NCBI RefSeq assembly: GCF_027111335.1
Contig: NZ_CP114288.1
Coordinates: 2,852,001-2,916,000, forward strand
Length of the DNA stretch: 64,000 nucleotides
Direction: 5' to 3'
From: Flavobacterium aquiphilum
GTDB lineage: Bacteria; Bacteroidota; Bacteroidia; Flavobacteriales; Flavobacteriaceae
The translations under genes were made by a program, and so were the position numbers. The notes under the pieces were generated by a model. The model had not been told where the DNA came from, did no database searches, and was given only the letters and a program-made list of their open reading frames with translations. Below, piece after piece: positions 1-64,000 of the stretch; position 1 is the first letter of the stretch; every line of letters begins with the position of its first letter.

Positions 1-425
1 GATGCAGTTCCGATTCTTCTTAATTGTTCGTCAGAAAAACTTTTGAACATCAATAAGTTAGAATGTCTTACAGCCGAAAATTCAGATAATAAATCTTGAA
101 TACTTCTGCTTTTAGCATCGGTGTTTGCAGCATAATCATTTTCTTCGAATCCAGGTAATGGCGTTTTATCATTTCTGGAAATTCGAAGTGCACGATAAGC
201 AAAAATTCTTTCAGTATCAATAATATGCTGAATAATTTCTTTTATCGTCCATTTTCCTTCAGCATAACTATAATCAAATTTGTCCATTGGAATATTTTGG
301 ACAAATTTGATAAAGTCATGTAAACTTATTTCTAATTCTTCGAATAATTCAACATTCTCAAGAGCTTGTATGTACGTAGCATTGAACTTTGAATATTCAT
401 TAACCGGCAATTGATCAGATCTCAT
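1..425 (-). CDS. DinB-family protein, C-terminus outside window
   Basis: Translating the minus strand from the ATG at 425 gives an open frame that continues past the window edge, about 141 residues. The start reads MRSDQLPVNEYSKFNATYIQ. The pattern of a long first helix, then GKWTIKEIIQHIIDTERIFAYRAL, is typical of the DinB/YfiT four-helix-bundle superfamily; the His of IIQHIIDTE would be the first of the three metal-binding histidines. Family members include metal-dependent thiol transferases and hydrolases, but the substrate cannot be read from sequence. The start lies 46 bases from the end of the convergent-reading neighbour ppc on the same strand, so it may follow ppc in one transcript. 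Partial at its 3' end. Confidence 0.8.
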   Translation of the reverse strand, partial: MRSDQLPVNEYSKFNATYIQALENVELFEELEISLHDFIKFVQNIPMDKFDYSYAEGKWTIKEIIQHIIDTERIFAYRALRISRNDKTPLPGFEENDYAANTDAKSRSIQDLLSEFSAVRHSNLLMFKSFSDEQLRRIGTA

Positions 426-471
426 ATGGTAGTTTTTTTAGAATTAAAAATACTAATTTTTTATTTTCAAA

Positions 472-3057
472 TTAAGCAGAATTTCTACTTGCGTTTGTAT
501 TTCCGAAAAGTGAGCGAGTCACGATTTTCTCATATACTTTTATCAAGTTGGCATCTGGATTTGCTTCTTTATTTAACTCATTGATTCGTAACAAAGCATA
601 TTGTTGGATAGTCAAAAGAGGTAAAACAATACGTTCTCTCATCAAAATAGAAGCTCTACCGTCAGGATAATTCTCCATAAGCTCTTTGAAACCAGCAATT
701 TTCAATAATAACCTTTTGGTTTCCAAAAACTCATCATAGATAATTTGCCAAAATTCTCCAAACTCAGGATCTTTTCTCATGTAGGCGGTCAATGGGAAGA
801 ATGATTTTGCCAATGACATCATACTATTTTCAAGTAATGTTCTGAAAAACAATGAGTTATCGTAAAGATTTTGAGCTTTTTCCCATTGGTTTGTATCTTC
901 AAAATGTTTCAATGCAGCACCAACTCCGAAGAATCCAGGTACATTTTGTTTTAACTGACTCCAAGATCCAACAAATGGAATTGCTCTTAAGTCAGCAAAA
1001 TCAAGTGTTTCGGATTTACTTCTTTTTGAAGGTCGGCTTCCAATGTTAGTTTTTGCATAATATTTCAAAGTACTCATTTGCTCCAAATAAGGAATGAATT
1101 TAGGGTGGTTTTTGAAAGCTAAATATTTGTCATACCCTAATTCAGCCATTTGATCCAAGATATCTTTTTCTTCTGACGATAGGTTATTCTCTCCTTGGTT
1201 GAAAACTTGGTTGGCAACACCAGCACTCAAAAGATTTTCTAAATTATATCGGCAAGAATCCAAAGTTCCAAAATTAGAACTGATGGTTTGACCTTGAATT
1301 GTTATTTGAATTTCGTTGTTTTCAATATTTGGTCCTAACGAAGCATAGAATTTATGTGTTTTTCCACCACCACGAGCAGGTGGTCCACCACGTCCATCAA
1401 AGAAAATAGCGTGAATTCCGTACTTTCTGGAAATTTCAGTTAATGCTTCTTTGGCTTTATAGATACTCCAGTTGGCCATCAAATAACCACCATCTTTTGT
1501 CCCGTCAGAAAAACCAAGCATGATTGTTTGCTTGTTATTTCTATTAGCTAAATGTTTAGCATATTCAGGATTAGTGTATAATTTTTCCATTACTAAATGA
1601 GCATTGTGCAAATCATCTACCGATTCAAACAATGGAATTACATCAACACTTGCATTTTCCCAATTACATAATTTGAACAATGCAAAAGTTTCCATTACAT
1701 TAAGTGCACTTTCGTTGTTACTAATAATATAACGGTTGGCGCCAAATTCTCCATTATTTTCCTGAATTGTTTTGATTGCCTGAATAGACTCAATCGTAGA
1801 TCTTGTCATTTCATTTTCAAAATCCGCTGCATCCAAATTACCCTTAACTGTTGACAAAACTTGTATTTTTTCATCCTCAGTTAGTTGGAAATAATTCTCT
1901 GGAAAAATATTTGTTTTTGATTTGGAATAATAATCAACTATATCGTAAAAAACATTTTGGTGGATTTTACTATTTTGTCTAATATCTAAAGTAGCAAAGT
2001 GGAAACCAAATAAATTCAATCGTATAAGTAATGCATCAATTTGATCAGCATAAAGAGATTGATGTTGCTCAATAATGATAGTTTTTATTTTATTTAATTG
2101 AGTTTTTAACTCTTCGCAGGTAATAAAAATTTCACCTTTTGAATAAAAAACAGAACGATATAATTTTTGTTCTAATTCCATTACCAAGGAATCAACAACT
2201 GGGAAAGTAAGTTTTCGTTTTAAGTTTCTGATCTCGATATAATAACATTTCAAAATAGAACTTCTCAAACGATCAGCTACTTTTAATGTAATATCAGTAG
2301 TAACAAATGGGTTTCCATCACGATCTCCACCTGGCCAGAAACCTAATTTGATTATTGGGTTTTTTATTGCTTCACCTTCAAAAACATTTTTTTGCAAATA
2401 ATGAACCATCTCTCCGGAAGTGTTGTAAAAAACATTTTCCAGATACCAAATTAAACTCACCGCTTCATCATAAGGATTTGGCTTTTCATTTTGGATAAAT
2501 GGTGTTTTACCAAGTTGAGCTAATAATTGCTTGATTTCAAGAAGGTCATTGTTACGAATTGCTTCTGTCAAATCATTAATGATTCCAAGAACTGGTCCAG
2601 GGTAAAATTGAGTTGGGTGAGCAGTTAAAACAGTACGAACGTTAAAACTCTCTAAGAAATTAATCAGTTCTTCTTTCTTGTCCCGAACATCTGATTTCTC
2701 TTTGATATCACGTAATGATCCTCTACCTTCCATATTGTTTACAACAGGAAAAGCAGCATCTTCGATAGCATCAAATAAAACAATTTGACGTTCAATATAC
2801 TGTATAAAGTGGAACATCAAATTAATTTTATCTTTTTCAGTAGCACTGTGCAAATATTTATCTGAGAAAAAGTCGAAAATTTCTCTTGGTGTCTCCTGTT
2901 TTTTAAAACCGTTATCACAAAGTTCTGTAAAAATTGGAAGCAAAACTCCCGTATTGTCTACAGAATCAAAAGGCAATGTAATAAATACACTGTTGTATAT
3001 ATGGTATTTAGATAGGACATTTTGATTAAAACGTTCTATTTTGGGTAAAGTGTACAT
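472..3057 (-). CDS. ppc: Phosphoenolpyruvate carboxylase
   Basis: Carboxylates phosphoenolpyruvate with bicarbonate to oxaloacetate, refilling the TCA cycle. The 861-residue product has the catalytic-His motif TAHPT at 145-149, the GGDRDGNP signature at 243-250, LDIRQNS near 370 and the glycine/arginine loop GRGGPPARGGG near 552-562. It ends in RNSA, which stands in for the usual C-terminal RNTG needed by bacterial enzymes. Length matches the family (about 860-950). A soluble cytoplasmic tetramer is expected. An Lrp/AsnC-type regulator is encoded just upstream, with a probable terminator between them, so ppc is likely transcribed separately. Nothing unusual besides the variant C-terminus. Confidence 0.97.
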   Translation of the reverse strand: MYTLPKIERFNQNVLSKYHIYNSVFITLPFDSVDNTGVLLPIFTELCDNGFKKQETPREIFDFFSDKYLHSATEKDKINLMFHFIQYIERQIVLFDAIEDAAFPVVNNMEGRGSLRDIKEKSDVRDKKEELINFLESFNVRTVLTAHPTQFYPGPVLGIINDLTEAIRNNDLLEIKQLLAQLGKTPFIQNEKPNPYDEAVSLIWYLENVFYNTSGEMVHYLQKNVFEGEAIKNPIIKLGFWPGGDRDGNPFVTTDITLKVADRLRSSILKCYYIEIRNLKRKLTFPVVDSLVMELEQKLYRSVFYSKGEIFITCEELKTQLNKIKTIIIEQHQSLYADQIDALLIRLNLFGFHFATLDIRQNSKIHQNVFYDIVDYYSKSKTNIFPENYFQLTEDEKIQVLSTVKGNLDAADFENEMTRSTIESIQAIKTIQENNGEFGANRYIISNNESALNVMETFALFKLCNWENASVDVIPLFESVDDLHNAHLVMEKLYTNPEYAKHLANRNNKQTIMLGFSDGTKDGGYLMANWSIYKAKEALTEISRKYGIHAIFFDGRGGPPARGGGKTHKFYASLGPNIENNEIQITIQGQTISSNFGTLDSCRYNLENLLSAGVANQVFNQGENNLSSEEKDILDQMAELGYDKYLAFKNHPKFIPYLEQMSTLKYYAKTNIGSRPSKRSKSETLDFADLRAIPFVGSWSQLKQNVPGFFGVGAALKHFEDTNQWEKAQNLYDNSLFFRTLLENSMMSLAKSFFPLTAYMRKDPEFGEFWQIIYDEFLETKRLLLKIAGFKELMENYPDGRASILMRERIVLPLLTIQQYALLRINELNKEANPDANLIKVYEKIVTRSLFGNTNASRNSA

Positions 3058-3092
3058 AATTATACGTTAAAATAGGTTGGTTAATTCGTCAT

Positions 3093-3121
3093 AAAAAAAC
3101 CTCAAGTGTATGCTTGAGGTT
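3093..3121 (-). terminator. Terminator of the Lrp-type regulator
   Basis: Perfect hairpin with stem AACCTCAAG/CTTGAGGTT; on the minus strand the stem is followed by a run of seven T. It lies between the stop of the regulator (3152) and the start of ppc (3057). Confidence 0.75.
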
Positions 3122-3151
3122 ATATTTTATAATATAGCATTCAAGTTTATT

Positions 3152-3631
3152 TTACATTTCCTTAAAAATGGTATGCATCAAACGCTTTTTATCATTTATA
3201 CTTTCCTCTAAAGAAATCATAGTTTCAGTTCTATAAACTCCTTCGATATCATCTATCATAAAAATTACATCCTTAGCATGCTTAGTATCTTTTGCTCTGA
3301 TTTTACAAAAAATATTAAACTTACCAGTAGTAACTGAAGCAACAGTTACAAATGGAATTTCATTAATACGCTCTAAAACAAATTTTGTTTGAGAAGTATT
3401 GTTAAGGAAAACCCCCACGTAAGCGATAAATGAATATCCAAGTTTGTCATAATCAAGGACTAATGAGGATCCCATTATGATACCTGCATCTTCCATTTTC
3501 TTAACTCTCACATGAACCGTTCCAGCTGAAATCAATAATTTTTTAGCAATGTCAGTAAACGGTACTCTTGTGTTGTCTATCAACATATCTAAAATCTGGT
3601 GATCTACTTCATCTAAACGAAACTTACTCAT
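3152..3631 (-). CDS. Lrp/AsnC-family transcriptional regulator
   Basis: 159 residues, the usual Lrp size. The N-terminal winged helix-turn-helix (about 5-60) carries DEVDHQILDMLIDNTRVPFT and the recognition helix GTVHVRVKKMEDAGII. The C-terminal half (about 70-145) is the RAM/AsnC ligand-binding fold (YVGVFLNN, VTTGKFNIFCKIRAKD) that senses amino acids and drives octamer assembly. Proteins like this control amino-acid metabolism genes. It is a single gene with its own terminator. The effector and targets are not evident; proximity to ppc is suggestive only. Confidence 0.93.
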   Translation of the reverse strand: MSKFRLDEVDHQILDMLIDNTRVPFTDIAKKLLISAGTVHVRVKKMEDAGIIMGSSLVLDYDKLGYSFIAYVGVFLNNTSQTKFVLERINEIPFVTVASVTTGKFNIFCKIRAKDTKHAKDVIFMIDDIEGVYRTETMISLEESINDKKRLMHTIFKEM

Positions 3632-3707
3632 AATTCTTTTATTATATGGTTATTTGATACTGAAAAAGTTAAAATTATAAATAAAAATTAAATAAACGGC
3701 ACTTTTT

Positions 3708-4862
3708 TTATTTTATTATCGTTCCGTTCACGAAAAACACTTTTCCGTCTAAATTAAAGTTGGCTTTTTGATCTTTATTTGGGTAATTGTTAAAGTCATC
3801 TCTGTATAATGCACCTTTTGCATCGTAAACATTATGACCAAAATAATTTTCCAAATCGCCAACTTCAACTATGTAAGCATTAAAAATTATCTGATTGTCA
3901 ATTAACTCTTCTTTATATTGAGCAACAAAATTCGTGATTATTTCAATACCATCATAATTTATTTTGATATTTTTATACATAAAATCAAAAAAAACGACTT
4001 TATTCTGCGGAATGTTTAAATATTTATCATTTCCGTTGCTAACTATATCGTTTTCGCTGAGAATATTGAAGCTCGAAACCAAAGAGAAGAATATGTGTTT
4101 TCGTGTAATTTCTCTCTCATAATCTCCTGGAAAATGTCCTGCTTCAAATAATAAAGTAGGAACACCTAAATATTGAAAAGTGTCTCCAATACAATTGATG
4201 TTGAAAGAATCATCAAATCGGCCAACTTGTCCCGGAATGTAATTTTGTAAAACTTCGTTGATACCTGCAATTAAGTTGATTGCTTTTAATCGGGTGTCAT
4301 TTATTTCTCTTTCTTCATTATAAGATGGCGCTAAAAACGAAACAGTTGCCGGTTTTCCTGTGTCAGAAACACCAAAAATAGTACGTTGATCATGTAAATT
4401 GAAACAATAATCTGGCTTAAACTCTTCAAAAATAGCTCTCAAGACCTTGCTTTCCGGTTGGGTGAGATTCTGAGAATCACGATTTAGATCAATTTCATTG
4501 GCATTGGCTCTAGTGTATAATTTGGCTCCATCAGGATTTAGCATTGGAATACAATAAAATGTAAAAGTATCCAAGAGTTGTTTGGCTAAATCTGATCCAT
4601 TATTCAATAAATTAATAAAATCAAATAATGCCTTAGTCGTAGTACTTTCGTTACCATGCATTTGTGACCAAAGATAAATTTTTAATTTACCATGGCCTTT
4701 TTGATAACTATAAATTGGTTTTCCTAATACGGACTCCCCAATTATTTTTACATCATTTTTTAAAGATTCCCTTTTTAATAATGGCTCTATATTTTCTAAT
4801 GTAATATATCGCCCTTGAATTGTTTCTTCTTTATTTTGATTGAATAATTCTTCTAAATTCAT
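3708..4862 (-). CDS. M14-family zinc carboxypeptidase
   Basis: A zinc carboxypeptidase-like enzyme expected to release C-terminal residues from peptides. The zinc site is visible as HGNES (His and Glu ligands) near residue 68 and NLHDQ (third ligand) near 150, with substrate-binding NPDGAKLYTRANANEIDLNRD between them and a candidate catalytic Glu in LLFEAGHFPGD near 245. No signal peptide, so it may act in the cytosol. The frame is open from an ATG at 4883, but that ATG lies inside a TACTTTTG promoter element at 4881-4888, so the ATG at 4862 (MNLEELFNQN, 384 residues) is the better start. Stands alone. Substrate unknown. Confidence 0.88.
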   Translation of the reverse strand: MNLEELFNQNKEETIQGRYITLENIEPLLKRESLKNDVKIIGESVLGKPIYSYQKGHGKLKIYLWSQMHGNESTTTKALFDFINLLNNGSDLAKQLLDTFTFYCIPMLNPDGAKLYTRANANEIDLNRDSQNLTQPESKVLRAIFEEFKPDYCFNLHDQRTIFGVSDTGKPATVSFLAPSYNEEREINDTRLKAINLIAGINEVLQNYIPGQVGRFDDSFNINCIGDTFQYLGVPTLLFEAGHFPGDYEREITRKHIFFSLVSSFNILSENDIVSNGNDKYLNIPQNKVVFFDFMYKNIKINYDGIEIITNFVAQYKEELIDNQIIFNAYIVEVGDLENYFGHNVYDAKGALYRDDFNNYPNKDQKANFNLDGKVFFVNGTIIK

Positions 4863-4880
4863 TTTACAATATTTGATATA

Positions 4881-4888
4881 CAAAAGTA
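4881..4888 (-). promoter_or_regulatory. -7 promoter element of the M14 peptidase
   Basis: TACTTTTG on the minus strand matches the Bacteroidota TAnnTTTG -7 consensus. It decides between two possible ATG starts (4883 versus 4862) in favour of the downstream one. Confidence 0.55.
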
Positions 4889-5075
4889 AGCATCTTTGCT
4901 TTTACTTTAAAAGATTATCAGTTTTTTAAAAAATAATTTGAGAATTGTTAGAAAACGATATTTAGGGATTCAGTTCTTAGAATAATTTATAAAACAGCTC
5001 TGTTTTGTAATTCGTGAGAATTAAATATTCTGTGCTAAGAGTCGAAAAAAATATTTTACGCGATTCTCAGCGAGT

Positions 5076-5636
5076 TTAGCTTTGGGTTGGATTATATCCA
5101 TTTTCTGGAATTTTGCCTTTTGAGTTTTCAAAGTGTTTCTTTAAAACGTTTAAATCGGATTCTAGATTTGCTGTTGGATAAAATGGTTTTCCAAAATCAA
5201 CTATTTTTGTCTCAAAATTTAAGGATACAGGAATAATTGGCACTTTTGCGTGTAAAGCTATATAATAGAATCCTGTTCTGAGTTGATCCACTTTTTTTCT
5301 TGTCCCTTCGGGTGATATTCCTAAACGAAAAGTTTCTTTTGCTTCAAATAATTGTACTATCGAATCTACTATGTTTAAACCGCCAGTCCTATCAAGTGGC
5401 GCGCCTCCAAAATATTTGAAAAAATTACCAAACGGAAAACGGAATAATTCTTTTTTCCCAACCCAATTGATGTCGACGCCAATAGCTCCTCGGCAAATAA
5501 TAGCGATGTAAAAGTCGTGCCAACTCGTATGTGGCATTACTATCACAACACTTTTTTTTATTCTCTCATCGAAGTTACCCTCTATTTTCCAACCCATTAA
5601 ATTTTCAAAAATCCATTTATAGATTTGTTTCTTCAT
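5076..5636 (-). CDS. 1-acyl-glycerol-3-phosphate acyltransferase-like protein
   Basis: A 186-residue PlsC-like acyltransferase. It has the catalytic HX4D motif as HTSWHD near residue 36, FGGAPLDR (acceptor-binding block) near 92, and SPEGTRKK (glycerol-phosphate-binding block) near 125. These three blocks in this order are diagnostic for the lysophospholipid acyltransferase superfamily, which transfers acyl groups from acyl-ACP or acyl-CoA at the inner membrane. It is shorter than typical PlsC (about 240) and lacks a clear N-terminal membrane helix, so the acceptor lipid is uncertain. Divergently transcribed from the next gene at 5698. Confidence 0.85.
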   Translation of the reverse strand: MKKQIYKWIFENLMGWKIEGNFDERIKKSVVIVMPHTSWHDFYIAIICRGAIGVDINWVGKKELFRFPFGNFFKYFGGAPLDRTGGLNIVDSIVQLFEAKETFRLGISPEGTRKKVDQLRTGFYYIALHAKVPIIPVSLNFETKIVDFGKPFYPTANLESDLNVLKKHFENSKGKIPENGYNPTQS

Positions 5637-5673
5637 TTATGATTATTTTATACAAATTAAATAATAATTATCT

Positions 5674-5681
5674 TATTTTTG
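5674..5681 (+). promoter_or_regulatory. -7 promoter element of spermidine-synthase-like gene
   Basis: TATTTTTG fits the TAnnTTTG consensus and ends 16 bases before the ATG at 5698. Confidence 0.45.
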
Positions 5682-5697
5682 GGCAAAACCGAAGTTA

Positions 5698-6363
5698 ATG
5701 CTAATTAAATTACTGAGTTATATCATTCCGATAAAAATTTTCAAAACTAAATCAAAATTAAGTAAAACCATCGAAGTCACTTGGGTAAATGGCGAGTTGG
5801 TGATGGATTCTGAAAATACAAATTATTCCTATGGAAGTTTGCAGCGCATATTAAGAATTGGGTTAAAGCATTTTGGATTTGATAAAATTTCAAAAATGAA
5901 TCATGCCTTGGTTCTTGGAGTTGCTGGTGGTAGTGTTATAAAAACATTGGTTGATGAAATTCATTTTAAAGGTCAAATTACAGGTGTTGATATTGATCAA
6001 GACATTATTAAAATTGCAAATCAATATTTTAAATTAGATGAAATAAAAAATCTTAATATCGTGATTGATGATGCTTTTGAATTTGTTCTAAAAACTAAGG
6101 ATCGTTATGATTTGATTATCATTGATATATTCCAGGATATGAATATGCCGAATTTTTTGTTTGAAGATTTTTTTATCAATAGAATTTGTTTTTTGCTTCA
6201 AAGCAGAGGAGTTGTACTTTTTAATACAATGTGTCTGACAGCTAAAGACAACCTAAGAAATAAAAAATTGATTAAGGAGCTCAATGATGAAAACTATAAA
6301 ATTGAGTCAATTCCCAGAGTTGAAATTCATAATGAATTGATTATTATTCAAAAACAAAATTAA
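5698..6363 (+). CDS. Spermidine-synthase-like (Rossmann, SAM-type) protein
   Basis: 221 residues with a class I methyltransferase/polyamine synthase fold. The nucleotide-binding glycine loop is VLGVAGGSVIKTL near residue 77, followed by the acidic strand end GVDIDQDIIKIANQYF near 100 and YDLIIIDIFQD near 140. The order matches spermidine synthase-like proteins, which move an aminopropyl or methyl group. The strict spermidine-synthase motif GGGDG is replaced by VAGGS, so true spermidine synthesis is doubtful. Stand-alone gene; a short palindromic repeat follows directly after its stop. Confidence 0.75.
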   Translation: MLIKLLSYIIPIKIFKTKSKLSKTIEVTWVNGELVMDSENTNYSYGSLQRILRIGLKHFGFDKISKMNHALVLGVAGGSVIKTLVDEIHFKGQITGVDIDQDIIKIANQYFKLDEIKNLNIVIDDAFEFVLKTKDRYDLIIIDIFQDMNMPNFLFEDFFINRICFLLQSRGVVLFNTMCLTAKDNLRNKKLIKELNDENYKIESIPRVEIHNELIIIQKQN

Positions 6364-6402
6364 TCTCCTCCCCGACCTTCTCCAAAGGAGAGGGAGGCTA
6401 GA
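6364..6402. repeat. Degenerate copy of the palindromic module found beside uvrA
   Basis: The minus strand reads CTCTCCTTTGGAGAAGG followed by CGGGGAGGAG. It resembles the 41-bp inverted repeats at 54832 and 55388, which contain CCCCTCCTTTGGAGGGG followed by GGGCGGGGTGG. It sits directly after the stop codon at 6363 with no DUF559 gene nearby, so it is probably a solitary or decayed copy that could also serve as a transcript end. Confidence 0.5.
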
Positions 6403-6430
6403 TGATGACTGTATGTAAAAGAGAGTAAAA

Positions 6431-7159
6431 TCAAAGAAGCATTTTTCTAGCTTTTTCTAAATCTTCGGCGGTATCAATTCCAATTCCGATGTGTGTTGTT
6501 TCGACCATTTTGATGCGTTTTCCAAATTCTAGATAGCGTAATTGTTCTAATTTTTCGGAGGCTTCCAATGATTTCATCGGTAAGCTGTAAAAATCCAATA
6601 ATGCTTGTTTTCTAAAAGCATAAATTCCAATGTGTTTCATATAACGAACACCAACATTTACTTCTCTAGGGTAAGGAATCACCGAACGCGAAAAGTACAG
6701 CGCAAAACCATCTTGGTTCACGACCACTTTCACATTGTTTGGATTATTAATATCGGCTTCATCTTTGATTTCGCACATTAAAGAAGCCAAATCTACCTGC
6801 TTATCAGTGTCATTTCTGAAAACTTCGATAACTTTTGCTAAAGGTTCTTTGTTTATAAAAGGTTCGTCTCCTTGGACATTGATGACAATATCCACGTCAA
6901 GATTTTCGACGGCTTCTGCAATTCGGTCACTCCCCGATTCGTGTTCTTTGATACTTTTGATCGCTTTTCCGCCATTGGAAACAATTTCGTCAAAAATTAA
7001 ATCGGAATCGGTTACCACAAAGACATCATCAAATAATTGTGTGTTTATGGCGGCTTCGTAGGTTCTTAAAATAACCGTTTTACCTCCTAAATCCTGTATC
7101 AGTTTTGCTGGAAATCGTGTAGATGCGTAACGGGCGGGAATGACTGCTATTATTTTCAT
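6431..7159 (-). CDS. kdsB: CMP-Kdo synthetase (3-deoxy-manno-octulosonate cytidylyltransferase)
   Basis: Activates Kdo with CTP to CMP-Kdo for lipopolysaccharide inner-core synthesis in the cytoplasm. The 242-residue product opens with the nucleotide-binding signature [20 protein letters not shown] (about 8-27), has NVQGDEPFI near 94-102, [10 protein letters not shown] near 160 and HIGIYAFRK near 177, all standard KdsB motifs at standard spacing. Length matches the family. The start is preceded by a TATATTTG element at 7190-7197. No operon partner. Confidence 0.97.
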
Positions 7160-7189
7160 TTATATTTATTCTACTGTTTTATTTGGTGT

Positions 7190-7197
7190 CAAATATA
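7190..7197 (-). promoter_or_regulatory. -7 promoter element of kdsB
   Basis: Minus-strand TATATTTG, a perfect TAnnTTTG match, about 30 bases upstream of the kdsB ATG. Confidence 0.55.
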
Positions 7198-7215
7198 TGT
7201 TTTTATAATCTAAAG

Positions 7216-8049
7216 TTAATCCGAAATTCTCACCGAAGTCATACTTAACGACCCTCCTACCAATTTATCATTAAACAAACTCAATTCTTCTGATTTTCCT
7301 TTTAATCCCAAAGTATAAATCAACGGTAAATAATGATCAGGTGTTGGGATGGAAAGTTGGAAAGCTTTGCTTTGTTTTTCAAAATCAATAAGCGGTTGGA
7401 AATCGCCATCGATTAAGTGTTTATTGATAACTTCTCTTGCTTCAAAAGCCCAATCGTAACCGTAATTGTCGGTATTTATGTTTCTGAAATCGACTAATCT
7501 TAAGTTGTGAATGATGTTTCCGCTGCCTACAATAAGGATACCTTTGGTGCGTAATTCACTTAATTTTTGCGCCAATTCAAAATGGTACTGACCCGATTTT
7601 GTGTAATCGATACTCATCTGAATTACAGGAATATCAGCGTCGGGATATAAATGTTTAATTACACTCCAAGCTCCGTGATCCAATCCCCAATGATGGTCTA
7701 ATTCCACATCGGTTGGTGATAATAATTCCTTAGTTGCGCTGGCCAGTTCGGGACTTCCTTTGGCGGGATATTGTACTTCAAATAATTCCTGAGGGAATCC
7801 TCCAAAATCATGAATCGTGCGAGGCATTTCCATAGCGGTAACCTTAGTCCCGTTGGTAAACCAATGCGCCGAAATACACAAAATTGCGTTTGGTTTAAGC
7901 AAGGTTTTGGCTAAATTCCTAAAACCGGTCACAAACTGATTTTCTTCGATGGCATTCATTGGGCTTCCATGCCCCAAAAACAATACAGGCATTTTTTCGG
8001 TATTCGAAAATGATCCAGAAATTTTATGTAAATCGTTTAGCGTGTTCAT
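7216..8049 (-). CDS. 4,5-DOPA-dioxygenase-like extradiol dioxygenase
   Basis: A LigB-superfamily aromatic ring-opening dioxygenase of the DODA/YgiD type, which cleaves catechol-like rings with a non-haem metal ion. Visible signatures are LFLGHGSPMNAIEENQF (first metal His), CISAHWFTNGTKVTAME (second His), HHWGLDHGAWSVIKHLYP and LIVGSGNIIHNLR. About 277 residues, as usual. The frame is open from 8061, but MNTLNDLHKISG at 8049 is the start most like the family. The physiological substrate in flavobacteria is unknown; the DOPA label comes from plant and E. coli relatives. Its start region is next to REP-like palindromes of the transposase gene at 8109. Confidence 0.88.
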   Translation of the reverse strand: MNTLNDLHKISGSFSNTEKMPVLFLGHGSPMNAIEENQFVTGFRNLAKTLLKPNAILCISAHWFTNGTKVTAMEMPRTIHDFGGFPQELFEVQYPAKGSPELASATKELLSPTDVELDHHWGLDHGAWSVIKHLYPDADIPVIQMSIDYTKSGQYHFELAQKLSELRTKGILIVGSGNIIHNLRLVDFRNINTDNYGYDWAFEAREVINKHLIDGDFQPLIDFEKQSKAFQLSIPTPDHYLPLIYTLGLKGKSEELSLFNDKLVGGSLSMTSVRISD

Positions 8050-8077
8050 GATGCATTTCATTTAGTTTAAAGATGAT

Positions 8078-8096
8078 GAGACGTGATAAATCACGT
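8078..8096. repeat. REP-like palindrome, left of the RAYT gene
   Basis: GAGACGTGATAAATCACGT is an imperfect relative of the AGACGCGAT/ATCGCGTCT palindrome found on the other side of the transposase. It lies 12 bases past the transposase stop. Confidence 0.65.
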
Positions 8097-8108
8097 ATGT
8101 AAGAAGAT

Positions 8109-8669
8109 TTATTTTTTACAAAATTTATCTTCATTCCATTTCAAAGGGTTTTCTTCGATATAATTTTGTATTCTTTCAAAAGATTCTGAATTTCTAATAA
8201 TATGGTCATGAAAACGATTATGCCATTCAAACTTTTGATTTATTTTTCTCATTTCAAAGGTACATCTTCCCTTATACCATCTTATTACTCGTGATATATT
8301 TTCGGCAAGCATAGGATTGTTTTGACCAGTGCATCCTCCTGTTTTATTCTTTGATTGCTCTGAGGCAATTAATTGCGTTTCTCCTAATGTGATGGATTTA
8401 TCAATAATTAATATTCCATGCATGTGGTTAGGCATAATCTGAAAATTTCCTAATTCTATGTATGGAAATTTTTTCACTATTTCTGTCCAATATTTTTCAG
8501 CCAATATACCAATTTCGTTTAAATTCATTACATTATTGACAACTTCTCCAAAAAAGGACTGCATCTCCTTCGTACAAATCGTAATAAAATAGGCTCCATT
8601 TGTACCATAATCCCAATTTTGTAATCGAACTGAAGGAACTCTATATTTATTTCTGAATTTTTCTGCCAT
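8109..8669 (-). CDS. REP-associated tyrosine transposase (RAYT), Y1/IS200-like
   Basis: 186 residues with the Y1_Tnp single-strand transposase fold. Visible motifs are the N-terminal GAYFITICT strand, the HUH metal-binding motif in IMPNHMHGILII near residue 80, the helix VIRWYKGRC near 130 and the C-terminal block NRFHDHIIRNSESFERIQNYIEENPLKW, which is characteristic of RAYTs. I cannot place the catalytic Tyr with confidence; the tyrosines in WYKGR and NYIEENP are candidates. RAYTs are domesticated single-copy relatives of IS200 transposases that nick at REP palindromes. GACGCGAT-type palindromes on both sides (8078, 8702, 8757) support this. Confidence 0.9.
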   Translation of the reverse strand: MAEKFRNKYRVPSVRLQNWDYGTNGAYFITICTKEMQSFFGEVVNNVMNLNEIGILAEKYWTEIVKKFPYIELGNFQIMPNHMHGILIIDKSITLGETQLIASEQSKNKTGGCTGQNNPMLAENISRVIRWYKGRCTFEMRKINQKFEWHNRFHDHIIRNSESFERIQNYIEENPLKWNEDKFCKK

Positions 8670-8701
8670 ACTTTAATCCTTTTATTTTCATAAAAATGTA
8701 C

Positions 8702-8721
8702 AGACGCGATTTATCGCGTCT
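8702..8721. repeat. REP-like perfect palindrome, upstream of the RAYT gene
   Basis: AGACGCGATTTATCGCGTCT has a perfect 9-bp stem (AGACGCGAT/ATCGCGTCT) and a 2-base loop. It lies 32 bases upstream of the transposase start. Confidence 0.75.
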
Positions 8722-8756
8722 CATACAATGATAGGGGATTTTTTGATGCACGATAC

Positions 8757-8782
8757 GTGAGACGCGATAAATCGCTTCTTTA
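8757..8782. repeat. REP-like imperfect palindrome overlapping the helicase stop codon
   Basis: GTGAGACGCGATAAATCGC followed by TTCTTTAC repeats the core of the palindrome at 8702 with inverted loop. Its right end includes the helicase stop codon (TAA on the minus strand, 8780-8782), so the element inserted, or was kept, exactly at the gene end. Confidence 0.65.
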
Positions 8783-10204
8783 CATCACAAAACTATCGTC
8801 TTTAAATCCTATCAAATATAACTTATTTTTGGCTCTTGTCATAGCGGTGTATAACCATCGAACATAATCCCTGTCGATGCCGTTTGGTAAATACGGTTGC
8901 TCAATAAACACTGTATTCCACTGCCCTCCCTGGGATTTATGGCAGGTAATCGCATACGAGAATTTAACTTGCAACGCATTGAAATATTCGTTTTCCTTTA
9001 CTTTTTGGAACTTTTTATATTTGGTGGTTTCGCTTTCGTAATCTTTCATTACTTCCTGATACAATCTGTTTGATTCTTCAAAAGTCAACGAAGGTGATTC
9101 GCTTTTAATTGTATCCATCAAAAGAACTGTTTCAAAAGGTTTTTGGTCGGGATAATCAATCATTCGGATTTTTACTTTGGCGAATTTAAAACCATATAAT
9201 TCTTTGATTCCAAACATTTCCAAAACTTCAATGATATCACCATTGGCAATAAATCCTGCTTCATCGGAGTCTTTTAGCCAAAAATAATTATTCTTCACCA
9301 CCATCAGGAAATCGCCTGTGGACAATTCGCTTTCTTTATCAAGGATCTTTGACCGAATTTGCTCGTTGTATTGATTCGCTCTTTTATTGGAACGAACAAT
9401 AAAAGCAGTGTCTTCGATACTGTAATTACTGTAGGCAGAATGAATCGCATCCTGGATATCATAGCCATCAACCAAGCGTACAATATCCTTGAATTTCCTA
9501 ATATTAAATTTGAATTCCGATATAAAACTGTCCTTTAATAACTCTCTCAATTCGGTTGCGTTATGTAGAATTCCTGAGCTTTCTTCCTGACGCATTACTT
9601 CATCAAGTTCAATATGTTCTACTTCTTTATTGTAATGAATACTTAAAGTGCTAATATCCAAAGCTGGGCTTATGTCCAAATTTACAGGAGGCAACTGAGC
9701 TGTGTCGCCCAAAAGGATCATTTTGCAATTAGTTCCCGAATATACATAGGAAATCAAATCATCAAGCAATGAGCCGTTTTCGTATAATTTGGAATCCGAA
9801 TTGGCGTCCGAAATCATCGAGGCTTCATCGACTATAAAAATGGTGTTTTTATGTTTATTGGGTTGTAAAGTAAACGAAACTCCTCCGCCTGAATTTTTCT
9901 TTGGGAAATAGATTTTTTTATGAATTGTAAAAGCGGGTTTGTTCGAATAATTGGCAATTACCTTCGCCGCACGTCCTGTTGGTGCCAACAAAACATACTT
10001 TTTATTGATATCCAATAAACTATTTACGATTGTCGAAATAACGGTAGTTTTCCCCGTTCCTGCATATCCTTTTAAAACAAAAATGGTGTCATTATAACTA
10101 TCAGTCAGGAAAATGGCAACTTTTTGAAAAAAAATATCCTGATTGTATGTCGGCGGAAAAGGGAATTTTTTCTGCAAAAGGCTGTAAAAAGAAGAGGAAT
10201 TCAT
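8780..10204 (-). CDS. RecD-like superfamily 1 DNA helicase
   Basis: 474 residues with helicase motifs in order: Walker A GYAGTGKTTVI near 45, motif Ia APTGRAAKVI near 75, Walker B IFIVDEASMIS near 123, LLGDTAQLPPV near 163, and the UvrD_C_2-type C-terminal block AITCHKSQGGQWNTVFIE with TAMTRAKNKLYLIG near 455. This matches the stand-alone AAA_30/RecD-like helicases of Bacteroidota rather than the RecD subunit, since no recB or recC is nearby. Expected to unwind DNA 5' to 3' using ATP in repair. Monocistronic; divergent from 10368. Confidence 0.9.
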   Translation of the reverse strand: MNSSSFYSLLQKKFPFPPTYNQDIFFQKVAIFLTDSYNDTIFVLKGYAGTGKTTVISTIVNSLLDINKKYVLLAPTGRAAKVIANYSNKPAFTIHKKIYFPKKNSGGGVSFTLQPNKHKNTIFIVDEASMISDANSDSKLYENGSLLDDLISYVYSGTNCKMILLGDTAQLPPVNLDISPALDISTLSIHYNKEVEHIELDEVMRQEESSGILHNATELRELLKDSFISEFKFNIRKFKDIVRLVDGYDIQDAIHSAYSNYSIEDTAFIVRSNKRANQYNEQIRSKILDKESELSTGDFLMVVKNNYFWLKDSDEAGFIANGDIIEVLEMFGIKELYGFKFAKVKIRMIDYPDQKPFETVLLMDTIKSESPSLTFEESNRLYQEVMKDYESETTKYKKFQKVKENEYFNALQVKFSYAITCHKSQGGQWNTVFIEQPYLPNGIDRDYVRWLYTAMTRAKNKLYLIGFKDDSFVM

Positions 10205-10340
10205 CAGGAATATTTTATTGCAAAGTAAAGTAAAAAAGGTTAAAAGTTTATTAGTTTAGAAGTTTAGATTTGGAAAACTAAACATTAAAACTTCTAAACT
10301 ATTAACCATTCTACACTTCTAAACTAAAAAATAAAAATTG

Positions 10341-10348
10341 TAAGTTTG
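10341..10348 (+). promoter_or_regulatory. -7 promoter element of the DUF3822-rsmD operon
   Basis: TAAGTTTG, 19 bases before the ATG at 10368. The 160-base region upstream is rich in short repeats of TTCTAAAC/GTTTAGAA that can pair with each other. Confidence 0.55.
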
Positions 10349-10367
10349 CATTGTTGCAAAAAATACT

Positions 10368-11180
10368 ATGAACATTAATATAACCGATAAAAAATACAAA
10401 AAACTTTCCATTCAGGTTTCACTGACAGGACTTTCTTTTTGTTGTTTTGATACACTTCATAACAAGATTACATCGATAAACGAAATTCATTTTGACACTT
10501 TCCATAAGTCAACCAAGATTGAAGAATTGTTTTCGGATGCTTTTCGTAATTATCCCGAACTGAATGAGAGTTATGATGAAATTTTGGTGATTCATAATAA
10601 CAATCTTTCGACCTTTGTTCCCACTGCCCTATTTGACGAAAACTTTTTAGGCAGTTATTTGCAATACAATACCAAAGTTTTTGAAACCGATTTTTTCGCA
10701 TTTGATGAAATCACTAATTATCAAATGAATGCGGTTTATATTCCTTACGTAAATATCAATAATTTTTTCATAGATCAATTTGGCTCTTTTGATTACAAGC
10801 ATGCTAATACTATTTTGGTTTCTAAGCTTTTGGATGCATCCAAAAACAACGATACCAAAAAAATGATTGTACATTTCAATCCAGGTCATTTTGAAATTAT
10901 CGTGATTCAGAATCAAAAACTGCTTTTATTTAATTCATTCGAATACAAAACACCCGAGGATTTTATTTATTATTTGCTTTTTACCGCCGAACAATTGAAT
11001 ATGAACCCTGAAAGTTTTCATTTAGAATTATTAGGAGCTATATCAGAAGAAGATGATTTTTATAAAATTGCGTTCAAATACATTCGAAATGTATCTTTTC
11101 TTGATGTAACTGATTTACAAAAAAGCAATACTTTTTCAAAAGCACAAAACCAACAACAATTTATACTTTTTAACTCATGA
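10368..11180 (+). CDS. DUF3822-family protein
   Basis: 270 residues. I recognise it as the DUF3822 family of Bacteroidota mainly from its sequence character (N-terminal LSIQVSLTGLSFCCFD, central MIVHFNPGHFEIIVIQNQKLLLFNSF) and from its position directly before rsmD, with which it overlaps by 4 bases (ATGA). The fold looks like an actin/FtsA-type ATPase-like beta-rich protein with no obvious catalytic residues. No signal peptide or membrane segment. Function unknown; translational coupling suggests a role tied to ribosome assembly or simply co-expression. Confidence 0.8.
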   Translation: MNINITDKKYKKLSIQVSLTGLSFCCFDTLHNKITSINEIHFDTFHKSTKIEELFSDAFRNYPELNESYDEILVIHNNNLSTFVPTALFDENFLGSYLQYNTKVFETDFFAFDEITNYQMNAVYIPYVNINNFFIDQFGSFDYKHANTILVSKLLDASKNNDTKKMIVHFNPGHFEIIVIQNQKLLLFNSFEYKTPEDFIYYLLFTAEQLNMNPESFHLELLGAISEEDDFYKIAFKYIRNVSFLDVTDLQKSNTFSKAQNQQQFILFNS

Positions 11181-11779
11181 GAATCATATCCGGAAAATAT
11201 AAGGGAAGACGCATTTTTCCACCAAAAGGACTCCCCGTTCGCCCCACCACCGATATGAGTAAAGAGGCTTTGTTCAATGTTTTAAATAATAATTTTGACT
11301 TTGAGGGGTTAAAAGTGTTGGATTTATTTGCCGGTACCGGTAATATCAGTTACGAGTTTGCTTCCCGAGGAAGTTCTCCAATCACATCTGTTGATGCCGA
11401 TTTTGGTTGTGTAAAATTCATTAAGCAAGTAGCGGCCGAATATGATTTTGATATTGCAGCCATAAAAAGCGATGTTTTCGCCTTTTTAGGAAAAAATAAA
11501 GCAACATACGATATTATTTTTGCAGATCCTCCTTATGGTTTGGATCAAAAAACATTCGAAAGAATTGTTTTATTGGTATTCGAAAAGGAATTTCTCAATG
11601 AGGCAGGCATGATGATTATTGAGCATTCCAAATACACAAAACTCGATCACATGGTTAATTTTTCTTTTCAGAAAAGCTATGGTGGTTCTATTTTTAGTTT
11701 CTTCGAATTGGATTCAACCGAAGAAGAAGAAATTGACGATGAATCGAACAGAAAAGGTACAGAAGAAGACGAAGGTTAA
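11177..11779 (+). CDS. rsmD: 16S rRNA (guanine966-N2)-methyltransferase
   Basis: Methylates G966 of 16S rRNA during small-subunit assembly, using SAM. The 200-residue product begins with the family signature MRIISGKYKGRRIFPP, has RPTTDMSKEALFNVL near 27, the SAM loop VLDLFAGTGNISYE near 50 and the catalytic DPPY motif in IFADPPYGL near 117. The C-terminal 20 residues are a charged extension rich in Glu and Asp, beyond the core fold. It overlaps the preceding gene by 4 bases, so translation is probably coupled. Confidence 0.95.
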   Translation: MRIISGKYKGRRIFPPKGLPVRPTTDMSKEALFNVLNNNFDFEGLKVLDLFAGTGNISYEFASRGSSPITSVDADFGCVKFIKQVAAEYDFDIAAIKSDVFAFLGKNKATYDIIFADPPYGLDQKTFERIVLLVFEKEFLNEAGMMIIEHSKYTKLDHMVNFSFQKSYGGSIFSFFELDSTEEEEIDDESNRKGTEEDEG

Positions 11780-11800
11780 TTTACATGAAAAATTATAAAA

Positions 11801-11833
11801 GGAAAAGCCCTTATTTCATGGGCTTTTCTCTTT
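11801..11833 (+). terminator. Terminator after rsmD
   Basis: Hairpin with stem GAAAAGCCC/GGGCTTTTC followed by a T-rich tract, 22 bases after the rsmD stop. Confidence 0.75.
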
Positions 11834-11848
11834 ATATGACATAATTTT

Positions 11849-12394
11849 TTATTTATTTTTACCTAACACCCAACCAATCGTAAATCTAAAATAAGGATAA
11901 AAACCATCATCATCCGATTTAGCTATTGAATATCCAACACCTACCTGAAAACCAAGATTAAAACCTGCTTTATAAGTTCTTTGAAATCCGTAAAGAGCAT
12001 TTAAATTTGTTGAATTTACAAAATTTTGTTGTTGGTGTGTTATTGGTTCAAAATAGTGTGTAACATTAAAACCAAAATAATTCGCAGAGTTTCTGGATAT
12101 ATTTTTTCCTTTACGTATTCTTCTTTCAAAATTATAGTAATGCCTAAACTCTTCTGAAATAAATGGAGATACTATCCATGTAGATCCGAAATAATCTGAA
12201 TATTCATAGCTAGCAGCCAAACCTGCTCCCGACATTAATGTATTCGTTGGTGACAAACCATATTCATAGGTAAAACCGGGAGCCAGAAAATCAATTTTGA
12301 ATAGATTTTTCTCAACAGAAGGATTTTCTTGAGCAATAGCGTTAGTTAAAAAGTTGAAGAATAAAAAAAGAATAAACTGAGGCAGTAACTTCAT
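11849..12394 (-). CDS. Secreted outer-membrane-like protein, unknown function
   Basis: 181 residues with an N-terminal signal peptide (MKLLPQFILFLFFNFLTNAIAQ, cleavage expected after AIAQ). The rest alternates aromatic and glycine-rich strands (GAGLAASYEYSDYFGSTW, YKAGFNLGFQVGVGYSIA, YPYFRFTIGWVLG), a pattern of an 8-stranded outer-membrane beta-barrel. I do not recognise a named family. It ends in WVLGKNK rather than a terminal aromatic. A TACATTTG promoter element lies 30 bases upstream. Confidence 0.7.
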   Translation of the reverse strand: MKLLPQFILFLFFNFLTNAIAQENPSVEKNLFKIDFLAPGFTYEYGLSPTNTLMSGAGLAASYEYSDYFGSTWIVSPFISEEFRHYYNFERRIRKGKNISRNSANYFGFNVTHYFEPITHQQQNFVNSTNLNALYGFQRTYKAGFNLGFQVGVGYSIAKSDDDGFYPYFRFTIGWVLGKNK

Positions 12395-12423
12395 AAAACT
12401 TGTGTTAATAATTAATTCATACC

Positions 12424-12431
12424 CAAATGTA
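12424..12431 (-). promoter_or_regulatory. -7 promoter element of the secreted barrel-like gene
   Basis: Minus-strand TACATTTG, 30 bases before the ATG at 12394. Confidence 0.45.
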
Positions 12432-12597
12432 ATACAATTATTATATTTTAAAAGTTTTTGGAGTTATTTAGTGATTTTTTTTAAAAGCATACTATGCAAT
12501 CAGAATCTTTATCTAAATTCTCAAATATTTCAAAGACGATTCCAGAATAAGCATTGAAAGTGTTCGAAATATTGGGTTGGAATTTAAAATAAAAAAT

Positions 12598-12920
12598 GCA
12601 GACCTATAAGCCGGATTCTGTTCTTGTTATTGCTAACAATACCTTATCATTTATCTAGATCTTGAATTACTCCAAGACTCAAGCTATCTACCCTTCAGCA
12701 ACGGACGAGAAGCCCTTAAATGCTGATATACTTGATATTTCACCGCATAGAGTTTACCTGGTTTCACTACAGCATTACCTGTACATACTTTCTGTTGCAC
12801 TTGTCCTAATCTCGTCCGTAAAGACAAAACCGACGGGTGTTACCCGCTATGCTTCTCTATGGTGTCCGGACTTTCCTCCCTCCCGCCCATAAAGACGAGA
12901 CGACGATAAGGCGGTCTGCG
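12598..12920 (-). ncRNA. rnpB: RNase P RNA, bacterial class A
   Basis: The catalytic RNA of RNase P, which removes 5' leaders from tRNA precursors. On the minus strand the 5' part carries GAGGAAAGTCCGGAC and the GCGGGTAACACCCG block, and the 3' end carries the signature ACAGAATCCGGCTTATAGG. The ends GCAGACC (12919-12913) and GGTCTGC (12604-12598) pair to form helix P1, which fixes the length at about 323 nt. A TAGATTTG element at 12924-12931 fits a transcription start at the P1 5' end. Confidence 0.95.
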
Positions 12921-12923
12921 GTG

Positions 12924-12931
12924 CAAATCTA
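12924..12931 (-). promoter_or_regulatory. -7 promoter element of rnpB
   Basis: Minus-strand TAGATTTG immediately upstream of the 5' end inferred from helix P1, at the expected -7 spacing. Confidence 0.6.
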
Positions 12932-13108
12932 CAACATTAATCAAGCTTTATCAAGAATACCGCTTTTACTTTAACAAGTCCTTTGCAACGTCTTATAAAT
13001 AAATTGGTTATCTTTATTAGATTGTAAGTTTCTGAGCTTCTAAGTTTCAAAGCTTTTAAACTTATGAATGTTTTTCTTGGAGACTTAGTAACTTAGAAAC
13101 TAATAAAA

Positions 13109-13405
13109 ATGAAACCAACGTATCATTATACTACAGTTTTGGAAGCCTTGAATGATTTGAAAGAAAAAGGGTTTCACCATGATTTTAATCTTCATTATGA
13201 ATCCATTAAGGAAAATCCAGATGATTATTCAGTTGAGCACGTATATCGTTACGAAGGTGATTCGGATCCTGACGAAGAATCTGTTGTTTATGGTATAATT
13301 TCAAGCTCTGGCAAAAAAGGTGTTTTTGTTGCCGGCTTTTCTGCAAATTCGGATTATGAAGCTTCACAGATTTTGGAAAAATTAATCATTGAAAGCAGCA
13401 AGTAA
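13109..13405 (+). CDS. Conserved small protein, unknown function
   Basis: 98 residues, no signal peptide or membrane segment. The sequence (YHYTTVLEALNDLKEKGFHHDF, then YRYEGDSDPDEESVVYGI and SANSDYEASQILEKL) suggests a compact alpha/beta fold with an acidic loop. From memory, relatives in flavobacteria sometimes carry a phosphoribosylpyrophosphate-synthetase label, which the sequence does not support: there is no PRPP-binding motif. It is followed after 16 bases by a methyltransferase gene and probably shares its transcript. Confidence 0.8.
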   Translation: MKPTYHYTTVLEALNDLKEKGFHHDFNLHYESIKENPDDYSVEHVYRYEGDSDPDEESVVYGIISSSGKKGVFVAGFSANSDYEASQILEKLIIESSK

Positions 13406-13421
13406 TAATTATTTCGCTTCA

Positions 13422-14540
13422 ATGCCCCTGTCAGATATAATAATGCAACGGATTCAGCAAGAAGGCCCAATATCGTTTCGGGATTTTATGGAGATGGCTT
13501 TGTATTATCCTGGATTGGGATATTACAGTTCTTTTCCTGATAAAATTGGGGCTGACGGCGATTTTTATACAAGTGCCAATCTTTCGGATGCTTTTGGTGT
13601 CATGATAGCCCGTCAAATTGAAGAAATGTGGCAAAAATCGGAAAGAAAACCTTTCAAGATTGTTGAATATGGTGCTGGTACAGGTTTGCTTTGCCAGGAT
13701 ATCCTCGATTATCTCAAAAACAACTCCCCTACTTTTTACGATATTTTGTCTTATTGCATTATTGAAAAAAGTTCGGGTATGCGCAAAAGGGAAAAAAAGC
13801 TTTTAAACGAAAAAGTAAGTTGGTATAATTCCATTCAGGAAATTGAGGAAATCAATGGCTGTATTTTATCCAATGAATTGATTGATAATTTTTCAGTGCA
13901 TCGTGTTGTTATGGAAGATCAGTTGATGGAGGTTTTTGTGGATTTTGCGGGTGGTTTTATCGAAGTTTTAAAACCCGCAAATAAAGAACTTGTTGATTAT
14001 TTTGCTTCTTTGGATATTGAATTACCAAGAGGTTTCCGCACAGAAGTAAATCTTCAAGCCCATTCCTGGATTCAAGAAATTGCCAAATCGCTGAATAGCG
14101 GTTATGTTATTACCATCGATTATGGAGCTATTTCTTCAGAACTTTATGAGAAATACAGGAGCTCTGGTACGCTTTTATGTTATTACAAACATCATAAAAA
14201 TGATAATCCATACCAATTCATAGGCGAACAGGATATTACGTCCCACGTCAATTTTTCAGCTTTAATAAATTGGGGGAACAAAAGCGGACTCAATTATTGC
14301 GGAATGACAAATCAAGCTTCGTTTCTACTGTCTCTTGGAATTAAAGAATATCAGGAAAAAAGATTATTGAACACCAATGCCAATGTTTCAAAAGCCATTG
14401 AAGAAGCAAATATAAACTATAGACTTCTAATGGATATGGGACTCAAATTTAAAGTTTTAATTCAAGAAAAGAATGTTCCCAAATTTCCACTTATGGGCTT
14501 AAGGAATTTGACCTATGAGTTTTCGTCTAAAGCAGTGTGA
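13422..14540 (+). CDS. MidA/NDUFAF7-type SAM-dependent methyltransferase
   Basis: About 372 residues of the DUF185 family, whose mitochondrial member NDUFAF7 dimethylates an arginine of a complex I subunit. The N-terminus has ISFRDFMEMALYYPGLGYYS, a family signature, then the SAM loop VEYGAGTGLLCQDIL near 80, SNELIDNFSVHRV near 150, ITIDYGA near 235 and QDITSHVNFSAL near 280. The frame is open from a TTG at 13389 inside the previous gene, but the ATG at 13422, 16 bases after that gene's stop, gives the family-like start. The bacterial substrate is not established. Its last 28 bases overlap the convergent gene at 14513. Confidence 0.88.
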   Translation: MPLSDIIMQRIQQEGPISFRDFMEMALYYPGLGYYSSFPDKIGADGDFYTSANLSDAFGVMIARQIEEMWQKSERKPFKIVEYGAGTGLLCQDILDYLKNNSPTFYDILSYCIIEKSSGMRKREKKLLNEKVSWYNSIQEIEEINGCILSNELIDNFSVHRVVMEDQLMEVFVDFAGGFIEVLKPANKELVDYFASLDIELPRGFRTEVNLQAHSWIQEIAKSLNSGYVITIDYGAISSELYEKYRSSGTLLCYYKHHKNDNPYQFIGEQDITSHVNFSALINWGNKSGLNYCGMTNQASFLLSLGIKEYQEKRLLNTNANVSKAIEEANINYRLLMDMGLKFKVLIQEKNVPKFPLMGLRNLTYEFSSKAV

Positions 14541-14866
14541 CCGTCTCCTCCGATGCTGTAGTAATCATTTTCCTCATCATCGTTTCCTAAGTTTTCAAAA
14601 TCATCATCAATTTCTGATCCTGGTATATCCAAGTCGTCACCAGACATATCTTCGTCAAACTCCTTCTGGTTCAACTCACTTATATTATTGATTTCAACCG
14701 GAGCTTTCTTTTTCGAAATATCTTCAGGATCAATTTCACTTTCCTTGTGGAATTTTCTGTAAATATCTTCTTCCGGCGGATACAAAAGGGAATCAGGCAA
14801 TTTGTTTTTGTCTTCATTATTTCGACTTATGCCATTCGTTCTTAATTGTTTTTCTATCTCTTTCAT
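14513..14866 (-). CDS. Small acidic, probably disordered protein
   Basis: 117 residues, strongly acidic in the C-terminal half (DEDMSGDDLDIPGSEIDDDFENLGNDDEEND is one continuous acidic stretch, shown here only in part by position 70-105). No signal peptide, membrane helix or recognised domain; it looks intrinsically disordered. The 3' end overlaps the convergent methyltransferase gene by 28 bases. Coding is supported by the ATG, length and lack of a better frame, but the function is unknown. Confidence 0.65.
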   Translation of the reverse strand: MKEIEKQLRTNGISRNNEDKNKLPDSLLYPPEEDIYRKFHKESEIDPEDISKKKAPVEINNISELNQKEFDEDMSGDDLDIPGSEIDDDFENLGNDDEENDYYSIGGDGHTALDENS

Positions 14867-15017
14867 TTTACCTACATTTTATTGGTTTTCAATACACTAA
14901 TTTACAAATTTTAACTAAATCATTCTTTGTTTTTGTCTAAAAATAAAGAATGCTTCTCTTAATTTTTAAATAGAAATAGCTAACTTTAATGTGCTTTTTG
15001 TGTTAAACAAAATTTCT

Positions 15018-15809
15018 ATGGAAAAAGCCAATTTCATTAAGATTGAAGCTATCCAAATAGCAGAAGACTTTAATATCAAAAAATTAAGGGCTGATTTTGG
15101 CGTTGAGCCCCACTCCAGTTCTCCTTCTGAAATTTTTTATAATTTGAATAGAAAGCGATACCTCTATGTTTTTGATTACGGTGTAGTTGTATTTGCTAAT
15201 TACTCAAAACCCAAAAAGGATGAATTTATTGATTTTATCAAAGATTACGCCTCTACAAATCTTTATTTGGATTTTGTTGAAGAATACCGAATTGAAATTG
15301 ATGAAAGTATTCCAAAAATGATTATCAAAAACGACTTTGTTTCAGTTCCTTCCATCGATGCCGCAGTTCTCAAAACTGTTATGCTCAACATCGCGCAATC
15401 AGTGGCTTTGGATTATTATGAAGCACTTACGGACGAACTAATTACTTCTTCAAGGATTTATATTCAGGAATTGGAACAGCGAGGAAAACTGAGTATTTCA
15501 AAAATTAATCTGCTAAAATACATCGGAAAAGTACTGAACGTTAAAAACAGTATTGTCGACAATCTTTATATTTTGGATGATCCTAATTTGGTTTGGGACA
15601 ATGAAGAACTCAATCTTTTAAACCGCCATTTAAAAGCCAATTTTGATATTAATCCACGCTTTAGAGATCTTGATTACCGATTGGATATCGTCGAAGACAA
15701 CTTAAAGCTTTTCACTGATGTTCTTAATGTTCGGGAGAGTTCCCGCTTGGAATGGATTGTTATCGTATTGATTTTTATAGAGATAATTATAGCTTTGCTT
15801 TTTCATTAA
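15018..15809 (+). CDS. RMD1/DUF155-family membrane-anchored protein
   Basis: About 263 residues. The DUF155 core shows YLYVFDYGVVVFANY near 45, the family pattern that precedes the conserved acidic region, and DNLYILDDPNLVWDNEELN near 190. The C-terminus is one membrane helix (SSRLEWIVIVLIFIEIIIALL), giving a tail-anchored protein facing the cytosol, as in the yeast RMD1 group. A GTG at 14991 extends the frame, but it follows a TAACTTTA promoter-like element at 14983-14990 too closely, so the ATG at 15018 (MEKANFIKIEA) is preferred. Biochemical activity unknown. Confidence 0.85.
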   Translation: MEKANFIKIEAIQIAEDFNIKKLRADFGVEPHSSSPSEIFYNLNRKRYLYVFDYGVVVFANYSKPKKDEFIDFIKDYASTNLYLDFVEEYRIEIDESIPKMIIKNDFVSVPSIDAAVLKTVMLNIAQSVALDYYEALTDELITSSRIYIQELEQRGKLSISKINLLKYIGKVLNVKNSIVDNLYILDDPNLVWDNEELNLLNRHLKANFDINPRFRDLDYRLDIVEDNLKLFTDVLNVRESSRLEWIVIVLIFIEIIIALLFH

Positions 15810-15840
15810 AAAATAGCAATGGAATGTTTTAGAAAAAATT

Positions 15841-15871
15841 AAAGAGCCAAAACGGGGTGTTATGGCTCTTT
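15841..15871. terminator. Terminator between convergent genes
   Basis: Stem AAAGAGCCA/TGGCTCTTT around a 13-base loop, between the stop at 15809 and the convergent stop at 15887. Confidence 0.65.
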
Positions 15872-15886
15872 ATTGTTTAAATGAAA

Positions 15887-17350
15887 TTATAATTTGTTGA
15901 TATAACTTCCAAAAATATCCCTGAATTGATATCCTTCTGAGATACGATCTTTGCTGAGTTTTTTATATTCAACCAATCCCCACAAAATGAATTCTTTCAT
16001 AAAATTACGATCCCGATTATCTAATTGAGGTTGGTATTTTTCTATTAATTTCTCCAAAGGCGCAATATCGTCCAAAATTGTGTTGTATTCCTCATCGGTA
16101 CAGTCGTCCAATAATTCAAAACCACTTTCGGTGAAAAACCAATCCAAAATATCCGCATAAGGTGTTTTTTCGCCTTGTTTCTCCAATCGTTCTATTTTTG
16201 GAAAATAAGCCGGGAAAAATGTATGAATGGCATCACTTATCAATCGTTGCGCAACAACTGCGGCTCCCTCCTGCTCGCCTTCGTAAACCAATTCGACTTT
16301 ACCGGTTATAGATGGAATTATTCCCATAAAATCAGACAGGCGTAAAGTTGTTTTGTCAATTCCTGATTTTAACGCACGTCTTTCTGCGGTACTTAGTAAA
16401 TTTTCATAAGCAGTAATGCTCAATCGGGCACTCACACCGCTTTTGTTGTCAATAAATTCGCTTTCTCTTGCTTCAAAACTGATTTGCTCCAATAAATCCT
16501 TCGCCAAAGAAGGAATGTAAACCAAGTCGCTTTGGGCGGTATCAAGCTTTGCTTCCTGCGCCGTAATTGTTCTGGCGATATGAATATTTTGAGGATAATG
16601 AGTCAGTATTTGCGACCCAATTCTGTCCTTCAAAGGCGTTACTATACTTCCCCGATTGGTGTAATCTTCCGGATTGGCGGTAAAAACAAACTGCATATCA
16701 AGCGGCATTCGTAATTTAAAACCGCGAATTTGTATGTCGCCTTCCTGTAAAATATTAAACAAAGCAACTTGAATTCGGGCTTGTAAATCGGGTAATTCGT
16801 TAATCACAAAAATACAGCGGTTAGCACGCGGAATCATTCCAAAGTGAATCACGCGGTCATCTGCATAAGATAATTTTAAATTTGCGGCTTTGATAGGATC
16901 GACATCTCCTATTAAATCGGCAACGGTTACATCGGGAGTGGCAAGTTTTTCGAAAAAGCGTTCGTTTCGGTGTAACCATGATATTGGCGTTTCGTCCCCT
17001 TTCTCTGCAATTAAATCTTTCGCAAAGCGTGACAAAGGATGAAAAGGGTCGTCATTGATTTCGGAACCAGTCACATACGGAATGTATTCGTCCAACAATT
17101 CGATCATTTTTCTGGCCAATCTAGTTTTAGCTTGTCCTCGCAGTCCCAACAAATTGATGTTGTGGCGCGACAGTATCGCTCTTTCCAACTCAGGGATTAC
17201 GGTATTCTCAAAACCGTGAACCCCTTCAAAAGTGGATTGGCCCGATCTTATTTTTGCAATTAGATTTTGGCGCAATTCATCTTTGATACTCTTGCTTACG
17301 TATCCTGATTTCTTTAATTCTCCGAAAGTCTTTATATCTTCAATTTTCAT
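15887..17350 (-). CDS. MoxR/ChlI-like AAA+ ATPase
   Basis: About 487 residues. Walker A is GLRGQAKTRLAR near 69-80; the Walker B region reads CIFVINELPDL, with Asn where most relatives have Asp; the pre-sensor block is FTANPEDYTNRGSIVTPLKDR. This matches the magnesium-chelatase-I/MoxR branch of AAA+ proteins that remodel protein complexes with a VWA partner. No chlorophyll or cobalamin genes are near, so metal chelation is unlikely. The frame opens at a TTG (17383) but the ATG at 17350 (MKIEDIKTFGELKKSGY) is preferred. The VWA partner is encoded 40 bases upstream on the same strand. Confidence 0.88.
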   Translation of the reverse strand: MKIEDIKTFGELKKSGYVSKSIKDELRQNLIAKIRSGQSTFEGVHGFENTVIPELERAILSRHNINLLGLRGQAKTRLARKMIELLDEYIPYVTGSEINDDPFHPLSRFAKDLIAEKGDETPISWLHRNERFFEKLATPDVTVADLIGDVDPIKAANLKLSYADDRVIHFGMIPRANRCIFVINELPDLQARIQVALFNILQEGDIQIRGFKLRMPLDMQFVFTANPEDYTNRGSIVTPLKDRIGSQILTHYPQNIHIARTITAQEAKLDTAQSDLVYIPSLAKDLLEQISFEARESEFIDNKSGVSARLSITAYENLLSTAERRALKSGIDKTTLRLSDFMGIIPSITGKVELVYEGEQEGAAVVAQRLISDAIHTFFPAYFPKIERLEKQGEKTPYADILDWFFTESGFELLDDCTDEEYNTILDDIAPLEKLIEKYQPQLDNRDRNFMKEFILWGLVEYKKLSKDRISEGYQFRDIFGSYINKL

Positions 17351-17390
17351 ATTTTGTTTTTTTGTCTTTGTAGTTGAATTCAAATGGAAA

Positions 17391-18509
17391 TTATTTTATC
17401 CTTTTTTTTCTATTGGTTTCATAATCTTCAAAAATCATTTCGCCCAAACCTTTTAATCCAGTGTAGAAAGCCTTGCCTTGATTGGCTTCAGTAAACTTAT
17501 TTACAAATTTTTGCAAATAAGGATCATTGGCAATCATAAAAGTGGTTATCGGAATATGGAGTTTTCGGGCTTGTTGCGCTTGAGTGTAGCATTTTTCAAC
17601 AATATAATGATCGAGACCGTTGCTGTTCATATAATAAGTTCCGTCATTTTCTCTTACACAGCTTGGCTTACCGTCGGTAATCATGAAAATTTGTTTGTTC
17701 GTATTTTTCTTTCTGCGTAATAAATCCATTGCCAATTGCAATCCTGCAACGGTGTTGGTATGATATGGTCCAACCTTTAAATATGGTAAATCCCGAATGG
17801 AAATCCGCCAGGCATCATCGCCAAAAACCAAGATATCAAGAGTGTCTTTTGGATAGCGGGTGGTGATTAATTCGGCCAATGCCATTGCAACTTTCTTGGC
17901 GGGCGTGATGCGGTCTTCCCCATACAAAATCATGCTATGACTGATATCAATCATCAAAACGGTACTCATTTGGGATTTGTTTCGGGTTTCCTCGACGACC
18001 AAATCATTTTCGGTCAGCTTAAAATCGCTCACGCCATTATTGATTTGAGCATTTCGCAAACTTTCTGTCAATGAAATACGTTCCAATCCATCACCGAAAC
18101 GAAACTCGCGGAATTCTCCGGTATGCTCATCGCCGTTTCCTACATGTTTGGTTTTGTGGTTACCGCTCCCCGATTTTTTAAGGTTCCCAAAAATATTATC
18201 TAAGGCTTGTTGACGAATGGCACGTTCGGTTTTGGCAGTAATTCCTAAACCGGGAGTGCCGTCGTCCTTTAGTTCTTCGCGGATGTATCCTTTTTTCTTT
18301 AAATCCTCAATAAAATCATCGATTGTATAGGATTCATCGGTTAGTTTGTATTCTTTATCTAATTCGCGTAACCAACTGATTGCTTCATCAAAATCTCCCG
18401 AAGTGTGAGTAATCAGCTCCTTGAAAATTTCAAAAAGCTTATCAAATGGAGATTGAAACGGAGCTTCGTAGCTTTTAAAATAGAATCCTTTTTTTATCAT
18501 GTTGTCCAT
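17391..18509 (-). CDS. VWA-domain protein, partner of the AAA+ ATPase
   Basis: 372 residues. The C-terminal half is a von Willebrand A domain with the metal-ion-dependent adhesion site DISHS near 188 (VLMIDISHSMILYGED), the second loop near TNTVAGLQLAMDLL and FMITDGKPS near 285. The N-terminal half is helical and charged. Pairs of a MoxR-type ATPase and a VWA protein act as chaperone-like machines that mature or insert cofactors into target complexes. The gene is the first of the pair. No signal peptide, so it is cytosolic. The target complex cannot be read from the neighbourhood. Confidence 0.87.
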   Translation of the reverse strand: MDNMIKKGFYFKSYEAPFQSPFDKLFEIFKELITHTSGDFDEAISWLRELDKEYKLTDESYTIDDFIEDLKKKGYIREELKDDGTPGLGITAKTERAIRQQALDNIFGNLKKSGSGNHKTKHVGNGDEHTGEFREFRFGDGLERISLTESLRNAQINNGVSDFKLTENDLVVEETRNKSQMSTVLMIDISHSMILYGEDRITPAKKVAMALAELITTRYPKDTLDILVFGDDAWRISIRDLPYLKVGPYHTNTVAGLQLAMDLLRRKKNTNKQIFMITDGKPSCVRENDGTYYMNSNGLDHYIVEKCYTQAQQARKLHIPITTFMIANDPYLQKFVNKFTEANQGKAFYTGLKGLGEMIFEDYETNRKKRIK

Positions 18510-18611
18510 AAATATAAATTTAGATTATTTTTTAATGAACTCACTACAATCAATTTATAATTTTACGTTAAAAGCCTTTTGATGAAAACTGTATGATTTT
18601 AAATGTTTTTT

Positions 18612-18641
18612 CAAAAAAAAATCACAGCCCGAACTGTGATT
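18612..18641 (-). terminator. Terminator of the META-domain lipoprotein gene
   Basis: Stem ATCACAG/CTGTGAT with a CCCGAA loop; on the minus strand it is followed by nine T. It lies 60 bases past the stop of the lipoprotein gene. Confidence 0.75.
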
Positions 18642-18701
18642 ATGTTTTTTGCTTCCAAAAGTGAATGATAATTTTCTGTTTTAAGTGAAACTTTTAATAA
18701 G

Positions 18702-19496
18702 CTAATCTACTTTCTTAAAAATCAATTTATTTTCATCAGTATTAGATAAGATTAATTTTAAATTCTCCACTTTATAATTGGTTATAGTTTGCAGTGCTTT
18801 TAGAAATTCAGTTTCTTTATTATTGTTAACACAAGCCATACGGGTTGTAACAATGTTAGAAAATCGAAGCAATTCTTTTTCAAAGAAAATAGTTCCGTTC
18901 ATTTTGTTGCATCCCGCAAAACCCATAAATTTATTGGTTGAAGAATTTATTTCAAGGTTAGGTATTTCTTTTCCAAAATCCGCCAAACTTACTTTTTTAC
19001 CATTTAATTCTTCCAAAACCCAAATATCGTGCAGGCGTGAATCAGTGATGTAGTTTCCGCAACCGTTAAAAAAAGTTGATTTGCTATCTTTTAGCATTTC
19101 AATACGCACGGAATAAGCTGATTTCAGACCGGACATTGTATTAGTACATTCCTGTTGCATAATCTGAATAATCATTGTCACAGTGTCTGTCGCAACCCGA
19201 TACATTTTTACATTGGCGTCCATAGCACGCACAGGTTCAACGTGATTTCCTGTGAGTTTTTCAAAGCCAGGAAGCAAAGAATTGAATTCAATGGTTTTAT
19301 CAGCAATTTTCAAACTCCATTCGGGATCATTGCCATTGCCTCTAAAATAAATGCCTTTTTCTAAATTCTCCTTTTGCTGTTGATAACCAAAATAAGGGAT
19401 TTTTACAACTTCATTTGAGGTTGATACAGTACTTTTACAACTGATAATTAATAGGGTAATTGCGAATAATTGAATGCATTTTTTCATGAATTTCAA
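18702..19496 (-). CDS. META-domain (HslJ-like) lipoprotein
   Basis: 264 residues. The N-terminus is a lipoprotein signal (KKCIQLFAITLLIISC with Cys about position 20), so the protein is anchored in the membrane facing the periplasm. The middle (about 40-145) has GIYFRGNGNDPEWSLKI and resembles the COG3650-type domain often found beside META. The C-terminal META domain (about 150-264) shows IWVLEELNGKKVS, FMGFAGCNKMNGTIF and TRMACVNNNKETEFLKAL, as in HslJ, an envelope stress protein. Two in-frame ATGs (19496 and 19487) both give a valid signal. Single gene with its own terminator. Confidence 0.85.
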   Translation of the reverse strand: MKFMKKCIQLFAITLLIISCKSTVSTSNEVVKIPYFGYQQQKENLEKGIYFRGNGNDPEWSLKIADKTIEFNSLLPGFEKLTGNHVEPVRAMDANVKMYRVATDTVTMIIQIMQQECTNTMSGLKSAYSVRIEMLKDSKSTFFNGCGNYITDSRLHDIWVLEELNGKKVSLADFGKEIPNLEINSSTNKFMGFAGCNKMNGTIFFEKELLRFSNIVTTRMACVNNNKETEFLKALQTITNYKVENLKLILSNTDENKLIFKKVD

Positions 19497-19823
19497 TCTT
19501 TAATCTCTTTAGGTTTAATTCCTCGAAACTCTGCTTCGGTTTTTTTTGCCACAGATTCACAGATTAAAAAGGATTTTTAAAAATCTATAAATCTGAGGTT
19601 ACTATTTAGTTAATACCTCTGGGGCTCTGCCCCGAGGTAGTTTATTGGTTTCAGATTTGGGTTTAAAACCCTGCAATTTATTGCAGTACTTTAGTAATGC
19701 GAAAAAATATAATCCTCCGCTTTTAATATTGTTAAGCGAGTTTTCAAAATGGAGAGACTTTCAGTCTCTCGTAAAACAAACCTCTGCACTTTCAGTGCAG
19801 AGTGGTTTAGTTTAAATCGAAAA
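19497..19823. repeat. Gene-free stretch with a cluster of short palindromes
   Basis: This 327-base stretch between two minus-strand genes holds five compact inverted repeats: ACCTC-GGGGC/GCCCC-GAGGT at 19615-19638, GGGTTTAAAACCC at 19659-19671, CTGCAATTTATTGCAG at 19671-19686, GAGAGACTTTCAGTCTCTC at 19752-19770 and CTCTGCACTTTCAGTGCAG plus AG at 19782-19802. The last two share the loop-centred core ACTTTCAGT with different outer stems. I see no convincing gene. It resembles a REP/BIME-type cluster; no transposase is adjacent, so it may be a remnant. Confidence 0.6.
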
Positions 19824-20204
19824 TTACTCAAATTTTCCGTCCACATAAAACCAGTTGCCATTTTCCTGTTTAAAAGTCGAAAACTCATAATGCACTTGGT
19901 TTGCATTATTTCCATCAACAAAATAAGCTTTAAACTCGACTGTGTCTTCTGTAAACGAAATGATTTCCAATTTTTGCCATTTATTGGCTGTCGCCCAATG
20001 CAAAACATCTTCTTTCGAATAATATTCTCTTTCGCTAATATGCGTTGTTGCCAATAAATAATCAACTTGGTGCGTGGCATAGGCAGAATATCGTGATTTC
20101 ATCAAAGCCAAGGCTGTTGGTGCTTTTTCAGCTCCGCTAATGTAACGGTTACAGCAAGATTCGAAAGATTCCGAAGAACCACAATAACATTTTTGAGAAG
20201 TCAT
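19824..20204 (-). CDS. YchJ-family SEC-C motif protein
   Basis: 126 residues of the UPF0225/YchJ type. The N-terminal SEC-C zinc motif is CYCGSSESFESCC (Cys residues at about 6, 8, 17 and 18), as in the SecA C-terminal zinc finger. The rest is an NTF2-like domain: ALMKSRYSAYATHQVDYLLATTH, WQKLEIISF, VEFKAYF and WFYVDGKF. Such proteins are cytosolic; the family has been loosely tied to stress or ribosome-related roles, without a firm function. The next gene upstream starts 246 bases away and is on the same strand, with a 15-base gap to its stop. Confidence 0.88.
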   Translation of the reverse strand: MTSQKCYCGSSESFESCCNRYISGAEKAPTALALMKSRYSAYATHQVDYLLATTHISEREYYSKEDVLHWATANKWQKLEIISFTEDTVEFKAYFVDGNNANQVHYEFSTFKQENGNWFYVDGKFE

Positions 20205-20219
20205 AAAATCAAACCTAAA

Positions 20220-20450
20220 TTAATTTTGTCCGTTTAGCTGAACAATTCTTTGCTGCAATTGATTCAACAAAACTTGATATTTGCTGATTTCGATTAGTTC
20301 CTCATCTTCTTCGGCATGATCCAGTAGCTCGTCCAGTTCTTTGCTAATGTCAACCAATTTATTATTGGCTTCTTTGGCATTTTTATTGGCAATCAAATCA
20401 ATGATTTCCTGAACTCCGTTTTTTAATTCGCTGAATTTATTTTTATCCAT
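20220..20450 (-). CDS. Small helical protein, unknown function
   Basis: 76 residues, almost wholly helical and rich in Lys/Glu (DIANKN, LVDISKELDELLDHAEEDEELIEI), ending in a Gln-rich amphipathic helix. It looks like a small coiled-coil. No recognised domain. It lies 15 bases upstream of the YchJ-type gene and 6 bases downstream of another small gene, so the three are probably one operon on the minus strand. Confidence 0.7.
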   Translation of the reverse strand: MDKNKFSELKNGVQEIIDLIANKNAKEANNKLVDISKELDELLDHAEEDEELIEISKYQVLLNQLQQRIVQLNGQN

Positions 20451-20456
20451 ATTGTA

Positions 20457-20615
20457 TTAATTTACAGTGTCATCCGAAGATTTACCTTCGTTGAACTTTT
20501 TAGTTATTTGTTTCAATTTTTCCTTTCGGGCTATTTCGGCCTGTTTTGCTTTTGCTTGCGCTTTATGCAGTTTGTCGTTATGTTTTTTGATATTTTTTTC
20601 GTTGTTTCGGCTCAT
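20457..20615 (-). CDS. Very small basic helical protein
   Basis: 52 residues starting MSRNNEKNIKKHNDKLHKAQ and ending GKSSDDTVN. The middle is a Lys/Ala/Gln-rich helix (AKAKQAEIARKEKLKQITKK). It sits 6 bases before the next small gene on the same strand, and its frame is uninterrupted with a proper ATG. Such short basic helical proteins often bind nucleic acid, but that is only a guess here. Confidence 0.55.
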   Translation of the reverse strand: MSRNNEKNIKKHNDKLHKAQAKAKQAEIARKEKLKQITKKFNEGKSSDDTVN

Positions 20616-20792
20616 TATATCAGTACTTTTTTAGGTTTTATGCTAATACGATTCATTTTTCAAACGGAATTAGACTAAAATAACAGCAAAGTTCGTTTAT
20701 ATTATCATAATCTTAATCATTTTTATTTTTGCAAAAGCGAAATTTAAAGGCTCTTAGATCATAATAAAATTTATTTTTTTCGGCAGAAATAC

Positions 20793-20800
20793 TAACTTTG
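20793..20800 (+). promoter_or_regulatory. -7 promoter element of the histidine kinase operon
   Basis: TAACTTTG, perfect TAnnTTTG match, 57 bases upstream of the kinase ATG. Confidence 0.55.
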
Positions 20801-20857
20801 CTTCGTAAAAATCGGATTTTTATTACTTTTATTTTCAATCTTTCTTAACGGTGCGTA

Positions 20858-23695
20858 ATGAAAATCAAAAATAACAAATACATTGATTGGTTTCTGACTA
20901 AACCGAAGACTACAGGATTTATAATTTTTTTAATCCTAAGTGTTGGTGTTGCATTTACAATTTTTCAACGTATACAAATTATTAGAGAAAATGAGCATCG
21001 TGCTATGCGTTCAACTCTTGAAAATTTGCATCAAAATATTGATCAGTCTCTTAAGAACTGTTATACAACTACTCTCACACTTGCCTTGACAATAAATGAC
21101 AATGGCACACCAGAGAATTTTGATTCCATAAGTGCTCAGCTTATCGCATCGAATAATAGTATTAGTGCTGTTCAACTTGTTCCAAACGGAATTATAAAAT
21201 ATGTTTACCCTCTGAAGGGAAATGAATCGGCCTTAAATCTCAATCTTTTTAATACTCCAAGTGTTAAATATGAGGCATTAAAATCTATAGCAAATAAGAA
21301 GATGTATTTTGCTGGTCCATTAGTTTTAAAGCAAGGCGGGATTGGAATTGTTGGTAGATTGCCAGTTTATAAAAAAAATAAATTTTGGGGTTTCTCTGCT
21401 GTTGTGATTAAATTTCAAGATTTATTAAGGAAATCTGGAATTAAATCGATTGATACCAGTAAATATTATTTTCAATTTTCAAAAAGAAATCCTAATACCC
21501 AAAAAGAAGATTTTTTTCTCCCAATTCAGAAAGATGTTTATGAAAATGAACAAATTTCTACAACAATTCCAGATGGAAATTGGAAATTATATTTATTTGC
21601 AAAGAAGCAAATTTATTCCTACTCAGATCTTTTTATACCTTCAATATTGGGATTTATTTTAGCATTTTTATTGGGTGTTTTTGTAACTAACTTATTGGAT
21701 AGACCCCAACAATTGCAACAATTGATAGATATTCAAGAAAAAATGATTTTAGACAATGAAATAAAATTTAAAACAATTTTTGACAGAGCTCCTGTAGGTA
21801 TTGCCCTTGTAGATGCAAACACAGGCAGTTTTTTAGAAATCAATAGTAAATTTTGCGAACTGATTGGGTATTCTGAGGAAGAAATGAAAACTAAAGATTA
21901 CCAATCAATTACACATCCAAAGGACTTACTGTCAAACGAATTGGTCGCCACTGAACTTCAAGAGGGCAAAATTTCAGAGTACAAATTAAAAAAAAGGTAT
22001 ATAACTAAATTTGGAAAAATTATTTGGACTAATTTAATTGTTACTTCCCTTACTAAAGCAAATAAAAAATTAAATACAAACATTTCAATTGTTGAAGATA
22101 TTACTTTGCAGCATCAAATTTTAGAGGATCTTAAGAAGAATGAGAAACAATTTAAGAGTTTATTTAAAAGTTCTCCAATCCCATTATGGGAGGTCGATTT
22201 ATCTTTAGTTAAAAATTATCTCAAAGATTTAAACCTTATTAATAAAAGCTCTATAAAAGTAACTTCCTATTTTGAGCAAAATCCGGAAGTAGTAAGAAAA
22301 TGTTTTTCACTAGTTAAAATTACGGCAGTGAATTATAAATGTCTGCAACTTTTAAATATAACAACGAAAAATGAATTAATTGCGAATTTGGAACAAGTAC
22401 TCCATACAGATACATTAAATGACTTTATTAAGCAGTTAATTGCCATCATCGAAAACGATAATCAATTAGCTTATGATACTAAAATTATAAATAGTAACGG
22501 GGAGGCGATTGATATTCATTTTACATGGAATGTTATAAAAGGACATGAAAAAACATTCGAACGTGTAATTATTTCAACCGAAGATATTACATCTCGAAAA
22601 AGACATGAAAAGTTAATTATTGACTCTAGAAAGAAAGTTGAGTCCTTAATAAATACTATAGATGGAATTGTTTGGGAGTGTGATATAGAGACTTTTATGT
22701 TTACTTTTGTAAGTAAAAAAGTAGAACAAATTTTGGGATATACCTCCGAAGAATGGATTAATGAACCTGACTTTTGGAAAAATCATATTCATCCAGAAGA
22801 CAGAGATTGGGCTCTTGAGTATTGCTCTTTAAAAACAAAAGAACTTTTAAATCATGATTTTGAATATCGAATGATTTGTAAAAATGGTGCTGTCATTTGG
22901 TTAAGAGACATGGTGAATATTAATTTTAGAAATGGAAAAGCAGTTAGCCTAGAAGGAATAATGATTGATATCACAAAATCAAAAAATATTGAAAACGAAT
23001 TGAGTAACTCATTTAATTTGGTATCCAAGCAAAATGAAAGATTGTTGAATTTTTCCTATATCATTTCACATAATTTAAGATCACATACAAGTAATATAGC
23101 TTCGATAATATCATTAATTAAAGCTTCTGAAAACGAGCAAGAAAAACGCCAACTAATGGAATTGTTGATTTCGGTTTCAGATCTATTAAATGAAACAATG
23201 GTTCACCTAAATGAAGTAATTAACATAAGAACCAATATTGGTTTAGCGACTGAGCAATTAAATTTAAAAGCTTTTGCTGATAATGCAACAAAAATATTTT
23301 CCAAACAACTACTATCAGAAGAGGTAGTAATTAGAAATTTAATTCCGCAAAAAACAACTATAATTTACAATCCAGCCTATTTAGAAAGTATTCTTTATAA
23401 TGTAATTTCGAATGCAATAAAATATAGTTATCCTGATCGCAAAACGATTATAACCTTAAAGTGGTTAAAGGAAAAAGATAAAAATATCCTTCAAATTTCA
23501 GACAATGGTATCGGTATTGATTTAGCAAAAAACGGAAATAAAATTTTTGGGTTGTACAAAACCTTTACTAATGCCCCCAATTCAAAAGGAGTTGGATTGT
23601 TTATTACAAAAAATCAGATAGAAGCAATGGGAGGAACTATAACTGTCGAAAGTGAGCCCAATGTAGGAACAACATTTAAAATTGAAATATTATGA
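20858..23695 (+). CDS. CHASE-PAS sensor histidine kinase
   Basis: 945 residues. Membrane helix 1 at about 15-35 (TGFIIFLILSVGVAFTIF), then a periplasmic CHASE-type sensor (about 40-265, with ALTINDNGTPENFDS and FAGPLVLKQGGIGIVGRLPV), helix 2 at about 263-285 (SILGFILAFLLGVFVTNLL), then three PAS units (about 300-420, 435-575 and 590-710; IFDRAPVGIALVDANTG, SLFKSSPIPLWEVD, IDGIVWECDIETF). The phosphoacceptor His is in the box FSYIISHNLRSHT near 737, followed by an HATPase_c domain with NVISNAIKYS near 848, DNGIGID near 882 and KGVGLFITKN. It overlaps the next gene by 4 bases. The ligand is unknown. Confidence 0.92.
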   Translation: MKIKNNKYIDWFLTKPKTTGFIIFLILSVGVAFTIFQRIQIIRENEHRAMRSTLENLHQNIDQSLKNCYTTTLTLALTINDNGTPENFDSISAQLIASNNSISAVQLVPNGIIKYVYPLKGNESALNLNLFNTPSVKYEALKSIANKKMYFAGPLVLKQGGIGIVGRLPVYKKNKFWGFSAVVIKFQDLLRKSGIKSIDTSKYYFQFSKRNPNTQKEDFFLPIQKDVYENEQISTTIPDGNWKLYLFAKKQIYSYSDLFIPSILGFILAFLLGVFVTNLLDRPQQLQQLIDIQEKMILDNEIKFKTIFDRAPVGIALVDANTGSFLEINSKFCELIGYSEEEMKTKDYQSITHPKDLLSNELVATELQEGKISEYKLKKRYITKFGKIIWTNLIVTSLTKANKKLNTNISIVEDITLQHQILEDLKKNEKQFKSLFKSSPIPLWEVDLSLVKNYLKDLNLINKSSIKVTSYFEQNPEVVRKCFSLVKITAVNYKCLQLLNITTKNELIANLEQVLHTDTLNDFIKQLIAIIENDNQLAYDTKIINSNGEAIDIHFTWNVIKGHEKTFERVIISTEDITSRKRHEKLIIDSRKKVESLINTIDGIVWECDIETFMFTFVSKKVEQILGYTSEEWINEPDFWKNHIHPEDRDWALEYCSLKTKELLNHDFEYRMICKNGAVIWLRDMVNINFRNGKAVSLEGIMIDITKSKNIENELSNSFNLVSKQNERLLNFSYIISHNLRSHTSNIASIISLIKASENEQEKRQLMELLISVSDLLNETMVHLNEVINIRTNIGLATEQLNLKAFADNATKIFSKQLLSEEVVIRNLIPQKTTIIYNPAYLESILYNVISNAIKYSYPDRKTIITLKWLKEKDKNILQISDNGIGIDLAKNGNKIFGLYKTFTNAPNSKGVGLFITKNQIEAMGGTITVESEPNVGTTFKIEIL

Positions 23696-24087
23696 GCTTA
23701 AAAACAATATGGGTGATAGATGATGACCCAATTTATCAAATTATCGTTAACAAAATAATTAGTAAATCAGAACTGTTTTTGAGCTTTTCAAGTTTTGAAA
23801 ACGGTAAGATAGCGATAGATACACTAAAAAAAATGTTAGATAAAAATGAAGTTTTGCCTAATATTATACTTTTAGATATTAATATGCCTATTATGGATGG
23901 ATGGGAATTTATGGATGAAATGGTGCTATTAAAATCTAAAATCAATAATCCAATACAAATATATATTGTTAGTTCATCTATTGCATTAGAAGATAAAAAT
24001 AAAGCTAAAGAATACCCTGAGATTATTGCTTATTTATCAAAGCCCATTACTACAAATGATTTAATATTAATAGCGGCAAGCAATTAA
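23692..24087 (+). CDS. Receiver-only response regulator
   Basis: 131 residues, a single CheY-like receiver. The acidic pocket is VIDDDPIYQ, the phospho-Asp is in NIILLDINMPIMDGWEF, the Thr/Ser switch is in YIVSSSI and the conserved Lys in YLSKPI. No output domain. It overlaps the kinase gene by 4 bases (ATGA), so the kinase is almost certainly its phosphodonor. With no DNA-binding domain, the signal must pass by protein contact or to a further phosphorelay partner. Confidence 0.93.
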   Translation: MSLKTIWVIDDDPIYQIIVNKIISKSELFLSFSSFENGKIAIDTLKKMLDKNEVLPNIILLDINMPIMDGWEFMDEMVLLKSKINNPIQIYIVSSSIALEDKNKAKEYPEIIAYLSKPITTNDLILIAASN

Positions 24088-24629
24088 ATGAGTTCCTTTT
24101 TTATTTCTTCCAAAGTTTTCTCTGTAAAAATTAATTCCTCAATAATTTCTTTTCTCAAAACATCGATATCATCATAATCAAAATATTTTGCCCACGAAGT
24201 CAGTTCAAATAAATTCCGAATCTGCTTAATTCTTTTTGCGGTTGCAAAACTTGTCCTCAATATCGCTTTAGAATCATAATTCGGATTGTTTCGGTGCTGA
24301 TAATTGACTGTTTTCTTAACATAATCGGCTTCCAAATAATACAATTCCTCTTTCTCATTATCAGGATAAAACTCATTCCAGCGTGCAAAACCAATTTTAA
24401 ATTTCGAACTCGTCTCCGGTTCCATTGGGACTAACCTCCATTTGCTGTTGGCCAAACGCCCCCAATGGTTCGATAATCGATACATGCCTTCTTCGGTATA
24501 ATAATACTTACTGCCGGATTGGCTATCATATTGCACCGGCATTCCGGCAATCCGATCGTGCATTACCTCGTGAAAAACGCAAAATGTATTTTTGAACGAC
24601 CTTGGGCTAGGGCGAAATATTTTTTCCAT
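24084..24629 (-). CDS. Conserved protein of unknown function
   Basis: About 181 residues from the ATG at 24629 (MEKIFRPSPRSFKNTFCVFH); an upstream in-frame start at 24665 would sit before the promoter element. No signal peptide or membrane segment. The middle is rich in aromatic and charged residues (YYYTEEGMYRLSNHWGRLANSKWRL) and the C-terminus is helical and acidic (DDIDVLRKEIIEELIFTEKTLEEI). I do not recognise the family. It converges with, and overlaps by 4 bases, the receiver gene. A TACCTTTG element ends about 5 bases before the ATG, so the message may be leaderless. Confidence 0.72.
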   Translation of the reverse strand: MEKIFRPSPRSFKNTFCVFHEVMHDRIAGMPVQYDSQSGSKYYYTEEGMYRLSNHWGRLANSKWRLVPMEPETSSKFKIGFARWNEFYPDNEKEELYYLEADYVKKTVNYQHRNNPNYDSKAILRTSFATAKRIKQIRNLFELTSWAKYFDYDDIDVLRKEIIEELIFTEKTLEEIKKELI

Positions 24630-24633
24630 AAAA

Positions 24634-24641
24634 CAAAGGTA
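24634..24641 (-). promoter_or_regulatory. -7 promoter element very close to a start codon
   Basis: Minus-strand TACCTTTG. The ATG at 24629 begins only 4 bases downstream, so transcription would start at or next to the start codon. Confidence 0.45.
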
Positions 24642-24689
24642 GCCACAAACTGCGGTAAGTACCAAATCAATTCAAAATCTAAAATAATT

Positions 24690-24815
24690 ATGGGGTGCCA
24701 CCGTCCCGATAAAAGGGCTATTCTCTTTGTACTTACACGCCCTTTTATCGGGACGCTGTCGGGCTATCCGCGCTACTTTGGTAGCTTGCTTCTATCCCTC
24801 ACCCGCTCGTAATCA
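24690..24815. repeat. Intergenic structured element with a 15-bp inverted repeat
   Basis: A perfect 15-bp inverted repeat (TCCCGATAAAAGGGC at 24704-24718 and its complement at 24739-24753) encloses a 20-base loop, and is followed by GCTACTTTGGTAGC at 24772-24785. Together with the surrounding GGGGTGCCACCG and CTATCCCTCACCCG it forms a compact folded unit. I believe similar units recur between genes in flavobacterial genomes, but only one copy is seen here. Confidence 0.5.
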
Positions 24816-24897
24816 ATTTTTATGTTAAAAATCGAATTTTCCATTCCCGAAAAGCATTTCAATTTCCGTCAAAACACCAATTTCTGCTTATATTAAT

Positions 24898-24905
24898 TAA
24901 CTTTG
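24898..24905 (+). promoter_or_regulatory. -7 promoter element
   Basis: TAACTTTG, 28 bases upstream of the ATG at 24934. Confidence 0.55.
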
Positions 24906-24933
24906 CAGCAAAAATCATTTTAAAACAAAGAAA

Positions 24934-25176
24934 ATGGCCAAATCATCAGAAGAAAAAATGCCGCAAAAAGGCGTTTTTACAGGAATAATGGAACAGGACG
25001 AAAATAAGAATTACTTTTGCGGTGAATATCTTTTGGATTTCAAAATGGCCCAAAAATATAATCTTGGCGATTGGATTACGATAAAAAGTGTCATCGAAAA
25101 CCCAAGCGACATCAGTTACAAGAAATATCCCAAAAAATCCAGAAACTTTGACAAAGCTAATAAAAAGCCTGAATAA
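24934..25176 (+). CDS. Small conserved protein, unknown function
   Basis: 80 residues with a well-placed promoter. The middle (GVFTGIMEQDENKNYFCGEY, then YNLGDWITIKSVIENPSD) looks like a small beta-rich fold and the C-terminus is basic (KKYPKKSRNFDKANKKPE), so nucleic-acid contact is possible. No signal peptide or recognised domain. Confidence 0.65.
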   Translation: MAKSSEEKMPQKGVFTGIMEQDENKNYFCGEYLLDFKMAQKYNLGDWITIKSVIENPSDISYKKYPKKSRNFDKANKKPE

Positions 25177-25268
25177 TAGGTTTTTAGGTTTTAGAAATCA
25201 CTGAAAAAATCAAAAAGTACTTTTTTTGATTTTTTTTTTGCCCCAAACTAAAAACTTAAAAAAAAGTG

Positions 25269-25276
25269 TACCTTTG
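25269..25276 (+). promoter_or_regulatory. -7 promoter element of the KTSC gene
   Basis: TACCTTTG, 68 bases before the ATG at 25345, leaving a leader of about 60 bases. Confidence 0.5.
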
Positions 25277-25344
25277 CAAAAAATTTCAAAAAAGAGCCAG
25301 AATTAATTTGGTTTGAATTTAAAAGACAAGCAGTTACCTTATTT

Positions 25345-25785
25345 ATGAAAAAAATAGTTGAATACCGCAAGCTACTTAACGTTGATAAAACAGTAGAACT
25401 TAAAGATTTAAAAACCATCTATCGTAATGCGATGAAAGATGCGCATCCCGATAAATTTCAAGGTGATGAAGCCGGTTTGAAAGAAGCTGAAGAAAACAGT
25501 AAAAAAATAATTGAAGCTTATCACTTCTTAGTGAGTATCAATCCAGCGACAATTAAGCAACTTTTACCTGAATATACTGAAACGATTAGTACATCAACAA
25601 TCACAGACTATAAATTTGTAGAGGGAAGATTGATTGTTAATTTCGCAAATGGAAGTATTTATGAATATATTAGTGTTCCTAAAGCGACTTATGTGAAAAT
25701 GGTAAACGCTGATTCTCCGGGAAGATTTGCAAAAAGACACATCTTTAATGCTTATCCTTGGAGAAAAACCACAACCCAAGAATAA
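25345..25785 (+). CDS. J-domain / KTSC-domain fusion protein
   Basis: 146 residues with two parts. The N-terminal part (about 1-70) is a compact J-domain with the HPD tripeptide in KDAHPDKFQGDEAGLKEAEE, which in DnaJ proteins stimulates DnaK. The C-terminal part (about 80-142) is a KTSC domain: ITDYKFVEGRLIVNFANGSIYEY, then VPKATYVKMVNADSPGRFAK and the end IFNAYPWRK. KTSC domains are thought to bind nucleic acid and occur beside lysyl-tRNA synthetase. The protein therefore could recruit DnaK to an RNA-linked target. Has its own promoter and terminator. Confidence 0.88.
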   Translation: MKKIVEYRKLLNVDKTVELKDLKTIYRNAMKDAHPDKFQGDEAGLKEAEENSKKIIEAYHFLVSINPATIKQLLPEYTETISTSTITDYKFVEGRLIVNFANGSIYEYISVPKATYVKMVNADSPGRFAKRHIFNAYPWRKTTTQE

Positions 25786-25806
25786 TTTTTTTAATAATTA
25801 TATAGA

Positions 25807-25836
25807 AAAGCGCTCTTTTAAAGGGCGTTTTTTTTT
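25807..25836 (+). terminator. Terminator after the KTSC gene
   Basis: Stem AAAAGCGCTC with GGGCGTTTTT (two wobble pairs) followed by a T run, 22 bases after the stop. Confidence 0.7.
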
Positions 25837-25956
25837 GAAATTATATAATATTTAGGTCATATTCATAAATATCAAAATTACAGTCGATTAGTATTTCTTT
25901 AACAAGTTTTTTATTAAATTTGTTGACCCTAATTAACTAAAACCTGACCAAAAAAA

Positions 25957-26184
25957 ATGAATGACCGTATTAACAGGTACAAAAGGCAGTATAAAAATGC
26001 CCTTAGAACCTACGAAAAATTGCAAATTACAAAAGACGAAATTAATTTTAAACTTGAATCAAATCCTGTTTGTTCGTATCTGCACAAAGATTTAAGAAAA
26101 GTCAATTTAGACATTACAATAACCCTGAATGAGATAGAACATATCGAATCATATCTCTTTGATTCAGCTCCTAAAAGTAACTAA
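25957..26184 (+). CDS. Small helical protein, unknown function
   Basis: 75 residues, basic and helical at the N-terminus (NRYKRQYKNALRTYEKLQ) with a predicted second helix (LHKDLRKVNLDITITLNEIEHIES). Probably a helical hairpin. No signal peptide or known family. The frame has a good ATG and lies alone between genes, so I list it with reduced confidence. Confidence 0.55.
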   Translation: MNDRINRYKRQYKNALRTYEKLQITKDEINFKLESNPVCSYLHKDLRKVNLDITITLNEIEHIESYLFDSAPKSN

Positions 26185-26352
26185 TTAAAAGTGTATTGGA
26201 TTTATAGCCTCTTTATTACTTTTATAAAGTGTAAATAATTCAATTTTTTCAAATTATAAACACAGAACAATTTGGTCTGTAATAACTTATGTTGCCTTGA
26301 AATTATAACATAAATTTAGGTACTAAAGTTATTGTTAGTTTATAAATTTAAA

Positions 26353-26360
26353 TACTTTTG
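26353..26360 (+). promoter_or_regulatory. -7 promoter element of the split TlpA gene
   Basis: TACTTTTG, 28 bases upstream of the ATG at 26389, so the gene is still likely transcribed. Confidence 0.5.
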
Positions 26361-26388
26361 TAACCTTAAAAACAATTAACTAATAAAA

Positions 26389-27552
26389 ATGAAAAAAATT
26401 ATTTTATTTCTTACTGCTACAGCATTACTTACTTCTTGTAGCAAAGACAAATACACTATTACCGGTGAAGCCCCAGGATTTGCAAACGGTAAAACTGTAA
26501 TCATGCAAACTACGCAAGAGAACGGTATGGGATTAATTGCTGTTGATACGGTAAAAATAGAAAATGGTAAATTTGAAATTAAAGGAAAAGCTGTAGAGCC
26601 TTCTTTCCATATGTTGCAAATTGAAGGAGCCCAAGGTTCAATCCCATTTATCTTAGAAAATGGTGATATTAAAATCGTTGTAAACAAAGACACAATTCAA
26701 AAATCTAAAATTTCAGGTACTTACAATAATGACGAGTATGTGAAATTCAACGAAGAAATTATTAAAATCCAAAAACCTTTGATGGATTTTCAAACAGCTA
26801 ACATGCAAAAAATGCAAACAGCTCAACAAACTAAAGATACTGCAACAATCAACAGTTTGATGAAAGAGTATACTAAAATCCAATCTGAAATTGGAAATAG
26901 TTCAAAAACTAAATATGTTGATTACGCTAATACACATCCAAAAGCTTTAATCAGTGCATTAATTATCCAATCAATGACTAATGATCCATCGGTAGATTCT
27001 AAAAAAATCGAAACTATGTACAATGGACTTGATGAATCATTGAAAAACTCTAAACCAGGGAAAGCAATTAAATTGAAAATTGCTCAATTGAAAATCCCTA
27101 GTGTTGGTGCTTCTGCTCCTGGAGCTGCTGCCCCAGCAACTAAATGAAGGACAGATTTCTCTGCTCCTAACCCGGAAGGGAAGAAAGTTTCTCTTAAGGA
27201 AAGTTTAGGAAAAGTTACTATTGTTGATTTTTGGGCTTCTTGGTGTGGTCCTTGTCGACATGAAAATCCTAATGTTGTAGCAATTTATAATGAATTACAT
27301 TCTAAAGGGCTTAATATAATTGGTGTTTCTCTAGATGAAGATCCTGTGAAATGGAAAGAAGCTATTGCAAAAGATAAACTAACCTGGACTCAGGTTTCTA
27401 ATCTAAAAGGTTGGGAAGATCCAATTGCAAAGCAATACAAAGTTGAAGCAATTCCAGCTACTTTTGTTCTTGATCAATCAGGAAATGTGGTTGCACAAGG
27501 TTTAAGAGGCGAAGAATTGAAAGCAAAAATCATAGAATTACTAAAGAAATAA
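26389..27552 (+). pseudogene. TlpA-type lipoprotein disulfide reductase split by an in-frame TGA
   Basis: The first part (26389-27144) is a lipoprotein: signal KKIILFLTATALLTSC with lipobox Cys, then a DUF4369-type domain (about 20-125) and a helical linker ending GASAPGAAAPATK. A TGA at 27145-27147 ends the frame, yet the same frame continues without further stops to 27552 and encodes a complete thioredoxin domain (FSAPNPEGKKVSLKE, VDFWASWCGPC, VGVSLDEDPVKW, AIPATFVLDQSG). Without the TGA the product would be 387 residues, the normal layout for envelope thiol-disulfide reductases that supply reducing power to cytochrome and sulfur chemistry. The next in-frame ATG (27346) lies after the CxxC site, so translation restart would lose activity. 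Either a recent nonsense mutation, a sequencing error or a read-through site. Confidence 0.85.
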
Positions 27553-27574
27553 CCATTTTTAGTCTTTCAGAATA

Positions 27575-27606
27575 AAAAATCTCCCTTGTGGAGATTTTTT
27601 ATTTTA
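27575..27606 (+). terminator. Terminator after the TlpA-type gene
   Basis: Stem AAAAAATCTC/GAGATTTTTT with loop CCTTGTG, 23 bases after the stop at 27552, directly before a T-rich run. Confidence 0.75.
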
Positions 27607-27656
27607 TTCAATTCCAACGTATTAAAAATAATATTAAAATAAAGTGCAAAAAAAGT

Positions 27657-27686
27657 TTGTATAACTAAAAAGTGTCTCTATATTTG
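27657..27686 (+). promoter_or_regulatory. Complete -33/-7 promoter of tRNA-Tyr
   Basis: TTTG at 27657-27660 and TATATTTG at 27679-27686, spaced 18 bases, match the Bacteroidota TTTG/TAnnTTTG pair and lie 40 bases before the tRNA. Confidence 0.65.
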
Positions 27687-27726
27687 CACCCGGTTAACGC
27701 AATGAGCGCTACTAAACACAAGGCTT

Positions 27727-27807
27727 GGGAAGATACTCAAGCGGCCAACGAGGACGGACTGTAAATCCGTTGGGTAACCTTCGCAGGTTCGAATCCTGCT
27801 CTTCCCA
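27727..27807 (+). tRNA. tRNA-Tyr (anticodon GTA)
   Basis: Cloverleaf visible: acceptor GGGAAGA pairs with TCTTCCC, D-loop CTCAAGCGGCCAACGAG, anticodon stem ACGGA/TCCGT around loop CTGTAAA (anticodon GTA), a class II long variable arm, and T arm GCAGG-TTCGAAT-CCTGC. The CCA end is not encoded. Confidence 0.95.
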
Positions 27808-27810
27808 CAA

Positions 27811-27842
27811 AACGCTTCAAGATATTTGAAGCGTTTTTTTTA
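27811..27842 (+). terminator. Terminator after tRNA-Tyr
   Basis: Perfect 10-bp stem AACGCTTCAA/TTGAAGCGTT followed by eight T. Confidence 0.8.
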
Positions 27843-27856
27843 TTCAAAAAATTAAA

Positions 27857-27898
27857 TTAAAATCCCATCTCATTTTTTAAAACAAGATGGGATTTTAA
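27857..27898 (-). terminator. Terminator of the SIMPL gene
   Basis: Perfect 14-bp stem TTAAAATCCCATCT/AGATGGGATTTTAA with T-rich flanks on both sides, 20 bases past the stop of the minus-strand gene. Confidence 0.7.
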
Positions 27899-27918
27899 TT
27901 TTATATAAGTGATGAATT

Positions 27919-28608
27919 TTAGTCCAATTTAAAACTCACACTTACATTGGCAGTAATTTCGATTTCTCCAACAGCCATAGTTTCTTTTGGAGCTGCATCC
28001 ATTGATTCAGCTCTCATCGATTTCATAGCAAATACAGGCTGAGGATAGTATGTTTGTGAATTATCGTTAATTGTTATCGCTGAGCCTATTTTTTGCCCTA
28101 AAACAGATACATAGTCCTCAGCTTTCGTTTTTGCCTCCTTCATAGCTAATTTTCGTGCTTCTGCTTGATGTTGTGCCAGCTTTGATGATTGGAAAGTAAC
28201 ATTGTCAATTCTGTTGATTCCTTTATCGACTAATTCTTCCATAAGTTCATCATACTTCGATAAATCACGTAAAAGGATTTCTATTGTTTGTGTGGCATTG
28301 TAATTATGTTTCTTTTTCTCATAATCATACTGAGGATTCAGGGAAACTCTTTTAGTTTTATAATCAGCTGGAGCCAAATCCATACTTTTAATTAATTTCA
28401 AAACAGCTTCCATTTGTTGGTCATTTTGTTTTTTTACATCTTTAGCATTTGTTCCTTTGGTTTCGACTGTTGCCAGAATAAGGACCTGATCGGGAGTTAC
28501 TTTTACTTTTCCTTCCCCCATAACACTTATTTGAGGAATAGGTTTGGTTTCCTGGCTATATGCCAAAACTGTAAAAAGGCAGATAAAAGACAAAATTGTT
28601 TTTTTCAT
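27919..28608 (-). CDS. SIMPL-domain (DUF541) periplasmic protein
   Basis: 229 residues. An N-terminal signal peptide (MKKTILSFICLFTVLAYSQ) is followed by the SIMPL/DUF541 fold: ISVMGEGKVKVTPDQVLILATVE, then the central pattern NVTFQSSKLAQHQAEARKLAMKEAKTKAEDYVS, then the C-terminal strand IEITANVSVSFKL. This family forms a periplasmic oligomer; members include BP26/OMP28 and the E. coli YggE, linked to oxidative stress. Own terminator; a rhomboid protease gene lies 30 bases upstream on the same strand, so they may share a transcript. Confidence 0.9.
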   Translation of the reverse strand: MKKTILSFICLFTVLAYSQETKPIPQISVMGEGKVKVTPDQVLILATVETKGTNAKDVKKQNDQQMEAVLKLIKSMDLAPADYKTKRVSLNPQYDYEKKKHNYNATQTIEILLRDLSKYDELMEELVDKGINRIDNVTFQSSKLAQHQAEARKLAMKEAKTKAEDYVSVLGQKIGSAITINDNSQTYYPQPVFAMKSMRAESMDAAPKETMAVGEIEITANVSVSFKLD

Positions 28609-28638
28609 GATATTGATGATTATTGATTAAAATTTAAT

Positions 28639-29277
28639 TTAAAGCTTTCCTGTTTTTGCCATTGCAAAAAGAAAAATGATAGGTATAGCTAATAAAACGG
28701 TCATTAAGGTGTGTTCTTGTATTAATTCAGGGTTTCTTACAAGAGTTATCAAATAACCTCCCATAGCGCCTCCAAAATGAGCCGTATGGCCTATGTTATC
28801 ATTTTTTGCTTTCATCCCATAAATAGAATACAATAAATACAAAATTCCGAATATGTAAGCAGGTATTGGAATGATAAAATATAGACCTAACATCATATCC
28901 GGTTGTAATAAAATTGCCGAATACAAAACTCCGGTTACAGCTCCAGAAGCACCTACAGCTCGATAGCTATAGTCGTTTTTATGAAATGACATGGTTAATA
29001 AGCTACCAAAAATCAAACTACCAAAATAAACGAGAATAAATGAAAGATTTCCTAAATAACTAAAAACAACTGGAGCAAAGAAATAAAGCGTTAACATATT
29101 AAACAACAAGTGTCCCATATCAGCATGCAGAAATCCTGATGAAATCATTCGAATTTGTTCTCCGGCACGGATACTTCCAACATGGAACTCGTATTTCCTA
29201 AAAAATGCATAATCATTAAATCCTTTATAACTTATCAATACATTGGCGACAATAATTCCAATAAAAATGGCATTCAT
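28639..29277 (-). CDS. Rhomboid-family intramembrane serine protease
   Basis: 212 residues, six predicted membrane helices. The active-site Ser is in GASGAVTG (about residue 110) and the His in HTAHFGGAMGG (about 167), the Ser/His dyad of rhomboids. The loop ISSGFLHADMGHLLFNMLTL (about 45-65) carries the conserved HxxxN region. Rhomboids cut transmembrane substrates inside the bilayer. Substrate unknown. Followed after 30 bases by a SIMPL protein gene. Confidence 0.92.
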   Translation of the reverse strand: MNAIFIGIIVANVLISYKGFNDYAFFRKYEFHVGSIRAGEQIRMISSGFLHADMGHLLFNMLTLYFFAPVVFSYLGNLSFILVYFGSLIFGSLLTMSFHKNDYSYRAVGASGAVTGVLYSAILLQPDMMLGLYFIIPIPAYIFGILYLLYSIYGMKAKNDNIGHTAHFGGAMGGYLITLVRNPELIQEHTLMTVLLAIPIIFLFAMAKTGKL

Positions 29278-29376
29278 ATAAATGTAGGTTTTAAAATTTT
29301 AACGTAAATCTAATTAATATTATAATTTCTATTAATAAAGAAATCATAAACTATTTATGAATGCAAATTAAAAAAC

Positions 29377-29384
29377 TATATTTG
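29377..29384 (+). promoter_or_regulatory. -7 promoter element deciding the start of the first acyltransferase
   Basis: TATATTTG lies between two in-frame ATGs (29361 and 29400), so the downstream ATG is the likely start. Confidence 0.55.
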
Positions 29385-29399
29385 GAGAAATATATAATA

Positions 29400-30269
29400 A
29401 TGAAATACATTGTTTACCTAATTGTTTACCCTATTTTATGGTGTATTTCAATCTTACCTTTTCGCTTACTCTATCTTTTTTCAGATTTTGTTTATATCAT
29501 CGTTTACCAACTTATTGGTTATCGAAAAAAAACGGTCCGCAATAATTTAGCGTTAACCCTGCCTCATTTATCCAATGAAGAACGATTAGTTGTTGAAAAA
29601 AAATTCTATCATCATTTGTGTGATATGTTCCTCGAAATGATAAAAACAATGACTATTTCCAAGAAAGAAATATGCAAAAGATATTCTTTTACAAATTTTG
29701 AAGTTTATGCCGAATTAGAAAAGCAGGACAAAAGCGTTGCCATCATGTGCGCCCATTATGCCAGTTACGAATGGGTTGTTTCCATGAATTACTTCACTAA
29801 ATTTCATGGTTATGGAATTTACAAACAAATAAAAAATCCGTATTTTGATAAATTGGTACATTCCATTCGATCTAAATTTAATGCGACTCTAATCACTACC
29901 AAAGAAACGATTCCAACAATCATAAACAATAACAAAAATAAAAAGCTATCGGTTTATGGCTTTGCCGGCGATCAATCGCCAAAAGAGAACAGTGCGCACC
30001 ATTGGACAAAATTTATGGGAATCGAAGTGCCTGTACACACCGGTGCAGAAATGTTGGCAAAAAAATACAACATGAACGTTGTCTTTCTTAAAACAAAAAA
30101 AGTAAAACGCGGATATTATGAGGCTACTTTGGAAGTGCTTTCCGAAAATGCAAAGGAAGTACCTAGTTATGAACTAACCGATTTGTTTTTAAAACGTGTG
30201 GAAGAACAAATTTATGAATCCCCTGAATATTACCTGTGGACGCATAAGCGATGGAAACACAGAAGGTAG
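29400..30269 (+). CDS. LpxL-like lipid A/lysophospholipid acyltransferase, copy 1
   Basis: About 289 residues. The N-terminus is a membrane anchor (MKYIVYLIVYPILWCISILP), and the catalytic HX4E motif is HYASYEW near 115, as in LpxL/HtrB-type late acyltransferases that add acyl chains to lipid A at the inner membrane. Other family blocks are GYRKKTVRNNL near 45, GDQSPKEN near 195 and the end YYLWTHKRWKHRR. Followed by a close paralogue that shares most of the sequence, so the pair arose by tandem duplication. The actual acceptor lipid is unproven. Confidence 0.9.
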   Translation: MKYIVYLIVYPILWCISILPFRLLYLFSDFVYIIVYQLIGYRKKTVRNNLALTLPHLSNEERLVVEKKFYHHLCDMFLEMIKTMTISKKEICKRYSFTNFEVYAELEKQDKSVAIMCAHYASYEWVVSMNYFTKFHGYGIYKQIKNPYFDKLVHSIRSKFNATLITTKETIPTIINNNKNKKLSVYGFAGDQSPKENSAHHWTKFMGIEVPVHTGAEMLAKKYNMNVVFLKTKKVKRGYYEATLEVLSENAKEVPSYELTDLFLKRVEEQIYESPEYYLWTHKRWKHRR

Positions 30270-30341
30270 TTTTCTAAGGCAAATATGTTCAAAAAGAATA
30301 GCTCATAAATTGTAAACTACTTATAAAAAATATTATTTATT

Positions 30342-30349
30342 TATATTTG
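30342..30349 (+). promoter_or_regulatory. -7 promoter element of the second acyltransferase
   Basis: TATATTTG, 16 bases before the ATG at 30366; the second copy therefore has its own promoter, with the same sequence as that of copy 1. Confidence 0.55.
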
Positions 30350-30365
30350 CATAAATTTCTAATAA

Positions 30366-31235
30366 ATGCAATACCTCATATATTTACTTGCATATCCAAT
30401 AATTTGGACAATTTCGATGCTTCCTTTTAGATTGTTGTATCTGTTTTCAGATTTTGTTTATATCATTGTCTATCGAATCATTGGTTATCGTAAAAGAACG
30501 GTTCGTAAAAACCTTGGCTTGGCATTGCCTCATTTATCTAACAAGGAACTTTTAATCATAGAAAAAAAGTTTTATCGTCACATGTGTGATATGTTTCTTG
30601 AAATGATAAAAACAATGAATATTTCTAAGGAAGAAATTTGCAAAAGATTTGTCTTTAAAAATATTGAAATTTATAAGGAACTTGAAAAACAAGGGAAAAG
30701 TATTGCAGTTATCTGCTCACATTATGCCAGCTATGAGTGGATTATTTCGATGAATTATTATTCGGATTTTGCTGGATATGGAATTTACAAACAAATAAAA
30801 AATCCGTATTTTGACAAATTAGTTCATAAAATACGTTCTCGATTCAATGCCAAATTGATCACTACTAGACAAACAGTACCTACAATTATCAATAATGCCA
30901 AAAATAATGTGCTGTCGTTGTACGGTTTTGCAAGTGATCAATCGCCAAAAGCAAAAGGAGCAATGCATTGGGCCAAATTTATGGGGATAGACGTTCCTGT
31001 TCATGTAGGAGCCGAAATGTTGTCCAAAAGATACAATATGATTTTGCTTTATCTTAATACGAAAAAGGTAAAACGAGGGTATTATGAAGCTACACTGGAA
31101 GTTCTTTCTGAAAACCCAAAAGAAGTTCCTGATTTTCAGCTTACAGACCAATATTTAAAACTTTTGGAAAAACAGATTTATGAAGCTCCAGAATTTTATT
31201 TGTGGACACATAAAAGATGGAAATACAGAAGATAA
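30366..31235 (+). CDS. LpxL-like acyltransferase, copy 2
   Basis: 289 residues, the same length and architecture as the gene just upstream: N-terminal anchor (MQYLIYLLAYPIIWTISMLP), HYASYEW near 115, SDQSPKAKGA near 195, and the end FYLWTHKRWKYRR. Most substitutions between copies are conservative. The separate promoter and the divergence suggest that the copies may be used in different conditions or for different acyl chains, but this is inference. A strong terminator follows. Confidence 0.9.
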   Translation: MQYLIYLLAYPIIWTISMLPFRLLYLFSDFVYIIVYRIIGYRKRTVRKNLGLALPHLSNKELLIIEKKFYRHMCDMFLEMIKTMNISKEEICKRFVFKNIEIYKELEKQGKSIAVICSHYASYEWIISMNYYSDFAGYGIYKQIKNPYFDKLVHKIRSRFNAKLITTRQTVPTIINNAKNNVLSLYGFASDQSPKAKGAMHWAKFMGIDVPVHVGAEMLSKRYNMILLYLNTKKVKRGYYEATLEVLSENPKEVPDFQLTDQYLKLLEKQIYEAPEFYLWTHKRWKYRR

Positions 31236-31289
31236 GATTTTAAATTTCAGATTGCTGATTTTAGAATTTGGATTGCTTAATAAAAAAAC

Positions 31290-31332
31290 AAAACACCGTT
31301 TCAAAAATTCATTTCGAAACGGTGTTTTTATT
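31290..31332 (+). terminator. Terminator after the acyltransferase pair
   Basis: Perfect 13-bp stem AAAACACCGTTTC/GAAACGGTGTTTT with a 13-base loop, T-rich 3' flank; also usable by the convergent gene at 31375. Confidence 0.8.
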
Positions 31333-31374
31333 TTATTAAAAGTTTAGAATTTGATGTCTTAAAAATTAGATTAT

Positions 31375-32862
31375 TTAAAGAGAAAACCAATGATCTACTA
31401 ATTTATCTTCAATTGCCTGAGCTTCTTTGTGTAAAAACTCATTGGTATCTTTATCATAATCATAATCCAATACCCAGTCTTTATGATTTTCGGCTAAGGA
31501 TTTGATACTGTTACAAACATATTCAATTTCATCTGTAGTAGTTGTTGGGTGTATTGACATCCTGATCCAACCCGGTTTTTTAATCAAATCTCCCAAAGTA
31601 ATTTCGTCTATCAGCTTATTTGAAGTTTCTTGGTCTACGTGCAGTAAAAAATGCCCGTAAGTACCAGCGCAACTGCAACCTCCACGAGTCTGTATTCCGA
31701 ATTTATCGTTTAATAATTTTACACCCAAATTAAAGTGTAGGTCTTCAATAAAAAATGAAATAACGCCTAATCTGTTACGATGTTGTCCGGCAAGAATTTT
31801 GATATTTGGAATATTTTCAAGTGAATCAAAAACATATTCTACGATTTCATGTTCTCGTTTCAAGATATTTTCAACTCCCATTTGTTCCTTTAGTTGAATC
31901 GCCAAAGCAGTTTTTATAACCTGAAGAAATCCTGGAGTACCACCATCTTCCCTATCTTCGATATTGTCAATGTATTTATGTTCGCCCCACGGATTTGTCC
32001 AAGAAACAGTTCCTCCTCCCGGACAATCAGGAACCATATTGTGGTATAATTTTTTATTGAATACTAAAACTCCCGAAGTTCCAGGTCCTCCCAAGAACTT
32101 ATGAGGTGAAAAGAAAACAGCATCCAAATACGATTCTGCATCTTCGGGATGCATATCGATTTTAACATAGGGCCCTGAACAAGCAAAATCCACAAAACAA
32201 ACACCATTATGTTGATGCATTAATTTAGCAGCTTGATGATAAGGTGTTTTAATTCCTGTTACATTAGAACACGAAGTTATGGAAGCAATTTTATATGGTC
32301 TGTCTTTATATTTTTCCAATAAAAAAGCCAAATTGTCCAAACTAAAAAGCCCTTCTTCACAGGAAGGGATAACTTCAACATCGGCAATGGTTTCTAGCCA
32401 AGAAGTTTGATTGGAATGGTGCTCCATGTGCGAAATAAAAACAATTGGTTTTTTTTCGGCAGGAATATTGAAGTATTTTGTTAGATTTTCTGGAACTTTC
32501 AAACCTAAAATACGTTGAAATTTATTAACTACTCCTGTCATTCCTGTTCCATCGGTTATTAAAACATCTTCAGGACTAGCATTTACATGTTTCTTGATGA
32601 TATTTCGGGCATGATGATAGGATTTCGTCATTGCTGTTCCTGAAACGGTAGTTTCGGTATGGGTATTGGCTACAAAAGGCCCAAATTCATTCATTAGTTT
32701 TTCTTCGATAGGACGGTACAAACGGCCACTGGCTGTCCAATCGGTGTAAATGATTTTTTGAAAACCAAAAGGAGATTCGAAACCTTGCTCGATTCCGATA
32801 ATATTTTCTCTAAACTGTTGAAAATACAATTCTAATTGTGTTGTAACTTTTGTCGAGGCCAT
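31375..32862 (-). CDS. Aminotransferase class V-fold PLP enzyme
   Basis: 495 residues of the cysteine-desulfurase/selenocysteine-lyase superfamily. The PLP Lys is in FFSPHKFLGGPGTSG near 253; other core blocks are IYTDWTASGRLYRPIEEKL near 35, ITDGTGMTGVVNKF near 105, SHMEHHSNQTSW near 145 and CFVDFACSGPYV near 225. A Cys-containing loop RGGCSCAGTYGHFLL near 400 lies where cysteine desulfurases keep their catalytic Cys. At 495 residues it is longer than IscS/SufS (about 400). The reaction is not defined; sulfur mobilisation from cysteine is one possibility. TATATTTG at 32881-32888 is the promoter. Confidence 0.85.
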   Translation of the reverse strand: MASTKVTTQLELYFQQFRENIIGIEQGFESPFGFQKIIYTDWTASGRLYRPIEEKLMNEFGPFVANTHTETTVSGTAMTKSYHHARNIIKKHVNASPEDVLITDGTGMTGVVNKFQRILGLKVPENLTKYFNIPAEKKPIVFISHMEHHSNQTSWLETIADVEVIPSCEEGLFSLDNLAFLLEKYKDRPYKIASITSCSNVTGIKTPYHQAAKLMHQHNGVCFVDFACSGPYVKIDMHPEDAESYLDAVFFSPHKFLGGPGTSGVLVFNKKLYHNMVPDCPGGGTVSWTNPWGEHKYIDNIEDREDGGTPGFLQVIKTALAIQLKEQMGVENILKREHEIVEYVFDSLENIPNIKILAGQHRNRLGVISFFIEDLHFNLGVKLLNDKFGIQTRGGCSCAGTYGHFLLHVDQETSNKLIDEITLGDLIKKPGWIRMSIHPTTTTDEIEYVCNSIKSLAENHKDWVLDYDYDKDTNEFLHKEAQAIEDKLVDHWFSL

Positions 32863-32880
32863 TTTCTTTTAATTTGACTC

Positions 32881-32888
32881 CAAATATA
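32881..32888 (-). promoter_or_regulatory. -7 promoter element of the class V enzyme
   Basis: Minus-strand TATATTTG, 18 bases before the ATG at 32862. Confidence 0.55.
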
Positions 32889-33139
32889 TTGTTTTTTAAT
32901 TAATTTCAAACATTTGGCTGTTTTCGCTTTTAAAAGTTTTTGGGGTTAATAACCAGAGTATTATCATTTTTTAACTGATTTAAATATGTTTTTTGTCAAA
33001 AGTTTAAAAATTAAAGCTTAAAAATCCTTTCAATAATACTGAGTTTTGATTTAGTAAAACATTGTTTAAACTGAAACAAATTGTTTTAAAAAATTCAAAA
33101 AAAAGCCTGCTTTAATTTTCTTAGTAATTCATAAAAAAA

Positions 33140-33147
33140 TATATTTG
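33140..33147 (+). promoter_or_regulatory. -7 promoter element of tRNA-Pro
   Basis: TATATTTG, 11 bases before the mature tRNA 5' end. Confidence 0.55.
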
Positions 33148-33158
33148 CAATCAAAATT

Positions 33159-33232
33159 CGGGATGTAGCGCAGCCTGGTAGCGTACTAGCATGGGGTGCT
33201 AGGGGTCGCTGGTTCGAATCCAGTCATCCCGA
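33159..33232 (+). tRNA. tRNA-Pro (anticodon GGG)
   Basis: Acceptor CGGGATG pairs with CATCCCG; anticodon stem CTAGC/GCTAG around loop ATGGGGT gives anticodon GGG; T arm GCTGG-TTCGAAT-CCAGT. 74 nt, CCA not encoded. Confidence 0.93.
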
Positions 33233-33239
33233 CTTCCAT

Positions 33240-33269
33240 AAAAAAAGAGGCTTTTTTGCCTCTTTTTTT
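33240..33269 (+). terminator. Terminator after tRNA-Pro
   Basis: Stem AAAAAAGAGGC/GCCTCTTTTTT with a short T loop. Confidence 0.75.
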
Positions 33270-33468
33270 ATGAAACACCCAACAAGAGTGTCCATTGTTT
33301 TTTTTGAAATATGTCTTTGTATTCGAAACACGCAATGCTCTGCTCCTACTTTTCTAGGTATTATTGGTTACAAAAAAAGTGACTAATAGTAGAAGAAATA
33401 ACTTTTTCATTAGATCTACTATTTGCCACAAAGGTTTATTTTTTTGACATTACCTTTTTTAGCTTAAT

Positions 33469-33508
33469 GGACAAATACGGCACCTTTTCAGAATACCGTA
33501 TTTTATCC
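33469..33508 (-). terminator. Hairpin after the metalloprotease-DUF3347 end of the Sus-like locus
   Basis: Stem GGACAAATACGG with CCGTATTTTATCC (one bulge), 14 bases past the last stop of the locus. There is no clear T run on the minus strand, so it may be a 3' stabilising hairpin and not an intrinsic terminator. Confidence 0.45.
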
Positions 33509-33521
33509 ACTAATTCAATTT

Positions 33522-34043
33522 TTATAAACTTGCTTTTACTTCACCGCAAGTCAGCATATTTTTAGGATAGTAAGGATTTTTGATTTCTTTGCTGTCGCTT
33601 GTCCAGACTGCTCCCGTCATTGGACATACCTGAAGATATAATGTAGCATCTTCAGCTTTAAATTTTGGTGCTAAGTCCCAGAATTTAACCGAAAGTTCCT
33701 GAACAATTTTTCTTTGTTTATTGATGTTTTTGGTTGCTGTTACCTGAGTTGCAAGATCAATAATTTCCCTTCTCTTTGTAGTAGCCTCATTCATTTGTTC
33801 AAGCCTCAGTTTTTTAAATTTGAAGTTTTTTAATGAATTCTTTAACGCATCTGCATTTTTAACAACAGCAATACTATCTGAAATTATAAGACTGTTTTTT
33901 AAGTCCAGGTAATTTTTTGTGATTTCCTTTTTTTGTGCTTCACGTTTCTCAACCAGATCTGGAGTTACTTCCTCGCTTGATTTCAATTGAGCATGTCCCA
34001 AAGTACTTAAGCAGATGAATGCTATAACTAATATTCTTTTCAT
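33522..34043 (-). CDS. Secreted DUF3347-type protein
   Basis: 173 residues. A signal peptide (MKRILVIAFICLSTLGHAQ) is followed by a long helical region and then the C-terminal DUF3347-like signature: VCPMTGAVWTSDSKEIKNPY, then MLTCGEVKASL. In the family this Cys/Met-rich block, CPM, W.S, NPYYP and MLTCG, follows metal-efflux adaptor proteins and is suspected to bind copper or another soft metal. The start overlaps the stop of the upstream metalloprotease by 4 bases (ATGA), which implies coupled translation. It is the last gene of the Sus-like locus. Metal binding is inference. Confidence 0.82.
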   Translation of the reverse strand: MKRILVIAFICLSTLGHAQLKSSEEVTPDLVEKREAQKKEITKNYLDLKNSLIISDSIAVVKNADALKNSLKNFKFKKLRLEQMNEATTKRREIIDLATQVTATKNINKQRKIVQELSVKFWDLAPKFKAEDATLYLQVCPMTGAVWTSDSKEIKNPYYPKNMLTCGEVKASL

Positions 34044-36478
34044 ATATCTGTTTTGTTTAATTTTGAAATAATTTTGTCAATATCGATTAAAATACTTTCA
34101 AAGTGATCTTTATTAATCCCTGTTGATGAGTTCATTAATTTGGTAACATCGGATCTTAATTTTAAAATATGCTGTTTACCATATAATCTTATATCACTAC
34201 GCTGTGCTGCATTCAAAGCTTTGCCTGGCTCTGCTTCTTTAGGCAATAACAACATACCTAATTTATCAATATAGCTGCGCTGTAATGCCCTTCTGTAATA
34301 ATCCTGTTTTGTGTCACCAGTAAATTTTACCCATACAGTTTGCTGCAAATCGTTTAAAAACTCAGGAACGGTATAAGCTCCTTCAAACTGCATCGATTTA
34401 AGGCTAATATTGTATAGCATGCCGGAACTAAGTAATATATTCAATGCTTGATTCTGTTGATCTGAAATCTGATCCTCTGTTTTTAAAGAAATAAGCTGAT
34501 CAATATTTTGTGGATACATCCAAAGTGGCGCTACAAACAATTGTCTGCCTATATAATCGATTGCTGCTTTCACTTTTGCTTTTGGTACAGGCTGGTTTAC
34601 GGTACCTTTCTCGTCAACACTTCTCTTAGTTATATAGTTGTTACCAATATATTTCAACACATGATACAAGTATCTTGAATATTGTGCTACAACCGCTTTA
34701 TGCATATCTTCTAAATTGTTATAAGCATCGTTTGGTTCGTAAGTCCATTCTACAAGATTTGGTACAACACGCTTCAAATTTTTAATCCCATAATCGCTGG
34801 CAAGTACTGCGTCATCACCCAAATCTTCTGACTGACTGCGAGGATCTTCGTCTTTTCCTTCACCTCCAAACCATAATTTAGGATTAGCAGTTAAACTGTC
34901 CGTTGTTAATTTGGCAAGAATGTTTTCTTCTTCAAACTCATCTTTAGCGTTTGGAAAATAGCTGTATCCCCATTTAACAGCCCATTTATCGTACATCCCG
35001 ATACGAGGGTAAATACCATCCGGACCAATATTATCTTCCGGCTGAGCCACATAGTTAAAGCGGGCATAATCCATTATAGAAACGGTATGACCATTTGCTT
35101 CGACCCATTTTTTATCCCTTAATTTTTCAACAGGAGTCGCACTGCTCGCTCCCATGTTGTGGCGTAAACCAATTGTATGTCCAATTTCATGAGAAGAAAC
35201 AAAACGGATTAACTGTCCCATTAACTCATCATCCAAATGCATTTTTCTGGCTTTTGGATCTAAAGGTCCTACCTGAATCATATACCATCTTTGCACTAAT
35301 TTCATCACATTATGATACCAGCCTACGTGGCTCTCCATGATTTCCCCGCTTCTTGGATCACTAATTCTAGGGCCGTAAGCATTTGGCGTTTCAGAGGCAA
35401 GATATCTTACTACCGAATACCTAGCGTCTTCCAGGCTCATTGTTTTATCATCTTCCGGCCATTCTTTACCAACAATAGCATTTTTAAAACCTGCTGCTTC
35501 AAAAGCTTTCTGCCAGTCGTTGATACCTGCAATTAAATAAGGTCTCCATTTTTTTGGAGTAGCTGGGTCAATGTAGTAAACAATTTGTTTTTTAGGTTCA
35601 ACCAGTTCGCCTCTTAAGTATTTTTTGATGTCTTTATCTTTTGGTTCCAAACGGTAACGCTGAATAATGAATTTTTTTTCAGCCCGCTGCTGGTCATCAT
35701 CAAACAAAACATATTTATTGGCAAAATAACCAACTCTTTCATCTTCAAAACGTTTTCGCATTGGCGTTTTTGGCAGTAATACAATTGAGACATTTAATCT
35801 TATTGTTATGCTTCCGCTGTTTGATGAAGAACTCGTATATGTCTTGGTGGTCTTTACCTCAATGTTAATAGGATAGCTATCTATAGTCTCGATGAAAGTT
35901 TTATCATCAGCAAGTGTAGTTAGTTTTCTATCTGTTTTTTCTTGACTTGGCAAAGAAAACATAGGATTATCTTTCTTAAAAGCATCTGTTACATCAATTA
36001 CAGTATTTCCAGTAGTTGGATTGATTGTTTTTATTGGAAAAGCGGCAACAATTGGATTTTCGTTACTGCCGGCTAATGCTTTTGCGAGCATCGAATCTGG
36101 ATTGCGAACATCTTGTCTATACTGCAATGATCTTAAGAAAACAGTGTTATTAGCTCCTTTTTCAAAGTAAATGGTTTGTTCGTTGGCTTTTTCACCGCCA
36201 AAAAGCCCCATTCCTTCAGGAGTAGAAAGATATCTTGTCACTACCAGCATGTATCTGTTATACAAACTGTCTGGAATTTGAAAGTAAAATTTATTAGCTA
36301 CTTGAGTAACTGTAAAAAGACCTATTTTACTTTTAGTTCCCTCTTTAATTATCTTATCGTAGGCCTGTAAACCTTTTTGCGGGTTATTGATAGTATCTTC
36401 TTTTTTTTCTTGAGCTTGCGCAAAACCATGCTGGAGCAAAGCAGCCAGCATGATTGTTAATATAAATATTTTTTTCAT
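34040..36478 (-). CDS. Secreted zinc-dependent metalloprotease (DUF5117/DUF5118 type)
   Basis: 812 residues with a signal peptide (MKKIFILTIMLAALLQHGFAQ). The zinc site HEIGHTIGLRHN (about 427-438) has the extended HExxHxxGxxH pattern of metzincin-type proteases. The N-terminal part (about 35-290) matches the DUF5118/DUF5117 arrangement (IKEGTKSKIGLFTVTQVANKF and the GLFGG block), and the C-terminal part is the large helical domain seen in this Bacteroidota group. The product is periplasmic or on the cell surface. It starts 5 bases after susD and overlaps the DUF3347 gene, so it works with the transporter. It may cut peptides taken up by, or delivered to, the SusCD pair. Confidence 0.92.
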   Translation of the reverse strand: MKKIFILTIMLAALLQHGFAQAQEKKEDTINNPQKGLQAYDKIIKEGTKSKIGLFTVTQVANKFYFQIPDSLYNRYMLVVTRYLSTPEGMGLFGGEKANEQTIYFEKGANNTVFLRSLQYRQDVRNPDSMLAKALAGSNENPIVAAFPIKTINPTTGNTVIDVTDAFKKDNPMFSLPSQEKTDRKLTTLADDKTFIETIDSYPINIEVKTTKTYTSSSSNSGSITIRLNVSIVLLPKTPMRKRFEDERVGYFANKYVLFDDDQQRAEKKFIIQRYRLEPKDKDIKKYLRGELVEPKKQIVYYIDPATPKKWRPYLIAGINDWQKAFEAAGFKNAIVGKEWPEDDKTMSLEDARYSVVRYLASETPNAYGPRISDPRSGEIMESHVGWYHNVMKLVQRWYMIQVGPLDPKARKMHLDDELMGQLIRFVSSHEIGHTIGLRHNMGASSATPVEKLRDKKWVEANGHTVSIMDYARFNYVAQPEDNIGPDGIYPRIGMYDKWAVKWGYSYFPNAKDEFEEENILAKLTTDSLTANPKLWFGGEGKDEDPRSQSEDLGDDAVLASDYGIKNLKRVVPNLVEWTYEPNDAYNNLEDMHKAVVAQYSRYLYHVLKYIGNNYITKRSVDEKGTVNQPVPKAKVKAAIDYIGRQLFVAPLWMYPQNIDQLISLKTEDQISDQQNQALNILLSSGMLYNISLKSMQFEGAYTVPEFLNDLQQTVWVKFTGDTKQDYYRRALQRSYIDKLGMLLLPKEAEPGKALNAAQRSDIRLYGKQHILKLRSDVTKLMNSSTGINKDHFESILIDIDKIISKLNKTDI

Positions 36479-36483
36479 CGGAA

Positions 36484-37908
36484 TTAAAATGGAAGTTTCT
36501 CGTCAGTATTTAATGTAAGCTTTGGGTTTTTTGTTAAAGCTGACAAAGGAAACGGAATAATGTATAATCTGGAATTAGGCTGTAAAGTATATGTTTTTTG
36601 AGGAACGGTCTTGTTCACGATTGGAAATACTCTTGTAATGGTCTTTGCGTATTCCGCTTCAGTGTTTAATCTTTTAAGATCAAAAAAACGATTAAAGCCC
36701 AAGAGTAATTCTTTTCTGCGCTCGTTTATAACAAGTTCCATTGTTTCTTTTCTGGTGGCTGGAACCGGTAAATTTACAGTACCTGATAAAATACGTTTTG
36801 CTCTTAATTTGTTCAATACATCAACAGCTTCAGCAAATTTATTTTCTCTGGCATAGCATTCAGCCAGCATTAAATAAACCTCAGTTGTTTTCATTCCAAC
36901 AGTAGGGTAAAAAAACTTCGTATATACAGTTGCCCAATACGCTGTATTTGATCCCTGATCCAGATTTGTTGTGCTGGTAGTATTGAAAAACAAATTAAAA
37001 CGTGCATCATTAGTTCCAAATAAAGTACGAAGTTCCGGGCTTATGATATACTGATATGCAAAGTTCATCTCATTGTAGCCTGTCATATACATGTAGCTGA
37101 GAACTTCTATATTATTTGCTGCCGGTACGGCAACTACATTTGGTCCCCCCTGCTTGTTATAAGCTACCATATCAAATATTTGATTATTATAGCTTAATGA
37201 TTTTTCTGCTGCTGCTTGGGCGCTTGCGATTTCACGTTTAAATAAATGAACTTTAGCCTTAAATGCATAAGCAAATGCCAATGACGGATGGTAAACATCA
37301 GCTGGTTTTTCCTGAAGATACGGCAGTGCATCTTCTATATCCTTTTGAATAAAATCGTAAACCTGAGCTACAGTAGATTTTGATGGCTGTGCCTCTAAAT
37401 CAAATTTGTCCATGATACAGATACCACCGTCAGTAGCCGCAGTCTGCGGGTCATAACCTTTTGCGTAGTGATTTACTAGCAAAAAGTGATCGTATGCTCT
37501 ATAGATTTTGGCTTCTGCTTTTGCTAATTGTTTTGTTTTTTCATCTCCTTTACTATTATCAACTAATGAAATAATGGTGTTCCATCTGTTGATATAGGTG
37601 TAAGCCTGATTGTAAAAGCTAGAACCTGTCATTAACGAAACTCTATCAGTGGTTTCGTCAAATGTAAAATTGATAATATCGATGTTTGGCGTTTTCCCTA
37701 TTACATTTGATTCTTTCATCCATTGATCGTCCACCAAATACTGAAAGTTATTGATTGGATAGCCTCTGCCCGGCAGAGATACCATTTCATAGAATTGCGA
37801 TGCGGTCTCAACAACCAAAGCCCCTTTAGGCGTAACATCGGTGTAATCTTCGCAGGATGTTATAGTTAGCATCATCAGCGATAGTATTATTATATATTTA
37901 TGTTTCAT
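36484..37908 (-). CDS. SusD/RagB-family surface lipoprotein
   Basis: 474 residues. Lipoprotein signal KYIIILSLMMLTITSCEDYT with lipobox Cys. The fold is the TPR-like SusD type: an N-terminal region around ETASQFYEMVSLPGRGYPI, the helical part AKAEIYRAYDHFLLVNHYAKGYDP, and the C-terminal RagB_SusD end ELLLGFNRFFDLKRLN with RLYIIPFPLSAL. It forms the lid over the SusC barrel and captures the ligand. Four bases separate it from susC, so the pair is co-translated. The ligand cannot be predicted; the neighbouring protease favours peptides over glycans. Confidence 0.93.
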   Translation of the reverse strand: MKHKYIIILSLMMLTITSCEDYTDVTPKGALVVETASQFYEMVSLPGRGYPINNFQYLVDDQWMKESNVIGKTPNIDIINFTFDETTDRVSLMTGSSFYNQAYTYINRWNTIISLVDNSKGDEKTKQLAKAEAKIYRAYDHFLLVNHYAKGYDPQTAATDGGICIMDKFDLEAQPSKSTVAQVYDFIQKDIEDALPYLQEKPADVYHPSLAFAYAFKAKVHLFKREIASAQAAAEKSLSYNNQIFDMVAYNKQGGPNVVAVPAANNIEVLSYMYMTGYNEMNFAYQYIISPELRTLFGTNDARFNLFFNTTSTTNLDQGSNTAYWATVYTKFFYPTVGMKTTEVYLMLAECYARENKFAEAVDVLNKLRAKRILSGTVNLPVPATRKETMELVINERRKELLLGFNRFFDLKRLNTEAEYAKTITRVFPIVNKTVPQKTYTLQPNSRLYIIPFPLSALTKNPKLTLNTDEKLPF

Positions 37909-37912
37909 TTTT

Positions 37913-40900
37913 TTAAAGTGTTAGATTAAACCCAAATAAATAAGTTTTAGGCAATGGTAAGTTGCGTGTTCCTGAGTTAACTGAATAGACTTCAGGATCA
38001 ATACGGTTTCCAGCAGCACTCCAATACCAGATATTGTTTACCTGGAAAGTGAATTTTGCTGATTCCATTTTGATTTGATTAGCGACAGATTTTGGCAGGC
38101 TGTAACCTAATGAAATATTTCTAAGTTTGATATAATCTCCATCTACAACATTTACATCCGAATTTCTCCATTGGCTGCTGATTGTTCCAGCATAACTTCT
38201 CACATTTTCTGCCAAATCTACATATAAGCGTGTATTGCCGTTTGGCTGTGCATCTGTATATCGATCTGTAATACCTGAAAGATTTACAGCATCAGTACTC
38301 ATGTCGATAGTCTCTTTTCGTATTACATTACCTCCTGAGAAAATAAACATAAAATTCAAATCGAATTGTTTGTAGGAGAATCGTTGTGATAGAGAACCTG
38401 TATAAGTTGGTGTTAAACTTCCCATTTTTACAAGCGCATTCGGATTGGTAACTGTTTTTATACTCGTCGATATAGGGTTTCCATTAGCATCAAAAGTGAT
38501 TGACGGATTTCCGTTTTCATCCAATACGTAAGGGTATCCATTAACTGTACCTCCGTATTTGTAAGCGTACAGAGTATTGTATGCATCTCCTTCAAAAAAG
38601 TAATTCGATGGTGAGCTAACATACACTGATGAAGTTGATTGTGCTCTGGTAATTTTATCAACAGTTGTTTTGTTGAAACCAAAAACAACATTAGAATTAA
38701 TACGAAAATCACCATTATTGAACCATTCAGAACCTACACTAAATTCAACTCCTCTGTTTAGCAAAGCTCCTGCATTAATTCTTCTGCTTGTTGCTCCAAC
38801 AGTAGGATCTAAATCGGTTGTTGCCAATAAATCACTGCTATATTTACGATATACATCAATACTACCTGTAAGTTTATGCCTTAACACAGTATAATCTAAA
38901 CCTAAGTTAGTTGTTTGTGTTTTTTCCCATCTCAGCATTGGGTTAGGCTGTGCTGTAATATTGATGTACTGTAATGAGGAATATAAATTATCATTTTTTC
39001 TTGTAGCGGTTACATACGGTGTAGTACTTTGATCAATATTTCCGCTAACCCCATAAGTTGCTCTAAGTTTAAGCATGTCGATCCATTTTATGTCTTTCAT
39101 GAAGTCTTCATTGCTAATATTCCATCCTAAACCTACAGACCACAATGGACGGTTTTTATACTTAGAATCTACTCCAAATAAATCTGCACGATCTACACGG
39201 TAACTTCCTGTTACGTTATATTTTGATAAATAAGTATAACCTGCTGTACTAAAAACAGAAAAATAGCGATGCAAAACTTCTGTCTGTGTTCTTGATAAAG
39301 CTGCTAAAGTTGCACTATTTCCATATATGTAACTAGAAACACCTGTCTGGCTAAGTGAAAGGTTATTCAATGTAGCTGAAGTAAGTGTAACTGGGTCATA
39401 ACCATATCTTAATTGTTCGATTGTTCTTGGGACAAAAGTTTCACGCATTTCAAAACCTCCTATAGCATTAACAGAGTGTTTCCCTCCACCAAAATCCTGA
39501 TTAAAATCTAACTGGTTTCTAAAAGAATAATTACTCGCCTGACTACTCCATTGTTTATAGCGCCCTCCTGCAGAAAAACCGTCAACATAAGTGTAGGCAT
39601 TTGTAGCGGCATTATATCCTGTCAAGGTGTTAATAGCGAAACGCATTTTATAAGAGTCTACAGCGTAATACTGTTCATTGTCATTTTTTCTTAATTCGTA
39701 CTGAAATTGTGTATTAAAGCTTAAGCCTTTCCAGATTTTAGCACGAATGTTTGCAAAAGTTCTTAGACTTAATGAGTTTTCTTTTGTAATACCTTCCTGA
39801 AGTGCATCCAATACATTAAATCTTACGGATTTAAAACCACTTAAACTATTTATTTTTGCAGCCATAGCAGGGTTAATAACACTGCTGCCCGTAAAACCAT
39901 CTTTTATGCCTACAAAAGGTGATATTACAAGATTTCCGTTATCGTCTGTAATGCGCTCGTATCTTTTTTGGATATCATAATTTCCAAAATCGGAATCAGT
40001 AACATCTTCATTTGTATAAGTTGAATTTAATCCAAAAGTGGCATTTAACCAGTTGTTCATCTGAAAACTGCTTTTTGCATAAAGATTAAATGCGCGACTA
40101 TCGTTATTTTTGATACGATTATCTGCAGCGTCATAATTTAATGACACATATGTATTTTGCTTGCTCGTACTCCCTGAAAATGCTATATTGTAACGTTGTC
40201 TGTATTCATTTTGCCATACATTATCGCTATAATCTTTTATATAATCGTTCTTTCTCCATTGGGCGATAGTAGTACCGTAATCTGCACTATTGATTTTTCC
40301 ATCTTCCAAATCTCTGTTAAGCTGGTATAAAGGGCTGTAATACTTTGGGCTGCTGCTTCCAATATCACCATAACTACTGAACATACTTGTCGTGTTGGCA
40401 AATCTCGCTCGCTCTCTATTATACACGGCCTGTTCAAAGTCTATCAACTCACTGGTAGAAGCGTAATTCATGTCTTTAAGATTTGGTTTCGTACCAACAA
40501 AGAAATCAGAATTTATACTCACTTTTAGCTTACCATTTCCTTTTTTGGTAGTCAAAACAATAATACCGTTTGCTGCTCTTGAACCATAAATAGATCCGGC
40601 AGCGGCATCTTTAAGAACGTTTACACTTTCAATGTCATAAGGATTAATTTGATCAAGAGTCAATTCGGTCGGTAGCCCATCTATAACTAAAAGTGGACTG
40701 TATCCAACTTCTAAAGAAGAATAGGTACCAATACCTCTTAATATGGGTGTATCTGCCGCAGCTCCAGTTGGATTTTTCTGAAACATCAAACCCGCAACAC
40801 GTCCTTCAATAGCCGTCGCTAGATTGGTATTAATATTTTCATTTAAAACTTTTTCATTCACCTGAGCAATTGCACCTGTAGAATGGCTTCTTGTAAGCGT

Positions 40901-41551
40901 TTGAAAACCTGTAACGACCACCTCTTTCATCGCTGATATTTTATCTTCAACGATAAGTGTTAATTCTGAACGTCCATTAATAGAAAAAGATTTTTTTTCA
41001 ATAGTCAATCCAGAACATTCGAGGATACCATCCGATGGCACATTATCAAAAGAAAAGCTTCCATCATAATCGGTTATGCTATGTCTGCTAGTCCCTGCGA
41101 TATAAACATTTATTCCCGGAAAAGTCTCATTTTTGCTGTTTAGTACTTTTCCGCGTATGTTTATTATTCCGTTTCCCCGATTCTCCTCTTTTAAAGCAGT
41201 CACCACTATCGTTTGATTGGTAATTGTGTACTTTAAATTTTGATTGCTGAAAATCAAATTTAAGGCTTCTCTTAAATTAGAATTTTTTACATTGATGGTT
41301 ACAGGGTTTGAATTTTTTAGTAAATTCTGATTGTAAAAAACTTCATAGTTGGCCTGTTTGGCAGTTTCCTTGAGAACTGTTTCAAGCGGTGCATCTTTAA
41401 AATTAACACTAACTTTTTGTGCTTGAACGGTAAAACTACAAAATAGAATGAGCAGCGTACAAAACGCCCATACATGATTAGAAAAACTAAGACGAGGAAT
41501 CTTTTTCCCGAATTTTTTGTAAGGATTTTTCGTTTGTAAATTAAATTTCAT
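37913..41551 (-). CDS. SusC/RagA-type TonB-dependent transporter with STN domain
   Basis: 1212 residues. After a long signal segment (FSNHVWAFCTLLILFCSFTVQAQ, about 25-45) comes an STN signalling domain (about 46-118; VSVNFKDAPLETVLKETAKQ, then LREALNLIFSNQNLKYTI), a carboxypeptidase-regulatory-like barrel cap (about 128-210; INIRGKVLNSKNETFPGINV), the TonB box MKEVVVTGF near 210, the plug (about 225-345; VLKDAAAGSIYGSRAANGII) and the 22-strand barrel, ending in the outer-membrane signature YLFGFNLTL. The STN domain lets the loaded transporter signal to the FecR protein encoded next door. It imports its ligand across the outer membrane with TonB energy. Confidence 0.94.
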   Translation of the reverse strand: MKFNLQTKNPYKKFGKKIPRLSFSNHVWAFCTLLILFCSFTVQAQKVSVNFKDAPLETVLKETAKQANYEVFYNQNLLKNSNPVTINVKNSNLREALNLIFSNQNLKYTITNQTIVVTALKEENRGNGIINIRGKVLNSKNETFPGINVYIAGTSRHSITDYDGSFSFDNVPSDGILECSGLTIEKKSFSINGRSELTLIVEDKISAMKEVVVTGFQTLTRSHSTGAIAQVNEKVLNENINTNLATAIEGRVAGLMFQKNPTGAAADTPILRGIGTYSSLEVGYSPLLVIDGLPTELTLDQINPYDIESVNVLKDAAAGSIYGSRAANGIIVLTTKKGNGKLKVSINSDFFVGTKPNLKDMNYASTSELIDFEQAVYNRERARFANTTSMFSSYGDIGSSSPKYYSPLYQLNRDLEDGKINSADYGTTIAQWRKNDYIKDYSDNVWQNEYRQRYNIAFSGSTSKQNTYVSLNYDAADNRIKNNDSRAFNLYAKSSFQMNNWLNATFGLNSTYTNEDVTDSDFGNYDIQKRYERITDDNGNLVISPFVGIKDGFTGSSVINPAMAAKINSLSGFKSVRFNVLDALQEGITKENSLSLRTFANIRAKIWKGLSFNTQFQYELRKNDNEQYYAVDSYKMRFAINTLTGYNAATNAYTYVDGFSAGGRYKQWSSQASNYSFRNQLDFNQDFGGGKHSVNAIGGFEMRETFVPRTIEQLRYGYDPVTLTSATLNNLSLSQTGVSSYIYGNSATLAALSRTQTEVLHRYFSVFSTAGYTYLSKYNVTGSYRVDRADLFGVDSKYKNRPLWSVGLGWNISNEDFMKDIKWIDMLKLRATYGVSGNIDQSTTPYVTATRKNDNLYSSLQYINITAQPNPMLRWEKTQTTNLGLDYTVLRHKLTGSIDVYRKYSSDLLATTDLDPTVGATSRRINAGALLNRGVEFSVGSEWFNNGDFRINSNVVFGFNKTTVDKITRAQSTSSVYVSSPSNYFFEGDAYNTLYAYKYGGTVNGYPYVLDENGNPSITFDANGNPISTSIKTVTNPNALVKMGSLTPTYTGSLSQRFSYKQFDLNFMFIFSGGNVIRKETIDMSTDAVNLSGITDRYTDAQPNGNTRLYVDLAENVRSYAGTISSQWRNSDVNVVDGDYIKLRNISLGYSLPKSVANQIKMESAKFTFQVNNIWYWSAAGNRIDPEVYSVNSGTRNLPLPKTYLFGFNLTL

Positions 41552-41615
41552 ACATTTACATTTAGTTATAGTTAAACAATAGTGGACAACTTATACTGGC
41601 TATAAACTTATTAAC

Positions 41616-41644
41616 AACCAGAAGCATCGCAACTGCTTCTGGTT
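41616..41644. other. Hairpin between the fecR and susC genes
   Basis: Perfect 11-bp stem AACCAGAAGCA/TGCTTCTGGTT around the loop TCGCAAC, in the 133-base gap between the fecR stop and the susC start. The T run is on the plus-strand side, so for the minus-strand transcript it is more likely an attenuator or processing hairpin than a terminator. Confidence 0.5.
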
Positions 41645-41684
41645 TTTTAGTTTATAGACTCAATATAATCGGTTAAATTTAAAA

Positions 41685-42818
41685 TCAGGGGTAAACGATA
41701 ATCGTTTTTCCTTCAACTTTAAATTTGATATTACTAAGCTCAAGTACTTTTAATACTTCAGATAAATTTTTATTCATAAACGTACCTCCGTTAAACCTAA
41801 CATCCGAAACATCACCACGGTATTCCACTTTTATTCCATACCAGCGCTCCAATTGTTTCATTACAGTTTTTAGATCGTCATTGTCAAATTTAAAACGGCC
41901 ATTTTTCCAGGCAATAGTAGCTTCGGTATCAACTTTTCGAATTGCTATCTTGTTTAAATTATCAGAAACATTAGATTGTTCTCCTGGTTTTAAAATCGCT
42001 TTTTGATTATTGCAAGAAACTGCAACACTTCCTTCTAACAAAGTAGTTTTAATAACCGATTCATTATTATAGGCATGTAGGTTGAAATGGGTTCCAAGAA
42101 CTTCTATGGATTGATTTCCGGATTTTACAATAAAAGGTTTGTTTTTGTTTTTGGCCACTTCAAAATAAGCTTCTCCTTCTACTTCGACCACTCTTTGATT
42201 TCCTTTAAACTGAGTTGGGTATTTTATGGATGAAACAGCATTCAAATATACTTTGGTTCCATCACCCAAGACAATGTTGTATTGGCCTCCAGTTGGCGTG
42301 GAAAGTGTATTGAATGAATTGGTAGTCTCTTTTGAAGCATCTGGGTTAACAATATAAGTGATTACTCCGTCCTCACTCAATTTGATTGTGACTGCATCTT
42401 GATTACCTTCTTGGGCTACAATTCCTTTTACCGATACATCGGTAAGGACAATTTGTTTCCCGTTCGAAAGAGTCAAGATCCCTTTATTTCCTCCAGGAGC
42501 AATTTCCTGTGGTTTTTCAGCAACTTGAATATCTTGTTCTTTTGGTTTTTTGAAATAAAATAATCCCGTAGCTAATAACAAAACTATTGATGCAGCAACA
42601 GCAAGACGTGGCCAAAGACTAACTACTTTTGTTTCTTGTGCCAATGGTAATTTAGATTTTAGATATTCGTAACTGTCTTCCAGTTCATTCTCGCTAAGCT
42701 GTATATTGCTATTTGAAGCTTTGTGCAAATACCACGCATCTAGCTTATCCTTATCCGCATTAGATAAAGTACCATTTTGGTATTTTTTTAGCATTGCTAA
42801 GATTTCAGTTTTATTCAT
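41685..42818 (-). CDS. FecR-family anti-sigma factor
   Basis: 377 residues. The N-terminal cytosolic part (about 1-80, with KYQNGTLSNADKDKLDAWYL) binds the sigma factor; a membrane helix follows (LAVAASIVLLLATGLFYF, about 88-105). The periplasmic part has the FecR domain (about 110-280, VYLNAVSSIKYPTQF and VEVEGEAYFEVAKN) and the C-terminal DUF4974 domain (about 300-377, LKTVMKQLERWYGIKVEY and FNGGTFMNKNLSEVLKVLE), which contacts the STN domain of SusC. It holds the sigma factor inactive until the transporter is loaded. Confidence 0.93.
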   Translation of the reverse strand: MNKTEILAMLKKYQNGTLSNADKDKLDAWYLHKASNSNIQLSENELEDSYEYLKSKLPLAQETKVVSLWPRLAVAASIVLLLATGLFYFKKPKEQDIQVAEKPQEIAPGGNKGILTLSNGKQIVLTDVSVKGIVAQEGNQDAVTIKLSEDGVITYIVNPDASKETTNSFNTLSTPTGGQYNIVLGDGTKVYLNAVSSIKYPTQFKGNQRVVEVEGEAYFEVAKNKNKPFIVKSGNQSIEVLGTHFNLHAYNNESVIKTTLLEGSVAVSCNNQKAILKPGEQSNVSDNLNKIAIRKVDTEATIAWKNGRFKFDNDDLKTVMKQLERWYGIKVEYRGDVSDVRFNGGTFMNKNLSEVLKVLELSNIKFKVEGKTIIVYP

Positions 42819-43014
42819 AATTACAATAGGAAATTTTGTCCCGTTTTAAGTAAGACAGTTAGAAATAACTTTTGTCATAGCCAATATTAAAAAAACTTTG
42901 TAATATTGTTAACAAATATCAATTTTTGTTGATTTTAATTAGGCAAATTCAACTATAACGATTGATTTTTGTTATATATGATAACAAAAAGAGAAGAATA
43001 CTGTAGTGTGATGA

Positions 43015-43584
43015 TTACCAAATAAATACACCCAATAAAGACTTGAGTTTGTGTCTCAATATTTTAAGCGAATTATAAACTTGTTGTTTGGCAGTCTTAT
43101 CGGTGATATTTAATTTAAGCGCAATTTCTTCATACGAAAGTTCTTCTATTTTTCTCAAAAGAAAAACTTCTCGCATTTTTTCTGGAAGTAGGGCTATTTC
43201 TTTTTCAATAATGGCCTCCAATTCTTTTTCCCTGAAGCTAGAATCGGCCAAAACATAATCATTTTCAATAAAATTTAAAATGGAATCGGCATAACGAGAA
43301 ACCACTTTTTCGTGGGCAATATGATTTAGGATTCTATTTTTGGTTGCTTTGTATAAATAGGAAGAAAGAGAACCGGTAAGCACAATTTCAAATCTTTTGT
43401 TCCAAATGGCTAAAAAAACATCTTGAACAACATCATTTGCCTGATCACGATCACCAAGTAATTTATAAGCATGGTTTACTAAAATTTTAGAATAGCGTTC
43501 AAAAATTTCTGTATAAGCCAATTGATCATCTTCCTTAAGGAGATTCAATAAAATATGATCAGCATATTTATTATAAATTGTCAT
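43015..43584 (-). CDS. ECF-family RNA polymerase sigma factor
   Basis: 189 residues. Sigma region 2 (about 25-95) has AYTEIFERYSKILVNHAYKL and DQANDVVQDVFLAIWNKR, the core-binding and -10 recognition part. Region 4 (about 125-180) has LLPEKMREVFLLRKIEELSYEEIALKLNITDKTAK, the helix-turn-helix for the -35 element. This is the standard ECF sigma of a Bacteroidota FecI/FecR system. It lies 196 bases before the FecR gene and probably also drives the whole Sus-like locus. No clear promoter element is visible upstream, consistent with use of an unusual, self-directed promoter. Confidence 0.95.
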   Translation of the reverse strand: MTIYNKYADHILLNLLKEDDQLAYTEIFERYSKILVNHAYKLLGDRDQANDVVQDVFLAIWNKRFEIVLTGSLSSYLYKATKNRILNHIAHEKVVSRYADSILNFIENDYVLADSSFREKELEAIIEKEIALLPEKMREVFLLRKIEELSYEEIALKLNITDKTAKQQVYNSLKILRHKLKSLLGVFIW

Positions 43585-43761
43585 TAATTATAGGGGGGGA
43601 TGAATCAAAACGCAATATTAAACATTTTTTGGGTCAAAAACTAAGGGGTGATTGAGTTAGGACAAAAAAATCTATTATTATAAACGCCTGCAATACTTGC
43701 CGGATGCTTTTAATGATCAAAAAAGAGTTTAATAAATAGAATCGTTTATCCCTGAAAATAA

Positions 43762-43795
43762 CAAAACCCGACTCTTGCCGGGTTTTGCGTTTTTA
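43762..43795 (-). terminator. Hairpin terminator after glmM
   Basis: Stem CAAAACCCG/CGGGTTTTG with an 8-base loop. A T tract is better on the plus strand (CGTTTTTAT), but the only upstream gene able to use it is glmM on the minus strand, so it is probably the glmM terminator or a bidirectional hairpin. Confidence 0.55.
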
Positions 43796-43835
43796 TATTT
43801 TGCCAAGGAAACCAATAATAGACTATGTTGGCTTC

Positions 43836-43900
43836 TTAGCCCTGACAAAGCCGATATCCTCGTAGTGCAGCGAAGAGATAAAGGCGATGGCAGGAATCCA
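43836..43900 (+). repeat. Structured repeat, divergent copy (family shared with 51.8 and 55.6 kb)
   Basis: Reads TTAGCCCTG at 43836-43844 and CAGGA at 43891-43895 with an internal hairpin between. In the copies at 51.8 and 55.6 kb the same positions read TAGCCCCG and CGGGA. The CCCTG/CAGG versus CCCCG/CGGG difference keeps the outer pairing, a compensatory change that points to a folded RNA. It lies just beyond the glmM stop in the antisense direction. Confidence 0.45.
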
Positions 43901-43937
43901 TGTTTACTGACAAGCCTACTCTTTCGCTCCTTAAAAT

Positions 43938-45326
43938 TTATATTCCAGCTACAGCTTTTATTTCATCAATAATTCGCAGAGCTAAATCATCTGCCAATTG
44001 CTGAGTAGCGGCTTCGGTATAAATACGAATAATTGGTTCTGTGTTTGATTTTCTCAAGTGTACCCAATTTTCGGCAAAGTCAATTTTCACACCGTCAATT
44101 GTATTTATTTCTTCATTTTTGTATTTATCGGCCATACCAACAAGGATTGCATCAACATCGATTTGTGGTGTTAACTCGATTTTGTTTTTGCTCATATAAT
44201 ACTCCGGATAAGAAGCACGCAAAGCAGAAACCGACATTTTTTTGTTTGCCAAATGAGTCAAAAACAAAGCCACACCCACCATACTGTCGCGACCGTAGTG
44301 TGAGGCAGGATAAATGATTCCGCCATTTCCTTCGCCACCGATGATTGCATTGTTCTTTTTCATTAATTCCACAACGTTCACCTCTCCTACTGCGCTAGCT
44401 TGGTAGTTTCCGTTGTGTTTTTTTGTTACATCTCGTAAAGCGCGCGACGAAGACATATTGGAAACAGTGTCTCCAGGGGTTTTGCTCAATACATAATCAG
44501 CACAAGCTACTAAAGTATATTCTTCGCCAAACATTTCACCGTCTTCGCTAATAAAAGCCAAACGATCCACGTCTGGGTCAACAACGATTCCGAAATGCGC
44601 TTTTTCTTTAACTACTAATTCCGAAATATCAGTTAAATGTTCCTTCAAAGGTTCTGGATTGTGAGGGAAATGTCCGTTTGGTTCGCAGTATAATTTTACT
44701 ACTTCGACACCCATTATTTCCAATAATTTAGGGATAATGATTCCTCCGGATGAATTCACGCCGTCAACAACTACTTTGAATTTTGCCGCTTTTACTGCTT
44801 CAATATCTACCAAAGGCAAGTTCAAGACTTCATCGATATGAATGTCCATATAAGCATCATTGACAGTGATTTGACCAAGGCTATCCACATCAGCAAAATC
44901 GAAAGCTTCGGCTTCGGCAATCTCAAGGATTTTTTCTCCAGCGGCACCGCTTAAGAATTCTCCTTTTTCATTCAGTAATTTTAATGCGTTCCATTGTTTA
45001 GGATTATGCGAAGCTGTCAAAATGATTCCTCCATCGGCTTTTTCAAGCGGAACAGCCACTTCAACTGTTGGTGTTGTTGATAATCCTAAATCTATTACAT
45101 CGATTCCTAATCCGATTAAGGTATTGATAACTAAATTGTGGATCATAGGACCTGAAATACGGGCATCACGACCAACTACAACATTTAGTTTTTCTTTTTT
45201 CGAATAATTTTTAAGCCAGGTTCCATAAGCCGAAGCAAATTTTACCGCATCTACAGGAGTTAAATTATCTCCTACTTTTCCTCCAATAGTTCCTCTAATT
45301 CCGGAAATTGATTTGATTAAAGTCAT
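43938..45326 (-). CDS. glmM: Phosphoglucosamine mutase
   Basis: Converts glucosamine-6-phosphate to glucosamine-1-phosphate for UDP-GlcNAc, the precursor of peptidoglycan and lipid A. The 462-residue product has the phosphoserine loop ILTASHNPKQWN near 103 (the Ser is the phosphate carrier), the metal-binding loop VDPDVDRLAF near 245, the sugar-binding loop GEGNGGIIYP near 335 and the phosphate-binding end LRKSNTEPIIRIYTEA near 430. Length and motif order are typical; the phosphomannomutase/phosphoglucomutase relatives cannot be fully excluded from motifs alone. Own promoter (TATATTTG at 45377-45384). Confidence 0.9.
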   Translation of the reverse strand: MTLIKSISGIRGTIGGKVGDNLTPVDAVKFASAYGTWLKNYSKKEKLNVVVGRDARISGPMIHNLVINTLIGLGIDVIDLGLSTTPTVEVAVPLEKADGGIILTASHNPKQWNALKLLNEKGEFLSGAAGEKILEIAEAEAFDFADVDSLGQITVNDAYMDIHIDEVLNLPLVDIEAVKAAKFKVVVDGVNSSGGIIIPKLLEIMGVEVVKLYCEPNGHFPHNPEPLKEHLTDISELVVKEKAHFGIVVDPDVDRLAFISEDGEMFGEEYTLVACADYVLSKTPGDTVSNMSSSRALRDVTKKHNGNYQASAVGEVNVVELMKKNNAIIGGEGNGGIIYPASHYGRDSMVGVALFLTHLANKKMSVSALRASYPEYYMSKNKIELTPQIDVDAILVGMADKYKNEEINTIDGVKIDFAENWVHLRKSNTEPIIRIYTEAATQQLADDLALRIIDEIKAVAGI

Positions 45327-45376
45327 TTTTAATAAGTTAATGGTTATTTTTTATGAATTAGTGGGGTTATTGCCTA

Positions 45377-45384
45377 CAAATATA
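45377..45384 (-). promoter_or_regulatory. -7 promoter element of glmM
   Basis: Minus-strand TATATTTG, 50 bases before the ATG at 45326. Confidence 0.5.
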
Positions 45385-45585
45385 TAAAAGTTGTAGAGTT
45401 TATGAGGTAGCAAATTGATAAGATTTTTTTAGAATTAATTTTTCAAACAAAGTGTTTTAAAAGTGCAAAAAAAGAAACATTAGAGCTGAAAAATTTAATT
45501 TTGAAGAGTAAATAAAAAAGTCTTTACATTTACGAAAACAAACTTCGAGTCTTACATAACCGAGAAATCTAACAACTCATAAGAA

Positions 45586-46170
45586 ATGAACTTCTTAGCT
45601 CATATTTATTTATCAGGAGACAATGATTTGATAAAAATCGGGAATTTTATGGCCGATGGAATTCGAGGAAAACAGTTTGAAAATTACCCTCCCGAAATTC
45701 AAAAAGGGATTATTTTACATCGTTTTATAGATACTTATACTGACTCTCATCCAATTTTCAGAAAAAGCACCAAACGACTGCATGAAAACTATCATCATTA
45801 TGCCGGAGTGATTGTAGATGTGTTTTATGATCATTTTTTGGCCAAAAATTGGACTAATTATTCTGATGAAAGTTTGGAAGATTTTACCAACCGATTTTAT
45901 CAATCACTTCAAGATAATTATGAATTTTTATCTGAAAGAGCGAAAGGCATGATGCCATATATGATTAGTCATAATTGGCTGGTAAGTTATCAAACTGTTG
46001 AAGGTATTGCTAGTATTTTGACAAGAATGGACAGTCGAACACAAAATGAGTCAAAAATGCGTTTTGCTTTTCGCGAACTTGTTGAATATTATGGTGATTT
46101 CGAACTGGAATTCACCACTTTTTTTGAAGATATAAAAACCGAATCCTATAAAAAATTAATCTCACTATGA
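45586..46170 (+). CDS. Acyl-carrier-protein phosphodiesterase (DUF479/AcpH-like)
   Basis: 194 residues. The family signature MNFLAHIYLSGDNDLIKIGNF (start), IGNFMADGIRG near 25, GIILHRFIDTYTDSHPIF near 45 and the metal-binding Asp/His pattern VDVFYDHFLAKNW near 75 are all present. In E. coli AcpH removes the phosphopantetheine arm from ACP, recycling apo-ACP. No membrane segment; cytosolic. It overlaps the next gene, ggt, by 4 bases (ATGA), a pairing that looks like simple co-transcription. Confidence 0.9.
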   Translation: MNFLAHIYLSGDNDLIKIGNFMADGIRGKQFENYPPEIQKGIILHRFIDTYTDSHPIFRKSTKRLHENYHHYAGVIVDVFYDHFLAKNWTNYSDESLEDFTNRFYQSLQDNYEFLSERAKGMMPYMISHNWLVSYQTVEGIASILTRMDSRTQNESKMRFAFRELVEYYGDFELEFTTFFEDIKTESYKKLISL

Positions 46171-47852
46171 GAAAAACTGCATTATTCTTTCTTTTGATAG
46201 GCCTAAATTGTTTGGGACAAAATGAAATTAATCACACAACGGGTCTTATTGCTAACAGAGCTATGGTGGTTTCCGCCCGAGAAGAAGCCTCTAAAATTGG
46301 GACTGAAATCATGAAAAGAGGAGGAAATGCTTTTGATGCCATGGTTGGCACCGAATTGGCTTTGGCAGTTGCTTATCCTTATGCCGGAAACCTTGGCGGA
46401 GGAGGATTTATGGTGTATCGTATGGGGAATGGTGAGCTTGGTGCTTTGGATTATAGAGAAAAAGCCCCCCTGGCAGCTACCAAAAATATGTTCTTGGATG
46501 AAGAAGGAAATATCATTAAAGGAAAAAGCACCGAAAGTCCACTTGCAATTGGTGTTCCGGGAACAATTGCAGGTGTTTTTGCGGTTCATAGAAAATTTGG
46601 TTTAATGCCAATGGCTGAAATTTTGAAACCAGTTATTGCATTGGCAGAAAGAGGCGTAATTGTTACTCAAAAACAAGAGAAAAGACTTAATGATTACAGG
46701 CCGTTAATTATTAAAGCAAATGGAGAAAATACCAAATTTGCTATTATTTATAAAGAAAACGACACAATCAAATATCCTGCATTGGCAAACACGCTAAAAA
46801 GAATTGCTAAATATGGCAGAAATGAATTTTACAAAGGGCAAACTGGTAAAACTCTTATAAAATATCTTCAAAGCAAAGGAGCGATTATCACTATGCAGGA
46901 TTTGGCTAAATATGAAGCAAAATGGAGAACTCCGCTTTCTTTCAATTATAAGAATTTAAAAGTGATTTCGATGTCGCCACCAAGTAGCGGAGGGATTTGC
47001 TTGGCTCAAATTTTAAAAATGATCGAGCCTTATGACTTGTCGAAAATGGGGCATAATACAGCCGAATCGATTCAGGTAATTGTGGAAGCAGAACGTCGTG
47101 CTTATGCTGACAGAAGTGTTTTTCTTGGAGATCCTGACTTTGTAAAAATACCTTTAAAAGAACTTTTGGCAAATGATTATTTGAAAGAAAGAATGTCAAG
47201 TTTTAATTTAGATAAAGCATCCCTATCATCTGAAATTAAAGAAGGAAAAGTAATTTATAATGAAAGTACAGAAACGACTCATTATTCTATTGTAGATCAA
47301 TTTGGAAATGCTGTTGCGGCAACAACAACTTTAAACGACGCCTACGGTTCGAAATATTATTGTGATGAATTGGGTTTCTTTTTAAATAATGAAATGGACG
47401 ATTTTAGTGCCAAACCTGGCGAACCCAATATGTTTGGATTGGTTGGTAATGAAGCCAACAGCATAGCACCTCAAAAACGAATGTTAAGTTCTATGACACC
47501 AACAATTGTGGAGAAAGACGGAAAACTTTTTATGGTTGTTGGCTCGCCCGGTGGTTCTACTATCATTACTTCGGTTTTGCAGACCATACTTAATGTTTAT
47601 GAATACAATTTAGGAATGCAGGAAGCGGTAAATGCACCAAGATTTCATCATCAGTGGCTGCCTGACGTGATTACATTTGAACCTAATATTTTTGACACTG
47701 GCTCTTTTGAAAAATTGAAAACCAAAGGGTATATAATCAATGAAAAAACAACTCCGGTGATCGGAAAAGTTGATGCGATTTTGGTGCTTCCCGACGGGAA
47801 AATGGAAGGTGGTGCCGATTTTAGAGGTGATGATAAAGCTGCCGGATTTTAA
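46167..47852 (+). CDS. ggt: Gamma-glutamyltransferase
   Basis: Cleaves or transfers the gamma-glutamyl group of glutathione and related peptides in the periplasm. The 561-residue precursor has a signal peptide (MRKTALFFLLIGLNCLGQ). The autoprocessing Thr that becomes the nucleophile is in TETTHYSIVDQFGNA near 370. Other family blocks: GGNAFDAMVGTELALAVAYPYAGNLGGGGFMVYR near 50-85 (split here across its motifs), LDYREKAPLAATKNMFLD near 95, SPPSSGGICL near 270 and GSPGGSTIITSVLQ near 460. Translation is coupled to the upstream gene by a 4-base overlap. Confidence 0.95.
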   Translation: MRKTALFFLLIGLNCLGQNEINHTTGLIANRAMVVSAREEASKIGTEIMKRGGNAFDAMVGTELALAVAYPYAGNLGGGGFMVYRMGNGELGALDYREKAPLAATKNMFLDEEGNIIKGKSTESPLAIGVPGTIAGVFAVHRKFGLMPMAEILKPVIALAERGVIVTQKQEKRLNDYRPLIIKANGENTKFAIIYKENDTIKYPALANTLKRIAKYGRNEFYKGQTGKTLIKYLQSKGAIITMQDLAKYEAKWRTPLSFNYKNLKVISMSPPSSGGICLAQILKMIEPYDLSKMGHNTAESIQVIVEAERRAYADRSVFLGDPDFVKIPLKELLANDYLKERMSSFNLDKASLSSEIKEGKVIYNESTETTHYSIVDQFGNAVAATTTLNDAYGSKYYCDELGFFLNNEMDDFSAKPGEPNMFGLVGNEANSIAPQKRMLSSMTPTIVEKDGKLFMVVGSPGGSTIITSVLQTILNVYEYNLGMQEAVNAPRFHHQWLPDVITFEPNIFDTGSFEKLKTKGYIINEKTTPVIGKVDAILVLPDGKMEGGADFRGDDKAAGF

Positions 47853-47881
47853 GATTTTGAGTATTATAAATTTAAAACTTT

Positions 47882-48550
47882 ATGGAGTTTTGTAGCCAAC
47901 TAGAAAAAGCTTTTAATGAAAATGGCAACGCTGAAAATGCTGTCGCTATGTCAAAATATATGAAAAACAATTTCCGATTTTTTGGAATAAAAACCGAAGA
48001 CAGAAGACGAATTTTTAAAAATATTTCTACCAAAAACCTACTAGAAATTAAAGATAATCCGAGAGAAATAGCTTTGTTTTTATATTCAAAAAAGGAACGT
48101 GAACTCCATTATTGTGCTCTAGAAATTTTAATTAAACATCTGAAAAATAATTATACTAAAGATGATATTCAGCTGATAGAAAAACTTATAGTTACTAACT
48201 CTTGGTGGGATAGCGTCGATGTTATAGCCAAATTCATTCTAGGCGAATATTTACTTCAGTTTCCTCTTGAAACAGATACAGTTATTAGACGTTTTTCAAA
48301 TTCCGACAATATGTGGTTGAATCGAAGCGCGATTCTTTTTCAGTTGGGTTATAAAGGAAAAACAAATTTTGAATTATTGAAATCGATTTGTGAGAATCAT
48401 AAATCATCAACAGAATTTTTTATACAAAAAGCTATAGGTTGGGCGTTGCGTGAATATGCGAAAACAAATCCTGAAGCCGTAAAGAATTATGTATCCTGCA
48501 CAGATTTGAAAAAATTGAGCGAAAAAGAAGCTTTGAAAAATTTAAAATAA
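47882..48550 (+). CDS. AlkD-like DNA alkylation repair protein
   Basis: 222 residues, the length of AlkD-type HEAT-repeat DNA glycosylases, which remove positively charged alkylated bases without flipping them. Visible family signatures are KNNFRFFGIKTEDRRRIFK near 22-40, ELHYCALEILIKHLKNN near 78, and the conserved NSWWDSVDVIAKFILGEYL near 110, where Trp and Asp form the active-site pocket, then MWLNRSAILFQLGYK near 145. Soluble. It follows ggt by 29 bases and may be read through from that operon. Confidence 0.9.
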   Translation: MEFCSQLEKAFNENGNAENAVAMSKYMKNNFRFFGIKTEDRRRIFKNISTKNLLEIKDNPREIALFLYSKKERELHYCALEILIKHLKNNYTKDDIQLIEKLIVTNSWWDSVDVIAKFILGEYLLQFPLETDTVIRRFSNSDNMWLNRSAILFQLGYKGKTNFELLKSICENHKSSTEFFIQKAIGWALREYAKTNPEAVKNYVSCTDLKKLSEKEALKNLK

Positions 48551-48669
48551 CTGTAAAGTATTTGATTTTCAATACTTTTAAATGCAATGAAATTTTATTT
48601 TAATTAAAACAAAATGACATATAATTACTACGTTTTATTTTATTAAATTCGCTTCAAAAATTTAATAAA

Positions 48670-49836
48670 ATGACGAAATTCATCTCTACAAAAGAAAAAG
48701 ACAATTTAAATACACTTCAAAACAACAATAAATCAAATGGCAAGAAAATTGGGCTAATTGTTGGGATAATCGTTATACTTGGAATTATCATCATCCCCCG
48801 TGTTTGGGCTAAATTCAACAAAAAAGAAGTAATTTGTCTTAATAATCAAACCCAGATTTATGAAAAATATAAAGAAGCTGTGGTACTAGTTAAACACACG
48901 TATGCGCTTCAAATTTCAATTAAGGGATCAGAACCATTTCAGATAACCGTTGACGATAGTTCTTTTGAAGAGAAAACAATTTCCGGCACCGGATTTTTCG
49001 TTACTGAGGATGGGAAAATAGTTACTAATCATCATGTCGCTGAACCATGGAAATATACGGGCTCTGATAATAATGATTTTAGCGAATTAAAAAATCATAT
49101 CGCAGCCATTCTACCAGATTCAATTGATAAAAAAGAGTATAAAACATACCTTGAACTGCACTGGAATGATTATTACGGAGGTGATGAAGAAGGCGATTAT
49201 TCAGATGAAGAAGCTGAAGGAACCAGTAAAGTTTCAGCCCCGGTGGCAAATGTAGATTCTTCAAATGTTGCTACTGAAGTAAACGATTTGATATCGGATA
49301 ATAAATCAGAAGAAAAGGCCGTAACTAGCCAAATCACCTACACAAAGCCAGATGAGATCGAGATCGTTCCTAAAACAGTCGAAATAAGCGTTGCCTTGCA
49401 TGGTTCCAAAGACAATTGGCTGCAATGCAAAGTATATAAAATAGCTGATGGTGATGAAGTGGATGTTGCGGTTTTGCAATTAGTAAGCGAAACATTGCCC
49501 TCCTCGGTTTCAAATATTGTCGATTTGGACAATGCCGTAAAAGATGATGCTAGCATAAAACCAGGGACCAACGCTATTTTAATTGGTTATCCAATGGGAA
49601 TGCAACTCGCCAATACCCGAAAAGGTATAAAAGTGCAGGTTTATGAAGGCCAAATTAATAAAGAATCGGATGGGGTAAGCTTACAGTACAATGTCACTTC
49701 GACCCATGGTGCCAGTGGTTCTCCTGTATTTAATGAATGCGGACAGTTAATCGCCATCAATTATGCCGGTTATGATGAAGCCCAAGGATATAATTTCGGA
49801 ATTGTGGCCAAACATGCCATGACATTGATAGAATAG
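48670..49836 (+). CDS. Membrane-anchored trypsin-like serine protease
   Basis: 388 residues. One membrane helix near 25-45 (IGLIVGIIVILGIIIIPRVW) anchors the protein with the catalytic part outside. The trypsin-like triad is visible: His in TNHHVAEPW near 121, Asp in VDVAVLQLV near 264 and Ser in THGASGSPVFNECG near 347. Between His and Asp lies a long low-complexity insertion (about 155-235) rich in Asp, Glu and Ser. No PDZ domain follows, unlike DegP/DegS. It probably acts in envelope quality control; the substrate is unknown. Single gene, 119 bases after alkD-like gene. Confidence 0.87.
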   Translation: MTKFISTKEKDNLNTLQNNNKSNGKKIGLIVGIIVILGIIIIPRVWAKFNKKEVICLNNQTQIYEKYKEAVVLVKHTYALQISIKGSEPFQITVDDSSFEEKTISGTGFFVTEDGKIVTNHHVAEPWKYTGSDNNDFSELKNHIAAILPDSIDKKEYKTYLELHWNDYYGGDEEGDYSDEEAEGTSKVSAPVANVDSSNVATEVNDLISDNKSEEKAVTSQITYTKPDEIEIVPKTVEISVALHGSKDNWLQCKVYKIADGDEVDVAVLQLVSETLPSSVSNIVDLDNAVKDDASIKPGTNAILIGYPMGMQLANTRKGIKVQVYEGQINKESDGVSLQYNVTSTHGASGSPVFNECGQLIAINYAGYDEAQGYNFGIVAKHAMTLIE

Positions 49837-49894
49837 TTTGTGATTTTTTGTGCCAAAAAGCTTAATTTTGTGACAAACAAACTCCAAAAAGACA

Positions 49895-51688
49895 ATGTTT
49901 AAACGTTTTTTTTCAAAAGTCGAACAGCTGCTAATTTTATCGCAATCTGTTTTAAGCCCAAAGCAATTTATCTTTTTATCAAGTGTATTAGTCGGTATTT
50001 CTTCAGGTATAGCAGTTATTATCCTGAAAACATTTGCCCACTGGGTATTTAGATTCGCCACTTATATTACAATTCATACGGATGTTTATAATATTGGCCT
50101 TTTCAAAATAATGCTGCCTGTAATTGGTATCGTGTTGACGGTATTTGTTGTAAAACGTTTTTTGGGAGGAACTATTGAAAAGGGGACATCACAAATTTTA
50201 TATGTCGTAGCCAAAAAAGCGAGTATAATTCCAAGAAAACAGATGTATGCCCAAATAATGACAAGCTCGCTTACGGTTGGTTTGGGAGGTTCTGCAGGAC
50301 TTGAAAGCCCCATCGTAGTTACTGGCGCTGCATTTGGTTCCAATTATGCGCAGAGATATAAATTGCACTACAAAGACAGAACTCTTTTAATTGGTTGTGG
50401 AGTTGCGGCGGGAATTGCAGCTGCGTTTAATGCACCAATTGCTGGAGTTTTATTCGCGGTTGAAGTGCTTTTGGTTGATGTTAGCATTTCAGCCTTTACC
50501 CCAATAATGATTGCTGCAGCCACTGGAGCATTAGTATCAGCAATTGCATTGGACGAATCTATTTTGTTAAATTTTCCTAGCAGACAAACGTTTAATTACT
50601 ACAATATCCCTTATTATACCTTACTTGGCATTTGTACTGGTTTTGTAGCGGTTTTTTACGCCAGAAAATTTGAAAAAACAGAACATTACTTTGGGCATTT
50701 GCGAATGTCCGCTTATAAAAAAGCGGTTTTTGGCGCTTCTATTTTAGCGTTTATGATCTTTATTTTTCCGACACTTTTTGGAGAAGGATATGAAACCATT
50801 AGGATTCTCGCAGGAAGTGACCCTTCAGAATTAATGGAAAATACTTTTTTTAAAGGATTTAGAGAAAATCATTGGGCATTATTGGCTTTTGTTGGCTCCT
50901 CACTGTTTCTGAAAGCCTTTGCAACAGGAATCACTTTGGGTAGTGGCGGTAACGGAGGAAACTTTGCTCCTTCCCTATTTTTAGGTTCCTATATTGGTTT
51001 TTTCTTTTCGAAATTACTTAATCTTACCGGTTTAACGAATTTGCCAATTGGAAACTTTACCTTGGTAGGGATGGCAGGTATTTTGAGCGCACTGTTTCAT
51101 GCACCATTAACAGCAATCTTCCTTATTGCGGAGATTACGGGTGGTTATGGTTTGATGATTCCGCTGATGATTGTCGCGTCGACTAGTTTTGCCATTTCCA
51201 AACGATTTGAAAAACATTCTTTGGATGTCAAAAATTTGGCCAAAAAAGGACATGCTTTTACCAGCAATAAAGATTCCAACGTCCTTTCGACATTGGATAC
51301 AAACTCAATCATCCAAACAGATTATTTGAAAATAACACCCGATGAGAACCTTGAGAAATTAGTCGATTTGATTTCCCATTCCAATCAGGTTATTTTTCCT
51401 GTGGTTTCAAAAGACAATCGTTTATTGGGAATTGTCCACTTTAATGACATTCGGGAGATTATTTTTAATCCGTACAGGGTAAAATACACTTTGGTAAAAG
51501 AAATTATGGTGCAGCCAGTTACGATTATTCATCCTTCTCACAGCATGGAAATCGTAATGAACAAATTCGAATCTTCCCAAAAAAGCTTTCTTCCTGTAAT
51601 CAGCGACGACAAATATTATGGCTTTATTTCCAAAGCCGTTGCGCTCGATGCATACAGAGCCAAGCTAAAATCGATGATTATAGAATAA
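49895..51688 (+). CDS. ClC-family chloride channel/antiporter with CBS domains
   Basis: 597 residues. The membrane part (about 20-430) has the ClC selectivity segments: LGGSAGLESPIVV near 130 (the GxExP loop with the gating Glu), AAGIAAAFNAPIAGVLFAVE near 170 and GSGGNGGNFAPSLFLG near 350. The C-terminal part carries two CBS domains (about 465-520 and 530-590; LVDLISHSNQVIFPVVSKDN and EIMVQPVTIIHPSHS). ClC proteins move Cl- or exchange it for H+. Whether this one is a channel or exchanger cannot be decided here. Own stretch of 58 bases after the protease gene, so it may follow in the same transcript. Confidence 0.93.
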   Translation: MFKRFFSKVEQLLILSQSVLSPKQFIFLSSVLVGISSGIAVIILKTFAHWVFRFATYITIHTDVYNIGLFKIMLPVIGIVLTVFVVKRFLGGTIEKGTSQILYVVAKKASIIPRKQMYAQIMTSSLTVGLGGSAGLESPIVVTGAAFGSNYAQRYKLHYKDRTLLIGCGVAAGIAAAFNAPIAGVLFAVEVLLVDVSISAFTPIMIAAATGALVSAIALDESILLNFPSRQTFNYYNIPYYTLLGICTGFVAVFYARKFEKTEHYFGHLRMSAYKKAVFGASILAFMIFIFPTLFGEGYETIRILAGSDPSELMENTFFKGFRENHWALLAFVGSSLFLKAFATGITLGSGGNGGNFAPSLFLGSYIGFFFSKLLNLTGLTNLPIGNFTLVGMAGILSALFHAPLTAIFLIAEITGGYGLMIPLMIVASTSFAISKRFEKHSLDVKNLAKKGHAFTSNKDSNVLSTLDTNSIIQTDYLKITPDENLEKLVDLISHSNQVIFPVVSKDNRLLGIVHFNDIREIIFNPYRVKYTLVKEIMVQPVTIIHPSHSMEIVMNKFESSQKSFLPVISDDKYYGFISKAVALDAYRAKLKSMIIE

Positions 51689-51744
51689 AATCTTAATTCC
51701 AATAAAAGTTTCTATTATAATTTTTTGGAGCAGAAACATTTGGC

Positions 51745-51850
51745 TTTTTTGGTGACATCGTCCCGTTTTCCGCTACAATCTTTTGAACCGTCTCGTCTTT
51801 TGGACGAGACGGTTCAAAAGGATTTTCACTACACCCGGGGCTAAAGATAG
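51745..51850 (-). repeat. Structured repeat with a perfect 17-bp hairpin
   Basis: Read on the minus strand it has TAGCCCCG (51843-51836), a GTGAAAATCCTTTTG block, a perfect 17-bp stem with a 5-base loop (51781-51819, containing CTCGTC/GACGAG), AAAAGATTGTAGCGG and CGGGA (51765-51761). The copy at 55545 on the plus strand shares these blocks in order. It looks like a family of small non-coding RNAs, possibly Flavo-1. The minus-strand frame that spans it (51693-51989) is most likely not a gene. Confidence 0.6.
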
Positions 51851-51970
51851 ACATTGTTGCTTTTTTGGTAATACCATTCGGATCATCTTTTAATATATTC
51901 ACTTTGGTACAATTATTCAAAAAGTAAAAACAATAATCAGGTTTGAGATATAAAGAATCAATCAAAATGG

Positions 51971-51978
51971 TAACTTTG
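51971..51978 (+). promoter_or_regulatory. -7 promoter element deciding the uvrA start
   Basis: TAACTTTG, 17 bases before the ATG at 51996. It makes the earlier in-frame ATG at 51984 unlikely. Confidence 0.6.
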
Positions 51979-51995
51979 CTTTTTTGCAAAAAATT

Positions 51996-54827
51996 ATGCT
52001 AGATACAGACAATACGATTGAAGTTCAGGGCGCCCGCGTTCACAATCTAAAAAACATAGATATTTCCATTCCGAGAGAAAAACTTGTAGTAATTACGGGT
52101 CTTTCGGGTTCGGGAAAATCCTCATTGGCGTTCGACACTATTTATGCCGAAGGACAGCGTCGTTACGTAGAAACCTTTTCGGCCTATGCTAGACAATTCC
52201 TCGGAGGTTTGGAACGTCCTGATGTCGATAAAATTGACGGACTCTCCCCTGTTATTGCCATCGAGCAAAAAACGACAAGCAAAAGTCCTCGTTCGACTGT
52301 TGGAACCATCACTGAGATTTACGATTTCCTTCGTTTGCTTTACGCACGTGGTGCCGATGCTTCCAGTTATAACACAGGAGAAAAAATGGTTTCTTACTCC
52401 GATGACCAAATCAAAGAACTGATTATTCAGGATTTTACAGGAAAAAGAATCAATATCCTAGCTCCTGTTATCCGAGCCAGAAAAGGACATTATGCTGAAC
52501 TTTTTCAACAAATAACCAAACAAGGATTCTTGAAAGTCCGTGTTAATGGAGATATTTTGGACTTGGTTTCGGGGATGAAATTGGATCGTTATAAAACCCA
52601 CGATATAGAAATTGTTGTTGACAGAATGGTTATTGAGGATACTCCAGACAATGAAAAACGTTTATCCGAAAGTATTAATACTGCAATGCACCACGGTGAA
52701 AACGTATTGATGGTTCTCGATCAGGACACTAATGAAGTGCGTTATTTCAGTCGAAATTTGATGTGTCCTTCAACGGGTATTTCGTATCAAAATCCAGAGC
52801 CAAACTTATTTTCATTCAACTCACCAAAAGGGGCTTGTGACAATTGCAACGGATTGGGAACTGTGAATCAAATCAATGTTGGAAAAATTATACCAAATCC
52901 AAAATTATCGATAAAAGCGGGTGGATTTGCTCCATTGGGTGAATATAAATCATCTTGGATTTTCAAACAATTAGAAATCATTGGCGAAAAGTTTGGTTTT
53001 AAAATAACCGATCCAATTGAAAAAATTCCTGCTGAAGCAATGGAAATGATTTTGAATGGAGGAAAAGAAAAATTCACTATTAATTCAAAAGATTTAGGTG
53101 TTGCCCGCGATTATAAAATTGATTTTGAAGGAATTGCCCATTTCATAAAAAATCAACATGATGAAAGTGGTTCTACGACAATCAGACGTTGGGCAAAAGA
53201 ATTCATGGACGAAATAAAATGTCCTGTTTGCGAGGGTTCCCGCTTGAAAAAGGAAGCCAATTATTTTAGGATAAATGAAAAAAGCATATCCGAGTTGTGT
53301 GATATGGATATTTCCGATTTGACAGCTTGGTTTTTGGATTTGGACAAGCATTTAACCGATAAACAAAAACGAATTGCTACCGAAGTAATTAAAGAAATCA
53401 AAGATCGTTTGGCTTTCCTAATGAATGTAGGCTTGGATTATTTGGCTTTAAGCCGAAGCTCCAAATCGCTTTCGGGTGGTGAGGCACAGCGTATTCGATT
53501 GGCAACGCAAATTGGATCGCAATTGGTCGGGGTCTTATATATTTTGGACGAACCAAGTATTGGTTTGCACCAAAGAGATAACGAAAAATTAATCCATTCG
53601 TTAGAACAATTGCGAGATATCGGTAACTCGGTTATTGTGGTTGAACACGACAAAGACATGATTGAGCGCGCCGATTACGTGATTGATATCGGTCCAAAAG
53701 CCGGTAAATATGGTGGAGAAATTATCAGTATTGGAACGCCAAAAGAAACTTTGGCTTCAGAGACGATTACTGCTCAATATCTGAATGGTAAAATGAAATT
53801 GGAAATTCCCGAAAAACGTCGCGAAGGAAATGGAAAATTCGTGAAATTAACCGGAGCTACAGGGAATAACCTTAAAAATGTTTCGATTGAATTGCCTTTA
53901 GGTAAAATGATATGCGTCACAGGGGTTTCAGGAAGCGGGAAATCAACATTGATCAACGAAACGCTCTACCCTATTTTCAATGCGCATTATTTCAACGGAG
54001 TTAAAATTCCGATGCCATATAAAAAAATCGAAGGCTTGGAACATATTGACAAAGTAATTGATATCGACCAAAGTCCGATTGGAAGAACTCCGCGTTCCAA
54101 TCCTGCGACTTATACCGAGGTTTTCACAGAAATACGAAACCTGTTTACTATGACTTCTGAGAGTATGATTCGCGGATACAAAGCAGGGCGTTTTAGTTTT
54201 AATGTTAAAGGCGGACGATGCGAAACCTGTGAAGGTTCAGGTGTTCGTACAATAGAAATGAACTTCTTGCCTGATGTATATGTAGAATGCGAAACGTGTC
54301 AAGGAAAGCGTTTTAACAGGGAAACATTGGAGATTCGCTATAAAGGAAAATCGATCTCTGATGTATTGAATATGACCGTTGATGAAGCAGTTCCTTTCTT
54401 TGAAAACATTCCAAAAATTTACAGAAAAATAAAAACGATTCAGGATGTTGGTTTGGGCTACATCACGCTTGGGCAACAAAGTACTACTCTTTCCGGTGGT
54501 GAAGCGCAACGTATTAAGTTGGCCGGTGAATTGTCTAAGAAAGACACCGGAAACACTTTTTATATTCTTGATGAACCCACAACAGGTCTGCATTTTGAGG
54601 ATATTCGGGTATTGATGGACGTAATTAATAAATTGGTTGACAAGGGAAATACTATTTTGATTATTGAACACAATATGGAAGTCATCAAACTAGCCGATTA
54701 TATTATCGACATTGGCCCTGAAGGCGGAAAAGGAGGCGGACAGCTTGTAGCCAAAGGAACTCCCGAAGAAATCGTAAAAAATAAAAAAAGCTACACGGCA
54801 CAGTTTTTGAAAAAAGAACTCCCCTAA
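51996..54827 (+). CDS. uvrA: UvrABC excinuclease subunit A
   Basis: Damage-recognition ATPase of nucleotide excision repair. 943 residues in two ABC halves: Walker [13 protein letters not shown] near 35 and [13 protein letters not shown] near 640, ABC signatures [15 protein letters not shown] near 485 and [15 protein letters not shown] near 830, Walker [15 protein letters not shown] and [14 protein letters not shown]. Zinc-binding sites appear at CPSTGISYQ..., [13 protein letters not shown] near 410 and [17 protein letters not shown] near 740. The last residues (KKELP) abut an inserted element; a duplicate of the C-terminal coding sequence at 55461-55500 followed by YLDNVLIK suggests the original protein had a longer tail. 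Confidence 0.97.
54778..54817 (+). repeat. 40-bp direct repeat, left copy (3' end of uvrA)
   Basis: Identical to 55461-55500 except for one base (position 11 of the repeat: A here, G there). It encodes [12 protein letters not shown] of UvrA. The two copies bracket the DUF559 element. Confidence 0.9.
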
Positions 54828-54831
54828 AATT

Positions 54832-54872
54832 CCCCTCCTTTGGAGGGGTGCCTGTAGGGCGGGGTGGTTCAT
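54832..54872 (+). repeat. 41-bp terminal inverted repeat, left
   Basis: Begins CCCCTCCTTTGGAGGGGTG and ends GGCGGGGTGGTTCAT. Its reverse complement is at 55388-55428 with one mismatch (CCTGTAG here, CCCGTAG there). The outer end is itself a 7-bp palindrome around TTT. Confidence 0.9.
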
Positions 54873-54902
54873 GTGTTGTATTTGTAATAATTTTCATAAA
54901 TT

Positions 54903-54910
54903 TACCTTTG
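54903..54910 (+). promoter_or_regulatory. -7 promoter element inside the element, for the DUF559 gene
   Basis: TACCTTTG, 35 bases before the ATG at 54946. It lies inside the inverted repeats, so the element carries its own promoter. Confidence 0.5.
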
Positions 54911-54945
54911 AGATAACATTAATGGTTAGCGCTTAAGATAAAATT

Positions 54946-55377
54946 ATGGAAAGCAAAAATGAAATAACAACTTATATAAACACCCAACCTATCTATAGAA
55001 ATTTCATTGAAAACTTGCCATATAATATAAAACTAAAGTCAAGAGCAAGAGCATTACGGAAAGCAGGAGTATTGTCTGAGGTTATTTTTTGGCGACAAGT
55101 TCACAAAGGGATGTTTTGGAAAATTGATTTTGATAGACAAAGAATCATAGGCAATTATATTGTGGATTTTTATGTAAAAACCTTGGGGTTGATAATAGAA
55201 ATTGACGGTTCAAGTCATAATGATAAAGAAGAATACGACCAAAAGAGAGAAGATTATTTAATATCGCTAGGATTAAAAGTTTATAGAATTTCAGATTTAC
55301 GAGTTAAGCATGATTTGAATAATGTGATGATGGAGTTGGAAAAATATGTTATTGAGGAGTTTGGCAGAAAGTGTTGA
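54946..55377 (+). CDS. DUF559 endonuclease-like protein of a small mobile element
   Basis: 143 residues. DUF559 proteins have a Vsr/very-short-patch-repair-like PD-(D/E)xK nuclease fold. The pattern RARALRKAGVLSEVIFWRQV near 27-45, then WKIDFDRQRIIGNYIVDFYV near 58 and the catalytic-type core LGLIIEIDGSSH near 82-92 (Asp of VDF, Glu-x-Asp), then YRISDLRVKHDLNNVM near 118, is present without breaks. The gene sits inside 41-bp inverted repeats and the whole unit is bounded by a 40-bp direct repeat of uvrA. No transposase is encoded in the unit, so this protein may itself be the mobility enzyme. Nuclease activity is inference. Confidence 0.87.
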   Translation: MESKNEITTYINTQPIYRNFIENLPYNIKLKSRARALRKAGVLSEVIFWRQVHKGMFWKIDFDRQRIIGNYIVDFYVKTLGLIIEIDGSSHNDKEEYDQKREDYLISLGLKVYRISDLRVKHDLNNVMMELEKYVIEEFGRKC

Positions 55378-55387
55378 TTATATCCAT

Positions 55388-55428
55388 ATGAACCACCCCG
55401 CCCTACGGGCACCCCTCCAAAGGAGGGG
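55388..55428 (-). repeat. 41-bp terminal inverted repeat, right
   Basis: Reverse complement of the left repeat with one mismatch. It starts 11 bases after the DUF559 stop codon. Confidence 0.9.
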
Positions 55429-55460
55429 AAGACTAACCGAAAATTCTAGAATAAATCCTG

Positions 55461-55500
55461 AAAATAAAAAGAGCTACACGGCACAGTTTTTGAAAAAAGA
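55461..55500 (+). repeat. 40-bp direct repeat, right copy (remnant of the original uvrA end)
   Basis: Matches 54778-54817 with one mismatch. In the frame of uvrA it reads [12 protein letters not shown] and continues ELYLDNVLIK to a TAA, which looks like the original C-terminal tail of UvrA. Confidence 0.85.
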
Positions 55501-55544
55501 GTTATATTTAGATAATGTCTTAATAAAATAAAAACTGAACTGAA

Positions 55545-55650
55545 AAACGGATGCCCTAGCCCCGAGAAGTGGAAATCCTTTTGTCTCGTCTTTTGGACGA
55601 GGTAAAAAGATTGCAATCTCGTCTTTTGGACGAGACGGGATTAGCTCCAA
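55545..55650 (+). repeat. Structured repeat, same family as at 51.8 kb, with two hairpin modules
   Basis: TAGCCCCG at 55557-55564, AGTGGAAATCCTTTTG, two copies of CTCGTCTTTTGGACGAG (55585-55601 and 55618-55634) separated by AAAAAGATTGCAAT, CGGGA at 55636-55640 and a CTCCAAAAAA end. It lies between the uvrA remnant and the LOG gene. Confidence 0.6.
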
Positions 55651-55662
55651 AAAATAAAAAAT

Positions 55663-56391
55663 ATGAGATTAGAAGATTTTGACAACGATGAAGATAAAGT
55701 AATCCAAGATAAATTAAAGCGAAAAACTTGGAACGAAATAAAAACAAATGACAGTTGGGCGATTTTTAAAATCATGTCCGAGTTTGTAAACGGTTATGAT
55801 ACCATGAGCCGTATTGGGCCTTGTGTGACTATTTTTGGTTCGGCGAGGATAAAACCGGAGGATAAATATTATTTGCTCGCAGAGAAAATTGCCTATAAAA
55901 TCAGTAAGGCTGGTTATGGCGTGATTACAGGAGGTGGTCCCGGAATTATGGAAGCCGGCAACAAAGGGGCGCATTTAGGGGGAGGGCCTTCAGTTGGACT
56001 TAATATTGAGTTGCCATTTGAGCAGCATTTCAACCCTTATATCGATAATGACAAAAACTTAAATTTTGACTATTTCTTTGTTCGAAAAGTAATGTTTGTG
56101 AAATATTCTCAGGGATTTGTCGTAATGCCGGGAGGGTTTGGAACTATGGATGAATTATTTGAAGCTATTACTTTGATTCAGACTAAAAAGATTGGAAAAT
56201 TCCCGATTATCTTAGTAGGAACATCATTTTGGTCAGGTCTGATTGAATGGATTAAAGCAGTTTTAGTCGAAAGAGAACATACCGTCAGTCCCGACGATTT
56301 GAATTTATTTAAAGTCGTCGATACCGAAGACGAAGTAGTAGAAGTCTTAGATAAATTCTATAAAAAATACGATTTAAGTCCTAATTTTTAA
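55663..56391 (+). CDS. LOG-family (TIGR00730) nucleotide-processing protein
   Basis: 242 residues with a Rossmann-like fold. The family motifs are VTIFGSARIKPEDKYY near 50, ITGGGPGIMEAGNKGAH near 90 and VVMPGGFGTMDELFEAITL near 155 (the PGGxGTxxE motif that binds nucleotide phosphate). Characterised relatives hydrolyse nucleoside monophosphates to the base and ribose phosphate (cytokinin-activating LOG in plants, PpnN in E. coli). Here the substrate is not known. The start is directly after the structured repeat; a terminator follows. Confidence 0.92.
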   Translation: MRLEDFDNDEDKVIQDKLKRKTWNEIKTNDSWAIFKIMSEFVNGYDTMSRIGPCVTIFGSARIKPEDKYYLLAEKIAYKISKAGYGVITGGGPGIMEAGNKGAHLGGGPSVGLNIELPFEQHFNPYIDNDKNLNFDYFFVRKVMFVKYSQGFVVMPGGFGTMDELFEAITLIQTKKIGKFPIILVGTSFWSGLIEWIKAVLVEREHTVSPDDLNLFKVVDTEDEVVEVLDKFYKKYDLSPNF

Positions 56392-56396
56392 TATCA

Positions 56397-56434
56397 AGAG
56401 CCGTCTCGTCAATAAAAACAAGACGGCTCTTTTC
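56397..56434 (+). terminator. Terminator after the LOG gene
   Basis: 10-bp stem AGAGCCGTCT/AGACGGCTCT followed by four T; loop is A-rich. Confidence 0.8.
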
Positions 56435-56542
56435 ATTTAACGTCTATTGTTGCATTTTGACCACTAAATACTGTAGTTTTCTTAATTTTTTGTAAATTGT
56501 ATAAAGATTGATATATTTCACGAACAATTTAATTTCCCCAAA

Positions 56543-59371
56543 TTGAGAACTCACGGTAAAATCATCATTTCTATTGTCGTTTTGTTTGTTTTCCACAAAC
56601 AATATGCGCAGCATCATTCCAAAATGACTGTGGATATGGATATGGGGTCAAAATGCCTGTCAATCGACCAGGAAATTACTTTTTACAACCAAACGGGTGA
56701 TACCTTAACTTCTATTGTGTTAAACGATTGGAACAATGCTTTTTCGGATAGAAATAGCCCTTTGGGGAAACGTTTTTCCGATGAGTTCTATACTAAGTTT
56801 CATATGGCGCAACCACATGAGCGCGGAGGAACGATTAATTTGTATATTGAGGATAAGGATAAAAATATTTTTGCATGGGAAAGATCCAGCAACCATCCTG
56901 ATTATATCAAAGTTTTACTGCATAGAGTGTTACTTCCCGGTCAAAAAGTAAAACTGCACCTGACTTATGCTTCCCAAATTCCGAGTGACAAATTCACTAA
57001 ATATGGCCATTTTGAGCAAAAATACGGAATGCATCTAAAAAATTGGTTCCTTACTCCTGCCCGTTACGAAGATCATCAATTTATAAAATACAGCAACGAA
57101 AATCTTGATGATATAGCCAATGGAATTTCGGATTTTGAAATTGAGTTGAAAATACCCAATAAAAATGCAATCACAACAGATCTGTCTATTGATGAATTAA
57201 TACAAACTGAGCAAGAAACCATAGCAAAACTTTCAGGTAAAAAGCGAACCGATTTTGACTTAATTGTAGAGAAAGAGTCAAGTTATAAAAGCTATAAAAT
57301 TGGTGATTTGGAAGTTATAACAAATCTTGGTTCTGGAAGATTCAGTGATACTTTGAAAACTACAATGATCAAACGAATCGTTGATTTTGCAAACACTAAT
57401 ATTGGGCAATATCCATTTGGTAAAATCGTCGTTTCAGAAGAAGATTATGAAAAAAATCCATTTTATGGTCTGAATCAGCTGCCTAAATTTATGCGCCCGT
57501 TTCATTCTGATTTTATTTATGAAATAAAATTTTTAAAAACATATTTGAATAATTTCCTTAAAAATAGTTTGCGGTTGGATTCCAGAAAAGACAACTGGAT
57601 TTATGATGGAATTCAGGTATTTACAATGATTAATTATATAGATAAATATCATCCCGACAGTAAAATGATGGGATCTGCTTCCAAATATTTTTTGTTGCGA
57701 GGATTTAAAATGGCTCAAACCGATTTTAATGAGCAATACAGTTATTATTATATGCTGATGGCTCGCAAAAATCTGGATCAACCACTTAATGCACCAAAAA
57801 ACACTTTAATAAAGTATAATGTTCAAATTGCAAACAAATACAAAGCAGGTTTGAGTCTTCAATATTTGGATCATTATCTTGGAAATGATTTGATTACATC
57901 AGGGGTTCAGGAACTTTATGATATCAATAAAAAAGGTCAAACCGATAGGTCAGTTTTTGAAAGTATTTTAAGAGCAAAAGCTTCAAAAGATATCGATTGG
58001 TTTTTTAAATACATAATTGATAGCCGTGATAATATTGATTATAAGCTTGGAGATTTTTCTAAAACTAAAGACAGTATAAGATTTACAGTAAAAAACAAAG
58101 GTGTTCCATTGGTTCCTATTCCTGTGTATGGCATCAAAGACAAACAAATTGTGTTTAAAAAATGGCTTGAAATCAGTGAAATTGAAACAACTCTCACTCT
58201 CAAGAGGGATAGTATAGATAAGTTAGTACTTAATTATAAAAATGAAGTGCCTGAATTCAATTTGAGAAACAATTGGAAATCATTGTATGATGTTTCTTTG
58301 AATCGTCCTCTGAAACTCACATTTTTTGAAGATTTGGAAGATCCGCATCGTTCGCAATTGTTTTATGTACCTACCCTATTTTTCAATAAATATGATGGGT
58401 TTGCGCCTGGAGTAAGTTTTTACAACTATAGTTTATTTGATAAACCGTTTATGTTTACCGTAAATCCGATGTATTCCATAACAACCAAATCTGTTGTGGG
58501 TAGTTCTGCATTGACAATTAACCAATATTTGAGAGAAAGAAGATTGTATAATATTCGCTATACTCTTAGTGGTTCGTATTTTCATTATGCCTCGGATGCT
58601 GCATATCTTAAATTATACCCGAGTTTGGCAATGTTTTTTAGAGAACCGAGTTATCGAGACAACAGAAAACAAGCGATATATGTCAAATACAATATTATTA
58701 ACAAAGAGCCTTCTTCTTTTGTGACGGACAGTACAGATAATTATTCCATTTTAAATTTTAAATATTCCAATATAAAAACGGAGATTACGAGTCACGTAAA
58801 ATTCCTTACCGATGTTCAGTTTTCAGGTTATTTTGGAAAAGTATCCGCCGAAATGGAATATCGAAAATTGTTCAACGATAATCGTTATTTTAACGTTAGA
58901 GCGTTTGTTGGTACTTTTTTATACAATACCAATAATACTCAGAATTATAATTTTGGAATTTCAAGGGTAAACGATTATTTATTTGATTATGCCGTTTACG
59001 CAAGGTCTGATACTGAAGGAATACTAAGTCAACAATATTTTTATGCACAGGGAGGTTTTAAATCTTTTGTGACTCCTAGAGAATCTAATCAATGGTTAGC
59101 AACAACAAACTTGAGTTATAGTTTGTTATGGAATTGGGTCGATGCCTATGCCGATTTTGGTTTGGTTAAAAACAAAGGCATGAATAATACGTTTATTTAT
59201 GATAGTGGAATAAGGCTAAATTTGGTTCAGGATTACTTTGAATTATTCTTTCCAGTTTATTCCTCTAACGGATTTGAAATGGCCGAAAAAAATTATGGCG
59301 AAAAAATAAGGTTTATCTTCGTTTTTAATCCAAAATCATTAATTAACCTTTTTACCCGAAAATGGTTTTAA
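56543..59371 (+). CDS. M1-aminopeptidase-like protein lacking zinc ligands, with C-terminal beta-barrel
   Basis: 942 residues from a TTG start, the only start consistent with the signal peptide (RTHGKIIISIVVLFVFHKQYAQ). The N-terminal 270 residues match the M1 beta-saddle (ITFYNQTGDTLTSIVLNDW). Where M1 enzymes have HExxH(18)E, this protein has YEIKFLKTYLNNFL near 326-340 and WIYDGIQVF near 352, so both His ligands and the Glu are gone. After about residue 600 comes a beta-rich part (FAPGVSFYNYSLFDKPFMF, many alternating strands) ending in KWF, typical of an outer-membrane barrel. Probably a non-catalytic surface protein. I do not know a named function. Confidence 0.75.
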   Translation: MRTHGKIIISIVVLFVFHKQYAQHHSKMTVDMDMGSKCLSIDQEITFYNQTGDTLTSIVLNDWNNAFSDRNSPLGKRFSDEFYTKFHMAQPHERGGTINLYIEDKDKNIFAWERSSNHPDYIKVLLHRVLLPGQKVKLHLTYASQIPSDKFTKYGHFEQKYGMHLKNWFLTPARYEDHQFIKYSNENLDDIANGISDFEIELKIPNKNAITTDLSIDELIQTEQETIAKLSGKKRTDFDLIVEKESSYKSYKIGDLEVITNLGSGRFSDTLKTTMIKRIVDFANTNIGQYPFGKIVVSEEDYEKNPFYGLNQLPKFMRPFHSDFIYEIKFLKTYLNNFLKNSLRLDSRKDNWIYDGIQVFTMINYIDKYHPDSKMMGSASKYFLLRGFKMAQTDFNEQYSYYYMLMARKNLDQPLNAPKNTLIKYNVQIANKYKAGLSLQYLDHYLGNDLITSGVQELYDINKKGQTDRSVFESILRAKASKDIDWFFKYIIDSRDNIDYKLGDFSKTKDSIRFTVKNKGVPLVPIPVYGIKDKQIVFKKWLEISEIETTLTLKRDSIDKLVLNYKNEVPEFNLRNNWKSLYDVSLNRPLKLTFFEDLEDPHRSQLFYVPTLFFNKYDGFAPGVSFYNYSLFDKPFMFTVNPMYSITTKSVVGSSALTINQYLRERRLYNIRYTLSGSYFHYASDAAYLKLYPSLAMFFREPSYRDNRKQAIYVKYNIINKEPSSFVTDSTDNYSILNFKYSNIKTEITSHVKFLTDVQFSGYFGKVSAEMEYRKLFNDNRYFNVRAFVGTFLYNTNNTQNYNFGISRVNDYLFDYAVYARSDTEGILSQQYFYAQGGFKSFVTPRESNQWLATTNLSYSLLWNWVDAYADFGLVKNKGMNNTFIYDSGIRLNLVQDYFELFFPVYSSNGFEMAEKNYGEKIRFIFVFNPKSLINLFTRKWF

Positions 59372-59523
59372 ATCAAAATAAAAACTTTAAAATATTGAAT
59401 TATAGTTTGTTTTTTAAATTAAAATTGAATATATCGTAAAAATACATTCGTTTTACTGGAGATTTTTTCATAAAAAAATATAAAATTACAGAATTCTATA
59501 ACGATATATAAGTAGTTTTTGAT

Positions 59524-59531
59524 TAGCTTTG
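59524..59531 (+). promoter_or_regulatory. -7 promoter element of the E1 dehydrogenase gene
   Basis: TAGCTTTG, 26 bases before the ATG at 59558. Confidence 0.55.
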
Positions 59532-59557
59532 CACCGTGAAAGCTATACTTTTAAATT

Positions 59558-61966
59558 ATGATAAAAGAGAAAGTCGATACTGGTTTAACATTTGAAGATT
59601 TTAAAACCGAAGTCTTAAATGATTACAGAATTGCCGTAATAAGCCGAGAATGTAGTTTATTAGGCCGTAAAGAAGTATTAACTGGAAAAGCCAAGTTCGG
59701 TATTTTTGGCGATGGCAAGGAAGTACCGCAGCTTGCGATGGCGAAATGCTTTAGGAATGGAGACTTTCGGTCAGGCTATTATCGAGATCAAACTTTTATG
59801 ATGGCCATAGGCGAATTGACAATTGAACAATTTTTCGCCGGTTTATATGGTCACACTGATATTGAGTTGGAACCAATGTCTGCAGGAAGACAAATGGGAG
59901 GACATTTTGTTACCCACAGTTTGAATGAAGACGGATCTTGGAAAAACTTAACACAACAAAAAAATTCAAGCGCCGATATTTCTCCAACTGCAGCTCAAAT
60001 GCCTAGATTACTTGGATTGGCACAAGCTTCAAAAATTTACAGAAACGTTCCAGGCATCCCAGATGCAGATCAATTCTCTATTAACGGGAACGAAATTGCA
60101 TGGGGAACAATAGGAAATGCAAGCACTTCAGAAGGATTATTTTTTGAGACTATTAATGCTGCGGGAGTTTTGCAAGTTCCAATGGTTATGAGTGTATGGG
60201 ATGACGAATATGGAATTTCAGTACATGCCAAATACCAAACTTGCAAAGAAAGTATTTCGGAAATTTTGAAAGGATACCAAAAAGATGAAAATTCGAATGG
60301 TTTTGAAATACTAAAAGTAAAAGGTTGGGATTATGTTGATTTAGTTGCCACTTACGAAAAAGCGGCCGAAATCGCCCGTGAACAACATGTTCCAGTACTC
60401 ATTCATGTTGAACAGTTGACGCAACCTCAAGGGCACTCCAGTTCAGGTTCACACGAACGATATAAAAATGCTGCCCGATTGGCTTGGGAAAAAGACTTTG
60501 ACTGTATTCGTCAAATGAAATTATGGATGATTGCCATTAATATAGCATCACCGGAAGAAATTGACGCGATTGATTTGGAAGCCAAAAAAGAGGTTTTCGA
60601 AGGTAAAAAAATAGCATGGAACGCTTTTATCGGTCCAATAATTGAAGATCAAAATCAGGTAATTTCAATTTTAGAAAGAATAGCGACCACAAGTCCTAAA
60701 AAAGAAGAAATTCTTAAAAATGTTGCGGCATTAAAAAGCATCAAATCGCCTTTGAAAAAGGAAATAATGTCAATCTCAAGAAAATCATTGCGATTGATTA
60801 TTAATGAAGATGATAAAGCAGAATTATCGCAATGGATTACCAATTTTATTAAAAAAGAACAAATAAAATTCAGTAGTCATTTACATTCTGAATCCAACAA
60901 AAATGTGTTTTCGGTTAAAGAAGTTTTACCAGAATACCCTAGCAATGCTACACCGGATACAGATGGTAGAATGATTCTTCGAGATAATTTTGATGCACTT
61001 TTCTCTAAATATCCGGAAGCTTTGGTCTTTGGTGAGGATGCTGGAAATATTGGTGATGTAAACCAAGGTCTTGAAGGAATGCAGGAGAAATACGGAGAGC
61101 TACGAGTAGCTGATACTGGAATACGTGAAGCTACTATAATTGGACAAGGAATTGGAATGGCATTGAGAGGATTGCGTCCGATTGCTGAAATTCAATATTT
61201 GGATTACCTATTGTATGCCATTCAAATCATGAGTGATGATTTGGCTACTTTACAATACAGAACTTTGGGTAAACAAAAAGCACCGCTTATTGTTCGTACC
61301 CGCGGACACCGGTTGGAAGGTATTTGGCATTCCGGTTCGCCAATGGGAATGATTATTAATGCAATCAGAGGAATGCACGTGTTGGTTCCAAGAAATATGA
61401 CACAAGCAGCAGGTTTTTATAATACTTTATTAGCATGCGATGAACCTGCTTTGATAATCGAATGTTTAAATGGTTACCGATTAAAAGAAAAAGCGCCTTT
61501 GAATTATGGAGAATTCAAAACACCAATCGGTGTAGTTGAAACATTGAGAAAAGGTTCTGATATTACACTTGTTTCCTATGGTTCTACTTTACGCTTAGTA
61601 GAACAAGCTGCCAAAGAATTATTTGAAACAGGAATTGATTGTGAAGTAATCGATTTACAATCATTGTTGCCTTTTGATATTAATCATGATATTGTAAAAA
61701 GTATTGCTAAAACCAATCGATTACTGGTAGTCGACGAAGATGTTCCTGGAGGAGCTTCAGCATTTATTTTGCAACAAATCATTGAAGAGCAAAATGCTTA
61801 CAATTATTTAGACAGCAAACCGCAAACTCTGACAGCACAAGCGCATCGACCAGCTTACGGAACAGATGGTGATTATTTTTCAAAACCTTCTGCTGAAGAT
61901 ATTTACGAAAAGGTGTATGCAATGATGAATGAAGTAAATCCTTCAAAATATCCAAGTTTGTATTAA
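59558..61966 (+). CDS. Fused E1 alpha/beta branched-chain oxo-acid dehydrogenase-type enzyme
   Basis: 802 residues joining the two E1 subunits of an alpha-oxo-acid dehydrogenase: alpha part about 1-390, beta part about 460-800. Alpha blocks: FRSGYYRDQTFMMAIG near 70, SAGRQMGGHFVTHS near 105 and the TPP region WGTIGNASTSEGLFFETINA near 187, followed by WDDEYGIS near 217. Beta blocks: VFGEDAGNIGDVNQGLEGM near 490, DTGIREATIIGQGIGMALRG near 520 and the C-terminal transketolase-like domain (CEVIDLQSLLPFD near 690). It decarboxylates branched-chain oxo acids and acylates the lipoyl arm of E2. E2 and E3 are not in the window. The fusion is common in Bacteroidota. Confidence 0.93.
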   Translation: MIKEKVDTGLTFEDFKTEVLNDYRIAVISRECSLLGRKEVLTGKAKFGIFGDGKEVPQLAMAKCFRNGDFRSGYYRDQTFMMAIGELTIEQFFAGLYGHTDIELEPMSAGRQMGGHFVTHSLNEDGSWKNLTQQKNSSADISPTAAQMPRLLGLAQASKIYRNVPGIPDADQFSINGNEIAWGTIGNASTSEGLFFETINAAGVLQVPMVMSVWDDEYGISVHAKYQTCKESISEILKGYQKDENSNGFEILKVKGWDYVDLVATYEKAAEIAREQHVPVLIHVEQLTQPQGHSSSGSHERYKNAARLAWEKDFDCIRQMKLWMIAINIASPEEIDAIDLEAKKEVFEGKKIAWNAFIGPIIEDQNQVISILERIATTSPKKEEILKNVAALKSIKSPLKKEIMSISRKSLRLIINEDDKAELSQWITNFIKKEQIKFSSHLHSESNKNVFSVKEVLPEYPSNATPDTDGRMILRDNFDALFSKYPEALVFGEDAGNIGDVNQGLEGMQEKYGELRVADTGIREATIIGQGIGMALRGLRPIAEIQYLDYLLYAIQIMSDDLATLQYRTLGKQKAPLIVRTRGHRLEGIWHSGSPMGMIINAIRGMHVLVPRNMTQAAGFYNTLLACDEPALIIECLNGYRLKEKAPLNYGEFKTPIGVVETLRKGSDITLVSYGSTLRLVEQAAKELFETGIDCEVIDLQSLLPFDINHDIVKSIAKTNRLLVVDEDVPGGASAFILQQIIEEQNAYNYLDSKPQTLTAQAHRPAYGTDGDYFSKPSAEDIYEKVYAMMNEVNPSKYPSLY

Positions 61967-61984
61967 AATTTAAAATCAATATCC

Positions 61985-62018
61985 AAATCCCATTCGCTTC
62001 TGCAAATGGGATTTTTTT
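61985..62018 (+). terminator. Terminator after the E1 gene
   Basis: 10-bp stem AAATCCCATT/AATGGGATTT followed by a T run, 18 bases after the stop. Confidence 0.78.
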
Positions 62019-62051
62019 ATCTTTAGCAAAACCTAATCATAACTATTTTTA

Positions 62052-62729
62052 ATGGCATCTTTAGAAACTTTATTTTTAGAATTAGACGATATAAGAGTTA
62101 TTGACCGCACTATCCCCTACTCAGAATATTTTCCTTTTGACTTGTCTGAATCCAATCAGGAATTAAATCAACTTAATCTTTCAGATGCTACTCAATTTGA
62201 AGTATATCTTGATAATTATTTAGCTAAAAATAAAGCTCGTGTTGCCTATGGAGGTTATGGAGAAATACGTAATCTGTATAAAAGAAGTACGGTTTTCAAT
62301 GATGCAAGTACTGAGGAACGAAATATCCATATTGGTTTGGATTTATGGATTAAAGCAGGGACTTCTGTTTTAGCTGCATTGGATGGGAAAGTGCATAGTT
62401 TTCAAAACAATAATAATTTAGGTGATTATGGCCCAACAATTATTTTGGAACACGAATTAAGCGGAACTATTTTCTATACTTTATATGGGCATTTATCTTT
62501 AGAGAGCATCACTTCCCTGAAAATTGGTGATTTTTTTGCAAAAGGGCAACAGCTGGCAACTTTGGGAGATTCCACCGTAAATGGTGATTACGCTCCTCAT
62601 TTGCATTTTCAAATTATAAAAAATATTGAAGATAATTTTGGAGACTATCCTGGAGTTTGTAGCAAAAGTAATTTGGATTTTTATCTGGAAAATTGCCCTG
62701 ATCCTAACCTATTGTTGAAATTAAAATAA
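62052..62729 (+). CDS. M23-family peptidoglycan DD-metallopeptidase
   Basis: 225 residues, with LytM/M23 zinc motifs: HIGLDLWIKAGT near 93 (HxxxD) and HLHFQI near 192 (HxH), plus TLYGHLSLES near 142. Enzymes of this type cut peptide cross-links in peptidoglycan. There is no clear signal peptide in the first 25 residues, so it may be cytosolic or exported by an unusual route, which is odd for a wall enzyme. Relatives sit beside aminotransferase or dehydrogenase genes, as here. Single gene. Confidence 0.85.
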   Translation: MASLETLFLELDDIRVIDRTIPYSEYFPFDLSESNQELNQLNLSDATQFEVYLDNYLAKNKARVAYGGYGEIRNLYKRSTVFNDASTEERNIHIGLDLWIKAGTSVLAALDGKVHSFQNNNNLGDYGPTIILEHELSGTIFYTLYGHLSLESITSLKIGDFFAKGQQLATLGDSTVNGDYAPHLHFQIIKNIEDNFGDYPGVCSKSNLDFYLENCPDPNLLLKLK

Positions 62730-62899
62730 CAACTTGATTTTAAAACCATTGGTGATAAAAATATTTTTAAATCAATTACTACGATTCTTTTAACATTGAT
62801 TTTAGAAATATTCAACTTAATTTTAAGCTTGTATTCCCTATTTCGAGCGTTATGATAGTTAAAGAGATATTTTTTATCTATAACTTAAAATAACATATC

Positions 62900-64000
62900 A
62901 TGAAATCCATATGCAAAATAGCAGTTTTCTTCATTGCTTTCAATACGTGGACAATGATATCGCCTCAAAAGGCAACTGCGCAAGTATCAATAAATTTTCA
63001 GGTTTTTTACGATGATTTAAGTCCCTATGGAAGCTGGGTGCTTAATTCACATTATGGATATGTTTGGATCCCAGATGTTGCCGTTGGCTTTATTCCTTAC
63101 GGTACAAATGGTAATTGGATATATACAAATGTTGGTTGGACATGGGTTTCAAATTATCCTTGGGGATGGGCTCCTTTTCATTATGGTCGTTGGTATTTTG
63201 ACTATATGTATGGTTGGGTATGGGTTCCGGATTATGACTGGGGACCAGCTTGGGTTGTTTGGAGAAGATGCGAAGGTTATTATGGATGGGCACCTATAGG
63301 CCCGGGAATCAGTATTAGTGTGGCATACGGGGGTAGCTACAATTTGCCTTCAAATCAATGGATATTGGTAAGAGACCGAGACATGGGAAGAAGAAATATC
63401 AATAATTATTACGTCCGTTCTTCAGACAATGACAGAATCCTTAGAAATTCTACTGTAATTAACAACATCAGAACAGACAACACCAATAGAGTAAGATATG
63501 GTGTTGGGCCAAATAGAAACGAAATAGAAAAAAGAATTGGTTCAGAAATTAGCCCTGTTGCTATTAGAGAGCGAAGTAAACCGGGGCATAATTACGATAA
63601 AAATGATCTTTACATTTATAAACCCAGAGTAGAAAGACAAACTGCTTCGGGTAATAGGCCTATTCCATATAAAGTGGTTCCAATGAAAGATGTAAAATCA
63701 AATAACAGATCAAATGCTTCAGAGCAACGTAATGATCGACCAGATCAAAGGGAACCAAATAATCTAAATCAAGAACAAAATCGTGGTAATCAACACCCCC
63801 AACGTAATGATCAATCTGTTCCTAAACCAAACAAACAAAATCAAGAACCAAATCCTGGGTATCACCCCCCACAACGTAATGAGCAATCTGTTCCTCAACA
63901 ACATAATAATAGACAATATCAACCGCAATATCCTCAGGAATCAAACCGAGGAAATCAACAGCCACAACGTAGCGAGCAATCGGTTCCTCAGCCACAAAAC
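62900..64000 (+). CDS. DUF6600-type secreted protein, C-terminus outside window
   Basis: 367 residues in the window, still open at the edge. Signal peptide MKSICKIAVFFIAFNTWTM, cleaved after about ATAQ. The middle (about 35-140) has the Trp/Tyr-rich repeats of DUF6600 (LSPYGSWVLNSHYGYVW, PWGWAPFHYGRWYFDYMYG, YDWGPAWVVWR). After about residue 260 it turns into a disordered tail rich in Asn, Gln, Pro and Arg with degenerate repeats of PQRNDQSVP at spacings of 24 and 31 residues. The family is typical of Bacteroidota envelopes, function unknown. Confidence 0.85.
   Translation, partial: MKSICKIAVFFIAFNTWTMISPQKATAQVSINFQVFYDDLSPYGSWVLNSHYGYVWIPDVAVGFIPYGTNGNWIYTNVGWTWVSNYPWGWAPFHYGRWYFDYMYGWVWVPDYDWGPAWVVWRRCEGYYGWAPIGPGISISVAYGGSYNLPSNQWILVRDRDMGRRNINNYYVRSSDNDRILRNSTVINNIRTDNTNRVRYGVGPNRNEIEKRIGSEISPVAIRERSKPGHNYDKNDLYIYKPRVERQTASGNRPIPYKVVPMKDVKSNNRSNASEQRNDRPDQREPNNLNQEQNRGNQHPQRNDQSVPKPNKQNQEPNPGYHPPQRNEQSVPQQHNNRQYQPQYPQESNRGNQQPQRSEQSVPQPQN

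Follow-up and report, generated by a model that had tools for sequence, protein, structure and literature searches.

A 64,000-nt stretch of the complete 5.05-Mb chromosome of Flavobacterium aquiphilum (the window) carries, directly behind uvrA, a small DUF559 nuclease gene between two inverted copies of a short palindromic repeat (REP). We consider this probably a REP-nuclease locus, in which a Vsr/EDxHD-like DUF559 enzyme sits between inverted copies of its cognate REP and works like a REP/RAYT system. Repeats of this kind are common in bacterial genomes, and the mover usually credited is the HUH transposase RAYT. The features of the locus are as follows.

51984..54827, + strand: uvrA, the host gene, which now terminates in KKELP-stop, a conserved and working tail (FLKKELx-stop in 27 of 27 empty relatives)
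54726..54827, + strand: left, working copy of the uvrA tail; 54778-54817 match the right copy over 40 nt with one mismatch
54830..54869, + strand: left REP; hairpin 1 CCCCTCC-TTT-GGAGGGG (54832-54848), hairpin 2 GCCTGTAGGGC, inner end GGGGTGGTT
54882..54910, + strand: promoter-like TTG-N18-TAccTTTG (weak evidence)
54946..55377, + strand: DUF559 nuclease gene, 143 aa, Vsr/EDxHD-like fold
55385..55430, - strand: right REP, inverted relative to the left REP
55431..55511, + strand: right, decayed copy of the uvrA tail; strong match at 55461-55500

Most of the anatomy given in the original prediction was confirmed. The nuclease-like gene matched Pfam PF04480 at 8.7e-26. Its fold is like that of the homing endonuclease I-Bth0305I and of Vsr, and E45, D74, E85, D87, H91, and D98 were invariant in 32 aligned sequences, the window included; E45, D74, H91, and D98 are the candidate E-D-x-H-D active-site residues. 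The inverted repeats, initially put at 41 bp, are slightly longer (54830-54875 and 55385-55430; 46 nt, 96% complementary, 509 nt apart), and as single-strand DNA the left and right REPs gave fold z scores of -2.88 and -2.87, respectively, against shuffles. The 17-nt core CCCCTCCTTTGGAGGGG was found five times with up to 3 mismatches compared to 0.01 expected from dinucleotide shuffles of the window, and four of the five matches were at the two inverted-repeat arms. Outside the arms, the direct repeat of the uvrA coding end (54778-54817 and 55461-55500) is 40 nt with one mismatch, and UvrA now ends in KKELP, both as predicted. The unit had also been said to lack a transposase, and this was borne out: the only profile matches in it were DUF559 and a sub-cut-off MTES_1575, no HUH Y1 transposase (PF01797) was found in the bracketed gene by the profile search, and the unit holds no transposase gene of the kind carried by a DDE insertion sequence. 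A role as an anti-phage system was set aside, the PADLOC matches being weak and partial. The claim of an own promoter found no support. The TTG-N18-TAccTTTG pattern, presumably a Bacteroidetes-like promoter, was matched once only, and it was not enriched ahead of other DUF559 genes (2 of 79) relative to control windows (22 of 1,100).

The main feature of the locus, a cognate REP family, had been missed by the original prediction. The inverted repeats are C-rich, two-hairpin REPs, each arm reading, from the outside inwards, (AA)TTCCCCTCC-nnn-GGAGGGG, TG, a second small hairpin, and GGGGTGGTT. A genome search gave twelve REP matches at E < 1e-6, two of which were the window's own arms. Six of the ten copies elsewhere formed three close head-to-head pairs in reversed orientation, resembling REPINs, with a nearly constant spacer of 10 bp (TACGTTCGAC, TACGAACGAC, and TACGAACGAC when read in one orientation). 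Outside the uvrA locus, the repeat thus lives without the nuclease in this genome, as singles and REPIN-like pairs. Among 105 repeats from 66 loci, the window included, the letters of hairpin 2 often changed on both sides with pairing kept, and the hairpin was longer in Chryseobacterium and Epilithonimonas. By a crude routine, run without a shuffled control, hairpin 2 has 4 bp or more of stem in 71 of the 105; among the 34 others are Chryseobacterium forms whose outer base is unpaired.

Two trends connect the nuclease with the repeat. First, DUF559 genes elsewhere are also flanked by inverted repeats. The relatives were the best 80 of 195 DUF559 matches from a scan of one genome per species, mostly Bacteroidota. 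With 300-bp flanks and three loci (L062, L064, and L108) left out, inverted repeats scoring at least 30 were found at 67 of the 77 testable loci compared to 8 of 790 control windows taken at those loci, and at a score of at least 35 the frequencies were 64 of 77 and 2 of 790, respectively. The ten loci without an inverted repeat at a score of 30 count against the REP-nuclease reading. Throughout Flavobacteriales and in further Bacteroidota, the repeat was recognizably a member of this one family. In other phyla, where 11 of 18 plasmid-collection records were examined for flanking repeats, six loci had inverted C-rich hairpins of their own kind (two each in Sinorhizobium, Sphingomonas, and Pseudanabaena); the five without inverted repeats count against the reading, as does a twelfth record, from Neisseria, where the hairpin copies flanking DUF559 are direct, not inverted. 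The Neisseria repeat dRS3, considered as a partner there, was not found within the 2.3 kb examined.

Second, the type of repeat matched the subfamily of the nuclease. In a sample of 150 Flavobacterium genomes, small free-standing DUF559 genes were collected with their flanking repeats and assigned to subfamilies by the best tblastn hit among three queries. One or both sides of the window-like gene carried the canonical REP at 19 of 20 loci, the window included, compared to 0 of 15 loci of a second subfamily (Fisher test, 4.9e-9); the latter were flanked by REP v1 (CCCCTCTTGAGAGGGG...) in ten cases, v2 in two, v3 in one, and none of these in two. Inverted repeats scored at least 30 at 17 of the 19 window-like loci that were fetched and at 12 of the 15 second-subfamily loci. 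Repeat abundance followed the same pattern. Of the 19 genomes with a window-like gene, 16 held three or more canonical hairpins, compared to 16 of 131 others (p 3e-10); three or more REP v1 copies were present in 9 of 14 genomes with the second subfamily and in 3 of 136 others (p 5e-9; at least one copy, 10 of 14 and 10 of 136). REP v2 occurred in five of the 150 genomes, including both whose gene it flanks, and reversed-pattern controls gave zero in all 150. These p values overstate the association because related species were counted as independent and because the first 16 genus loci had already been viewed when the patterns for the repeat types were drawn up. A cleaner control is provided by genomes that hold both subfamilies: in G078, G128, and G115 each gene lies beside its own repeat; a fourth such genome is G136, whose second gene has no repeat. 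Against the reading, some genomes have at least three canonical hairpins despite having no window-like DUF559 (for instance, G005, G101, G069, G074, and G107); these may have lost the gene or may not need it. Of four loci with a further free-standing form, type B, L207 alone reached a score of 30, with a different kind of repeat.

These two trends bear on the alternative that survives best, although it is unlikely, namely, that the nuclease and the repeats are passive neighbors: the hairpins would be gene-end elements spread by other means, and DUF559 a Vsr-like repair or defense enzyme that happens to lie nearby. Caulobacter VsrA, a DUF559 protein, has been proposed to act in mismatch repair (PMC12907096), and many DUF559 elements lie close behind gene ends, a shared preference that could explain part of the association. 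However, control windows at the DUF559 loci seldom showed the repeat pair, and the repeat type follows the nuclease subfamily even within one genome.

We favor a REP-cognate nuclease over passive association and over the two other routes weighed below, active homing at uvrA and mobilization by Y1 transposases. In the proposed mechanism, the nuclease would recognize its own REP, as a hairpin or as a duplex, and nick it. Repair by the host would then set further copies, of single or paired REPs, at other positions, in many cases close to the end of a gene, and would leave no fixed target duplication. Movement of the nuclease together with its REPs as one unit would be rare, which fits the 38 different neighbor pairs seen over 73 loci and the long persistence of the unit at a given site.

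The history of the uvrA site was reconstructed from the window and twelve further related loci behind uvrA (L037 to L048; L048 carries another label in the tree and was recognized as a uvrA locus afterwards). Several features were apparent. First, the tail duplication was present at ten of the twelve, at one weakly, and in a tree of 44 DUF559 rows (the window and 43 of the 80 loci) the uvrA loci formed one branch with support of 99/98. Second, both break points could be placed. The left repeat abuts the uvrA stop in the window and in L037 to L046, and the other break, where the right copy is sufficiently long to show it, lies within uvrA some 100 bp further upstream, at GGAAAAGG, by the A-rich REP end. 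Third, conservation differs between the tail copies, with a mean distance of 0.171 for the conserved left ones and 0.302 for the decayed right ones; the right copy of the window reads one extra base ahead of the old TAG compared with the others. Fourth, DUF559 distances followed uvrA distances over 12 loci (Mantel r 0.76, p 0.0002), which together with the single branch fits one insertion followed by descent. Finally, the nuclease is under purifying selection, with a median dN/dS of 0.055 in the 45 of 66 pairs that were left once those whose dS was saturated or failed, window-L043 among them, had been removed; dS is above 1 in many cases, and codon 14 of L043 is a stop. The site holds one old insertion that left a duplication of about 100 bp of uvrA, the outer copy of which is decaying. 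A point against the REP-nuclease reading is that inheritance of the nuclease at uvrA seems to be vertical, which means that the unit as a whole can transpose only rarely. The duplication itself may be a by-product of the single repair event, as each of the two breaks has a short A/G-rich microhomology to the REP end.

The comparison with empty sites reversed one part of the original prediction, which had taken ELYLDNVLIK behind the right copy for the original UvrA tail. Among the uvrA ends of 29 relatives, the element was present in two (G007 and G029), and the other 27, where no PF04480 match was found beside uvrA, end in FLKKEL plus one residue and a stop. Thus, KKELP is the normal tail and ELYLDNVLIK the relic. 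The same 27 empty sites agree with the predicted nuclease-bearing unit inside the inverted repeats; its mobilization would follow the route proposed above. The long direct duplication had also been offered as a signature of such elements in general, and this did not hold. A direct-repeat test, which is blind to very short duplications, reached 68 of the 80 loci (12 with a weak inverted repeat were left out). At the 11 uvrA loci, nine scores were 60 or more, L046 scored 26, and L047 had none, compared to scores of at most 24 at the 57 non-uvrA loci except for L071 (86, in a repeat array) and L116 (34), so that 55 of the 57 had no flanking repeat above background and, within the limits of the test, showed no target duplication like that of a DDE insertion sequence. 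Two of the scoring runs, this one included, used different flank lengths, and their scores therefore differ slightly. The duplication marks one old insertion in one Flavobacterium clade.

Homing, as the original prediction had it, would mean that an empty uvrA end is cleaved by the nuclease, whose gene then enters through recombination with the uvrA flanks, the repeats being mere borders. We regard this as improbable, marginally more so than passive association. Part of the idea stands, since the fold does match that of a homing endonuclease, I-Bth0305I. The element is also sporadic at the uvrA end (G000, G007, and G029 among 30 loci), a related domain occupies one fixed site in MetH (site 1), which among 30 relatives' loci was filled in 4, an empty linker in 23, and unreadable in 3, and left and right tail copies were slightly closer within genomes than between them (0.276 compared to 0.300), making some gene conversion possible. 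Active homing at uvrA was nevertheless demoted: the DUF559 genes at this site are a single clade whose divergence tracks that of uvrA, their relatives lie between many different neighbor pairs, and homing leaves both the dispersed nuclease-free REPs and the cognate repeat types unexplained.

The Y1 (IS200/RAYT-like) transposases of the genome might instead mobilize the repeats, with DUF559 merely hitchhiking. Four PF01797 matches were found in the genome, and one of them, L179, has a hairpin copy about 1.1 kb away. However, three of these Y1 genes are each flanked by inverted repeats of their own that are unrelated to the REP, inverted repeats at the fourth do not exceed control, and no CCCCTCC hairpin lies beside any of the four, which makes this explanation very improbable; a Y1 transposase as the REP partner is rejected for this genome only. 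Chance juxtaposition or an assembly artifact, for which no supporting point was found, is already refuted by the recurrence of DUF559 behind uvrA at twelve further loci, with its tail duplications, and by the very low expectation for the repeat core.

A REP-cognate nuclease would resemble REP/RAYT systems (REPtrons and REPINs of the GTAG REP superfamily) in several respects: the enzyme gene is bracketed by inverted REPs, REPs are dispersed as singles and head-to-head pairs, enzyme and repeat types are cognate, and REPs lie near gene ends and inside genes. It differs in that the enzyme is a Vsr-like DUF559 nuclease, of another superfamily than the HUH Y1 transposase, in its two-hairpin C-rich repeat, and in having GTAG in some hairpin 2 sequences and no conserved tag. 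The comparison is thus one of working alike; the enzyme and the lack of a conserved GTAG tag keep the locus outside that class. The large superfamily of CGTC-tagged REPs, which is reported to lack a dedicated transposase (Di Nocera et al. 2013, PMC3733652), is likewise palindromic and occurs mostly as head-to-head dimers, but its stems are 8 to 9 bp and its loops 4 to 5 nt, compared to 7 and 3 here, and membership was dropped on these grounds and because the terminal CGTC tag is absent here. As the window repeat does not fit the CGTC tag, no claim is made that DUF559 solves that orphan case. With EDxHD homing endonucleases such as I-Bth0305I, the locus shares the catalytic fold, and a genome paper has already placed a DUF559 gene in this family (PMC9403480); here, unlike there, no intron or intein was seen, cognate repeats are dispersed, and inheritance at uvrA is seemingly vertical. 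The likeness to the very-short-patch repair endonuclease Vsr is in the fold alone, the unit here being bracketed by repeats. No link of DUF559 to REPs or inverted repeats was found in the accessible parts of the literature searched, subscription papers and preprints lying outside its scope.

The pairing provides a testable enzyme for orphan palindromes and gives DUF559, a Pfam family of unknown function, a concrete substrate hypothesis. It may also explain nuclease domains inside housekeeping enzymes. MetH, LeuS, and a RecB-like helicase contain related DUF559 domains in frame (Pfam, four examples). Of 32 domains in the 30 best-scoring DUF559 loci of the genus, 14 were at MetH site one, 5 at a second MetH site, 3 in LeuS, and 6 free-standing; the remaining 4 were in a RecB/UvrD-like helicase, one of them in this genome (1258 aa). 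Among 102 higher-scoring genus DUF559 rows (78 bits or more), 59 lay in open frames of at least 300 aa. A broader reading, which we hold tentatively and at slightly less than even chances, is that DUF559 forms a second, independently evolved class of REP mobilizers, a Vsr/EDxHD-like nuclease that would recognize hairpin repeats and act by break and repair in several phyla and also settle in essential enzymes. The in-frame domains in MetH, LeuS, and RecB-like proteins would fall under the same tentative reading, with the repeats serving as peptide linkers; in translation, the hairpins that flank such domains yield peptides such as PPAPKGGVK and APPSGAGGA. Rickettsia palindromic elements are likewise palindromes in frame in protein genes; some of the in-frame insertions here differ in also carrying a nuclease domain. 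Two minor observations were made. Genome G067 holds a broken small DUF559 copy with two stops, and in the genome of the window shortened hairpins also lie within reading frames, for example an ORF that reads as PurL-like (L016) and one that reads as radical-SAM-like (L017).

DUF559 domains also occur in frame within host proteins, namely MetH (at two sites), LeuS, and a RecB/UvrD-like helicase. At several of these domains, hairpins resembling the REP (the two-hairpin palindromic repeat) are translated through as linkers. Shortened REP hairpins likewise lie within reading frames of the F. aquiphilum genome (G000), where their hosts are one PurL-like and one radical-SAM-like ORF, putative names assigned by reading the sequence. 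In the plasmid collection, DUF559 records were found in several further neighborhoods. The loci are as follows.

G000:C1:701977-702288 (L001, L211) and L147-L175: in-frame DUF559 domains
L016, L017 (F. aquiphilum genome positions 4039547, 1761440): shortened REP hairpin, in frame
L188, plasmid collection: DUF559 flanked by sufB and sufC
L180, plasmid collection: DUF559 ahead of dnaG
L190, plasmid collection: DUF559 within an annotated 1621-aa protein
L183, plasmid collection: DUF559 with a DUF1156 gene on one side and a hypothetical gene on the other

REPs were also seen in arrays. In another genome, G162 (C1:95889-98047), 15 REP hairpins are spaced at ∼153 bp, all on a single strand, and in Flavobacterium micromati (L048, 3508-4000) REPs form a tandem array with uvrA on one side and DUF559 on the other.

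Three F. aquiphilum loci carrying a Y1 transposase gene (PF01797; L177, L178, and L179) each have their own flanking inverted repeats, which are unrelated to the DUF559 REP. Two of them, L177 and L178, scored above the cutoff of the IS200/IS605 NCBIfam model and matched the REP-associated NCBIfam model below its cutoff.

At the uvrA site itself, window positions 55554-55628, which lie in the spacer separating uvrA from the following gene, gave a weak match to the Rfam Flavo-1 RNA (25.6 bits, E = 0.0067), below the gathering threshold of 42; a loose pattern for the Flavo-1 start was found in 10 of 263 loci, some of which overlap. In F. xinjiangense, the DUF559 copy at the uvrA site (L043) is interrupted by a stop at codon 14.
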